Shown: piece by piece, positions 1 through 43,918 of the stretch
Layout: every line of letters begins with the position of its first letter
Numbering within the stretch: position 1 is the first letter of the stretch
Source of the DNA: a virus
IMG/VR virus record: IMGVR_UViG_3300035070_001070
Location: 1-43,918 of that record
Direction: 5' to 3' (one strand)
DNA length: 43,918 nt
Program-made: the position numbers and the translations under genes
The notes under the pieces: model-generated
Told to the model about the DNA's origin: nothing
Databases searched by the model: none
What the model saw: the letters and a program-made list of their open reading frames with translations, nothing else

Positions 1-390
1 CATAAAGACATTCAGTTAATAATGAATAAATCTATTTCACTATCTAATGTGGATTTTGGTATTGCAGAAGGAGAAAGAAGCCTAAAAAAACAACTGCAAT
101 ATTTTAATGAGGGGAAAAGTAAAATAGATGGTGTAAAAAAGAAAGGGAAGCACAATTATTCGCCATCACTCGCTGTTGATATTTACCCATATTTTGATAA
201 CGGTGCTAAATGGGATAACGAGCATTTAAGCTATTTGGCTGGAATTATCCACGTAGTTTCAGAAATACTATTTGAAACTGGAAAAATAACGCACAAGGTT
301 AGATGGGGTGGTAATTGGGATATGGACGGTATAATTATATTAGACCAATCATTCGATGATAGACCGCATTTTGAATTGGTACTACCGTAG
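1..390 (+). CDS. M15-family peptidoglycan peptidase (endolysin), 3' part of a gene crossing the window ends
   Basis: The frame is open from base 1, and its true start lies at the right end of the window (ATG at 43910 or 43895). The joined N-terminus reads MLIHKDIQL..., as expected for this family, so the internal ATG at 22 is not the start. The conserved core is visible. There is a DFGIAEGERS strand, a metal-binding KHNY..SLAVDIYP block (His and Asp ligands), and a C-terminal RWGGNWD...RPHFEL block with the third ligand His. Family knowledge: these zinc enzymes cut L-Ala-D-Glu or D-Ala bonds in peptidoglycan and act as phage endolysins. At about 127 residues it is a bare catalytic domain with no signal peptide, so export would need a holin. 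The DNA is more A/T-rich than the genes that follow. Confidence 0.88.
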   Translation, partial: HKDIQLIMNKSISLSNVDFGIAEGERSLKKQLQYFNEGKSKIDGVKKKGKHNYSPSLAVDIYPYFDNGAKWDNEHLSYLAGIIHVVSEILFETGKITHKVRWGGNWDMDGIIILDQSFDDRPHFELVLP

Positions 391-399
391 TATTGGCGG

Positions 400-420
400 T
401 AACAACCGAATAAATAATAC
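400..420 (+). repeat. 21-bp direct repeat, copy 1
   Basis: TAACAACCGAATAAATAATAC lies ten bases after the peptidase stop. It matches 5427-5447 at 20 of 21 positions (T415 versus G5442), and similarity continues weakly to the next ATG in both places. Both copies follow an A/T-rich gene and precede a small gene. Possible roles are a shared recombination junction or a regulatory leader. Its function is not known. Confidence 0.7.
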
Positions 421-478
421 TTTAATACACAATAATGTACACCAGTAAAAGAAATACTCCCATTTTAAAACTAAAATT

Positions 479-763
479 ATGATTAACAGAGAACAAACAG
501 ATTCACGGATTATGCTCAAGGAGCAGAACGGTAGGTTCTATATCAAGGAGATGCAGAACGGAACGGATTTAGAAACGGCATGGACTAGGATTAGCAAGGC
601 TGAGTACAATTCAATGATTGACCCAGACATGATTCAGTCAATGTACTTGGACTACGTCAACAATTTTCTAAGCGTTCAGAGATTCGCAGAGTACTACGAC
701 ATTACTGTAGAGGATGCGAACGAGGTAATTAACAGAGGTCGAATGATAAACAACGCAGAGTGA
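479..763 (+). CDS. Hypothetical early protein, 94 aa
   Basis: I do not recognise this protein. It is mostly helical and rich in Asn, Asp, Glu and Met, with no membrane segment or Cys pair. The C-terminal third (FAEYYDITVEDANEVINRG) looks like a small helix-turn-helix-type fold such as those in phage regulators, but this is only an impression. An A-rich leader (aaaactaaaatt) precedes the ATG, as is usual in Bacteroidota. The following reading frame begins inside its stop codon (gTGA). Confidence 0.7.
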   Translation: MINREQTDSRIMLKEQNGRFYIKEMQNGTDLETAWTRISKAEYNSMIDPDMIQSMYLDYVNNFLSVQRFAEYYDITVEDANEVINRGRMINNAE

Positions 764-834
764 TAGCGATATTTACGCCACTAGCACTGGCTACGGTATT
801 GTTTTGGATTGTTTACTTAATAAGAGAGACATGA
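760..834 (+). CDS. Possible 24-aa single-span membrane peptide (GTG start)
   Basis: A GTG overlapping the previous stop opens a 24-codon frame, VIAIFTPLALATVLFWIVYL plus IRET. It is almost wholly hydrophobic and ends in charged residues. Its own stop overlaps a further ATG (acATGA), which opens a 9-codon frame. Stop-start overlaps are common in this arm, which supports translation. Short single-span peptides can be holins or membrane effectors, and an endolysin gene lies upstream. A chance frame cannot be excluded. Confidence 0.25.
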   Translation: MIAIFTPLALATVLFWIVYLIRET

Positions 835-894
835 AGGAGCAAGAAATCGTCCCACAATAAGCATAAGAAATTATCCTGTTAGTTAGAATGTCTC

Positions 895-922
895 TGTACT
901 TGTCAAGAAATTGACTTGTACA
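895..922. promoter_or_regulatory. Imperfect palindrome in the early non-coding region
   Basis: The stretch 764-1084 carries no convincing gene apart from the tiny frame at 760-834. Within it, TGTAC-TT-GTCAA-GAAA-TTGAC-TT-GTACA forms a dyad: both the GTCAA/TTGAC arms and the outer TGTAC/GTACA arms pair, separated by a TT:TT mismatch. It lies one base before the first GGGACGTTTTT motif. A dimeric-protein operator or part of a replication origin is plausible. It has no following T-run, so it is not an intrinsic terminator. Confidence 0.55.
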
Positions 923-923
923 T

Positions 924-1027
924 GGGACGTTTTTGCAATATTACTGATTTTCGGAAAAAAAACGTCCCCTCTGAAACTCTTACTATCACTAGGATAAGCT
1001 CTATATTGTCTAAAAAGGGACGTTTTT
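924..1027. repeat. Cluster of GGGACGTTTTT motifs (candidate origin or operator)
   Basis: Exact copies of GGGACGTTTTT occur at 924-934 and 1017-1027 on the plus strand, with an exact inverted copy at 958-968. A near copy (AAATCGTCCC, inverted) lies at 844-853. All are in the non-coding stretch just ahead of the small-gene operon that starts at 1085. The mix of orientations and the adjacent dyad suggest iterons or repressor sites rather than a simple promoter. I saw no further exact copies in other intergenic stretches. Confidence 0.6.
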
Positions 1028-1084
1028 AAGGGTAAAATAAAAATAATTAAATGTACCTTGCACACACATTTATATATAAAAAAT

Positions 1085-1279
1085 ATGACGATGAAAAACG
1101 ACATGAAAATAATTTGGGATAATGGTTTAGGCTTTGAAATAGGCTACCATGTAAGTGGGAATGTTTACAAACTTGTGACGGGAAGGTTTATGGGTGATGA
1201 GTATGAGTTGAACAAGAAACACATAATTGAGTACTCGCTAGAAAGACTAGTCGAGATGGAGAATAAATATACGACATGA
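1085..1279 (+). CDS. Hypothetical early protein, 64 aa
   Basis: I do not recognise this protein. I chose the ATG at 1085, since the frame can be opened further upstream only from a TTG at 1058. The 1085 start follows an A/T-rich stretch (tatatataaaaaat). MTMKND or MKNDMK starts a few codons later are also possible. The product is a small mixed alpha/beta protein with a basic and acidic C-terminus. Its stop overlaps the next ATG (ATGA), so the two are probably translated together. It is the first gene after the GGGACGTTTTT cluster. Confidence 0.65.
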   Translation: MTMKNDMKIIWDNGLGFEIGYHVSGNVYKLVTGRFMGDEYELNKKHIIEYSLERLVEMENKYTT

Positions 1280-1737
1280 AAGTAATAAAAATAGAAAGCC
1301 AAGCACACGCATTGGAAGTAAAAAAGTATTTCGAGTCTCTAGGTTATGATGCAGACTGTATTGATTTTGAAGATGATTTTATTTACTACGGCATCGACGA
1401 GGACGAGAATATGGTAGACGGATGGAGAAAAGCCCAAGTAATGAATTATGGATGGGAAATTATAAAACTGCCAAAGCCATTCCCACGAATGATGATGGTA
1501 CGGGGTAGGGATGGTTCGGTGTGGTCAAAAGGATTAGTGATAGGAATATTTAACGGTCACTACCTTACACCTATGCATACAGACTCTATTGAAGATATAG
1601 ACTGCGACACAAGTGCGCTTTTTTGGTCAGAAGCCAAGGAAATAGAACCTGTAAAGGTAACAATCGAGGAATTAATGGACTGCTATGCTAAGGAGCATGG
1701 AATCGCAGTCGAAAACTTAAAGGTATGGACAAATTAA
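1276..1737 (+). CDS. Hypothetical early protein, 153 aa
   Basis: I do not recognise this protein. The first 50 residues (KIESQAHALEVKKYFESLGY, then an acidic run) look like a small alpha/beta domain of the kind that begins with strand, helix, strand. The middle (RGRDGSVWSKGLVIGIFNG) looks like a beta-rich SH3-like segment often seen in phage early proteins. No catalytic motif stands out. It overlaps the gene before it by 4 bases and the gene after it by 13 bases, so it belongs to one tightly packed operon. Confidence 0.75.
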   Translation: MKVIKIESQAHALEVKKYFESLGYDADCIDFEDDFIYYGIDEDENMVDGWRKAQVMNYGWEIIKLPKPFPRMMMVRGRDGSVWSKGLVIGIFNGHYLTPMHTDSIEDIDCDTSALFWSEAKEIEPVKVTIEELMDCYAKEHGIAVENLKVWTN

Positions 1738-1970
1738 ATTTAGATTGGAACGGTGAAGAGTACAAGGAGTACGAGCACCAGTTGGACAAGTTCAGAACAG
1801 TATTTCTAAGGGTATACTTCCGTCAATGGGGACGGTACTCTATAAATCCTGAGAACGATAGCTCAGAGATGGAGCTAGTACTTGAGGAGTTAAGGCTCTA
1901 TGACGGTGATGGTGATGAGATTATGTTGACAACGAAACAAGAAAAGGAACTATTTGAACGAATGATATGA
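1725..1970 (+). CDS. Hypothetical acidic early protein, 81 aa
   Basis: I do not recognise this protein. It is acidic, with an ELVLEELRLYDGDGDE segment, and has a C-terminal helix (TTKQEKELFERMI). The DNA uses GAC, GAG and TAC codons freely, as the typical early genes here do. It overlaps both neighbours (13 and 4 bases), which supports real translation. Confidence 0.7.
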   Translation: MDKLNLDWNGEEYKEYEHQLDKFRTVFLRVYFRQWGRYSINPENDSSEMELVLEELRLYDGDGDEIMLTTKQEKELFERMI

Positions 1971-2146
1971 AATGTATAATAACAAGACAAGGTGAATGGG
2001 CTGAGATAGACAGGTTCGAGGTTGAGCAAGAGAGTGACGAGTTGTTTCACGACTTGGTTCAGCAATGTTCACGGTTAGGGTATTGGTTTAAGTATTATAC
2101 CAGTTCAGACGTTGAAGGAATCGACTTTGAGGTGGTTGTGAGTTAA
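1967..2146 (+). CDS. Hypothetical early protein, 59 aa
   Basis: This frame starts at an ATG overlapping the previous stop (ATatga/ATGAAA) and ends at the TAA at 2144-2146. It begins MKCIITRQGEWAEIDRFEVE and ends with a beta-like IDFEVVVS. It has no membrane span and no motif I recognise. The position fills a 187-base gap between two genes, with coupling upstream and a short A-rich leader downstream, which is why I count it as real. Confidence 0.6.
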   Translation: MKCIITRQGEWAEIDRFEVEQESDELFHDLVQQCSRLGYWFKYYTSSDVEGIDFEVVVS

Positions 2147-2157
2147 AAAAAGAGATT

Positions 2158-2610
2158 ATGACAAAGGAACAGTTAAAGCTAGGAGTGTCTAGGGAATTAT
2201 CACACAAGATAATTGATAAAAGAGCGGTTTTAGAGTGGATTCATAGATATGAGTCTAACGAACTCTTAAACTACAAGTACTATACACCTCCTGAGAATAT
2301 AGGTGACATGCCATTAATAGAGCGGGTATGTGAAATATTCAATGTCGAAGAGTCTGACCTGTACACTAGAAAGAGGGGTGACGAATTAAATTGGGCTAGG
2401 TACTTAGTTTACCACAACGACAGTAACATGAATAGAACCCAAAAAGACATGGCTTCGGCATTTGGTAGAGATAGGGTTACGGCAAGGAACGGAATGGAAA
2501 GATTACGTAACCTGTACGAAGCAAGGGACAAAAAGTTAATGTACTATGTTGGAAAGGATTTACAATTTTTTGAATTCATAATGAATGGAGGATATGTTGA
2601 TAAAAGATAA
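2158..2610 (+). CDS. DnaA domain-IV-like DNA-binding protein (first of two)
   Basis: Residues about 52-120 (PLIERVCEIFNVEESDLYTR..., then ARYLVYHND..., then DMASAFGRDRVTARNGMERL) have the layout of the DnaA C-terminal DNA-binding domain. In order these are a helix with 'f.v...dL..r.R', a long helix of 'aR....y', and a helix-turn-helix ending near '.dr.ta.n....l'. The AAA+ ATPase part of DnaA is absent. Inference: it binds phage or host DNA to direct replication or transcription, possibly at the GGGACGTTTTT cluster about 1.1 kb upstream. It could instead be a generic helix-turn-helix regulator. Confidence 0.6.
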   Translation: MTKEQLKLGVSRELSHKIIDKRAVLEWIHRYESNELLNYKYYTPPENIGDMPLIERVCEIFNVEESDLYTRKRGDELNWARYLVYHNDSNMNRTQKDMASAFGRDRVTARNGMERLRNLYEARDKKLMYYVGKDLQFFEFIMNGGYVDKR

Positions 2611-2728
2611 AGATAAAGAACAGTGGGCTAAGGAATACGATAGCCACTACAAGAGACAGTACGAGCAATTGAAACTGGAGGTAAAGGATTTAAAAACAAG
2701 AATAGAACGATTAATTAAAAACAAATAA
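2594..2728 (+). CDS. Small charged coiled-coil protein, 44 aa
   Basis: The ATG at 2594 lies inside the end of the previous gene, and the stop (TAA 2726-2728) is one base before the next ATG. The product is MLIKDKDKEQWAKEYDSHYK followed by a helical heptad-like tail (YEQLKLEVKDLKTRIERLI). I do not recognise it. Its fit between two genes and its codon use support translation. Confidence 0.55.
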   Translation: MLIKDKDKEQWAKEYDSHYKRQYEQLKLEVKDLKTRIERLIKNK

Positions 2729-2729
2729 A

Positions 2730-3242
2730 ATGAGTAAGACACATATTGACAAATTACGTGACCCAAAATTCTTAGGTGGATGGGACTTGCAAGACGAAAA
2801 CGGAAAGACCGTTGATAAAGTAGTGACAATCAAGGAGGTTAAGAGCGAGACAACGTTCAATCAAAAGTCTCAGTCGGAGGAGTCGGTTATTACCGTATAC
2901 TTTGAAGAGTGTAAGCCAATTATTTTGAACAGTGAGAACCGTAAAACTTTAAAGAAAGTTACCGATACTGGATTCATTGAAGAGATGGCTGGTAAAAAGA
3001 TTCAGCTAACTACAAAACGAATCAAAGCATTTGGTGAGTGGTGGGACGCGATTAGAATCGTGAAGAAAGCACCAACCAAAGACAGTGCCGTTGACGTTGA
3101 CATTGAAAAGTGTTTGACGAGTCTAAGGTCATCAAAGGACTTGGATGAATTGGCTTCGAAATGGATTGCGCTTTCGGATAAGGAAAAGAAAACGCCAGAG
3201 GTACTGGCTGAGAAAGAAAAACTTAAATCTACACTAAAATGA
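2730..3242 (+). CDS. Conserved phage recombination-neighbour protein (OB-like)
   Basis: The pattern THIDKLRDPKFLGGWDL... ITVYFEECKPIILNSENRKT... EMAGKKIQLTTKRIKAFGEWWDAIRI is familiar from phage genes that sit directly beside YqaJ exonucleases or RecT-like annealing proteins. The N-terminal 110 residues look like a beta-barrel, and the C-terminal 50 form a helical tail. Its stop overlaps the exonuclease start (ATGA), so the two are co-translated. Inference: it is a single-strand DNA-binding or annealing partner of the exonuclease. I cannot show annealase motifs. Confidence 0.6.
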   Translation: MSKTHIDKLRDPKFLGGWDLQDENGKTVDKVVTIKEVKSETTFNQKSQSEESVITVYFEECKPIILNSENRKTLKKVTDTGFIEEMAGKKIQLTTKRIKAFGEWWDAIRIVKKAPTKDSAVDVDIEKCLTSLRSSKDLDELASKWIALSDKEKKTPEVLAEKEKLKSTLK

Positions 3243-3892
3243 AGTACTACTTTGATATTGAACAGAGAACAGACGAATGGTTTGCAATAAAGTGGGGTAA
3301 GATTGGTGGAACGAAGGCTAAAGAACTGTTTATAAACTCAGACACATTATTTTACAAGATTTTAGCACAACACGTTGAAGAGTTTGACGAGGATGCAGAC
3401 GAGGGATACGCCTCGTTTGCTATGGAACGGGGAAATGAATTGGAACCGATTGCGCTGGAGGAGTTGTCACGGTACACGGGGCATAACTTTATTTCTATTG
3501 GATGGATTCAGTCTGACCATGAACTGTTAGGTATTAGTCCTGATGGAATTACTGAGGACTGTACGGTACAGGCTGAGATTAAATGTCCCCAAGCAATAAA
3601 CCACCTTAAAATGGTTCTGTCTGACGAGATTCCTGTAGAGTACGTGAACCAATGCGTTCATGCGTTCACCGTGAACAGTAAGCTAGAGAAACTATTCTTT
3701 TGCAGTTACAGACCTGAGAACGAACTAAAGCCAATGTTTGTAAAAGAAGTAACCCGTGATAGTATGGTTAATAACGGTACTGTGGCTAGACCAGTTATGG
3801 AACTAGTATCAGACTTGGTTTATCGTTCTGTTGAGGAAGCGGATAAGTTACAGGCTAAAATAAAAGAAACGATTGAGTCACTAAAATTCTAG
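3239..3892 (+). CDS. YqaJ/lambda-Exo-type 5'-3' exonuclease
   Basis: This is a 217-residue PD-(D/E)XK nuclease of the YqaJ viral recombinase family. Visible motifs are QRTDEWFAIKWGKIGGTKAK at the start, ERGNELEPIALEE near residue 65, and the catalytic GISPDGI...AEIKCP (Asp, Glu-x-Lys) near residues 95-120. VEYVNQCVHAF follows, where the Tyr and Gln are typical. Family knowledge: these enzymes resect double-stranded DNA ends for single-strand annealing. It pairs with the preceding protein, and no RecT/Erf/Sak gene was recognised elsewhere. Confidence 0.88.
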   Translation: MKYYFDIEQRTDEWFAIKWGKIGGTKAKELFINSDTLFYKILAQHVEEFDEDADEGYASFAMERGNELEPIALEELSRYTGHNFISIGWIQSDHELLGISPDGITEDCTVQAEIKCPQAINHLKMVLSDEIPVEYVNQCVHAFTVNSKLEKLFFCSYRPENELKPMFVKEVTRDSMVNNGTVARPVMELVSDLVYRSVEEADKLQAKIKETIESLKF

Positions 3893-4105
3893 GCATGTTG
3901 TTGTAAAATCGTTTTATTGCTTATCTGACCCCAAAGAAGGTGGACTTAAAAGATGTGAAAAACAATGTAAAGGTTGCGAAATGAGTAAAAATAATAAGCA
4001 ATAATATGTTTTACAACGCTAAGGGTATGGTGTCGGATTTGCTTTTCGCAAATATGCACTATAACCATTGTTAGGCTTAGTACGGAATTTAAAAATATAA
4101 ACAAA
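3893..4105 (+). other. Non-coding junction with a gene remnant and an attC-like hairpin
   Basis: A Cys-rich frame (3897-4004, no usual start codon) reads SFYCLSDPKEGGLKRCEKQC and continues KGCE..., and looks like the tail of a lost gene. Then 4011-4076 resembles an integron attC site. The end is GTTAGGC (4070-4076), a perfect GTTRRRY core box. A hairpin pairs ATTTGC (4037-4042) with GCAAAT (4048-4053), GTG with CAC, and GGgTAT with ATAaCC, with unpaired bases between. The left core (TTACAAC) is a poor match to RYYYAAC. The stretch from here to 5447 is visibly more A/T-rich than the exonuclease gene. Confidence 0.45.
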
Positions 4106-4285
4106 ATGAAAAAAGTAATAGTAAAAGATTTAAAAGGATTAGATAAAGAAACAATATCTAAAATAGAAACACCTATGGTTTATTTAGGTGAATATGAAGA
4201 ATCTGGTGATGTTTTTGCAGATTTAAGAAATAGCAAAGATGAACCTATTAGAATATTTCACGAAAGAATAGAAGATTATGACTAA
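4106..4285 (+). CDS. Hypothetical cassette protein, 59 aa
   Basis: I do not recognise this protein. It begins MKKVIVKDLKGLDKETISKI and ends in an acidic, possibly beta-hairpin segment (VYLGEYEESGDVFADLR). The gene lies just after the attC-like hairpin, with an A-rich leader (aaaaatataaacaaaATG). It overlaps the ABC-GNAT gene by 8 bases, so the two form one unit. The A/T-rich codon use (AAA, GAT, GAA, TTA) matches the following gene and not the exonuclease upstream. A small partner or regulator of the ATPase is the natural guess. Confidence 0.6.
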   Translation: MKKVIVKDLKGLDKETISKIETPMVYLGEYEESGDVFADLRNSKDEPIRIFHERIEDYD

Positions 4286-5417
4286 AATAAAACTAAAAAG
4301 TAGTATTAAAAATGATGACTACACAAAATATGTGTATGATGCTTTTGATATACAAAACAAAGAAGAAACAGAAGTAGAGGTGTCATTTAATTTAAGTGAA
4401 GCTAAAGACTTTGATTGGAATATAGGTGTTATTTATGGCAGTAGTGGGAGTGGTAAAACAACTATTCTAAAAATAATAGGTGAATTATCTAAAAGTAATT
4501 TCGATTACGAAAAACCATTAATAAGTAACTTTGATTGGTTAGAGCCTAAAGATGCAACATTATTACTAACAAGTATGGGTTTAAGTAGTGTACCAACTTG
4601 GTTAAGACCATTTCGCTTGTTAAGTAATGGTGAGCAATATAGAGCAGAGTTGGCTTATAAAGTAGGCAAAGCTAAAGACAATGAAGTTATTTTAGTTGAT
4701 GAGTATACAAGTGTTGTAGATAGAGATGTAGCTAAAGCAATGAGTTTTGCTTTACAGAAGTACATTAGAAAAACAAACAAACGTATAATTTTAGCAAGTT
4801 GTCATTATGATATAATGGAATGGTTAATGCCTGATTGGACTTGTTCACCACAAAAAGGAGGCGCACTCGAAAGAGGCGAATGGCTTCGGCAAGGCAGACC
4901 AAAAATCGAATTACAAGTTAGTAGAGTCGAGTCTAATACTTGGAACATCTTTAAAAAGCATCATTATCTAACAGAAGATGTAAATAAAAGTTGTAAGTTC
5001 TTTTTGTTTGAATGGAATAATAAACCAATCGGAATTGTAGCTGTGATTAATCAACCAAGAAAAGGTTGTCCTAATGGATTTGCAATAAGTAGGATAGTTG
5101 TATTACCTGATTTTCAAGGTATGGGGTTAGGCACTAAAATATGTGAATTTACTTCTTCATTGTTTGTAAATCAAGGGGGTAAAGTCTATATAAAAACAGT
5201 AAATCCTGCTTTAGGTTTGTATCACAATAAAAGTGAAAAATGGAGAGGAACTCTAAAAAACGGTAAAATAGGTAACACTAACGATGATAATGCTAAATCA
5301 AGGCTTTCAAGAATATCATACTGCCACGAATACATAGGCAAATGTATTAGCGGATATGAAGATTTATTGAAACCTATTAAAGAAATGAGAAAAGCTAATA
5401 GTTTAACGCTGTTTTAG
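4278..5417 (+). CDS. ABC-type ATPase fused to GNAT acetyltransferase (COG2401-like)
   Basis: The 379-residue protein has a soluble ABC ATPase followed by a GNAT domain. ATPase motifs are Walker A GSSGSGKTT (54-62), signature LLSNGEQ (114-120), Walker B EVILVDEY (136-143) and a switch His near 176 (ASCHYD). The C-terminal half starts TWNIFKKHHYL (221-231) and carries the acetyl-CoA loop VVLPDFQGMGLG (274-285). There is no transmembrane segment, so it is not a transporter. This architecture is known as 'ABC ATPase fused to acetyltransferase' in phages and plasmids. Its substrate is not established, and modification of nucleic acid or of a host protein is inference. It sits in an A/T-rich cassette with attC-like flanks, together with a 59-residue partner. 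Confidence 0.82.
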   Translation: MTKIKLKSSIKNDDYTKYVYDAFDIQNKEETEVEVSFNLSEAKDFDWNIGVIYGSSGSGKTTILKIIGELSKSNFDYEKPLISNFDWLEPKDATLLLTSMGLSSVPTWLRPFRLLSNGEQYRAELAYKVGKAKDNEVILVDEYTSVVDRDVAKAMSFALQKYIRKTNKRIILASCHYDIMEWLMPDWTCSPQKGGALERGEWLRQGRPKIELQVSRVESNTWNIFKKHHYLTEDVNKSCKFFLFEWNNKPIGIVAVINQPRKGCPNGFAISRIVVLPDFQGMGLGTKICEFTSSLFVNQGGKVYIKTVNPALGLYHNKSEKWRGTLKNGKIGNTNDDNAKSRLSRISYCHEYIGKCISGYEDLLKPIKEMRKANSLTLF

Positions 5418-5423
5418 TATTAA

Positions 5424-5447
5424 GCCTAACAACCGAATAAAGAATAC
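5424..5447 (+). repeat. attC-like GCCTAAC box plus 21-bp direct repeat, copy 2
   Basis: GCCTAAC (5424-5430) is a perfect RYYYAAC box and the exact complement of the GTTAGGC that opens the cassette at 4070-4076. This is what the two ends of one circular integron cassette would give. Bases 5427-5447 repeat 400-420 with one mismatch. The rest of a full attC (hairpin and second GTTRRRY) is not visible before the next ATG at 5463, so the site is at best partial. Confidence 0.5.
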
Positions 5448-5462
5448 GATTAATATAATAAA

Positions 5463-5645
5463 ATGAAGGAATTTACTGAGCGTAAGACGATTATGATTTC
5501 TAAAACTCAATCTGAAAGTTTAGATGTTCTTAAATCATATAATGTTAATGTGAGCAAATTCATAAGAACAGCTATAAGAGAGAAATTGAAAAGGGATTGG
5601 AAGTCAATCAAAGAGAAACAAATCAAAGGGCATTGCCCCTTCTAA
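5463..5645 (+). CDS. Ribbon-helix-helix-type DNA-binding protein, 60 aa
   Basis: The 60-residue product has the layout of a ribbon-helix-helix (Arc/CopG-like) regulator. RKTIMISKTQ forms the strand that would lie in the DNA groove, ESLDVLKSYNVNVSKF covers helix 1 and the turn, and IRTAIREKLKRDW is helix 2, followed by a basic tail. Such proteins bind operators as dimers. It lies directly after the cassette repeat and is itself A/T-rich, so it may either belong to the cassette or be the resident early regulator. Confidence 0.65.
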   Translation: MKEFTERKTIMISKTQSESLDVLKSYNVNVSKFIRTAIREKLKRDWKSIKEKQIKGHCPF

Positions 5646-5658
5646 AAACAAAACAATC

Positions 5659-6087
5659 ATGGGAATAATACTATTAATCACCGCATTATTTGCGGGGAAT
5701 GGATACATAGAAATAGACAGGGCGACTACTTATAACGCCCAAGTAAGTCAATGCGACAGTGACCCGTTCGGTACTGCTGATGGTTCTAGGATAGACCCAG
5801 TAAAGTTGAAGAACAGGCAGATACGATGGGTGGCACTGTCACGGGACTTGATAAATGACGATTACAGGCGCAAGCACCATCCTAGCACTGGTCATTGGAA
5901 CGGCATGTTTAAGTTTGGCGATACAATCGTTGTCAAGTCTGAGTCATGCCCACAGATTAACGGGGAATGGATTGTTCACGATACCATGAATAAACGGTAT
6001 AGTAATTCAATCGACTTTCTATTCGACCCATCCAATAATAAACCGAAGTTAGGTGTATGCACAGACTTAAAAATAAAACTAAAATGA
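5659..6087 (+). CDS. Exported 3D-domain (double-psi barrel) protein, likely cell-wall active
   Basis: A hydrophobic N-terminus (MGIILLITALFAGNGY) looks like a signal peptide. The mature part has the 3D/RlpA-type barrel pattern. ATTYNAQVSQCDSDPFGTAD (about 22-41) is the entry strand with Thr and Asp. RWVALSRDL gives the central strand, FGDTIVV the next, and GEWIVHDTMNKRYSNSIDF carries the conserved Asp residues near the C-terminus. Family knowledge: 3D domains occur in lytic transglycosylases (MltA-like) and other wall-binding proteins. Inference: it weakens peptidoglycan for lysis, alongside the M15 peptidase, or acts on the envelope early. It overlaps the next gene by 4 bases. Confidence 0.68.
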   Translation: MGIILLITALFAGNGYIEIDRATTYNAQVSQCDSDPFGTADGSRIDPVKLKNRQIRWVALSRDLINDDYRRKHHPSTGHWNGMFKFGDTIVVKSESCPQINGEWIVHDTMNKRYSNSIDFLFDPSNNKPKLGVCTDLKIKLK

Positions 6088-6383
6088 AGAGAAAGATATT
6101 TAGACAATACGCAGACTTTGTAGCAAACGAGTTCGGGATTACTATTGACGACATTTTCAGTGACTCAATTAAACGGAAGCATTCAGTTCCAAGGCATATG
6201 CTATTCTACTTGAGCTGGAAGCGGGGCATGACCACCACAATGATTGCAGACTATATGCAGTCGTTTGGTGCAACAACGTTGCATCCAGCGGTACTGAAAG
6301 GGTGCGAGAGAATGGACATCAAGGTCAAGAACGATAAGGACTATTACTTACTATTTAAAAAGATTCAGGCATGTATAGAATGA
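6084..6383 (+). CDS. DnaA domain-IV-like DNA-binding protein (second of two)
   Basis: I place the start at the ATG (6084) that overlaps the previous stop; a start at 6057 would add nine residues inside the previous gene. The whole 99-residue protein matches the layout of the DnaA C-terminal domain: FVANEFGITIDDIFSDSIKR, then RHMLFYLSWKRGMTTTMIAD, then a helix-turn-helix ending FGATTLHPAVLKGCERM. The last part resembles the DnaA 'DH(S/T)TV..A' signature with changes. It has no ATPase part. Together with the protein at 2158-2610 it gives the phage two stand-alone DnaA-like binders. A role in origin recognition is inference. Confidence 0.62.
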   Translation: MKRKIFRQYADFVANEFGITIDDIFSDSIKRKHSVPRHMLFYLSWKRGMTTTMIADYMQSFGATTLHPAVLKGCERMDIKVKNDKDYYLLFKKIQACIE

Positions 6384-6787
6384 TAGATATTTGGGAACAA
6401 GCGGTAAAGGATGAGCGAGGTAATTGCGGTAACTCAATTATTTCTCGTTCTTTTCATATAGAAAATGTAAATGGTGAGATTATTATTCGTAGATTTATAG
6501 CCCACTTCTTGAAAGAGGTATCCGAGGAGGATATTTTATTCATAAGAGAACACGGCTGGGTCGTAGGCACAATTAAACTGAGTGTCGAGCGAATGAGGTT
6601 AGACCTAGAGAAGTTAAACCATAAAATAAGGCGGGAAATGAATGGTCGCAGGAACAAGCGGTGTATCATTGGCTTAAATACTAAACGAAGTGAATGCTTT
6701 GAGGTTTACTCAAGGCTACTGAAACAGCTTAATAAGGCGCAAATCTCAACTGCGCAAACCTGTGTTGAGAAACAAAATATAATTTAA
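6380..6787 (+). CDS. Hypothetical early protein, 135 aa
   Basis: I do not recognise this protein. The start at 6380 makes an ATGA overlap with the previous gene; an ATG at 6371 would add three residues. The first 55 residues are mixed (SRSFHIENVNGEIIIRRFIA). The rest is a long basic helical region (VERMRLDLEKLNHKIRREMN, then a GRRNKR cluster), which suggests nucleic-acid binding. Its stop shares a base with the SSB-like start (TAATG), so the two are co-translated. Confidence 0.65.
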   Translation: MIDIWEQAVKDERGNCGNSIISRSFHIENVNGEIIIRRFIAHFLKEVSEEDILFIREHGWVVGTIKLSVERMRLDLEKLNHKIRREMNGRRNKRCIIGLNTKRSECFEVYSRLLKQLNKAQISTAQTCVEKQNII

Positions 6788-7119
6788 TGAATACATTTAG
6801 AGGAAGAGTCACAGACTCAGAATTAAAAGAAGGAACAGGTAAATCTGGCGAATGGGCTGTAGTGTCTGTTGAAGTTACAGAAGAAAATCCAAGGAACGCA
6901 GAGTATCCGCAGATTGGACGGTTTGAAATGTTTAAGAGTGGAGAGTACTTGAAGTACGCCAAAGACTTTGACAAAGACCATCCGATTGGTACGTTAGTAG
7001 ATGTAGAGTTCGAGTTCAAGAGAACGTCGTACACTAAGGACGGTGAGGAAAAGTTTTTCTACAAGACAACGGCATTTAAGTTCGTAAAGGTAGAAGAAAC
7101 TTCAGACGTTCCATTCTAA
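6787..7119 (+). CDS. SSB-like single-stranded DNA-binding protein
   Basis: A 110-residue OB-fold candidate. The N-terminal MNTFRGRVTDSELKEGTGKS and the strands WAVVSVEVTEE, GRFEMFKSGEY and FYKTTAFKFVKV have the spacing of a small SSB. The extreme C-terminus ETSDVPF resembles the acidic D-D-x-P-F tail by which bacterial SSB recruits partner proteins. It lies directly upstream of the primase-helicase, separated by a strong hairpin. Inference: it coats single-stranded DNA during replication and recombination. Confidence 0.75.
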   Translation: MNTFRGRVTDSELKEGTGKSGEWAVVSVEVTEENPRNAEYPQIGRFEMFKSGEYLKYAKDFDKDHPIGTLVDVEFEFKRTSYTKDGEEKFFYKTTAFKFVKVEETSDVPF

Positions 7120-7128
7120 TTAAACCCT

Positions 7129-7164
7129 ACTACGGAGGTCTTGAGGGGTCGAGGCTTCCGTAGT
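7129..7164 (+). terminator. 16-bp hairpin with GGGG loop after the SSB-like gene
   Basis: Bases 7129-7144 pair with 7149-7164 in an unbroken 16-bp stem with three G-T pairs and a GGGG loop (7145-7148). The outer arm is ACTACGGAGG against CTTCCGTAGT. It is followed by TAATTTAAAAC, which is not a true T-run, so it is a weak terminator by the usual rule. It could instead attenuate, be processed, or protect the end of the upstream mRNA. It divides the SSB-like gene from the replication genes. Confidence 0.5.
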
Positions 7165-7178
7165 TAATTTAAAACTAT

Positions 7179-7289
7179 ATGAAACGCTACAAGCTAAAGA
7201 TTGACAACAAGACTACTGTCACGTTGGTTAACGATAGACAGCTAAAGAAGTGGATGAAAATGTATCCGAACGCAAAACAAATAGAATAA
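7179..7289 (+). CDS. Small basic protein, 36 aa
   Basis: The ATG at 7179 follows the hairpin and an A-rich leader. The stop TAA (7287-7289) is directly followed by the primase-helicase ATG. The product begins MKRYKLKIDNNKTTVTLVND and is basic with a beta-hairpin-like start and a helical end. I do not recognise it. The direct abutment to the next gene suggests it is translated and may couple translation of the large protein. Confidence 0.55.
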   Translation: MKRYKLKIDNKTTVTLVNDRQLKKWMKMYPNAKQIE

Positions 7290-9716
7290 ATGGAAAATAT
7301 AATAACGGTATTTAAAGATATTAAGGATACGGAGCAACCATTTTACCGACCATGTACTGAGGTTTTAGTTAGAATCAAAGAGGGTCTTTCACGGGACTTG
7401 GTAAATTCAATACGTTTCGAGGATGATAAAACAAAACGGAATGTCTTAAAACAAGGCTTGCCGTCTGTTTGTTTTTCAGGAAAATTTAAGCGTAGGGCTG
7501 ACAAGGAACTAATCGAGCACAGTGGAATTATATGCCTAGACTTTGACGGGTACGAGTCCCCGACTAAGATGCAAGAGGCTAAGGATGTACTCTCAAAGGA
7601 TAAGTATACCTACTCAGTCTTTGTATCTCCTTCAGGCAATGGTCTAAAAGTGCTAGTCAAAATCCCAAGGGAAGCTGACAAGCACAAGGACTATTTCAAT
7701 TCGCTTGAGGAGTACTACGAGTCTCCGCACTTTGACGTTACAAGTAAAAATATTAGTAGGGTCTGTTACGAATCGTATGACCCAGACATTTTCATAAACG
7801 AAGAATCCGTTGAATGGACTAACGTTGCTGAGAAGGAGTACAAGGAAGTATCAAAAAATAAAGGGGCAATGACTGTTCCAATTACAGACTCAAATAAAAT
7901 TGTTGAGATTCTACTACACTGGTGGAGAAAGAAATACCCAATGACTGAGGGTGGCAGGAACCATAATGCGTTTATACTAGCCTCGGCATTTAATGACTTC
8001 GGAATTTATAAAGACACTGCACTTAATATTCTTAGCAACTACCAAGAGAAAGGATTTCCAATGTCTGAGATTAAACAGACCGTGGATAGCGCGTATCAGC
8101 AGGTAGCTAACTTTGGGACTAAGTACTACGAGGACGAGGAGAAGTTGGAAGTCTTACGCTCAAACATGAGGGAAGGCTCTTCCAAGAAAGATATCAAGCA
8201 ACTGCTTCAGAACATGAATGTTGACAATAATATGGTTGACCAGATTGCAGATAAGTTAGACAAGGAAGTGTGCGGGGATAAGTTTTGGAAAAAGTCTGAC
8301 AAGGGCGTGATTAAAATTATACACATATCATTTAAAAAGTTCTTGGAGAGCAATGGCTTTTACAAGTACTGTCCCGAAGACACTAAAAGTTACGTATTCG
8401 TAAAGGTCACAAACAATCTCATAGACCATACGAGTGACAAGGAGATTAAAACGTTTGTACTAGAATACTTACTAGACCTGAACGATGAATCGGTTTACAA
8501 CTACTTTGCTGACAATACAAGATTCTTCAAGGAAGATTTTTTGACACTACTTGGAACTGTTAAGGTTCATTTCGTGGATGATGAAAAGCATAAGGCACAT
8601 CTATACTTCAGAAACACTGCCGTAGAAATAACACCGAAAGGAGTTGAGAAGGTTGACTACATTGACCTTGGCGGATACGTTTGGAAAGACCATGTGATTG
8701 ACAGAGACTTTGAACCAAATGAAATCGCAGACTGCGACTTCAAGAGGTTTATAAATAATGTATGCTCGTCTAATGAACAGCGCAAGAAAAGTATGGAGTC
8801 AACGATTGGGTTCCTATTACACGGATATAAACCACCTGGGGATTGTCCATCGGTGATTCTTAACGACGAGATAATCAGTGATAATCCCGAAGGCGGAACA
8901 GGTAAAGGTCTTGTAATGAAAGCACTAAGCCAACTGAAAAAGGTGGTGGTTATTGACGGAAAGGCGTTTAACTTTGAGAAGTCGTTCCCTTACCAATTAG
9001 TTTCAGCAGACACACAGATACTAGTATTTGATGACGTTAAGAACAGGTTTGATTTTGAACGTTTGTTCAGTGTCGTTACGGAGGGGATTACTTTAGAGAA
9101 GAAGAATAAGGACGCAATAAAAATTCCGTTCAGTAACTCACCTAAGATTGGGATAACAACAAACTATGCCATTAAGGGTACAGGTAATTCATTCGACAGA
9201 CGTAAGTGGGAACTAGAACTGCACCAACACTATTCAGGAACCAATACGCCGTTCCAAGAATTTGGTCGGTATCTATTCGATGAGTGGGACGAGGCTGAAT
9301 GGTTAAAATTTGATAACTATATGATTGGATGTTTAAAGGGATACCTAAAAACGGGACTAGTTAAGTCTGAGTTCGTTAACCTAAAAATTCGTAAACTATC
9401 AGCAGATACTTGCCATGAGTTTATCGAGTGGTGTGGAATAATTGATAACCAAGACCCTTCAGATAAGGTGATAAACTTTACTAGTGGTAATAAGTCAATT
9501 AAATCTGAACTGTACATGGACTTTATCGACGAGTACCCTGACTTTGCACCAAAAGCAAAAACATCGGTCAGCCGTAACAAGTTCTATAAGTGGTTGGTAT
9601 CATACTGCATTTACAAGGGTAAGGTAGCTCCAGAAGAGAGCCGAGACTCGAACGGAAGGTGGATTAGATTAGTAACAGAGCATGAGCATGAGGAAGACGG
9701 GGAATTAAAATTTTAA
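7290..9716 (+). CDS. Primase-helicase: BT4734/VirE-N-like primase domain plus SF3-type helicase
   Basis: The 808-residue protein has three parts. Residues about 50-175 carry LPSVCFSGKFKRRADKELIE, GIICLDFDGY, FVSPSGNGLKVLVKI and KNISRVCYESYDPD, the pattern of the BT4734-like/VirE N-terminal domain of Bacteroidota replication proteins, related to archaeo-eukaryotic primases. Residues about 225-275 (NHNAFILASAFNDFG...) look like the helical PriCT region. Residues about 530-680 form a superfamily-3-like helicase: Walker A NPEGGTGKG near 532, Walker B ILVFDDVKN near 577, and GITTNYAIKGTGNSFDRRKW with the sensor Asn and arginine finger. It would prime and unwind at the replication fork, and the polymerase must come from the host. 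Confidence 0.8.
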   Translation: MENIITVFKDIKDTEQPFYRPCTEVLVRIKEGLSRDLVNSIRFEDDKTKRNVLKQGLPSVCFSGKFKRRADKELIEHSGIICLDFDGYESPTKMQEAKDVLSKDKYTYSVFVSPSGNGLKVLVKIPREADKHKDYFNSLEEYYESPHFDVTSKNISRVCYESYDPDIFINEESVEWTNVAEKEYKEVSKNKGAMTVPITDSNKIVEILLHWWRKKYPMTEGGRNHNAFILASAFNDFGIYKDTALNILSNYQEKGFPMSEIKQTVDSAYQQVANFGTKYYEDEEKLEVLRSNMREGSSKKDIKQLLQNMNVDNNMVDQIADKLDKEVCGDKFWKKSDKGVIKIIHISFKKFLESNGFYKYCPEDTKSYVFVKVTNNLIDHTSDKEIKTFVLEYLLDLNDESVYNYFADNTRFFKEDFLTLLGTVKVHFVDDEKHKAHLYFRNTAVEITPKGVEKVDYIDLGGYVWKDHVIDRDFEPNEIADCDFKRFINNVCSSNEQRKKSMESTIGFLLHGYKPPGDCPSVILNDEIISDNPEGGTGKGLVMKALSQLKKVVVIDGKAFNFEKSFPYQLVSADTQILVFDDVKNRFDFERLFSVVTEGITLEKKNKDAIKIPFSNSPKIGITTNYAIKGTGNSFDRRKWELELHQHYSGTNTPFQEFGRYLFDEWDEAEWLKFDNYMIGCLKGYLKTGLVKSEFVNLKIRKLSADTCHEFIEWCGIIDNQDPSDKVINFTSGNKSIKSELYMDFIDEYPDFAPKAKTSVSRNKFYKWLVSYCIYKGKVAPEESRDSNGRWIRLVTEHEHEEDGELKF

Positions 9717-9720
9717 TAGT

Positions 9721-10296
9721 ATGATAGAATTCAGAGACTACCAGAAACGAATAATAACGGAGGGTGCTAAAAATTTATCACTTAAAAGTTTGCCTAATGA
9801 GATTTGGAAACCTATAAAAGATTACGAAGACTTGTACCATATTTCTAGTTATGGCAGAGTAAAGTCATTAAATAAAGAGCAATTATTATCAGCCTCTGGA
9901 GGTGTAAGAATTAGAAAAGAGAAAATACTATCTCAACAAAAGGATGATAAGGGGTATTTATCTTTAAAAGTTTGTAAAAATAATTGCTCTAAAAGGTTTA
10001 AAATACATAGATTAGTTGCTATCGCTTTTATTGAAAATCCATTAAACAAGAATCAAGTTAATCATATTGATGGGGTAAAGAGTAATAATGTAGTTTCTAA
10101 TTTAGAGTGGTGCACAAATTCAGAGAACCAAATTCATGCTTGTATTAAAGGCTTAAAGAAGACTAAGTTATCAAAAAAAGAAGTAATAAATATTAGAAAA
10201 GATGAAAGAAGTTTATTAGAAATAGGTAATGAATATGGAGTATCTTTTCAGACAATAAGCGAGATTAAGAATAGAAAAACTTGGAAGCATGTTTAA
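9721..10296 (+). CDS. NUMOD4-HNH homing endonuclease carrying a helicase N-terminal stub
   Basis: Residues 1-19 (MIEFRDYQKRIITEGAKNL) are not endonuclease sequence. They match the start of an SF2 helicase, and the next gene begins FKLRDYQNKIVDSL. A NUMOD4 motif follows (EIWKPIKDYEDLYHISSYGR, 27-46), then an HNH domain (HRLVAIAFIENP... VNHIDGVKSNNVVSNLEWCT, about 97-133). A C-terminal helix-turn-helix (SLLEIGNEYGVSFQTISEIK) resembles NUMOD-type DNA binding. Such enzymes cut recipient genomes and spread with flanking genes. The stub uses the higher-GC codons of the upstream gene, while the body is A/T-rich like the helicase after it. Confidence 0.85.
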   Translation: MIEFRDYQKRIITEGAKNLSLKSLPNEIWKPIKDYEDLYHISSYGRVKSLNKEQLLSASGGVRIRKEKILSQQKDDKGYLSLKVCKNNCSKRFKIHRLVAIAFIENPLNKNQVNHIDGVKSNNVVSNLEWCTNSENQIHACIKGLKKTKLSKKEVINIRKDERSLLEIGNEYGVSFQTISEIKNRKTWKHV

Positions 10297-11878
10297 ACTA
10301 AGAGATTACCAAAATAAAATAGTAGACTCTCTGAGAACTGAGCTTACTAATAATCGTAAAGTTCTGATTTCCAGCCCTACAGGAAGTGGCAAAACTAAGA
10401 TTAGTCAATTTGTAATAGAAAAAATAATCAATAGCGGTAAGAAATGTTTGTTCACGACTCCAAGAATAAAATTAGCTACTCAGACTCAAAGAAGTTTTGG
10501 GTTTGGTAGCTTAATTCTTGGTAGTAAAACTGTAGACAATAAATCAAACTGTACCATAGCTAGTGTTCAGTCATTATATTCTCGTGAAGTCAAGGAACAT
10601 TTCGATTTCATATTTATAGATGAATGTCATTTCGCTCATGGGTCAAAGTACATTGACTATATTTTTGAAACATATTCTGAATCAAAAATAATAGGACTAT
10701 CAGCCACTCCAATAGATGAGAACGGCTATTTGCTAAGTGGTTATGATAGTATAGTGAGTGAGGTTACTGTTAACGATTTAATAAAAGAAGGCTATTTAAC
10801 AGATGTAGAAGTATTTACGTCAAAGAAACAGCCAGATTTTACTAAAGTCGATGTTGTAAACGGTGACTACAACCAAACTCAAGCTGGATTAATACTTCAA
10901 GAGCAAGATATTTTAAGCAATACCCTTGAGGAATGGCTTAGATTAGCTAAAGATTTAAAAACAATTGTTTTCGCTAGTAATATTGAACACGCAGAAGAAC
11001 TTTCAAAAGAATTTGGGAAGGTGAATGTAGATGCATTATGTGTTCATTCGAAAATGAAGGAGAAAGCAATTGAAAAGTCTTATGAAGATTTTCATAATGA
11101 CAAATGCCAAGTACTAATAAATGTTGACATGGCTACGTTTGGGTTTGACGAGCCTAGTATTGAGTGTATGCTTTTTGCTAGGGGAATAAAGTCCCTTAGA
11201 CTTTACAAGCAAATGGTTGGGCGTGGGATTAGAATACATAAAGGTAAAACTAAGTGTATAATGATTGATTGTGCTAATGTAATATTCGACAACGGTTATC
11301 CCACTGACGACATAACTTTTATAAAAAAGCCAATAGTCAATAAGACTGTTGATAATTTAGTAAAGATTGAAAGAGAAACAGATGGCACTGTAAAAGAAAT
11401 AAAAGCTGAACGAATTGAGTACTTGGAAAAGATTGGTAGCTTAGTTGATTTATATAAGGATAAGGTCTATAAAAAGGAGCAGGATTTGGTTGATGATTGT
11501 AAGACACTGTTAAAAAGAGCAGGATATTATATTTGGAGGCAGAACAGCGGTAAAATGTATAAGGATGGTAGATGGATTCACTTTACTGATAGGAATGGTC
11601 TCCCCGATATAACTTTAATTTATAAAAGCGTTTATATTGGATTAGAGTTAAAACTACCAAAAGGTAGATTAACTCCTGGTCAGCAAAAAACACTACCCGA
11701 ATTTGTTATGAATAAGACGCACTTTTTTATAATAGAAAATATCATAGACCTATTCGAAGCGTTAGAAAAAATACAAGACAACATAATTGACACAGATAAT
11801 GGAACTTTAATAAAATCTGAATTACTAGATTTAAGTGAATCACAGAAACGTTATCGAGATAAATATAAAATAATATGA
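10289..11878 (+). CDS. SF2 helicase with C-terminal VRR-NUC nuclease
   Basis: 529 residues. The helicase core is clear: Q-motif-like LRDYQNKIV at the start, Walker A PTGSGKT (30-36), IFIDECH near 108, SATP near 137, and motif VI QMVGRGIRIHKGK near 308. The C-terminal 130 residues form a VRR-NUC nuclease: RQNSGKMYKDG, NGLPDITLIY (catalytic Asp), then LELKLPKGRLTPGQQ (Glu-x-Lys) near 455. Fusion or pairing of these two domains is common in phages and suggests processing of branched or replicating DNA. The gene starts inside the end of the HNH gene. Its A/T-rich codons differ from those of the primase gene, in line with import together with the HNH gene. Confidence 0.88.
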   Translation: MFKLRDYQNKIVDSLRTELTNNRKVLISSPTGSGKTKISQFVIEKIINSGKKCLFTTPRIKLATQTQRSFGFGSLILGSKTVDNKSNCTIASVQSLYSREVKEHFDFIFIDECHFAHGSKYIDYIFETYSESKIIGLSATPIDENGYLLSGYDSIVSEVTVNDLIKEGYLTDVEVFTSKKQPDFTKVDVVNGDYNQTQAGLILQEQDILSNTLEEWLRLAKDLKTIVFASNIEHAEELSKEFGKVNVDALCVHSKMKEKAIEKSYEDFHNDKCQVLINVDMATFGFDEPSIECMLFARGIKSLRLYKQMVGRGIRIHKGKTKCIMIDCANVIFDNGYPTDDITFIKKPIVNKTVDNLVKIERETDGTVKEIKAERIEYLEKIGSLVDLYKDKVYKKEQDLVDDCKTLLKRAGYYIWRQNSGKMYKDGRWIHFTDRNGLPDITLIYKSVYIGLELKLPKGRLTPGQQKTLPEFVMNKTHFFIIENIIDLFEALEKIQDNIIDTDNGTLIKSELLDLSESQKRYRDKYKII

Positions 11879-12114
11879 TAGACTTCAAGAAAATGACATT
11901 AATGAGTAGTATAGAGTCTCATCTAAAACAGAAGCACGACAACACAGGAGGTCATTGCGGGACTACTCCTGCTGAATTGATAAATGCGCTTGATACAGAT
12001 TATTCATTGATTAAACAGGCTTTAAATGCGTTATATAAACAAGGTAAAATTACAGTTTGCGAAGGTAAAGACGGTAAAATGGTAAAATTATGCATAGAAA
12101 AAGAGAAATACTAG
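11875..12114 (+). CDS. Small winged-helix-like protein, 79 aa
   Basis: The segment SSIESHLKQKHDNTGGHCGT, then TPAELINALDTDYSLIKQALNALYKQGKITVCEGKDG, reads as a winged helix: two helices, a recognition helix after TDYSLIK, and a beta wing (KITVCEGKDGKMVKL). Such proteins bind DNA as regulators. The start overlaps the helicase stop by 4 bases. It could control late transcription, but nothing in the sequence shows its target. Confidence 0.6.
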   Translation: MIDFKKMTLMSSIESHLKQKHDNTGGHCGTTPAELINALDTDYSLIKQALNALYKQGKITVCEGKDGKMVKLCIEKEKY

Positions 12115-12299
12115 AGATAATAATACTAGCACTACTAATAATACTGCTCCTTAGCTGTAACAAGTACAGAATAAACAAACACTATTCCAAGCACTTACCT
12201 AATCCAACTACTAAGACCATTCTTTATGGCACGGCTAGTTTCGATGACAGTTGCATATATGAACTTGAGTACGAACAGATAATTAAATTGGATATATAA
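12090..12299 (+). CDS. Putative lipoprotein, 69 aa
   Basis: MHRKREILEIIILALLIILL followed by LSCNKY is a basic n-region, a hydrophobic core and a lipobox (L-L-S-C), so the Cys near residue 23 is probably lipidated after cleavage. The remaining 46 residues are small and polar, with a second Cys. It overlaps the previous gene by 25 bases and shares its last base with the next gene. Phage-encoded lipoproteins often block receptors or DNA entry of rival phages (for example the T5 Llp type). That role here is inference from size and context. Confidence 0.6.
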   Translation: MHRKREILEIIILALLIILLLSCNKYRINKHYSKHLPNPTTKTILYGTASFDDSCIYELEYEQIIKLDI

Positions 12300-12772
12300 T
12301 GAAAACACTAAGACTATTGCTGATACTTTTGAGTTTCAATTGTGCAGCGCAAGTAGACTTATCAGTGCAACTGAGTCCTTACGGGTTCTTTGCAAATACC
12401 GAGGTCATGTACCCAATCAAGACTAAGTTTATTCTTGGTGGTGAGTTTGGCTATAACTTAACTAGTCCCGATATCAATTGCAAGTACGGATTGAATCTAG
12501 GATGGAGGGTGACAGGAATGTTCTCTACTGAGGCTGATATACTTATAGTCAATGCCAACCTGCCTGAGTTTAATAACAGACTAGAATTTGCAATCGGAGC
12601 AAAGATAACGCCACCCGAATCGAATCTAATGTTTTCGTTTCAGGTGACGGCTCCAGTTCTTTTCTGTAAGCTAGGGTTCGGAGTAAGGCTAGACTACTTG
12701 AGACTGTTCAAGTTTAATAAAAGATTCTATATGTACAAGTACCCGTTCATAAACGATTACAATCCTAATTAA
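12299..12772 (+). CDS. Exported outer-membrane-barrel-like protein, 157 aa
   Basis: MKTLRLLLILLSFNCAAQVD is a clear signal peptide of the flavobacterial type, which often end in A-Q. The mature part is rich in alternating strands (FILGGEFGYNLTS, YGLNLGWRVTGMFS, RLEFAIGAKITPP, LMFSFQVTAPVLF, KLGFGVRLDYLRL). These alternate with short polar turns, as in a small outer-membrane beta-barrel. It is the last gene of the early arm, next to a lipoprotein, and overlaps the giant virion gene tail to tail by 4 bases. Superinfection exclusion or envelope change during infection is inference. Confidence 0.6.
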   Translation: MKTLRLLLILLSFNCAAQVDLSVQLSPYGFFANTEVMYPIKTKFILGGEFGYNLTSPDINCKYGLNLGWRVTGMFSTEADILIVNANLPEFNNRLEFAIGAKITPPESNLMFSFQVTAPVLFCKLGFGVRLDYLRLFKFNKRFYMYKYPFINDYNPN

Positions 12773-15700
12773 AAACCTTTAGTTCTACCGAACACGTCCT
12801 TTTTCTTCTCTTTTTTCTTTTTTGACTTTTCTTTTTCAAAGTTTTTGAAATTATTTTTACGTACCATTCTTCTAATATCCTTATAGAACGGTACAAATCC
12901 TAAGTTACCTAATGATTCTAGTATTATTACATCTTCTAGCTCCTTTTTATACTTAGCTTTAGTTTCATCTTTAGCTGACATAGTAGCTCCCTTAACAACC
13001 TTAAAAGCCCTAGAACCTGAAGATATTATTGGAGAAAATGCTCCAGCAAATGTCTTTATAGCTATCTCTTCAGGACTCTTTTTAGCTAAGTCATTGTCTG
13101 AAACTTGTGAGAAAACTACGCTGTGCTTGTACGGGTCATAGTCTTCGCCACTTCTAAGGCTAGACAAAAATTCTTCATTAAACATTTCAACTCCGTAGTT
13201 TATTGGAATTTTAGCTACGTTACCCAGACCTCTACCTGTAATCATTGATAAAGGTGCTCCAAGTAATTGTCTCTTCATCAAGTCTTCCAAGTCATCCTCA
13301 TCGTCTTCACTTTCAAATCCAAACAATGAGTCGAATGCTCCTGTAGTAATCGAATATAAAATCATATACGAAGACATTCTCATCGTAATCCCAGTAAGAG
13401 CAGCACCAGCCTGAGCCTTACTCATATCTCCCTTAGCAAATACAGATAGCACTGCGTTTCTAGCAGTTACATACTCATTCAACATAAACGAAGCCATGTA
13501 TGTATTCGCTCCTTTGTAAATCTTCATTGCTGCCGAACTATTCGGCTTCTGAACATTTTTAGGAATAATATTGAATGGGTTCTTGCTACTTGCCATCTTG
13601 ATTAGTTCCCTATCCGCAACAATTGTAGCCTTGTCTCTGGCTTCCTTATAGTTTTCGTTTAAGTATTCACTAGTCCCATCAGATATTTTGTACATATCTT
13701 CACTAGTCAAAGACTTCCCTGTTTCCTTTTTAAATTCATTAGAGAATGTACCAAACCACATAGGTCTTGATATTGCATTGTCTGGGGTTGATATTAGTTT
13801 ATCAGCCACTGACGTTGCAAGGGTTCTTACTTGACCTGCTCCAGTAAACTGAGATATATACTTAACCTTCTCAGCTACAGCATTCATCGACTTCTGACTT
13901 TCGGGTGCTCCAGTGTATGACATCCCAGCGTCTACCATTTTACTAGTCATTGCGTTTGTGTCGTACAGTCTCATTGTTTCACTACTCCCTAAATTCTTCA
14001 TGGCGTTCATACCTTCAGAACCCATACTGAATCCAGAGAAGTTTTTTACACCACTCAAAAACTCAGTCGGCTTAGTGAATGCGTACATCATGTTACTACC
14101 AAGTTCTGCTCCAGCTCTAGGAATAGATGCAAGTGCTGCTTGGTATCCTAGCTTTTTAATTTTTTGTATAGCCTTGTCTCCAAACGTTAGTTCAGTGAAC
14201 TGGTTATTAAGAACAGACTCTAGTGTTTCCTTTAAGACGTTTTCTATTGCATTAACAGCCTCTCTCTGAGCCTTAACATCGTCAATAGAGTCTCTCACCT
14301 TTTTTACTGCAGAGTTAACCGTCTTAACAGCCTCAGTCATATGGTAGTCAATCAGTGTCTCTCTAGCTCCAGTTGCTGTAGATGATATTGGGTCAAAGTT
14401 TATAGGCTTTGCTCCTTTAGTTCTTTCTCTGAATGTTCCTGACTTTGTTGACGGGTTGGTCATTCTCCCTGACTTTTTAAGGACGGAAGCTACTTCAGAA
14501 TCAGTACTAACGTTGTGGTGGACGTAGTTGTTAATAGGCTTCATTCCGTCACCTCTAATCACAGTAGAAGTCCATAAAGCCTTAGCCTCCATATCAGAAG
14601 CCTCGTCAATAAGTTTTAGAGCCTTCTTCTCGTTATCTGAAAAACTATCTTCTATCTTCTTCATGCTAATGTCTCCACCGCTTTCAAAGTCATTCTTTAC
14701 AGACTCAAGTATAGCTATATCCCTTTCATTAAGATTATTACCCTCCTTATTATCCTTAATCGCATTAATTGTTGCGTCAATGAATTCTATGGCAGGACTT
14801 ACCTGATTACTCTCTGGATTAGATTCATACTCGCGCTGTAGTCTATAAGCCTGTATCTTGTACTTTGACTTTTGCACTTCATTTACAAGTCTTTTAACTG
14901 TAGGAATCCTAGTCTTGTTGAGTAAGAAGTCGGCAGCATCTAATTTTACGGTAACATTCGTAGCTAAGTCTGCTTCGAATGCAGCGTATGCCTTAGCTAG
15001 TCTACCAAAAGTGGCGTTGTATATGGTCTTACTATTGAAGTTACCTAAAACGTCATCAATCGCAGTAGTCATAGTGCTTCTAACTGACTCAGTCATACTT
15101 CTTTTGCCTGTAAAGGCTGATTTTAGTACTCCGTAAGTTCTGTTGAACAGTAAAGCGATATTAATGTTCTTTGACTTGTTCTTAATAACGTCAGTCATTT
15201 CAGTTGCCGAACGACTACCTTTAACTGAAACCCTTAAACTACTAGCCATGCTTGGAGTGTACCCGTTAGTTAAATTATCTTTAACGAGTTTTAAATTCTC
15301 CAACATCGAATAGTCATTGAATCCATTCTTGTCCTTACGAACCATTGACTCTAAGTCTTCTTTGGTAAGTGAGTTTAAGAAGTTCGCTAGTTCAATAGCC
15401 TCGTCAGAATCTAAATTAGACTTATCTATTTTAGTAGATAGTATGTCTCCGAAGTAAGCGTCAAGGTCAGCCTCAATCTCTTCGTTGATTTCTTTAGGTA
15501 ATTTCTCTCTCTCTTCTTTAGCAATCCCTTCCTCTATGTTGTTAATTATGTCAGACGCATCCTTTATCACTTGGGATGACTCCTTCAATGTTAGTACAGA
15601 CTTTCTCTGACCAAAGTCACTAACCAAGTCAAAGTACATGTCAAACATATCCAACGGTATCAGTGATGGGTCTATTGAGAATAGGTTAGAAAGAATTCCT

Positions 15701-18700
15701 TGCAAGTCTCTTGAAGCTCCAACCTTGCTCTTTAAATTTCGTTTAGCGTTCTTGTTTAATTTTCTAGCCTTACTAATTTTCTGAGATAATTCTGCATTTT
15801 CAAATATACCGTCAGCGTATTTGATAAGATTATTAACTAACTTCTCGTTAAGCATGTTCGTTGACAACACTTTCTTAATTATTGCCATAGCCTGCGACGA
15901 TGTTATTACACCATTCCTAGACATTTGCTTAATATAAGTTACCAATGACTTAGACGCATCTTTGTATGCCTTTACAGCTCCCTTAGCAGCTTTAGCTTCT
16001 AACCTAATTTGAGATTTAAGTGCCGTCATTTCATTTACAGTCACCTTGTCAGCTTTTTTACCAGAAACTTTCTTAACAGACGGAGCCTTCTTGATTTTAA
16101 CTCCTAGCTCTTTCTTCAGTTCACGGACTGCTTCTTCACGGCTTGTATCCGAAGCAAGTCTATACCAATTAGTAGACTGCATATCAGCAATGGCAGACTT
16201 AACCGACGCTGACTTTTTATTGCCACGCTTCTGAGACATCTTGAACTTGTCAATAGCGTCAGCCATTGTCTGTTCCTTTGTCGAGTTTATTTCAGCATCA
16301 GTATATCCCAGTTGCAGTAACGCTAACTTTAGGTCAGCCTCAGACAGTCCAAGTTTTATCGCCTCGGCACGAACGTCTTCTATTGATGGTCTGTTAGGGT
16401 TCTGTTTACGGGTTTGTGTAGAATTTATATTGCCACTAGCCTTAGAAAGTTTAGCAGTCCTTCCATACTGACTCAATGCCATGTTTTGTGATGGATGTCT
16501 GTCAACGTATTCGTTCCATGAAAATTCTCCTCCAGAAGATTTAGTTAATTTAGGATACGTGCTATCTATGCCATAAGCCCCGTCTAAAAAGAAAACCTCA
16601 ATCTCAGAGTCTGACGATATCTCTGACGGATATGACTTGTGATAGAACTCGTCTGACTTTTCAGTAACCTTTGCCGTCAGATTCCCTTTAGTTCTCATGA
16701 CCATAACTACATCCCAAAGTTTTGTAGCCTTCGATGTTTTCTCTTCCTCAAACTTCTTAGCCACCTCTGATATAGACCCAGCAGTAGGAAACTTTCTTTT
16801 ACTTCCAACTACTTGGTCGCCAAGTATTCCCTGTATTATATTTCTCCTCTTTTCGAAGGAAAGTGTTTTACTGTCTCCGATTAATAAGCCGTCCATCTTA
16901 TTTATCATAACTTCAATTGAGTCTGACTTGTTAATGTTTAAGTCTGACTCTTTCAAGTTTACTGACTTTAGAGATAGAGCCTTGCTGACATATTCATGGA
17001 ACTGACTCTTTGTTAGTTTACTAGACGGAGACCTTAGGTCATACTTCATGAACTCCCAAACCGTATCAAACATGTCTTGGTTACTCATATGAGACTTAGG
17101 CTTCATTACTATTGGGGTGGCATATATATACCCATCAGAATCCCTATTACTATTCATATTTTTAGCAATTCCATTAGCCTTACTAATAGTCCTAGATGCC
17201 CACCATTTTCCTGTAATAACTGGGAAATATAGCCCTCCAAAGAATTTAAAAATTGGATTCCCTTCAGCATCTGGTATATAAGCCCCAGTCATTCTATCCG
17301 ACTCTAACAGGTTAGACTTCTTACCATTAAACCTACTTAAACTAACCCCTTCCTCCACCGTAGTTTTAAGGTTGACAGGAAACCTCTTCAACTCAAAGTC
17401 GTTTAGTACTGTCTGTTTTCTTTCCTTACTTGAATTTATAGTTCCGCTAACCTCTCCGTTTAATACACTAACATCTCCTTCAGTAATCTCAACGCCTTCT
17501 TGAACTTTACCAGAAACGGTATTAAGCATACCAATAATATCAGAGTCAGTAAATGTTTTTAGACCAAATAGTTTTGCTAGTGCATCTAACCATCTCTTGA
17601 TTAAACTCTGCGTTGGCTTTGGTAACGTTTCATATTCCGAGGCTAATATGCCAAACAGTTCCGCTATACTTTCTTCGCTTTGCAAAGAGTTCTCGTATTG
17701 AGAACTAAATAACTCTATCTTAGCAATAAGTTCAGGAGATGCAGTTTTCTTAACTGCTTCAAGCATTCTATCGGTTATGGATTGAGCCTGTTTATTGCTC
17801 ATGCCTTTGTTTAAAAGTATAGCATGAAACACTTCATGAGCTACCGTTCTTTCGTTGGCATTTTCAAGGTTAATATGTATTGTATCGGTGGTTAAATCAT
17901 AAGCTCCAGCTTCTCCTTGTGTTCTTTCTTCTCCTGACTTAATATATTCGTCGGTATTATTATGTACAATTATTTTAGTGTCAGGCGATACCTTTGCAAT
18001 AGCCTTCTTAGCGTTATCAACCTGAGCCAATACCTTTTTATTATCACCCTTAAATTTCGCTACTAGTGCTGATACTCCGTCTTGTTTTTTATCAACATAT
18101 GAATCCCTATATGCCATAGCCTCATCATAATCTGCAAATGTTTTCTCTTCAATATCAAGCTCTTTATTTGGGTCATATACCATGGCTACAATATCAGGTC
18201 TGCCATGAGATTTTTCATTCCATCCTTCTGGTGCGAACTCTTCATTAAAAGGAACTCTTGAAACAACTCTGAAACCATTTGATTCGTATAGTTTAGTTAG
18301 ATAACCATCAAAGTTATCTGTTTTTATACCTCCTAATTTTATTCTTGCTTCCTGTACTGATTTAGCTGTTCCTTTTGCTTTTTTGTCATACTTAAACAAT
18401 CCGATAAGATTTCCATCAGCAGTAACTATCCCCATTCCACCATTAATATCGACAAGTCTACCGTCTTTAGCAGCACTTTCAATTTCTTCATCAGATGGTA
18501 TGTCTACAGACCAATAATCTTCAGGATTTTCTTCTTTTATTTTTGTAAGCCTTTCTTTATAATTTTTAGCTAAATTTTCAGTAGCACTAACAGACCGTCT
18601 ATTCTCAACCTCAGAGTTAAGAGCTTCCATGTACTTGTCCTTCAATTCCTGTGATAAGTCAGACGCTTGTACTTCTTCTGTTATTTGTTCCTGAGTTTTA

Positions 18701-21700
18701 TTTCTTAGTAACGCATCTTCTTTAAGGCTATACATGTTATCATATACACCCGCCTTATTCTTTACATCATTGATTTCATCATATACCTCGTTCAGTTTTT
18801 CATCTCTAGTTTGTGGTATAACAGACTCGAATCCTTTATCTTTATTGCTTTGGAATTCCTCTTGGAATTGTTGCTTCCCATCAACTCTAGTGTCAGTAGG
18901 AGCTAATGCCTTAGTTGTCTGAGCACGAGTTCTTCCGTTCCACTCACCAACAACCATATCAAACCCTTTCTCTCCAGCTATTTTTGTGATATAAGCCATC
19001 TGAGTATTCTTATCGAATGCTTTTACAGGATGCTCCTCTTCATGTCTAGTTCTAGCCTCTTCAATTAATCCTAACTCGTCACTGTTAAAGTCATAAACTT
19101 TATCCTTCGGTACTTTCACGGCATACTTTGCTCCTGAACCTGACTCTCTTTCAGAATCTTTATTATCAGTGTAGTACATCGCTGCTCCACCAATTTTAGA
19201 TAGGGCAGCAGCTTCTTCTTTTGAAGTGGCATCACCACCTGTTCTTGGTTCTATAGTCTCATAACCTTCGTTCCCGACATGGAAGAATACAAAGTTCCCA
19301 TCCTCATCCTCAGTCATGTTGGCATAGTTCGATGAATTCTCAGAACTTATTACAGGCTGTTCCTTAACCATCTCGTAAGTACCATCCTCATTCTTCTTAG
19401 CGTCACCGTCACGAACTAAACTTTCCCAAACTCCTTTCGCTTGGTCATTTGTTTGTAGCTTGTCTGAAGCCAAAACTTTACCTTGCTTTTCTGCTTCAAT
19501 CGCAGCGTCTTGGTATGCCTTCTTAGCGTAACCCTTCTTTTGGTTACTTCCCTTGACATCAATATACCTAATATGAACCTTGTCCCCAACAGTCTCCGTA
19601 GTTATCTCTCCTACCTTTTCACCTGAAACATTTATATCAGATGTTTGACCGTTAGATATCTTTAGGGTTTTAGCCATTGCCTTCGACGTTGGTTGTGGTT
19701 CTGAAAGTGTTACAGTTTTCTCTTCTACAGGTTCAGTAGTTTCTTGTTCTAGTTTTATTTGTTTCTGAGCTTCCTTAACTATAGGACTATTGGAATCAGA
19801 TTCTAAAATTCTTTTCTTTGTCTCTTCCGAGAATAGGTTTGACTCTTGAGCTGCACCACCCATACCCATCGTTAAACCTGTGAAGAAAGTAATAGCTAAT
19901 TTTTCAATTGCATCGTCAGCAGTTTTACCAAATGTTTCTTCAGATGCCTTCTGCCAATCAAATCCATTATCTGAAAGCTCTCCTAGATATTGACCTGAAT
20001 ATTCAGCTAATGTCTCAACTGAAGCCCCTGATATTGCTCTAGCTCCTACATTAAGTATTTTATTAGCTACCTTGAATTTATTCATTAATGCGGAGCCTAA
20101 TACTTGACCGACACCCTCACCTGTACCTGAAGCAGCTCCTTCACCTGCTAAACTAAATGCAGCAGCGTTAACTCCTGTTTCCATAACTAGTGTTGATGCA
20201 AACTGCGCTGCCTTATTTCCTTTTGATATTGCTATAGCTAGTTCGGGAATTTTTAGAACTCCTGATACTTTATTCAGTAGTGCTATTTCCAAGCCTATCT
20301 CTATCGATGCAGGTATAGATGAACCCACTGCATAACCCACTTTTTGAGTCATGCTCTTTTCTAGCTTATCTTTCTGTTCAGGAGTTATTTCGTATCCTAG
20401 ATTTTTTAATTGCTCTATCTGTCTGTCTGCAATTACTGCCTCAGAAGTTGAGGTTCCGCCTAAAGACTCTTTTAAACCTTGTCCAACACTTCCAAAAAAA
20501 CCTGAATCATCTACACCCCCTGGGTCTTTATTTAGAGCTATCATTTTATTGACAGCCATATAGTCAGCTAACAGTTGATTAGCCTTGCTTGTTGCATTAT
20601 CTCCCCATAGACCGCTGTTTAATAATTTAAATGCTTCAGAGTCGTCACCTTCTCCGCCTAAATTCCCTAAAAATAAATCCTTATATCCATTAAACGTTTT
20701 ATTATAAGATTCTAAAGCAACCTGACGTTTAAAATCATCAGGAAATCTAACTCCAATTCCTTGAGCATTATTAGGGTCTGATAAGCCAGCTCTATTAACA
20801 AATACTTCTCTAGTAATTCCTCCGACTTCTAATGGCTGTTTAACCATTACTTCATTTACATACTGTTGAAACTGAAAATATAAATCATCCCTACGTTTTT
20901 TTAATGTGCCTAAGTCGGTATTTTCATATTTAATTGCGTTTTTGTTTATTTCAGCGTTAAATTCAAGAATCTCTTTGTCTTTAGTGTTTCCTGACACAAA
21001 ATTACCAGTTCTAGGGTCATATAATTGATTCCCAGAATATACTCCGCTTGAAGTTAACTTATCGAACGCTTCTAACTTTTTCTTAGCAAAATCTTTTTCC
21101 TCTTGACTTAATTCAGGATTTGAAAGAATTATATTTATATCATCTCTATACTGTTTCGCCTTCTTCTCTTCAGGACTTAAAAACTTCATAGAAACTTCAT
21201 CCATCTCTTTTTTAAATTCTTCTTGAGCTAGTTCTGAGTCACCGCCTTTATACTCGGTTAATTTTTTAATCGCCTCTTGTTTCTTTTGTTCTCCTAGTTC
21301 TGATAATCTTTTATCAGCTAGTTTATTCCTAACGTCTAGCATTTCTACATTACCGCCCTCTATACCGTTAAGGTCTAGTTCATCTATACGTTCTCCATTT
21401 GGGTCTGAGGCAAGGCTGCTTAAAGCCCAATCTGAAAGATTTTCTCTAACCTTGTCTTCCGAGATATTATTTTTCTTAGCAATCTCAGGCACATAAATGT
21501 CAATAATTTCTTTTTCACGTTTCTGTTTTTGTTCGGCTTGTATTGCTTTATTTTCTTTGTATACGCGCTCAGAACTAGACTTCATTTCATCGAAAGTCTG
21601 TTCCACTTTAGGAGCATTTGCTAATCTTTCGTTAGCATTGAATTCATCTTTTACACTTGGAGGAGTATAAGCAGGTGCGTCTTGAGTCAGGTAATCTTCA

Positions 21701-22026
21701 ACGCTTAATGGCTGAGACTCTAAAGTAGAGCCATCCGAAGGCGGTTGAAAACGAGTAGCGTCTATTGAAGGTGATACGGATTTCGATTCCAATACAGGCG
21801 TATCTGTAGCAGGTTGCCCAGAATCGACCATAGTTTCTTCTTTTTTTTTTACGGGATTGAATGTAGTGCTAAATTCTTGCACATCATTAAACATACCTTT
21901 AGGCATAACCCCATACAAAGATTCAAGTCCGTCTGATTCTATTACAGACATCATTTGTTCTTGAGTTTGAAAAACACCTTGGCTTTTTAATACTTCGAAT
22001 AGGTCTGTTAAATTGTCGTTCTCCAT
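12769..22026 (-). CDS. Giant polyvalent ejection-type protein, 3085 aa
   Basis: Parts seen in order are as follows. A charged helical N-terminal region extends to about 560. A hydrophobic Gly/Ala-rich stretch lies at about 565-730. A GNAT-like segment (YIDVKGSNQKKGYAKKAYQD) lies near 815-880. An ART-like segment (FVFFHVGNEGYETIEPRTGG ... MVVGEWNGRTR) spans about 905-1045. A conserved phage segment with FRVVSRVPFNEEFAPEGW covers about 1190-1290. A zinc peptidase has HEVFH near 1397 and a downstream EESIAELFG. A further conserved block lies near 1575-1845, followed by long helical regions. The C-terminal half has membrane-like helices (SSYMILYSITTGAFDSLF near 2880) and a Lys-rich tail. Proteins of this type ('polyvalent proteins') are thought to be packaged and injected. 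It closes the virion operon. Confidence 0.75.
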   Translation of the reverse strand: MENDNLTDLFEVLKSQGVFQTQEQMMSVIESDGLESLYGVMPKGMFNDVQEFSTTFNPVKKKEETMVDSGQPATDTPVLESKSVSPSIDATRFQPPSDGSTLESQPLSVEDYLTQDAPAYTPPSVKDEFNANERLANAPKVEQTFDEMKSSSERVYKENKAIQAEQKQKREKEIIDIYVPEIAKKNNISEDKVRENLSDWALSSLASDPNGERIDELDLNGIEGGNVEMLDVRNKLADKRLSELGEQKKQEAIKKLTEYKGGDSELAQEEFKKEMDEVSMKFLSPEEKKAKQYRDDINIILSNPELSQEEKDFAKKKLEAFDKLTSSGVYSGNQLYDPRTGNFVSGNTKDKEILEFNAEINKNAIKYENTDLGTLKKRRDDLYFQFQQYVNEVMVKQPLEVGGITREVFVNRAGLSDPNNAQGIGVRFPDDFKRQVALESYNKTFNGYKDLFLGNLGGEGDDSEAFKLLNSGLWGDNATSKANQLLADYMAVNKMIALNKDPGGVDDSGFFGSVGQGLKESLGGTSTSEAVIADRQIEQLKNLGYEITPEQKDKLEKSMTQKVGYAVGSSIPASIEIGLEIALLNKVSGVLKIPELAIAISKGNKAAQFASTLVMETGVNAAAFSLAGEGAASGTGEGVGQVLGSALMNKFKVANKILNVGARAISGASVETLAEYSGQYLGELSDNGFDWQKASEETFGKTADDAIEKLAITFFTGLTMGMGGAAQESNLFSEETKKRILESDSNSPIVKEAQKQIKLEQETTEPVEEKTVTLSEPQPTSKAMAKTLKISNGQTSDINVSGEKVGEITTETVGDKVHIRYIDVKGSNQKKGYAKKAYQDAAIEAEKQGKVLASDKLQTNDQAKGVWESLVRDGDAKKNEDGTYEMVKEQPVISSENSSNYANMTEDEDGNFVFFHVGNEGYETIEPRTGGDATSKEEAAALSKIGGAAMYYTDNKDSERESGSGAKYAVKVPKDKVYDFNSDELGLIEEARTRHEEEHPVKAFDKNTQMAYITKIAGEKGFDMVVGEWNGRTRAQTTKALAPTDTRVDGKQQFQEEFQSNKDKGFESVIPQTRDEKLNEVYDEINDVKNKAGVYDNMYSLKEDALLRNKTQEQITEEVQASDLSQELKDKYMEALNSEVENRRSVSATENLAKNYKERLTKIKEENPEDYWSVDIPSDEEIESAAKDGRLVDINGGMGIVTADGNLIGLFKYDKKAKGTAKSVQEARIKLGGIKTDNFDGYLTKLYESNGFRVVSRVPFNEEFAPEGWNEKSHGRPDIVAMVYDPNKELDIEEKTFADYDEAMAYRDSYVDKKQDGVSALVAKFKGDNKKVLAQVDNAKKAIAKVSPDTKIIVHNNTDEYIKSGEERTQGEAGAYDLTTDTIHINLENANERTVAHEVFHAILLNKGMSNKQAQSITDRMLEAVKKTASPELIAKIELFSSQYENSLQSEESIAELFGILASEYETLPKPTQSLIKRWLDALAKLFGLKTFTDSDIIGMLNTVSGKVQEGVEITEGDVSVLNGEVSGTINSSKERKQTVLNDFELKRFPVNLKTTVEEGVSLSRFNGKKSNLLESDRMTGAYIPDAEGNPIFKFFGGLYFPVITGKWWASRTISKANGIAKNMNSNRDSDGYIYATPIVMKPKSHMSNQDMFDTVWEFMKYDLRSPSSKLTKSQFHEYVSKALSLKSVNLKESDLNINKSDSIEVMINKMDGLLIGDSKTLSFEKRRNIIQGILGDQVVGSKRKFPTAGSISEVAKKFEEEKTSKATKLWDVVMVMRTKGNLTAKVTEKSDEFYHKSYPSEISSDSEIEVFFLDGAYGIDSTYPKLTKSSGGEFSWNEYVDRHPSQNMALSQYGRTAKLSKASGNINSTQTRKQNPNRPSIEDVRAEAIKLGLSEADLKLALLQLGYTDAEINSTKEQTMADAIDKFKMSQKRGNKKSASVKSAIADMQSTNWYRLASDTSREEAVRELKKELGVKIKKAPSVKKVSGKKADKVTVNEMTALKSQIRLEAKAAKGAVKAYKDASKSLVTYIKQMSRNGVITSSQAMAIIKKVLSTNMLNEKLVNNLIKYADGIFENAELSQKISKARKLNKNAKRNLKSKVGASRDLQGILSNLFSIDPSLIPLDMFDMYFDLVSDFGQRKSVLTLKESSQVIKDASDIINNIEEGIAKEEREKLPKEINEEIEADLDAYFGDILSTKIDKSNLDSDEAIELANFLNSLTKEDLESMVRKDKNGFNDYSMLENLKLVKDNLTNGYTPSMASSLRVSVKGSRSATEMTDVIKNKSKNINIALLFNRTYGVLKSAFTGKRSMTESVRSTMTTAIDDVLGNFNSKTIYNATFGRLAKAYAAFEADLATNVTVKLDAADFLLNKTRIPTVKRLVNEVQKSKYKIQAYRLQREYESNPESNQVSPAIEFIDATINAIKDNKEGNNLNERDIAILESVKNDFESGGDISMKKIEDSFSDNEKKALKLIDEASDMEAKALWTSTVIRGDGMKPINNYVHHNVSTDSEVASVLKKSGRMTNPSTKSGTFRERTKGAKPINFDPISSTATGARETLIDYHMTEAVKTVNSAVKKVRDSIDDVKAQREAVNAIENVLKETLESVLNNQFTELTFGDKAIQKIKKLGYQAALASIPRAGAELGSNMMYAFTKPTEFLSGVKNFSGFSMGSEGMNAMKNLGSSETMRLYDTNAMTSKMVDAGMSYTGAPESQKSMNAVAEKVKYISQFTGAGQVRTLATSVADKLISTPDNAISRPMWFGTFSNEFKKETGKSLTSEDMYKISDGTSEYLNENYKEARDKATIVADRELIKMASSKNPFNIIPKNVQKPNSSAAMKIYKGANTYMASFMLNEYVTARNAVLSVFAKGDMSKAQAGAALTGITMRMSSYMILYSITTGAFDSLFGFESEDDEDDLEDLMKRQLLGAPLSMITGRGLGNVAKIPINYGVEMFNEEFLSSLRSGEDYDPYKHSVVFSQVSDNDLAKKSPEEIAIKTFAGAFSPIISSGSRAFKVVKGATMSAKDETKAKYKKELEDVIILESLGNLGFVPFYKDIRRMVRKNNFKNFEKEKSKKKKEKKKDVFGRTKGF

Positions 22027-22029
22027 TTT

Positions 22030-23790
22030 TTATTTATTGAAATATGCGTTATAATCTTTGAAACTCCCATTTGGATTTACTTTTTTCCATTCAGGGAAAG
22101 ACATTTTATCTCCTGAAGATTGTGACTGTTCCCTTTGGTTATATTTAGCTACTGCGTTTTTTGTTATTTTGTCTAGTGCCGTTCTTAATGCTTGCGGTGC
22201 GCCATCTAGGTCTGTAGTTATTTCTGCGTCTAGTAGGCTAGATGCTATGACTATCTTGTTATTTTTAACGGAAACATTCATATCATTTTTTATACCACCA
22301 GGTAATTGAAAGCCTTCAACGGCATAGTTAATGTCGCTTATAACGTCAGCAAGTATTCTATTGTTTTTATTTAGTATTCCTGATAGCTTTTCATACGCAC
22401 TTCCACCTTCTGCATCTTTAATCTCAGAAAACCTAACATCATCAATCGTTAAGTCTGCTGACCATCCCTCTGGAGAGCCACCACCTTGTTTTCCCCATGC
22501 CTTTCTTGCTACGTCTGCACTTGCTGCACTTTCTCCTTTACCTACTGTGTATTGGTATATTTTTAGTGCATCATTTACAGTGTTCCCCGTAGAAGGAAAT
22601 GTTTGTTTCTGCTTTGAAACGTCATCGAAGGCTATAGTCCAAGTACCATCATTCAGCTCGATACCTCTTATTCCAGCGGATTCGTCTTGCACGATTCTAT
22701 TAATATCGTCTTGATTCCCGCTTGCTATTTGATGTGCTAGTTCAAATTTAGCACTGGCTGTTTTTTCGCCTGTAGTTTTTCTTCTGCCAGGTGATGATGT
22801 CTTTCTAGGAGTAGGTGTCTCTTTTCTTCCAATCTGCATTTCTAATTGGTCATCAACGTAATCTTCAGCAGCTTGTTTTTGCTCTGCTGTAAAATCAGGT
22901 TGATATAAACCATTGGCATCAGGCTTGAGTAAAATTAGCTCATTACCATTAGCGTCAGTTTTACCCTGCATCTTAGGGTCTTGGGTAAAGCTATATCCAC
23001 CAACAGAATCAGATAAGATACTGCTTATGTTTCTGTCACTTCCTAATAAAGCGGTAATCATTTTAGGTTTAGCTGCTATAAATTTTTCATTCTGACGAAC
23101 ATCATCAGCAGTCATTACACCATCCTTATTAACAACCTTTAGTATTTGACCTAGTTGACTAACTTGCTTTTGAACAGCTCCGTTTATGTCATACTTGTCG
23201 ATTCTATCCTTCATCCTGTTATTCAGAGCATTAACAGTAACCATATCTTTAGGGTCTTTGCTTATGCTACCATCTTCATTTTTGGTAGTTACGTATAACC
23301 TTCCATTTGTAGGATTGACTACGATAGATTTGTTTGATACATTTCCGAAACTTTCATTCCATTCAGCCATAGACTGCTCCATTCCAGCAGACTTATCTTC
23401 TTCCATTCTAGTTGTGTATTCTGAATAGTCTTGTTGCCAAGTCTTTACAGAGCCACTTAATGTATTCCAATCATCTAACTGAGCCTGTTTCGCAGTCATA
23501 TACTGTTCAGGCTTAATCTTGTTCTGCTTCAGTAATTTATTTTGAGCTAATAAATAAGATGTTGCTTCACGACTTCCATCCAATACCATTTGGTTTAAAG
23601 TCTGATTAGCACCCATCTCTTGCTGATTCAAAGCATTGATAGTTTCTTGAGTAGATTTCTCTATCTCAGCCCTTTTTTCAACACGAGCCTTTGAAATCTC
23701 TGTTAATTCATCACTAATTTCTTTAGTAACAGAAGCCCAATCAGGTGCGTCGGTGTAATCTCTCTTTACGTAATTATAAAATTCAGCCAT
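22030..23790 (-). CDS. Internal/ejection virion protein candidate, 586 aa
   Basis: The protein is largely helical with long heptad-like stretches: VTKEISDELTEISKARVEKR at the N-terminus, then a Gln-rich region about residues 50-120. The middle is Ser/Thr/Lys-rich (TPTPRKTSSPGRRKTTGEKT). The C-terminus ends FPEWKKVNPNGSFKDYNAYF. I do not recognise a catalytic domain. It sits between a gp7/gp14-type protein and the giant polyvalent protein, with a 1-base overlap upstream and a 3-base gap downstream. That is the position of internal core or cargo proteins in T7-like and crAss-like phages. The role rests on context alone. Confidence 0.6.
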   Translation of the reverse strand: MAEFYNYVKRDYTDAPDWASVTKEISDELTEISKARVEKRAEIEKSTQETINALNQQEMGANQTLNQMVLDGSREATSYLLAQNKLLKQNKIKPEQYMTAKQAQLDDWNTLSGSVKTWQQDYSEYTTRMEEDKSAGMEQSMAEWNESFGNVSNKSIVVNPTNGRLYVTTKNEDGSISKDPKDMVTVNALNNRMKDRIDKYDINGAVQKQVSQLGQILKVVNKDGVMTADDVRQNEKFIAAKPKMITALLGSDRNISSILSDSVGGYSFTQDPKMQGKTDANGNELILLKPDANGLYQPDFTAEQKQAAEDYVDDQLEMQIGRKETPTPRKTSSPGRRKTTGEKTASAKFELAHQIASGNQDDINRIVQDESAGIRGIELNDGTWTIAFDDVSKQKQTFPSTGNTVNDALKIYQYTVGKGESAASADVARKAWGKQGGGSPEGWSADLTIDDVRFSEIKDAEGGSAYEKLSGILNKNNRILADVISDINYAVEGFQLPGGIKNDMNVSVKNNKIVIASSLLDAEITTDLDGAPQALRTALDKITKNAVAKYNQREQSQSSGDKMSFPEWKKVNPNGSFKDYNAYFNK

Positions 23791-24560
23791 TATTCTCCAT
23801 CTATATTAAAGTCACTCCAATAATCAGCACCGCCTCCTACACCTCCCACAACTTGATTCCCTTGATTTATTTGGTCATTAGTTACGGTAGTCGGAGGAAC
23901 TATACCATCGGGGTACCACGTATTCATTGTGTTCGGTTGGTTATAAATTGGAGTATTTGGAGCCATACTAGTATTAGCACCGCCTCCTTGACCTCCACCA
24001 AAGCCTTCATAAAGACCCATAGCATCTAACCCTGTACTTGCGGCTCCAGCTAGTCCTTGGAAACCTTGAGCATTTAATTGCATAGCTCTCACTTCCGCTT
24101 GTGCAGCAGCCTTTTGTGCTCCTTGAACTGTGCCTAGTTCTACACCGACTTGTTGATTTCTAATTCTATCGTTTTCAGCAGCGACTCTCATGTCTCTATT
24201 CATTAAATCTCTTTGCATTTGTAAACGTTGAGCTTCATTTGCATCAGCTCCAGCAGCCATAGCTTTTCCTACACCGCCTATTAAGGCTCTATCACCAGAT
24301 TCTCTTAATGCTTGAATATTTTGTGATTGAACCGCAGCATTTCCTTGCATTGCTAATTCATAAGGCTCTAAAGGTACTTGGACGCTTTCTGCGTAATTAG
24401 TTTGAAGAAGATTCTCCATCTCAATCATTGCTTGAGCTGCTTCTCTGTCAGCTTCATCCTTTAAGTCTTTTTGTTTCTTTGCGTCTGAGAAAGATTTTAC
24501 AGCACCAACAACTTGTACTGCTGCACCTATTCCTCCAATTATCGCTGCTCCTACTCCCAT
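23790..24560 (-). CDS. Small internal/ejection virion protein, 256 aa
   Basis: It starts with a Gly/Ala-rich hydrophobic helix (MGVGAAIIGGIGAAVQVVGA), then an amphipathic Ala, Gln and Glu-rich helical body up to about residue 190. It ends in a Gly/Asn-rich tail (GFGGGQGGGANTS). This is the layout of T7 gp14-like and P22 gp7-like proteins, which line or cross the envelope during DNA ejection. It overlaps the upstream gene by 10 bases and the downstream gene by one (TAATG). The family assignment rests on layout, not a specific motif. Confidence 0.62.
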   Translation of the reverse strand: MGVGAAIIGGIGAAVQVVGAVKSFSDAKKQKDLKDEADREAAQAMIEMENLLQTNYAESVQVPLEPYELAMQGNAAVQSQNIQALRESGDRALIGGVGKAMAAGADANEAQRLQMQRDLMNRDMRVAAENDRIRNQQVGVELGTVQGAQKAAAQAEVRAMQLNAQGFQGLAGAASTGLDAMGLYEGFGGGQGGGANTSMAPNTPIYNQPNTMNTWYPDGIVPPTTVTNDQINQGNQVVGGVGGGADYWSDFNIDGE

Positions 24561-24967
24561 ATTTTTTTAATCATTTCGTTATACCTTTCGGTATTATATT
24601 TATAACCTTGAGAAATACTCACGTCTAACAAGGACTTACTGTTTCCTTTCAGAAGCGAATATACGTATTTTTTGTCTAATTTTCTAGCTAATGAGGTAAT
24701 TGTTTCATCAAGAAGTGATATACAATACCTTCTTTTTTCTTTGTCTTTGTAGTTTATATTCGACACAATGAACTCAATCCATACCAATGCAGAGTTTGTA
24801 TTGAACATGAATCCCGCACAGACAGGGGTTTCCCCGTCATATACTATGAATCCACCCGTACCATTTTCGGGTAACATGTCTTTAGGTGGAGGTGTTTTTC
24901 TCCATTCCCTCCACCATCCACATAATATCTCGTCATAGTCATTTTCATTCAATTTTCTTACCGTCAT
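24551..24967 (-). CDS. GNAT-like acetyltransferase in the tail module, 138 aa
   Basis: The pattern MTVRKLNENDYDEILCGWWR, then TPPPKDMLPENGTGGFIVYD, then ETPVCAGFMF...ALVWIEFIVSN, has the strand-helix layout of the small GNAT-like proteins often found between tail and internal-protein genes in phages. The acetyl-CoA loop (here YKDKEKRRYCISLL) lacks a clear Q/R-x-x-G-x-G, so activity is uncertain. It overlaps both neighbours, so it is part of the virion operon. Modification of a virion or host protein is possible. Confidence 0.6.
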   Translation of the reverse strand: MTVRKLNENDYDEILCGWWREWRKTPPPKDMLPENGTGGFIVYDGETPVCAGFMFNTNSALVWIEFIVSNINYKDKEKRRYCISLLDETITSLARKLDKKYVYSLLKGNSKSLLDVSISQGYKYNTERYNEMIKKIWE

Positions 24968-25809
24968 TATGGAAAACTTTTAGATACCTCAGAGCCTACT
25001 TCAAATATTTCAGACTGAGTTGTTTGATAATTTTCGATTATAAACTCTATGTAGTAGCCTCTCAACCCGTGAGATTCTGCAACTGAATTTTTTACATAAA
25101 ACGTATAGTCTGTATCGGTTATTCCTGCATCACCTCCAATACCTGTGGTTGAGTCTACTGTTATTTTGTTATATATTACTGGAGCAGCGTCGTAAGACTT
25201 CTTCTCTATTGACGTAATTACACCACATAAGGTATACACTCCCGAATTGAAGTAGTACAATAAGTCACCGACACTCATTATATTATCAACCGTCTTGTAT
25301 GGATAGTATATAATGATGTTTGCTGGCACTCCAGTAATTACAATACTAGGGGTTCCAACCCCTTGCGATGACCTTAGTGGTAGTTCTGAATCAGTAACAG
25401 GTATTGCTCCATTACCACGAATAAACGAGAAGTAGTTCCCCTCCTTTAACTCAAAGTAGTCTGAATCAATATCCCCCGTTTCTAAGTCTGTGAACCCTGC
25501 AAATCCCCACTCATTTGTTGCGTCAAGCGATATTGTTTTAAATACCTTGGTCGTTGTCGGAGCCTCGTTCAGTACAGACCTTACACTCATAGCGGTAAAA
25601 TCACCATAGAACGTGCATCTGTCTACATTGTCTGAGTTATGAACAAACATATTTCCACCCTTAAACGTGTACAGGTTCTGTCCCATTCCTTGAATCTGTT
25701 CAGGATAGAACGAATAGAATGACGGGAACCCTTTAACAGAGTCGCTATACGTGAGCGTATAACTAGTTAACTGCGGTGCAATTGATGGTGTTATCGTTGG
25801 TTTAGCCAT
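24967..25809 (-). CDS. Tail-associated structural protein candidate, 280 aa
   Basis: I do not recognise a named family. The protein is rich in beta strands and aromatic residues (GFPSFYSFYPEQIQGMGQNL, then YTFKGGNMFVHNSDNVDRC), as expected for a tail or beta-propeller-like component. The C-terminal half also has short strands with Thr/Val/Ile. It directly follows the 1455-residue muzzle-like gene with a shared stop-start (TAATG), so the two products probably assemble together. Confidence 0.55.
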   Translation of the reverse strand: MAKPTITPSIAPQLTSYTLTYSDSVKGFPSFYSFYPEQIQGMGQNLYTFKGGNMFVHNSDNVDRCTFYGDFTAMSVRSVLNEAPTTTKVFKTISLDATNEWGFAGFTDLETGDIDSDYFELKEGNYFSFIRGNGAIPVTDSELPLRSSQGVGTPSIVITGVPANIIIYYPYKTVDNIMSVGDLLYYFNSGVYTLCGVITSIEKKSYDAAPVIYNKITVDSTTGIGGDAGITDTDYTFYVKNSVAESHGLRGYYIEFIIENYQTTQSEIFEVGSEVSKSFP

Positions 25810-28800
25810 TATCTGTAGTCGTATATTAGGTAAATGTAAGGCTTAAATGCTGCTTGAACTTGCGTGTACGTGATGTCGTAGTAGTATACCCCTGTAGTTG
25901 GATTAACCAATGGAGTTAGTGTAGTAGCTGCTGACAGCATGCTTGTTATCCCTGTTGGAGAGTTATCCAACTCGGTTGCTGATAGTAAGTATTTCAGTTC
26001 ACTTGAGCCGAATGTAAAGTCGTCAAAGTCCCTTTTCGTTGACTGAATACGTATAGTTACCGTGCCACCTGTAGTTGGAGGAATCATACCAACTCCTGAG
26101 TTTCCTGTAAGAGTTGTAAACTGATTAACGTTTATTTGGTCATCAGTACTTTGTATTAAGACCAATTCACTTTGCGTTGGACTTACGTATGTTCCCTGAG
26201 TCCAAAAGAATTCGTTGTGGATATAATTTATGCCTGTGTCAACTGTTGATAAAGCTACCTGAGTAATCTGTGGATTGTTATCAACAGGGCATCCAACCGT
26301 TACCGAATATGTTACAGTGACGGGGTCTGATAATGTGACCTCAACACTAGCAGTTTCAACACCAACCACTTTTGCAAATGTAAATGAGCCAATCCCTGTT
26401 ACATCTCCTGATGTGTATGGAGTTCCATTATAAGTTATTGTCACATTAGCAGTTCCACCGTCAGGAATAAACGATATGGTATAGTTCACAGTACAAGTGC
26501 CAGAACCTGGAGATAGTATAACGTCCCATTCAACACTAGTGACATCAGTTGTCTTTCTTATTCTTTCTCCACACTGAGCAATAAACGGTTCAAGTGGAAG
26601 TGAGTCCAAGTTCCCTGCAAGCACATACTCTCCCATATAAGGGTCATATCCTCCTAGTTTTTGTGTATTCGGAGTTATTTTTAAGTAGTCTCTAAACCAA
26701 GACCGCATCCCTAAATTAGATATTACAGTCAACTGCTCGTCATATCCTGAGCCTGTTAGTTTTATTAACGAACCTCTTTTTTGGTCTAAGAAGAATTTAT
26801 CATATCCCCACTCAGTATAACTCTCTGGGTTATTGCTAATCCCGAAGTTCTCTATCCTAGCTATCTGAGTTCCAAGTACTTCTGGAACTGATGTAATTGT
26901 TCCTCCTCCTGAAGCTGAACTTATAAGCTCCTTACTTGAAAGTACATAAGAAATTTTATCTTCTTGTAGAGTTAGAACATCATTAGCCCTTCCTGATAAA
27001 ACTCTAATTGAGCCAAAACTTTTTTCTAGTGACTTGAAGTTTGCTAGTGCTAAGTTAAACTCGTTCAGTTTATTCACATTCGTTTCGGCATTATAAATAC
27101 CACTGTAAGTAATATCAGCGAATCTCTCGGCTTCTTTGTAGTCTTCTTGAGATACCGCATAGAAACGCTCCCCTAATGTGAATGAAGGTGATGTAAGACC
27201 ATCGCCAATCTTGTAACTCTCTACTCCGTTACCGAAACAGAAGCAGTCAAAGAATGATAGGTCTGATATCGCAGGTAAAGTACCTGTCTGTGTTTGGATG
27301 TTCCCAGCATGGAATCCGTCTACAATGTCATAAACATCACTATCCTCATAGAAAACATCAGGGTCAGCTTCAGTTGGTATTGTTTCGAAGACGAATAAGT
27401 CGCCTCCAGATAGAATCTTGATACTACAATTAACCATATTAAATACACCTGTTCCTTGATTACCATTTCTAAGACCTAAATACATTTGTCCTGATTCGGA
27501 GTCAGACGGTGACGCTAAATCTGGATTATACCAAAGGAATTGGAATCTATGTGACTCAGGTATTACTCCAGGGATTGTAATTTCATTACTACCTGTATCT
27601 AGTATGTAATCATATAGTTCATCATAATATATATTTTCTGTAGTTATTCCATCACCATCAGTAGAAAAAGCTTCACCTGTGTAGAAACTTATGTTATCTC
27701 CCTGAACCCAATCATACATATTGCTATAGTTACCACTAGACGTATATGTTTTATTATATATATATGTCTGTATATTTCCTTCTATGTCGTAACCAGTGAA
27801 TGAAATTCCTATTTCTATTTGACTTCCTGCTGGAACCGCCCAAGGTAAGAATTCTGTATTTGTTGGGCTTACATCAGCACCATCGTTATACTTAGGGTTC
27901 TCTGAGTATATAGGATACAATAAGTACGTTTCACGCTCTCTAAGTCCATTTTCATTAATATATCCGCCAAGATAGTCTGTATCAAACGCATTAGATTTTA
28001 ATTGCATATACAGTCCAGATGGCTCTTCCAATTCTGTGTTTGACTCTAAAAAATTTCTAGGTTGAGCCGAAATGTCTGTTACTGTTACTTCTACGTACTT
28101 ATCTAAATATCCTGAAATATCTTTCTTTACCCTTAACTTATCCCCTACGCTACATTTATTTTGATTATCTCCTTCTAATTTAAAATAAGTGCTACCATCT
28201 ACATTCTCATTAAAGAATATATTTGAATATATAGTTTCATAACCTAATTCAGATGGCTTCAACGCAAATTTATATTTAGTAGCCCAATATGGAGGTCTTT
28301 GAGTAATAGGTATTGTTACTCTAATATTATTTTTTGAAGCTGATTTATTCGGCTCTACATAAACTGTGTTTCCAGTACTTACTAGCGATGTAGTTGACCT
28401 ATTATATTCATCCATGTATATAATACTAGTCTCATAGTCACGTTTACTGTGTAAACTTCTACCTATATCTTCTTTATAAAATGATGCTTTAGCATATGCT
28501 ACTTGAAAGTATTCATAAACCGCATTATATGTTCCAGGAGATGATGTTAAATCATATCTCATAGCCACCATAGATAAACTAAACGTATCCCCAGTAGTAG
28601 ATACGTTTATACCTTCATCGGTGGTTGTTACACCGCTAGTTTCTTTGAACCAGCCTTGATATGGTAGTAATGGTGTAAATGAGCCACAATTAATTTGGTC
28701 AGTTAATGAGTTCCCAGAATCAACAGTACCACAATCGTCTATTGGCGTGAATGTAGTTTCTCCTATAGCCTCTTCAAATTCAGGACTTGCTACAAATAAA

Positions 28801-30176
28801 GCCACAGATGCATAATCATTCTGAAGAGTTACAGATACACTTATATTTATATTTATTGATGAAGGAGTTGTAGTAGGCAGAAGTCCTGTTGACTTATATA
28901 ACATATGAGATAGTGTCATATCCAATGTTAATCTACTTCCAGCAGTTAAATCAGAAGCTACATTATCCATATTGACGGTTATAGTTGAACCGTTAACAAC
29001 TTCAGCCCCTGAAGGGTCTATATTGTATGTCGTTGGGGACTTGGTTATTATAAGAAACTCTTCCTCTACAGGTGTTGATATAACCTCAGTAGTAAACTGA
29101 ATCTTACAATCTCTTCCATCCTCGTCAATGACATTATACCCTTCAATGTAGTTACCGTACATAAGCCTATTGCCCATTATGGTTTGGGCTTGTGCTTTAT
29201 GAGGTACATTGTCAAACAGTCTGAATAACTCTATCTCAGGTAGAGTGGTGTAAACCTTCTTGTTTTTAAATAAAACAAGTACGGTAATATCATCCATCCA
29301 TCCTAATTGAGCCTTATCATACTTTCCTATGATATTAATTACGTTAGAGTTTGAAAACTTAAATACAATATCAACCCCATCAACATTACTAGTCCCAGTT
29401 TCTATCTCTAAAATTGCTGAGTTAAATGCGTTAGTCATTCCATCGTTTTGGAATGTATCGTTGTTGAGTTTAAAATCATTAGGTGCAAATGCAATCTTTG
29501 AAAATTGCGATAGAGCAGAATACTCTCCGTTCTTGTACTTGAATCTATATGCAAAACAAAGAAATCTTGTGTCTAAATAAGTTTCCTGACCGTTTTGTTT
29601 TATTAATTCTACTATTGGTGATGCTGACGGAGGCTGAACAATAACGTTTATATCTAATGCGCTTGGTTGATAGTATGGAGTTAGTACATTGAATCTTCTT
29701 GGTGGGTTCTTAAAGTCATTTATAAATAGTAGGTTATCAACCTTATCCATTGAATTTACTCTATACAAAGGGTCGAAGTTTAATACTGTTTCAGTTCCAA
29801 CACCATCATTTATACTAGTTACATTGTATATCAATACATCATTCACAACATCATATGACACTATCATATCTAGTATTCTTGTTTCAACACTATCTATCGG
29901 TTTCCAACTCGGGTCATGAACGCACCAATAGATAGTGTTGAAGCTAGTGTCTTCCATAGACCCTATACACACGGCATCTTCTGATAGTGCAGTCCCTTCG
30001 TATTCTAATTCAGTTATTTGCTCGTTTCCTTTAGCATTTTCAATAGCACCCATCTCACTCTCCTCGGTGGAACCAAGGCGAACGTTCATTGCGTCGATGT
30101 ATTCACCGTTGGGGATAAGGCGTTCATCGAATACCTTATTCATTCTACCTTTCGTGAAACTTCTGGTTATCTTCAT
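25809..30176 (-). CDS. Tail muzzle / DNA-stabilization-type protein, 1455 aa
   Basis: The N-terminus KITRSFTKGRMNKVFDERLI, continuing PNGEYIDAMNVRLGSTEESE...GAIENAKGNEQI, is the hallmark start of P22 gp10/T7 gp12-like tail tip proteins in short-tailed phages, including the crAss-like muzzle protein. The rest is long runs of beta strands, consistent with a beta-propeller with inserted Ig-like domains. One Thr/Val-rich segment near 1280-1360 (TISFIPDGGTANVTITYNGT) looks like such an insertion. It would close the portal channel and keep DNA inside. At 1455 residues it is longer than P22 gp10 and T7 gp12. The start abuts the previous stop (TAGATG). Confidence 0.75.
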   Translation of the reverse strand: MKITRSFTKGRMNKVFDERLIPNGEYIDAMNVRLGSTEESEMGAIENAKGNEQITELEYEGTALSEDAVCIGSMEDTSFNTIYWCVHDPSWKPIDSVETRILDMIVSYDVVNDVLIYNVTSINDGVGTETVLNFDPLYRVNSMDKVDNLLFINDFKNPPRRFNVLTPYYQPSALDINVIVQPPSASPIVELIKQNGQETYLDTRFLCFAYRFKYKNGEYSALSQFSKIAFAPNDFKLNNDTFQNDGMTNAFNSAILEIETGTSNVDGVDIVFKFSNSNVINIIGKYDKAQLGWMDDITVLVLFKNKKVYTTLPEIELFRLFDNVPHKAQAQTIMGNRLMYGNYIEGYNVIDEDGRDCKIQFTTEVISTPVEEEFLIITKSPTTYNIDPSGAEVVNGSTITVNMDNVASDLTAGSRLTLDMTLSHMLYKSTGLLPTTTPSSININISVSVTLQNDYASVALFVASPEFEEAIGETTFTPIDDCGTVDSGNSLTDQINCGSFTPLLPYQGWFKETSGVTTTDEGINVSTTGDTFSLSMVAMRYDLTSSPGTYNAVYEYFQVAYAKASFYKEDIGRSLHSKRDYETSIIYMDEYNRSTTSLVSTGNTVYVEPNKSASKNNIRVTIPITQRPPYWATKYKFALKPSELGYETIYSNIFFNENVDGSTYFKLEGDNQNKCSVGDKLRVKKDISGYLDKYVEVTVTDISAQPRNFLESNTELEEPSGLYMQLKSNAFDTDYLGGYINENGLRERETYLLYPIYSENPKYNDGADVSPTNTEFLPWAVPAGSQIEIGISFTGYDIEGNIQTYIYNKTYTSSGNYSNMYDWVQGDNISFYTGEAFSTDGDGITTENIYYDELYDYILDTGSNEITIPGVIPESHRFQFLWYNPDLASPSDSESGQMYLGLRNGNQGTGVFNMVNCSIKILSGGDLFVFETIPTEADPDVFYEDSDVYDIVDGFHAGNIQTQTGTLPAISDLSFFDCFCFGNGVESYKIGDGLTSPSFTLGERFYAVSQEDYKEAERFADITYSGIYNAETNVNKLNEFNLALANFKSLEKSFGSIRVLSGRANDVLTLQEDKISYVLSSKELISSASGGGTITSVPEVLGTQIARIENFGISNNPESYTEWGYDKFFLDQKRGSLIKLTGSGYDEQLTVISNLGMRSWFRDYLKITPNTQKLGGYDPYMGEYVLAGNLDSLPLEPFIAQCGERIRKTTDVTSVEWDVILSPGSGTCTVNYTISFIPDGGTANVTITYNGTPYTSGDVTGIGSFTFAKVVGVETASVEVTLSDPVTVTYSVTVGCPVDNNPQITQVALSTVDTGINYIHNEFFWTQGTYVSPTQSELVLIQSTDDQINVNQFTTLTGNSGVGMIPPTTGGTVTIRIQSTKRDFDDFTFGSSELKYLLSATELDNSPTGITSMLSAATTLTPLVNPTTGVYYYDITYTQVQAAFKPYIYLIYDYR

Positions 30177-31100
30177 CTACTTAATTTGTTTATCAATACC
30201 TCTCATGTTCATAAGTAATCGACCTGGGTGCATGTTACTTATTCTAATCCTAGCGTTTCTACGTAGTGCCGAGCGTTTCTTTTGCTTTCTCCTTACAATG
30301 TATTCCTGTACACCTAACTTTGAATCTAAAAGCCTACACTCAATCTCTGCGTAGATATAGTCTTCAAATAATTTATTCACAGAAATTACGGTATCATCAC
30401 CGCCTTCCATACCGTCACTGACATATTCTAAAACGCAAAGCTCCTCAGCCATTCCTGAACTGAAATTAATTACTCCACCCTTACTATCAATCTTAAACGT
30501 TGGATTTGCATTTGCAGTTTCGGTATTTAAACCATACCTAGCTCCAACAGCAAAGTCAAAGTACCAGTTACCGTCAACGTTCCATCCCTCATGGTTATCG
30601 AACCTAGAGTTTTCGTTAAGGTAAATACTTCTCTTTTGACCAGTTATTCTATCAAAGTCTAGTGTAGAATGCTCAGGCTTTAAAATATTACCATCCTCGT
30701 CAAATAAAATTCTACAGTCGTTGTCTTGCAAGTAAGCGTCACTGTAGTTCGTTTGAATATTTTCTGTTAATGGTCTTAGTACTCCGTCTTTATAAAGCGA
30801 AATACGTACCCAATTCACATAGTCGGGAGGTAATACAAACCTTAAATTATCACACACATTTAACTCAAGAATTTTAATCTCCTTGAATGCGTCATAGTTT
30901 AACTCCTGTATTGCTCGTTTTGCATGGAATAGTATCTTATACCTCTCCTCGTTATTAACAAGTGAGTGATTCCCAGAATACATTAGTTCAAAGTTATTAA
31001 CAATGTCAACCAATGAAACATATTGGTACGAACCCCAATTAGCATCCTCTGGAGCAGCACCTCCATTTTCATAGTACTGATAAGCTGAAATGTAAGCCAT
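30177..31100 (-). CDS. Head-tail ring/adaptor-type protein, 307 aa
   Basis: The N-terminal part (VSLVDIVNNFELMYSGNHSL, then LFHAKRAIQELNYDAFKEIK) is a helical bundle. LPPDYVNWVRISLYKDGVLR follows, a strand pattern typical of T7 gp11-like adaptor and crAss-like ring proteins. The C-terminus is basic (RRKQKKRSALRRNARIRISN), as expected for a portal-channel surface. It sits between a second protein of the same kind and the muzzle gene. The ring/adaptor role is inferred from layout and order. Confidence 0.65.
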   Translation of the reverse strand: MAYISAYQYYENGGAAPEDANWGSYQYVSLVDIVNNFELMYSGNHSLVNNEERYKILFHAKRAIQELNYDAFKEIKILELNVCDNLRFVLPPDYVNWVRISLYKDGVLRPLTENIQTNYSDAYLQDNDCRILFDEDGNILKPEHSTLDFDRITGQKRSIYLNENSRFDNHEGWNVDGNWYFDFAVGARYGLNTETANANPTFKIDSKGGVINFSSGMAEELCVLEYVSDGMEGGDDTVISVNKLFEDYIYAEIECRLLDSKLGVQEYIVRRKQKKRSALRRNARIRISNMHPGRLLMNMRGIDKQIK

Positions 31101-31101
31101 A

Positions 31102-32070
31102 TTATCTTTCTAAATTAGTTTCTCTATCCTCTAGCTTCGCAGCTATTCCAACGACATTATCCTCTCTTATCGAGATTCCAGCGTATTCTAGTATCTTCAA
31201 TACCAACGTGTGCTCACTCAAAATAGGAAGCTCAAAGTCTTGATAGTCAGACTGTGTTGAGTCGAATAATGGCTCACCGTCTGCCGATGGAACGTCAGAG
31301 TAAGTCCATTTAGGTTCACGTGGGTATCTTATGTATTGAATAACAACCGAACCTGGTTGAGCAATTGTTAACGGATATAGTGCCACAATTTCTCCAGTAG
31401 CCGTAGACTCAGACTCACTCAATACATATGCTGGGTAAGTAACTGTAGGGGCAGTATGATTCGAGTTTGTTAGTAGCGTTATCTTTGATTGACTTACCTT
31501 TTCAATTGGTCGAACACCAACTAAACTAAGAATAGCGTAACCCTGTGCGTCTTCGTAAATACTTCTAGTCAAATGAATAGCGATATCACTGACAACTGAT
31601 ATCACATATGCAACCTCGCCTGTGACTAAGTTTACTGCAATATCACCTTGAGATATACCATCTGTTGTAAACGTAGCACCACTGTCTCGTAGTTCTTGAC
31701 CAGCTGTAGCAGGAGAAGTTATACCTCCTGATGACAGTATAGTTTGATGATAATTCATTTTCTGAATCATGAAGTAATCTTCAGGAAGAGTCATATAGTG
31801 ACTTACTTCCCCAGCAACTATCGGTAGTAAAATATTTGATGTTGAGAACTTTTCAATTGTCTCGGCTATAGACTGTGCAATATTTGCATCATCTGTTCCT
31901 GACTTTCTAGCATTCTCTTTATTGATTTGGTAGTTGTATCTACTAAAATAACTTTCAAATATCTCTATCTGAGCCTGCTTTGCAAACAGATTAAAATCCG
32001 AAGGAGATATGTATCCGTAGTTATTTTTGTTTAAAACGGATAAAACCGTATTTCGAACAGAGTTTATCAT
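31102..32070 (-). CDS. Head-tail ring/adaptor-type protein, 322 aa
   Basis: This has a similar plan to the following protein: an N-terminal helical part (FNLFAKQAQIEIFESYFSRY) and then MTLPEDYFMIQKMNYHQTIL, which corresponds to the LPPDYVNWVRI strand of its neighbour. A beta-rich middle with a small insertion follows (ALYPLTIAQPGSVVIQYIRYPREPKW). The two may be distant relatives that form successive rings under the portal. A TATATTTG promoter element (32087-32094) and an upstream terminator make this the first gene of a separate tail transcript. Confidence 0.62.
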   Translation of the reverse strand: MINSVRNTVLSVLNKNNYGYISPSDFNLFAKQAQIEIFESYFSRYNYQINKENARKSGTDDANIAQSIAETIEKFSTSNILLPIVAGEVSHYMTLPEDYFMIQKMNYHQTILSSGGITSPATAGQELRDSGATFTTDGISQGDIAVNLVTGEVAYVISVVSDIAIHLTRSIYEDAQGYAILSLVGVRPIEKVSQSKITLLTNSNHTAPTVTYPAYVLSESESTATGEIVALYPLTIAQPGSVVIQYIRYPREPKWTYSDVPSADGEPLFDSTQSDYQDFELPILSEHTLVLKILEYAGISIREDNVVGIAAKLEDRETNLER

Positions 32071-32086
32071 TCAGTTAATTTTTTAA

Positions 32087-32094
32087 CAAATATA
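32087..32094 (-). promoter_or_regulatory. TATATTTG promoter element for the tail genes
   Basis: On the minus strand TATATTTG fits the Bacteroidota -7 consensus TAnnTTTG exactly and is followed by TTAAAAAATTAACTGA before the ATG at 32070. It directly follows the terminator hairpin at 32098-32128, so transcription stops and restarts here. No clear -33 TTG is seen, as that place is taken by the terminator stem. Confidence 0.6.
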
Positions 32095-32097
32095 ACG

Positions 32098-32128
32098 AAA
32101 AAAAGGGTACAGTCTATCTGCACCCCTT
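32098..32128 (-). terminator. Intrinsic terminator before the ring-protein genes
   Basis: On the minus strand AAGGGGTGCAG, loop ATAGA and CTGTACCCTT form a 10-bp stem with one bulged G and one G-T pair. A run of seven T follows. It lies 22 bases after the stop of the 250-residue gene and ends the capsid-side transcript. Confidence 0.85.
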
Positions 32129-32149
32129 AATTCATTTATATATTAATTT

Positions 32150-32902
32150 TTAAGCCTCAGCTATTTCCTTCTCCAATACATGCATAACTTTAATGCCATC
32201 ATCAGTTTTTAGGAAGTTTACAAGCTCAGTTCTATAGTCATTACCGTAAGGAACGTCTATAAGTTTAGTCTTGTTGTCAGATAGGTTATACCAAATCTGT
32301 GAGTCATTGCTTCTAGTCTTTAATAGACCTGCCGTGAAACACTTTGATACCATTCCTGATAAGTCTAGGTCTGGGTCATCAACTAGACCCATAAACTTGT
32401 GTGGGTTATTCTTAGCAAATCGAATTATATCTCTCTTGATTTCAGGAGTAGTCATCTTATCTACTTTAAGATTCAACTGAACAATAGCAATTGACTCCAT
32501 TTGTTCGATGGATAATTTTCTTGCCAATGAAGCAGCCTCATCTGAAGCATCCATTTCTTCTAACTCTGTTTGAGCGTCAACCGCTCTATCCATTAGTTTG
32601 AATGATTTATTGTACTGTGGATGCAATAGTAAAAACTCTTGTAGCACTGGATTTGTCTTTGGAACAAACAATGAACCGTCATCAAAAATGATTGGCTCAA
32701 TAATAGCATGACCATCCTGCTCGTCTTCAAACGGGCTTTTTTGGTTCACAGCGTAACGAAGAATTCTGTTAATTTTTTTGTCATTGTCCCAATATTGTAA
32801 TGGGTTAGACCTTGTGTTTCTTGAATTAAGCATGTAGCTTAAAGGGGATGACTTACGAGTCAAAATGAAGGACATATCCTTCGGTTCTTTTTTATTAAAC
32901 AT
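32150..32902 (-). CDS. Unknown capsid-neighbour protein, 250 aa
   Basis: I do not recognise this family. The N-terminal 70 residues are basic and polar (SFILTRKSSPLSYMLNSRNT). The middle is acidic and helical (DRAVDAQTELEEMDASDEAA), and the C-terminal part (DIIRFAKNNPHKFMGLVDDP...GNDYRTELVNFLKTDDGIKV) looks like small helical repeats. The gene has its own strong terminators on both sides and an A-rich leader, so it may be expressed at a level distinct from the capsid gene. Its place between capsid and ring genes suggests a virion or assembly role. An ATG nine codons in is an alternative start. Confidence 0.6.
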   Translation of the reverse strand: MFNKKEPKDMSFILTRKSSPLSYMLNSRNTRSNPLQYWDNDKKINRILRYAVNQKSPFEDEQDGHAIIEPIIFDDGSLFVPKTNPVLQEFLLLHPQYNKSFKLMDRAVDAQTELEEMDASDEAASLARKLSIEQMESIAIVQLNLKVDKMTTPEIKRDIIRFAKNNPHKFMGLVDDPDLDLSGMVSKCFTAGLLKTRSNDSQIWYNLSDNKTKLIDVPYGNDYRTELVNFLKTDDGIKVMHVLEKEIAEA

Positions 32903-32925
32903 TTTATTTTATTTTAGTTATTGTT

Positions 32926-32957
32926 AAAAAGAAGGGTACGGCATTGCACCGTACCCT
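32926..32957 (-). terminator. Intrinsic terminator after the major capsid gene
   Basis: On the minus strand AGGGTACGG and CCGTACCCT form a perfect 9-bp stem around a 7-base loop (TGCAATG), followed by TC and five T. It starts ten bases after the capsid stop. The stem shares the AGGGTAC core with the next terminator, which suggests a common origin or recent duplication. Confidence 0.88.
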
Positions 32958-32966
32958 CTATATATA

Positions 32967-34358
32967 CTATCCTTCGAATAATACGAAGTTATTTGCTCCC
33001 ATTACACAAACACATCTCTCAGAAAGGAAGTTAACTTCCATTGCATCTAAGCTAGATGTTTTAGCACCACCAGCAGAACCAGTAATCCAAGTTTTGTAAC
33101 GTCTGTCTTCAGACTGTGAAGCTCGGTAACGAATGTGTAAGAACGGACGTTTAGCGTTTGCTCCAAGTACTTGGTCATAAACAGTAGTAGTTCCCGCAGG
33201 TACTAACATACCACTTACTTTACCTGAACCGATACCACCACGCATAGTAGGGTCGTTCAAGTATTTCCAATCAGACTTGTAGAAGTCATATCCTCTTCGG
33301 AATCCTACGAATCCTAAGTTTAATGCCATCTCCTTGTCGTTGTCGAATAGACCGTAAGAAGTACCACCAGAATAACCACCGTTTTGTTCAGCAATCATGT
33401 CATCAATTGCAAAGCCCATTGCTCTGTTGTTGAAGATTGCATTCTCTTCGATAGCTCCTTGTTTATCTAAACGAGCTACAATTGTATCCCAATCAGATAA
33501 AGAAACTGGATAACCACCAGACCAAACGTTACCACGTGCATTGATAGAGTAGAAGATACCGTCAGTACCAGCTACAGTAGCAATAGCTCCTGATGCAGCT
33601 TCAGCGGGAACAGCTTCAACCATTGAAGTTTCCAAGTAGTCATCGAAACGTAAACGAGTCTCGTGTTCAGACTTCATGTACCATAAGTAACCGCTTGCTC
33701 CATTTTCAGTTGCAATCTCTACCCATCCGATTTGAGCCATGTCAGAACCGTTTACAGCGTAGTTATCTTTTAAGATAATTGGCTTATTCTCAAGGATTAA
33801 GTCATCAGCCTCTAAAGAACCTGACATTCCGTTAGTACCTTTACCGAACTCAGAACCGTAAATGAATACAGTTAACGTATCAGCAGCAGCGAAAACTTGA
33901 CCTCCAGCTTCGTAATAAGCTACATCAAAAGTTCCTGCTCCAGTATTTACAGATGTTACAATCGCCTTGTTAGACCCTGAACCAGCGTTGTCAGAAATAT
34001 GAACTGTTTGACCAACACGAATCGCAATACTTCCTGTAGCTGGCACTAATGTGTCACTAACAGTAATAGTAGCAGTATCTGCTGCTGGTGCTGACCCTGA
34101 TGCACAGTCAATATATTTTGTATGTAAACGACCTTGTTCAGCCCATTTAATCAAATCAGAAGTAGAAGGAAGTTCAGCTCCAACCATTCTTAAAAATCCA
34201 GATACGGTACGGTTACCATATCTTGCGAATTCCGCGTCATATGTATCAGGTAAGTACTGATTCAAGAAGTCGAAATCGGTAATATAATTTGTAGCTAATG
34301 CTACTTGCTCGGAAGACGGTTGTAAATCAACGCCTCCTGCGGAAATTGTTCCAGCCAT
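32967..34358 (-). CDS. Major capsid protein (HK97-fold, crAss-like type)
   Basis: 463 residues in the expected place, after portal and scaffold genes. It begins with a short N-terminal arm (MAGTISAGGVDLQPSSEQVA). LIKWAEQGRLHTKY (near 69-82) resembles the N-terminal region of crAss-like capsid proteins. A Thr/Ala/Gly-rich beta insertion follows (about 85-175). Later come the long helix and loop parts (IDDMIAEQNGGYSGGTSYGL; LFDNDKEMALNLGFVGFRRG). C-terminal strands (RPFLHIRYRASQSEDRRYKT...VNFLSERCVCVMGANNFVLF) fit the HK97 fold. The strong terminator directly after it suits a highly expressed gene. Confidence 0.8.
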   Translation of the reverse strand: MAGTISAGGVDLQPSSEQVALATNYITDFDFLNQYLPDTYDAEFARYGNRTVSGFLRMVGAELPSTSDLIKWAEQGRLHTKYIDCASGSAPAADTATITVSDTLVPATGSIAIRVGQTVHISDNAGSGSNKAIVTSVNTGAGTFDVAYYEAGGQVFAAADTLTVFIYGSEFGKGTNGMSGSLEADDLILENKPIILKDNYAVNGSDMAQIGWVEIATENGASGYLWYMKSEHETRLRFDDYLETSMVEAVPAEAASGAIATVAGTDGIFYSINARGNVWSGGYPVSLSDWDTIVARLDKQGAIEENAIFNNRAMGFAIDDMIAEQNGGYSGGTSYGLFDNDKEMALNLGFVGFRRGYDFYKSDWKYLNDPTMRGGIGSGKVSGMLVPAGTTTVYDQVLGANAKRPFLHIRYRASQSEDRRYKTWITGSAGGAKTSSLDAMEVNFLSERCVCVMGANNFVLFEG

Positions 34359-34371
34359 TGTTTTTTAGTTT

Positions 34372-35472
34372 TTAGTTTCGTTTTTTAATTTTTAGTCCCT
34401 TTCCACTTCCGCTATCAACAGCTCTTGCTATAGGCTTGTCTCCGCTTCTTGTCTCTGGTACTTTGTGTCCTCCTAGTGTCGTGTTTTTAAACGACTTGGA
34501 CGTATCAGAAACGCTGTCTGCTTGACCTTGCTCATAAAAGAACTTAGCGTATGCTTCAGGGTTCATTGCCATTGATAATGCTTTATGATACCCAGATGCG
34601 TCTTTCATTAATCCCTGCTCGTCGGTGAACTTTTTAATGAAGTTAGTGATATCCGTTTGAGTATCCTTAACCTCGTTCACGTTTGACAACGGGAATGTGA
34701 TTGACTTGTCGTTAACCTTAAACTCAAAACCTTTGAAATCAGGGTTAAATACTTCATCTGTTTTTTTGCTAAACCATTCACGTTCACGTTTGGCTTGCTC
34801 TTGGCGTGTTGTTGCTTTACCAATGTATTCTCTGTAGGCTTTAATCTCCTCGCTCACTTCTTCAGAACCTTTCCCGTTAGACTCTAACGGTGTTGAATAT
34901 TTCTGTTTCTGTTCGTTAAGAAATTCAGTCGCCTTAGCGATTTCTCTTTTCTTTTTTCTTTGCTGACGTTTAATTTCTACATCGTCAGCAAAGTCCTCGT
35001 CATATGAAAACTTGTCGTTAATCAAGTCAGCGATATCTTCAGCATCAAGACCCTTCTCGGTTGCGCTGTAAAATCTAGCTAACTTTTCATCGTCATTCAA
35101 GTTATCAATACTCTCGTTCAACTTTAGGAAGTCATTAAGACCCCTTCCAGTTTCCTCTTTATATTTCAAGTAAGTTGAAACATCTTCTGGTAATTGTCTT
35201 TGCTCCTCTTTAGTTACAAATAAAGAATCAAGTGATTCCAGCTCCTTACCATGCTTATTCTTGAAGTAGTTTAAAATCTCAGCCTCGCTAAGTTCATTCT
35301 CTTCAATCGTTTCTTCAATTACTTCTTCTTCTTCTGTCTCTTCAGTGGTATTAACCACTTCAGGTTTAGTTTCTTCTTCTAGTCCTCCAACTTTTCTCAA
35401 AGCCTCTCTTTCGATATCCGAAGCAGACTTTGAACCCGTTGATTCAACGCTTTTTACAGTTATTTTTTCCAT
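34372..35472 (-). CDS. Scaffold-like assembly protein, 366 aa
   Basis: A highly charged, helical protein. It has an acidic N-terminal third (runs of Glu near residues 30-65), Lys/Arg-rich coiled-coil stretches (VEIKRQQRKKKREIAKATEF; RQEQAKREREWFSKKTDEVF) and a basic C-terminus (SGKGLKIKKRN). The conserved-looking KALSMAMNPEAYAKFFYEQG is near 300. This composition, and its position between portal and capsid genes, are typical of phage scaffolds. A TAAATTTG element upstream suggests its own promoter. Confidence 0.7.
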   Translation of the reverse strand: MEKITVKSVESTGSKSASDIEREALRKVGGLEEETKPEVVNTTEETEEEEVIEETIEENELSEAEILNYFKNKHGKELESLDSLFVTKEEQRQLPEDVSTYLKYKEETGRGLNDFLKLNESIDNLNDDEKLARFYSATEKGLDAEDIADLINDKFSYDEDFADDVEIKRQQRKKKREIAKATEFLNEQKQKYSTPLESNGKGSEEVSEEIKAYREYIGKATTRQEQAKREREWFSKKTDEVFNPDFKGFEFKVNDKSITFPLSNVNEVKDTQTDITNFIKKFTDEQGLMKDASGYHKALSMAMNPEAYAKFFYEQGQADSVSDTSKSFKNTTLGGHKVPETRSGDKPIARAVDSGSGKGLKIKKRN

Positions 35473-35487
35473 TTGATTTAATTTTTA

Positions 35488-35495
35488 CAAATTTA
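35488..35495 (-). promoter_or_regulatory. TAAATTTG promoter element for scaffold and capsid genes
   Basis: On the minus strand TAAATTTG fits TAnnTTTG and is followed by TAAAAATTAAATCAA before the ATG at 35472. The 51-base gap between portal and scaffold genes is very A/T-rich and otherwise empty. No clear -33 box is seen. Confidence 0.55.
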
Positions 35496-35523
35496 TGTAT
35501 TATATTTATTACTTATTTAAGCT

Positions 35524-37956
35524 CTATCTAGGGTCAAACTCAGCCATATCAAAGCCGTCCATCGAGTCTTCATTAGACTCAAAAGTCATAGGAGGCAAGT
35601 CAAACTGTCTCTGACTAATTAGTTTCGATTGCTGAGATGCTTGGATTCTAGTTCTGTCATCCTTAGCCTTCTCTTTTCTATCTTCCAACTGTTGTTTAAC
35701 CTGAACGTCAAGACCCTTTAACTTCATATTGAGGTTAAACTCCTGGTTCATTAAGTCTGACTTAAGTTGTGCTTCACGCTCTAATACAGATATAGATGAC
35801 TGACCTTCAGCCTGTTTAACTTGTATCTTAGCCTGAGCCTCTAACTGAATTTTTTGTGCTGCCGTTTGCGCTGCCATTTGTTGAGACTGCATTTGTTGTT
35901 GAGAAATCATTTGCTGTTCCTTCTCCTTCATCTTCTGCATGTAGTCTCTTCTCTGCTTACGCTTAACTTTTAGCAATTGGTTTGCCAACTTGATATTGTT
36001 TATTTCACGTATATCAATAGCATCCTCCAAATCAATTCCACCGTCTTGCAACGCTGCCTGAATATTTTGTTCTAGGAATGCTTTCTCTTCCTCGTCTGGA
36101 GCCACGTCAATAAAAATAGCAAAGTCAAACAAGTACAAGTCCTTAATATCATCGAGAATAGAAACATTATGCTTACCAATTTGGTTAATTAATTCATCCT
36201 TATACTCAGAGTATTCCAATAAATCTGAAATCATATATGCAATGCCTTCACTCAAAGTTCTACGCATATATATAGAAGCGTCAAGAATATGTCTTGTCGC
36301 AACGTTTGATGATAGTGCTGCCAACTTCTGTATACCAACCAATGCGTCTTGGTGTGGGGTAGATGCGTCCATAGCGTCATTAGCTCCAATCGCACCCTTC
36401 ATCTGATTCAGATAGTGATTGTACTGACTAATCAGTGACATAATCTTTGTCTGAGCCGAAGATGAGTTTAGTTGCGTGATTGGAACTCTTCCGTTATTAA
36501 AGTCTCCATCCTGAGTAAAACTTCTACCGATTACACTACCCGTTTGGAAGTATAGTCTCAAAGCGTCTTCAGGATTGTAAGCAGCACCGTTACCTAAGTC
36601 AATCTCATTCAAGCCGTCTGCGTCAATGAATACACCGTCTGGTACAATCTTAGCACTGACCTGTTGAAGTTTCATGTGGTTCATCTGCAATGCGTCTGCG
36701 AATGGAATCATTCTTGATACCAAAGACTCAATCGAACCTTTATACATTCTAGGAGCTACAGCCACGTAACCAGGCATTGCTCTTTGAGTTGCAGACTTAG
36801 GACGAACCATGTTCTCCATCAACTCCCATTTCAACATTATATTAGTTCCAGCGACCATGATACCCTCGTACCATACCTCAATTCTTTTTTCAATCTTCTC
36901 GAACTTGCCCTCCTCCATCATTTCCATTGGAGGGTTAAATGAATCATCTTTAGGTATAACCCTAGAATTTCCTTCGTCTAAATTCTTTTTCTTGTAAACA
37001 AAACTTTTCGTGGTCTTATATCTGAAGTTTAATAACGTACAAGTGTTCTCGTTATATAAAGTACTTTGACTCGATACCTCTGGGAAATAGTTAAGCCATG
37101 ACGTACTTGTCTTTTGAATTTCTGATAAATCGTCTGGAGTTAGTTTCGGGTCAATTCTTACCAGTTCTGATATTCCAATAGTCTCAACATCTCCCCAATA
37201 GAAGCAGTCCTTAAAGTGAGGGTCTTCCGTATAACTATGAATAACCCTTGCAGGGTCAATGTATTTAAGTTCAACTCCTCCACCGTCTAAGAAGCTGTGT
37301 TTTGCTACAGCCATTCCTATTACAGTTGAGTCATAATTTAGTCTAGTATTTAGGTCGTCGTAATGGTTCGACTTTAGAATAGTTGTAATAGCAATCTCTT
37401 CTGCTATTTCAATCCCTGGCTTATAATCCAATTGCATTTTCAGTTGCAATTCCTCATCATTCTCAGGCAGTGTATCTTTATCGTTTATGAATGTGTTTAT
37501 TCCAAAGTCTTGTCCTATCTTTTCTAAAATAGGTTTAGCCAGCATCTCTCCCTGAATCACATCCTGAAACTCAGTCTTTCTTTTTACCGACAACGCATCC
37601 TGAGAATCGGCTCTTACTTTAAATACCCTGTCAGCCATTCCGTTAACAACCAAGTCAACAAACTTAGGAGTAATAGATATTGGAGTCCAATCCAAGTTAA
37701 GGTAAGACAAGTCGCCATCAATAGCCAACTCGTTCTTGTACTTTTGGATAGGCTGTTCAGCTCTAGCATAAAGTCGCCTACGATTAAATTCGGCATCCCT
37801 TCCATAGTACTGACAACTGTTGTTATCCTTTCTGAACCACTCATACTGAATAGCTTGACCTATCTTTAGACCAAACTCTATGGTTGCTTTTTCAGCATCC
37901 GAGACAGGTTTCCCAGGGAAATTAACCGCCTTAATATCTAATTTTACCTTCTCCAT
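35524..37956 (-). CDS. Portal protein (crAss-like type)
   Basis: 810 residues, directly after the terminase with stop and start abutting. The N-terminal part (FGLKIGQAIQYEWFRKDNNS, then CQYYGRDAEFNRRRLYARAE), the core (LDWTPISITPKFVDLVVNGM), and the long helical segment with DAMDASTPHQDALVGIQKLA are the pattern of crAss-like portal proteins. The C-terminal 200 residues are a Gln/Lys-rich coiled coil (MKEKEQQMISQQQMQSQQMA), which would form the barrel inside the capsid. It forms the dodecameric DNA entry ring and contacts terminase and ring proteins. Confidence 0.82.
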   Translation of the reverse strand: MEKVKLDIKAVNFPGKPVSDAEKATIEFGLKIGQAIQYEWFRKDNNSCQYYGRDAEFNRRRLYARAEQPIQKYKNELAIDGDLSYLNLDWTPISITPKFVDLVVNGMADRVFKVRADSQDALSVKRKTEFQDVIQGEMLAKPILEKIGQDFGINTFINDKDTLPENDEELQLKMQLDYKPGIEIAEEIAITTILKSNHYDDLNTRLNYDSTVIGMAVAKHSFLDGGGVELKYIDPARVIHSYTEDPHFKDCFYWGDVETIGISELVRIDPKLTPDDLSEIQKTSTSWLNYFPEVSSQSTLYNENTCTLLNFRYKTTKSFVYKKKNLDEGNSRVIPKDDSFNPPMEMMEEGKFEKIEKRIEVWYEGIMVAGTNIMLKWELMENMVRPKSATQRAMPGYVAVAPRMYKGSIESLVSRMIPFADALQMNHMKLQQVSAKIVPDGVFIDADGLNEIDLGNGAAYNPEDALRLYFQTGSVIGRSFTQDGDFNNGRVPITQLNSSSAQTKIMSLISQYNHYLNQMKGAIGANDAMDASTPHQDALVGIQKLAALSSNVATRHILDASIYMRRTLSEGIAYMISDLLEYSEYKDELINQIGKHNVSILDDIKDLYLFDFAIFIDVAPDEEEKAFLEQNIQAALQDGGIDLEDAIDIREINNIKLANQLLKVKRKQRRDYMQKMKEKEQQMISQQQMQSQQMAAQTAAQKIQLEAQAKIQVKQAEGQSSISVLEREAQLKSDLMNQEFNLNMKLKGLDVQVKQQLEDRKEKAKDDRTRIQASQQSKLISQRQFDLPPMTFESNEDSMDGFDMAEFDPR

Positions 37957-40248
37957 TTATTTTAACAATTTGCTTTCTCTGCTAGTATTGTCATACCTAG
38001 CAAAGTTAATACTAATTTTTGGACTTTCTTTTTGCGGTGTATAGAGGTGTTTTTGGTTCGCTATTATAGCTAAACCTGATGATATAGAGGCATCATGCTT
38101 GGTTCTATTGCTGATGTCAAATCCAGCCCAATCCGTTAATGTCCTATTGAAATGCATCACCCCAATCTCGTCGCTTGGTCGATACGTTCCGTCCCTATCA
38201 TATCCAACATACTTCTCTATAAACGATTCAATAGCAGCAGCGTGTGCTTGCTTTACGTCTTCGCTTGAGTTCGGTATCCCTCCTAGTTCTCTCTCGGTTA
38301 CAGACAACTTTGCAAAAATCTTATCAGGTCTATTCATGCTATACCCACGATATCCTCTATTCTTGAGGTGATATAAAAGCCTCGGCTTGTTGTTCTCTGC
38401 AAGTATTGGCATCCCATAAAACACCAATGCCATTAATACTTCCTCGAAAAATATCTCAGCAGTCTGAGGTCTAGCGATATACTCCAAAAATATTTCGTTT
38501 GTAGGAGCACCGTCACTCATATGAAACTTAGTAACTCCGTGAAGTGCTCCGTTTGAACCACCTCCACCAACAGTTCCAGATATATCGTAACTATCGCAAC
38601 CGAACGAGCCAATAAGTTCATTTGCAGGATACTTCCTACCGTTCTTCATGTAGTACTTATTCTGCATGCTCTTAGGAGGCAACCATGAGACAAGAAATCT
38701 TCCATTCCTGTCAGGACTCCAAACAACTTCAGTATCCTTCTCCCCATTCTTCCAATGGAAAGAACCTCTAGTAACCATGTGGCTATTCATAGCCCCGTCG
38801 TTGTAATCTATTTGGTCGTATATCTTTGTTAGGTTAAATATTGATGACTTACTTTCATCTCTAAATGCGTGTGACTCGCTCCTTGGATACTGACGATAAA
38901 ATTCGTTCAACGCATCAGCATCGTTTTTAAGAGAGTCAACCTCCGCCTCCCAAAAGTCAATAGCTCCGTTGTCTATTAGTTCACCATCTACGCCTATTAT
39001 AGGCTTCTCAGGCTTTCTATGCACAGGCATTCCATATCTATCTATGAATCCCTCCATATTATCCTCCATAGGAATGAATAGAGCATACATACCGCTCTTT
39101 GTTTGACCATTCTTATTTCTATTACCTACCTTTGAATCAAAGTATAAAGACTTGAAGTTGCTACCACCCTTATTTAATGCGTTACAAGTTGAACCCATCA
39201 TACACTTCCCAATAATCTTTCTACCTAGACGTAAACAAGTTTTTGTTACACGCCAGTTATTTAGAATATTATTCGGAGGTAATACCTTTCCGCTTTCATC
39301 ATGCGCTAGTCTTAATAATTTTTCACCATCATATGAGTTGTCGTCTGTATTCTTCCAATCTATTGTTGTATCTAAGCCATCTACAGAGTTTTCGTCCTCC
39401 TCGATGTACATGTTTTTCTTGGTAATTTTTGATGCTGGAACTCTAAAAGCTAGTTCTGTCTTAGGTTTATCCATACCATCCTGCACTGGCTTGAAAAAGA
39501 ACGGTTGCTTATTAAAAATTGGAACCACCTTGTCGGTAAACATTTTCTTAGCATCAGCCCCTGTCTTAGATAAGATACCTAAACGCGCATTTCTTGAAAG
39601 TGTTCCAACATTATTAAGTTCAGATGAAGCCATGAATGAAAATCCTGAACGTCTAATTTTTAGGTAAGACATTCCGTAACATCTTTTGTCTGCAACACAA
39701 GCCTCCCAAAAAAGCCATAGTATTCTGTTCGCCTCTCTAAACTCAGGATACCCAATATCAATCGAGTCCCATTGCATGTACTTATAGTGTGAGCCTGTTA
39801 TGTATGTAGGCTCTCCATTGTTCATGAACCAAAAGCCTTGCTCTCTTCTGTCGAACTCAGTCTCAATATAATCAACCCACCTGTTCTTAAACTCTTTTGA
39901 CTTTCTTTGCCATTGGAAAATAGAGTGAATCTTTTTAAGTTCCGCTGGCTCTTCTTTCCGTTCCCAGTACTGGTCTTCTTTCTTTTTACTTCTCTTGTAT
40001 ATAAATTTTGGAGTAGGAGGTAGTGCAATTTTTAGTCCATCTATATCATAAATATCCCCTATCGTCCCATCCTTAGATATGACAACTAAATCGTATTTTT
40101 CATCGTAACCGTAGTCCCAACTCTTAGCCTTATTTCTATTTCGAATGGCTATGGCTGGAACGTGACCCTTTACTAATGTGTAAAGACTCCTAGGTTGCTC
40201 TTCGTTCTGCAAATCCTGATTCTCGCTCATTGCTGTTCGGGTTTTCAA
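37957..40248 (-). CDS. Large terminase subunit
   Basis: 763 residues with the two terminase domains. The ATPase has a degenerate Walker A (YLKIRRSGFSFMASS, about 195-209), as in crAss-like terminases where the usual GKS/T is replaced. Walker B is LLRLAHDESG (311-320). The RNase-H-like nuclease has ELIGSFGCDSYDISG (Asp 552), LVFYGMPILAENNKPRLLYH further on, and KHDASISSGLAI near 718 with the last acidic residue. It packages DNA into the capsid. The upstream gene overlaps its start by 59 bases; a start at Met 7 (MSENQDLQ) would shorten the overlap. Confidence 0.88.
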   Translation of the reverse strand: MKTRTAMSENQDLQNEEQPRSLYTLVKGHVPAIAIRNRNKAKSWDYGYDEKYDLVVISKDGTIGDIYDIDGLKIALPPTPKFIYKRSKKKEDQYWERKEEPAELKKIHSIFQWQRKSKEFKNRWVDYIETEFDRREQGFWFMNNGEPTYITGSHYKYMQWDSIDIGYPEFREANRILWLFWEACVADKRCYGMSYLKIRRSGFSFMASSELNNVGTLSRNARLGILSKTGADAKKMFTDKVVPIFNKQPFFFKPVQDGMDKPKTELAFRVPASKITKKNMYIEEDENSVDGLDTTIDWKNTDDNSYDGEKLLRLAHDESGKVLPPNNILNNWRVTKTCLRLGRKIIGKCMMGSTCNALNKGGSNFKSLYFDSKVGNRNKNGQTKSGMYALFIPMEDNMEGFIDRYGMPVHRKPEKPIIGVDGELIDNGAIDFWEAEVDSLKNDADALNEFYRQYPRSESHAFRDESKSSIFNLTKIYDQIDYNDGAMNSHMVTRGSFHWKNGEKDTEVVWSPDRNGRFLVSWLPPKSMQNKYYMKNGRKYPANELIGSFGCDSYDISGTVGGGGSNGALHGVTKFHMSDGAPTNEIFLEYIARPQTAEIFFEEVLMALVFYGMPILAENNKPRLLYHLKNRGYRGYSMNRPDKIFAKLSVTERELGGIPNSSEDVKQAHAAAIESFIEKYVGYDRDGTYRPSDEIGVMHFNRTLTDWAGFDISNRTKHDASISSGLAIIANQKHLYTPQKESPKISINFARYDNTSRESKLLK

Positions 40249-40486
40249 TCATTTCGTTCAAGTTCTCTTCCTCTTCTTCTACCTTGCTTAGTATCTCAAA
40301 CGCATCAAATATAGCCTGTTTCTTGGCTGCAGCTGCGTTCTTCATCTTGTCTGCTGCAAGTCCTGAGTCTTCCTCGTCTGAGCCTTGCTTTATGATTATA
40401 CTTTCTGCTATCTTAATTAGCTCGTTAACCGCAGTCCTTCCTGACTTGATTAGTCTTCTCTTTTGATTTACTTGTTCGTCTTCCAT
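40190..40486 (-). CDS. Small acidic coiled-coil protein at the TerS position, 98 aa
   Basis: It begins basic (MEDEQVNQKRRLIKSGRTAV) and continues as an acidic coiled coil (FEILSKVEEEEENLNEMIEN). It lies just before the large terminase gene and overlaps it. No helix-turn-helix typical of small terminase subunits is evident, so the call rests only on place, size and helical nature. It may equally be another packaging factor. Confidence 0.5.
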   Translation of the reverse strand: MEDEQVNQKRRLIKSGRTAVNELIKIAESIIIKQGSDEEDSGLAADKMKNAAAAKKQAIFDAFEILSKVEEEEENLNEMIENPNSNERESGFAERRAT

Positions 40487-41049
40487 TATAATTTAGCTAC
40501 TAAGTGACTATTGTAAATTCTATATAAAGTCTCGTCATCAACCTTGAACTCATACTCAGAGTTTGGAGCAAAACTTATCATATCTCCTTTACTGATACCA
40601 ATGCTTTTTAGGTATGGGCTTGGGTATACGACTTCTCCTCTTAACGGTTCATGTTTAGACCCCTTGTTTATAACTGAGTTGTCTGCCTTTACAGGCTTAA
40701 CGAATGACGACTTGCTATCACAAATCCATTCGCCATCGTGCTTATACATGTAGTACTGGTCAGGGTCAATTGCAAACATATCATCAAACAGAAACGACTT
40801 TCCGCTCCGTTCCTTTCCATTCATTGCATTGTAAAACTTAAATACATTGTGATGGACTAGAAGTGTATCTCCGATGGCTATATCTCCACTGTATCCTACA
40901 GGGACGTTTATAACCTCGGCAAATCTATTCGAAGCTGTATGGTCTTCCTTAGATGAACTCGTTATAAACTGAATTCCTCCAATATCGACAATATTGTCAT
41001 ACCTTCTATCCTTCAACGGTTTTACTAGAAAACTGTGAGGTGACTGCAT
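40486..41049 (-). CDS. GroES-like co-chaperonin, 187 aa
   Basis: The layout follows GroES: an entry strand FLVKPL (7-12), then DIGGIQFITSS (22-32), the place of the mobile loop around 30-42, RFAEVINVP (42-50), and GDIAIGDTLLVHHNVFK (55-71). The end of the protein repeats the second half: LRGEVVYPSP, ISKGDMISFAPNSEYEFKVD, then ETLYRIYNSHLVAKL. FVKPV at 116-120 echoes the first entry strand. This is either a barrel with a large insertion or two barrels in tandem. Family knowledge: T4 gp31 replaces host GroES so that GroEL can fold the capsid protein. It sits upstream of the terminase, portal and capsid genes. Confidence 0.68.
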   Translation of the reverse strand: MQSPHSFLVKPLKDRRYDNIVDIGGIQFITSSSKEDHTASNRFAEVINVPVGYSGDIAIGDTLLVHHNVFKFYNAMNGKERSGKSFLFDDMFAIDPDQYYMYKHDGEWICDSKSSFVKPVKADNSVINKGSKHEPLRGEVVYPSPYLKSIGISKGDMISFAPNSEYEFKVDDETLYRIYNSHLVAKL

Positions 41050-41052
41050 ATG

Positions 41053-41271
41053 TTATATATTTATATTGTATTCTATTGTGTGTGGGGTTGTAATGCTTAT
41101 TGATTTCCATTTAACAACCTCGCTATTTTCATTCTCAATCCAAATGGTAATACTATCGTCAGTCTTTATGATGTCATATATCAAATGCGCTCCGTTAATA
41201 ACAGATTGCCCAACGATGTAATTCATCGACGACTTATAATCTGTTCCTATAGATACTTTTCTTATTACCAT
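41053..41271 (-). CDS. Hypothetical small beta-rich protein, 72 aa
   Basis: I do not recognise a named family. The sequence (VIRKVSIGTDYKSSMNYIVG, then QSVINGAHLIYDIIKTDDSI) reads as an all-beta domain with an exposed Trp/Lys-rich strand (SEVVKWKSISI). It lies 3 bases from the GroES-like gene, so both are expressed together. Similar small proteins occur next to the terminase in related phages, as far as I recall. Confidence 0.65.
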   Translation of the reverse strand: MVIRKVSIGTDYKSSMNYIVGQSVINGAHLIYDIIKTDDSITIWIENENSEVVKWKSISITTPHTIEYNINI

Positions 41272-41281
41272 TAAAGTTTAT

Positions 41282-42289
41282 TTAAGACATTTTCCAAATG
41301 GTGATTGCAGCTGAAGGAATTGCTCCCCAAGATGTAGAATTAAATGATAATAATAATCCCTCATTTGAACCAGAGCTATCACGTAAGAGTTCAAAGCGCA
41401 GAACATCAGTAGCAGTAACTGTAACCATAAATGAATTCGATTCTGATGTAGTAACGTCTGACGGTAGTAAATAAAATGAATTAGTGTATCCATTTACCAC
41501 ATCATTTAAAAGATGTCTGTATAGTAAAACAGCTGTCCCACCTACGCCAATTGCTCTAGATAAGTTAAGTTGGGTATTTATAAAATACGTTCCAGTCTCA
41601 TTAAATTTTAACGAACCATCTGCAAATAACATAACGGGGTCTAAGATAGTCCCCGATGCAGGACCAAAAGAAATATCCATTTCTATAGCTAACCCAGATG
41701 GAACTTGACTAGACCCAGACGCACTAGTTAATACCATCTCTGCACTACCCCCGAGTGGTGTAACCCAAATTGGTTCGCCTGTTGGCTTAGACCCAAGAAC
41801 CTTTGTCCCATCATTAATTATGTTATCTGAATCTATCAGCGCACCCATAACCCATAAAGCCCCGCCAGAAACAATCTTTAGATTATCTATTTCAGAATAT
41901 GATGTCCCAGTAGAAATAAAGAATCCAGTTGTTGATACGTTACCAGCATCAAGAACATCTTGTAGTGGTGCTGTTAACAAAGATATATTTATCCATTCAG
42001 TCGCTAACCCTGTAGATGATAAAACTTGACCAGCCGTACCTACGCTTAATAATGAATCTGTAACTGTTCCTGTAATAGAAATGTTCCCAGTTAATGAAAT
42101 ATTACCAGTAAGATTAATATCGTTAATAGCAACGTTATCATTGTCTAAGACAATTTGAAGTGTAGACAATCCTAATATATCCCCTAAGGAATAATTTTTT
42201 GTTTGATTTGCATTATCAACATCAGTGCCTATAACCTTATCGCTTAAAGTTGGTACTGAATCTATAATGTATGAACTTATCTTACCCAT
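41282..42289 (-). CDS. Fibre-like protein with C-terminal C1q/TNF-like domain, 335 aa
   Basis: The N-terminus MGKISSYIIDSVPTLSDKVI and the following GTDVDNANQTKNYSLGDI are a typical virion-attachment start for phage fibres. Next are short repeats (INLTGNISLTGNISITGTVT, 58-77) like a triple beta-helix shaft, and a variable middle. The C-terminal 130 residues (DGSLKFNETGTYFINTQLNL ... SFMVTVTATDVLRFELLRDS) look like a C1q/TNF-type jelly roll, used by fibres to bind receptors. It may be a head or tail fibre that determines host range. Confidence 0.72.
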   Translation of the reverse strand: MGKISSYIIDSVPTLSDKVIGTDVDNANQTKNYSLGDILGLSTLQIVLDNDNVAINDINLTGNISLTGNISITGTVTDSLLSVGTAGQVLSSTGLATEWINISLLTAPLQDVLDAGNVSTTGFFISTGTSYSEIDNLKIVSGGALWVMGALIDSDNIINDGTKVLGSKPTGEPIWVTPLGGSAEMVLTSASGSSQVPSGLAIEMDISFGPASGTILDPVMLFADGSLKFNETGTYFINTQLNLSRAIGVGGTAVLLYRHLLNDVVNGYTNSFYLLPSDVTTSESNSFMVTVTATDVLRFELLRDSSGSNEGLLLSFNSTSWGAIPSAAITIWKMS

Positions 42290-42523
42290 TTATTCTTTTT
42301 GTTTTTCTGTGATTTCACCAGTGGAAATATTTACCATAGCGTCTTCACCGTATTTACTGATTAATTCTTTTTCTAGTTTAGAAAAATTAGACTTTATTAA
42401 ATCTATCTTCTCTAAGATAGATTGTTTAGTAATTTCTAAATCTCCAATTGAAATCCTTGCTTTTGAAAACTCAGTATTCAATGTTTGTAAATTTTCTAAT
42501 TCTGCTTTTGTTACTTTTTTCAT
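42290..42523 (-). CDS. Small coiled-coil protein, paralogue A, 77 aa
   Basis: A prefoldin-like or simple coiled coil (KAELENLQTLNTEFSKARIS, then a second heptad run ending LEKELISKYGEDAMVNISTG) with a short C-terminal EITEKQKE. It is clearly related to the gene at 42620-42859: both end LEKEL..KYGE...N..TGEIT. The stop abuts the fibre start, so it is co-transcribed with the fibre gene. A fibre assembly factor is one possibility, by context. Confidence 0.7.
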   Translation of the reverse strand: MKKVTKAELENLQTLNTEFSKARISIGDLEITKQSILEKIDLIKSNFSKLEKELISKYGEDAMVNISTGEITEKQKE

Positions 42524-42543
42524 TATAGTGTATTTATATTTTA

Positions 42544-42551
42544 CAAATATA
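42544..42551 (-). promoter_or_regulatory. TATATTTG promoter element ahead of paralogue A
   Basis: On the minus strand TATATTTG is followed by TAAAATATAAATACACTATA and then the ATG at 42523. The surrounding 96-base gap (42524-42619) is otherwise empty and very A/T-rich. The flanks (GTATATTTGTAAAA) match those of the other minus-arm elements. Confidence 0.6.
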
Positions 42552-42619
42552 CTATAAAAATAATAAGGTTTTAAATATTCTTGTATTCTTTTTTTTGCAT
42601 CAAATGAGTTGCGTATAAA

Positions 42620-42859
42620 TTAATCTTCGACATCTTTCTTTTTTGTTATTTCTCCAGTCCCAGTATTAATTGATATACCTTCCCCGTACTTGTTAGACAA
42701 TTCCTTTTCCAATTCACGGAAAGAAGTTTCTAGTGACTCTAGCTTTCTTATACTCATGAATTTTTGTACCTCATGCGCTGATATAGATTCCTTTGTCTCA
42801 GCAAATTGAGTGTGAAGACTATTGAGTCTTTCTAATTCGATTTCAGTTATTTTTTCCAT
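42620..42859 (-). CDS. Small coiled-coil protein, paralogue B, 79 aa
   Basis: Two helical runs (EIELERLNSLHTQFAETKES and KLESLETSFRELEKELSNKY) followed by the shared tail GEGISINTGTGEITKKK. The similarity to paralogue A covers the full length, showing a tandem duplication. A TATATTTG element ends only four bases before its ATG, so its mRNA may have almost no leader. Function unknown. Confidence 0.7.
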   Translation of the reverse strand: MEKITEIELERLNSLHTQFAETKESISAHEVQKFMSIRKLESLETSFRELEKELSNKYGEGISINTGTGEITKKKDVED

Positions 42860-42863
42860 TTAA

Positions 42864-42871
42864 CAAATATA
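42864..42871 (-). promoter_or_regulatory. TATATTTG promoter element ahead of paralogue B (leaderless)
   Basis: On the minus strand TATATTTG is followed by TTAA and then the ATG at 42859. With transcription starting about six bases after the element, the start codon would be at or next to the mRNA 5' end. The sequence GTATATTTGTTAAA matches the other elements. Confidence 0.55.
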
Positions 42872-42877
42872 CGTAAA

Positions 42878-43180
42878 TTATTTGTTAATCCTTTGTTCTA
42901 TACGTATTAGCATAGCCTTATTGTCTTTTGACATATTCACTATCGCATCCAAACTTTTTTCTAGTTCACTCCTAGGAACAAATAAAAGACTATTTTTCTC
43001 GAAGCTAGAGTGTATCTCTCTATCTTCAACATGCTCTATTGCATGGTCTAAATCCTTTCTAATTTCAGCTTTGGCATAACCCATATAGAACACAGCAGAT
43101 ATAACTGTTATGAATGTTCCTATATTCCATCCGTTTCGCTTCATGAAAACTTCTAATTCTTCTTTTTTCTCTTGGGTCAT
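42878..43180 (-). CDS. Single-span membrane protein, holin-like candidate, 100 aa
   Basis: A charged N-terminus (MTQEKKEELEVFMKRNGWN) is followed by one membrane span (IGTFITVISAVFYMGYA, about 20-36) and a long charged helical tail that ends in a coiled coil (MSKDNKAMLIRIEQRI). This resembles XhlA-type and other single-span lysis-associated proteins. It is near the endolysin gene, which is on the opposite strand across the window join. A holin or accessory role is inference. Confidence 0.5.
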   Translation of the reverse strand: MTQEKKEELEVFMKRNGWNIGTFITVISAVFYMGYAKAEIRKDLDHAIEHVEDREIHSSFEKNSLLFVPRSELEKSLDAIVNMSKDNKAMLIRIEQRINK

Positions 43181-43184
43181 TGTA

Positions 43185-43715
43185 CTATTTTTTCTTGTTC
43201 CCGTGTAGGTTTTTTCTGTCTATCTCTTTTATTGCTAGGTATTTTTCCCACGAACCTATGCAGTGTCTTGTTTGGTGGAATACAAAGTTTAAGACCTTGC
43301 TTAACTGTTTCCCTCTCTTAAACATAAATAGCTTGTTATATTCCAAATGTCCTGTCGCTGCCGACATTGTTATGCCATCCTCCCCAAACATTGTATTCTC
43401 TTCAGTAGTAAGCGAATCCTCAGCAGCCTCACCTCCCCAAACATTTCCTAGTATATCATAGTCAACTGCAATAGACCATAGCGTATTTCCTATAGTTCTG
43501 TATGTTCCACGAATAAGTCTCCACCACTTAATGAAAAATACTTTTATATCGCGCTCTTTAAATGCCATGTAGCAAGGGTAAAATAAGTTAAAAATTACTC
43601 CTATTGCTATAACAAACGTAAATACTATTGCTGAACCAATCAATGTGATTACTCCGAATCTGAATTCTTTTACAGTTATTAAACCGAATAATATTATAGC
43701 TGACAGGACTATCAT
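43185..43715 (-). CDS. Membrane-anchored conserved phage protein, 176 aa
   Basis: Two close hydrophobic segments at the N-terminus (MIVLSAIILFGLITV and FGVITLIGSAIVFTFVIAIG) are followed by a basic aromatic stretch (FKERDIKVFFIKWWRLIRGT). A soluble part then carries GNVWGGEAAEDSLTTEENTM, FGEDGITMSAATGHLEYN and a His/Cys pair near the end (VFHQTRHCIGSW). I recall this layout from Bacteroidota phages but know of no assigned function. Lysis, or anchoring of assembly at the membrane, are guesses. It overlaps the gene before it by 4 bases. Confidence 0.65.
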   Translation of the reverse strand: MIVLSAIILFGLITVKEFRFGVITLIGSAIVFTFVIAIGVIFNLFYPCYMAFKERDIKVFFIKWWRLIRGTYRTIGNTLWSIAVDYDILGNVWGGEAAEDSLTTEENTMFGEDGITMSAATGHLEYNKLFMFKRGKQLSKVLNFVFHQTRHCIGSWEKYLAIKEIDRKNLHGNKKK

Positions 43716-43903
43716 ATTAATTCATTCTCTACATGGTTCTTTTCAATATAAGAAATAATTTCCTTTTGAGTCATGGCATCTTTAATCGATTCATAACATT
43801 TACCGATTAAATCACCATTAGATAGTGTTTTAACGTGTTCGAATGGTGCTTCAACTTGTGATTGAAATACTTTGTAACTTCTAACTAATTGGGAATGTTC
43901 CAT
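43712..43903 (-). CDS. Hypothetical protein opening the virion arm, 63 aa
   Basis: I do not recognise this protein. It is a small helical protein (RSYKVFQSQVEAPFEHVKTL, then CYESIKDAMTQKEIISYIEK) with no membrane span. It is the first gene of the minus arm. Its start codon lies at or inside the start region of the M15 peptidase gene on the other strand, so there is no room for a normal intergenic promoter. Its promoter would have to lie within the peptidase gene. Confidence 0.6.
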   Translation of the reverse strand: MEHSQLVRSYKVFQSQVEAPFEHVKTLSNGDLIGKCYESIKDAMTQKEIISYIEKNHVENELI

Positions 43904-43918
43904 ATTCTGATGTTAATA
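43895..43918 (+). CDS. M15 peptidase gene, 5' part (continues at base 1)
   Basis: In frame with bases 1-390, ATG codons occur at 43895 (MFHILMLIHK) and 43910 (MLIHKDIQL), and the next upstream in-frame stop is at 43886-43888. The 43910 start gives the N-terminus usual in the family and leaves a 6-base gap to the divergent gene. The 43895 start overlaps that gene's start codon on the other strand. Continuity across the window ends is the main evidence that the sequence is a closed circle. Confidence 0.8.

Follow-up and report, generated by a model that had tools for sequence, protein, structure and literature searches.

A probable complete integron-type cassette in a phage genome, and attC arrays beside a recombinase in large uncultured phages that suggest a phage-owned integron system

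The DNA stretch analyzed here, hereafter referred to as the window, corresponds to an IMG/VR record of 43.9 kb, from a virus of Bacteroidota. It contains an insert that is very probably one complete integron-type cassette, moved by site-specific recombination, with a cargo predicted to acylate DNA bases.

Organization of the insert

The sequence-only reading from which this analysis started had described two overlapping A/T-rich genes, bordered by a pair of complementary boxes, and this layout is confirmed. The two ORFs, of 59 aa (4106–4285) and 379 aa (4278–5417), overlap by 8 nt, and the insert stretch has a G+C content of ∼31%, compared to 38–40% on both flanks. The box GTTAGGC is located at 4070–4076, and its exact complement GCCTAAC at 5424–5430; the latter occurs only once on the plus strand of the window, and shuffling of the 45-nt gap gives it a chance probability of 0.0004. 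The features identified are as follows:

4017–5429, minus strand (read 5429 to 4017): predicted whole integron-type cassette of 1,413 bp, counted from one G|TT crossover point to the other, and delimited by the complementarity of its R' and R'' ends
4010–4076, plus strand: attC-type site, with R'' TTACAAC (4011–4017), an L''/L' stem and R' GTTAGGC (4070–4076), detected with the R2 covariance model
4077–4105, plus strand: cassette leader of the TTAGTACGG...AAAATG type, between the attC and the first ORF, common to many phage elements after the R' box
4106–4285, plus strand: p59, the 59-aa partner protein, with homologues in contigs L086, L087 and L088
4278–5417, plus strand: 379-aa ABC-ATPase/GNAT fusion, PHROG 11143, with PHROG and Pfam matches and intact motifs
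5424–5430, plus strand: right half-site GCCTAAC, predicted cassette end and insertion junction, complementary to 4070–4076 and with the attI-side junction geometry seen in integrase-linked arrays
5431–5447, plus strand: putative attI-like phage docking-site flank, AACCGAATAAAGAATAC, with a second copy of the junction at 388–420
3893–4010, plus strand: possible remnant of an older neighboring cassette (weak), with a start-less open frame ending at 4004 and GTTGTAA at 3900–3906

The two genes read away from their attC, which sits 5' of them, with ∼30 nt between R' and the first gene start, and 6 nt between the last gene end and the half-site. On the right side of the insert, the R2 model gives no attC match, and to this extent the earlier remark that a full attC is lacking there holds; its conclusion that the case is partial does not, as the half-site appears to be the junction itself. 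A truncated attC was considered for this position, and dropped once the attI-side geometry had been seen in integrase-linked arrays. On sequence grounds, the 7-mer at 5424–5430 is thus read as the insertion junction of a cassette that is complete with its own attC at 4010–4076.

The start-less frame on the left stops 6 nt ahead of the R'' box TTACAAC, to which GTTGTAA (3900–3906) is complementary; GTTGTAA is present in nine copies in the window, and this pairing may be due to chance. The second copy of the right junction sequence, at 388–420, is 82% identical over 33 nt. A short gene (22–390) just before it ends with TAGTATTGGCGGTAAC, as other cassette ends do, and may be another cassette whose start falls outside the record.

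The left border as a member of an attC family

A 17-nt border pattern, TTGTTAGSMTTAGTACG, was found in 64 viral stretches, while its 18-nt version has just five matches in 257 Gb of bacterial genomes, two of which (L154 and L156) have no hairpin in front. Most of the viral matches form part of a hairpin, on its 3' arm, and the two arms pair in spite of their unlike sequences; these hairpins begin with TAACG and end with TGTTAGC, with an ORF start just downstream.

The covariance model R2 was trained on 26 other elements, with the window left out, and stops at GTTA, so that the leader plays no part in the scores. In the training set, the stem is paired in 94% of the cells and double changes number 51, compared to 17 in shuffled alignments; the covariation is 0.422, compared to 0.141 ± 0.019 after shuffling. 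Applied to the window, R2 scores positions 4010–4073 at 45.9 bits (E about 7e-8, the E-values of this model being rough), which bears out the earlier claim that the left box sits on an attC-like hairpin; of the covariance-model check that had been proposed for both sides, it is the left one that scores. In addition, positions 4015–4095 are 86.6% identical to the attC and leader in 80-kb and 175-kb phage contigs. Folded as a lone single strand, the left hairpin is no better than its shuffles (z −0.59), single-strand DNA folding of both sites is uninformative, and an Rfam search gave no match. The case for the left attC is therefore comparative: it possesses the R'' and R' boxes, and a stem that is divergent in sequence but conserved in structure.

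R2 also recovers both attC sites of the Polaribacter phage P12002L (54.1 and 37.5 bits), placing the window in the same family as the phage attC sites and CALINs described by Qi et al. (2023; PMC9892861). Of these two sites, P12002L_attC2 recombines with attI1 via IntI1 in E. coli at frequencies like those of bacterial attC, while no recombination product was verified for attC1 (PMC9892861). In the methyltransferase cassette of P12002L, the gene begins at a full attC, with GTTAGGCAC, and ends at the half-site GTGCCTAAC; this arrangement, and a DNA-modification cargo, are the likeness to the window. An element had to contain two or more attC sites to be included by Qi et al. (2023; PMC9892861), who reported no phage recombinase for these sites, whereas the cassette of the window is a single one, and its phage has no integrase.

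Complementarity across cassettes

Integron crossover takes place at G|TTRRRY. A cassette is therefore expected to begin with a box that complements the R'' box at its own end, and not the partner box in the hairpin. In the window, the R' box on the gene-start side and the R'' box on the gene-end side are complementary at 7/7 positions, including all three variable ones, while the R'' and R' boxes of the hairpin itself match at none of the three variable bases beyond the core. This is the box pair that a single circular cassette had been suggested to leave, and related arrays show the same. Homology of the ABC-GNAT gene region also stops at the right box, at 5423 in comparison to L004 and at 5429 in comparison to L003. 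Taken together, the complementary ends and the limit of homology suggest that 5429–4017 represents one whole cassette.

In the arrays found around a phage recombinase (see below), the start and end boxes of 36/64 adjacent pairs match at each of the three variable bases, for a permutation mean of 7.3 and a maximum of 17 in 10,000. Within single hairpins of the same arrays, the boxes match in 9/122 cases, with 11.7 expected. Integrase-less phages show the same pattern, with matches in 21/27 across the cassette and 3/51 within the hairpin. The box pairs come partly from related loci, and are not all independent. Among the cassettes with matched ends (n = 57), the gene starts at the attC side in 55, at a median of 38 nt from R', and ends 18 nt before the half-site.

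The cargo

The 379-aa protein matches PHROG 11143 (449 bits) and the Pfam family Acetyltransf_1 (35.6 bits, above the cut-off). It is a fusion of an ABC ATPase to a GNAT domain, in which the Walker A, signature, Walker B-Glu, H-loop and GNAT motif A are invariant in 25 homologues. The family includes a relative from the Tenacibaculum phage pT24, for which an uncharacterized acyl modification of a DNA base has been predicted (Iyer et al., 2021; PMC7824862). Compared to this pT24 system, the window version is mobile as a cassette, and is paired with p59. In pT24 (L083) the homologous gene, at 4001–5173, is split by a stop into two annotated ORFs, which could reflect a sequencing error, recoding or gene decay.

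p59 is without a match in Pfam or among the PHROGs, and it was found neither in bacterial genomes nor in isolated phages. Its homologues in viral contigs are 86–88% identical in L086 and L087, and 67% in L088. In L086, p59 precedes a Mom gene (PF25680, E 5e-38) with a similar short overlap, and every other Mom relative found (L263–L266) likewise has a p59 homologue (52%) directly upstream, again with a similar overlap. A broken p59 start is retained before the ABC-GNAT gene of L004, but p59 is missing from most ABC-GNAT relatives, and is therefore not essential to the enzyme. The window protein itself has no match to the Pfam Mom family (PF25680), and an hhalign comparison of the ABC-GNAT profile to one Mom sequence was not significant. 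The partner gene is thus common to ABC-GNAT and Mom, while the window enzyme itself is not a Mom.

In the com-mom pair of phage Mu, a gene of ∼60 aa likewise overlaps the beginning of the gene for a GNAT-fold DNA modifier. The p59 arrangement resembles it in being paired with true Mom genes; however p59 has no cysteines, and is thus not a Com-like zinc finger.

A counter-defense or nucleic-acid-modifying role had been proposed for the two genes, and this can be narrowed to acylation of a DNA base, because the p59-type gene also precedes Mom-type DNA modifiers. Protection of the phage DNA against restriction by such an acylation is most likely the function of the cassette. It is possible, if rather improbable, that the enzyme targets RNA or protein instead, for example tRNA, as TmcA does, or the host RNA polymerase, as phage Rac does. 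A Foldseek search returned mainly ABC-transporter ATPases, along with TmcA (2zpa). TmcA is a tRNA cytidine acetyltransferase in which an ATPase is followed by a GNAT domain, and acetylates a nucleobase amine. Its structural score is nevertheless low (TM 0.28), its ATPase is of a different family from that of the window enzyme, and its substrate is RNA. Phage Rac GNATs that acetylate RNA polymerase have also been described (PMC7824862). Against such targets stand the association of p59 with Mom DNA modifiers, and the DNA methyltransferases carried by sister cassettes, one of which comes after an attC and leader that share 87% identity with those of the window. DNA therefore remains the favored substrate.

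A second GNAT-like ORF (138 aa) was noted by eye in the late gene block of the window, at 24551–24967 on the minus strand.

Recombinase-linked arrays in phages

As the earlier reading stated, no integrase is encoded in the window record. Just 2 of the 46 records searched have a tyrosine recombinase; in one of these, G014, it adjoins the attC array, and is a 269-aa, Xer-like protein. I identified relatives of this recombinase in viral contigs, and the surrounding loci contain 164 attC matches in 1.04 Mb, while control phage loci totaling 0.77 Mb contain 5. In the loci with 8 kb available on both sides, attC elements lie upstream of the recombinase in 90 cases, and downstream in 2. An attI-like motif, NNNTAACTATTATATATA, is present at most 130 bp from the recombinase gene in 67/75 loci, for 0.4 expected. 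In 42/47 loci, a sequence complementary to the last detected R' box reappears in the interval from the last detected hairpin to the recombinase gene, and falls on the attI-like motif in about 20 of those; elsewhere, it mostly lies on what look like further hairpin starts missed by the model. The recombinase gene reads away from the array, the order being array, attI, recombinase. These arrays (L161–L240) thus combine a linked tyrosine recombinase with an attI-like site next to its gene.

In this organization, the phage arrays are similar to integrons (IntI, attI and attC): they share the G|TT cassette signature, attC hairpins with divergent arms, and an attI-like site beside a recombinase gene that diverges from the array. 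They differ in that the cassette genes point toward attI, in their large-phage carriers, and in the recombinase, which is Xer-like and does not possess the I2 helix insertion in the catalytic domain that is characteristic of IntI. It aligns to IntI4 in two pieces, with ∼32 residues where IntI4 has 80, aligns end to end with XerA-like proteins, and scores 157.7 bits with TIGR02249, below the cut-off of 265. In IntI, the I2 insertion recognizes the extrahelical bases of attC (PMC7790495).

A T4-type portal or terminase gene is present on at least 16 of the 46 array or recombinase contigs, and a 32-kb contig (G057) unites the array, attI-like site, recombinase, terminase and portal. Among isolated phages, no close relative of the array-linked recombinase was found, but only temperate integrases at 37–39%. 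On balance, and on evidence that comes from metagenomic contigs, large Bacteroidota phages appear to own complete integrons, in which a Xer-like recombinase without I2 would act on folded attC and an adjacent attI, and maintain arrays of inverted-gene cassettes. Many of these would be for DNA modification, and they may circulate as a virus-owned anti-restriction pool, including in integrase-less phages such as that of the window. Other cassettes of phage arrays, such as L209 (2743–3886), carry an RNA ligase and many unknown proteins of 50–150 aa.

The alternative that the cassette comes from a chromosomal integron of a Flavobacteriales host, and was merely picked up by the phage, is unlikely. 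R2 does detect attC arrays beside 366–385-aa integrases in Flavobacteriales chromosomes, with cross-cassette complementarity in 10/21 pairs, and the earlier suggestion of a host-supplied integrase stands to the extent that such arrays exist. However, the chromosomal array examined (L253) has the classical gene orientation, with the gene end at attC, and a recombinase placed differently, while phage cassettes, including that of the window, have their genes inverted. The exact border motif is viral in 64 stretches and bacterial in 5, p59 is absent from the bacterial genomes searched, and large phages have their own recombinase and attI-like site, all of which argues against a simply host-derived pool.

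These chromosomal arrays (L253–L256), whose Xer-like recombinases have an extra N-terminal region, are possibly unrecognized Bacteroidota integrons. The one recombinase aligned is also without the I2 insertion. Integrons have rarely been found in Bacteroidetes by earlier tools (PMC9024848).

That the hairpins are static regulatory stem-loops (terminators or promoters, similar to the PeSL of T4-type phages), promoting homologous recombination between phages with no site-specific step, is very improbable: they are located between genes and often followed by a conserved leader, and the phage YqaJ exonuclease could drive homologous exchange, but this predicts covariation within the hairpin, whereas it is the boxes at the two cassette ends that co-vary, in arrays linked to a recombinase and attI-like sites.

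Proposed origin and implications

For a cassette moved by site-specific recombination, the following sequence of events can be proposed. Circular excision from an attC array probably freed the cassette, and its insertion would have taken place at a G|TT site, with the YqaJ exonuclease region on one side and the ribbon-helix-helix gene on the other. The position of attC 5' of the genes corresponds to the inverted orientation that is the rule in the phage attC family. Since the window record has no recombinase, the enzyme would have been supplied in trans, by a co-infecting phage or a host integron. Once expressed, the ABC-ATPase/GNAT fusion would acylate a base of the phage DNA, such that host restriction enzymes cannot cut it, with p59 serving as an accessory or translational coupler shared by ABC-GNAT and Mom-type modifiers.

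The predicted empty site, TTTTACAA^CAACCGAATAAAG, has no match in other viral contigs, and the collections hold no close relative of the window phage. Similarly, the YqaJ region has no close relative, and only two at about 51%. In L084, YqaJ is directly followed by another gene, with no insert between them.

Elsewhere in the window, an ORF at 9721–10296 starts with MIEFRDYQ, nearly copying the start (MFKLRDYQ) of the helicase-like ORF that comes next, at 10289; it has the look of an insertion of the homing-endonuclease type, with duplication of the helicase start.

Integrons are usually regarded as devices of bacteria that phages carry on occasion. The attC arrays found beside their own recombinase in large uncultured phages suggest a phage-owned integron system. 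If true, a phage-run integron lacking the helix that recognition of single-stranded attC is believed to require would bear directly on the origins of integrons, and would provide a mechanism for the rapid swapping of anti-restriction genes among phages. In addition, p59 connects the uncharacterized ABC-GNAT enzyme to Mom, and its substrate thereby becomes testable.
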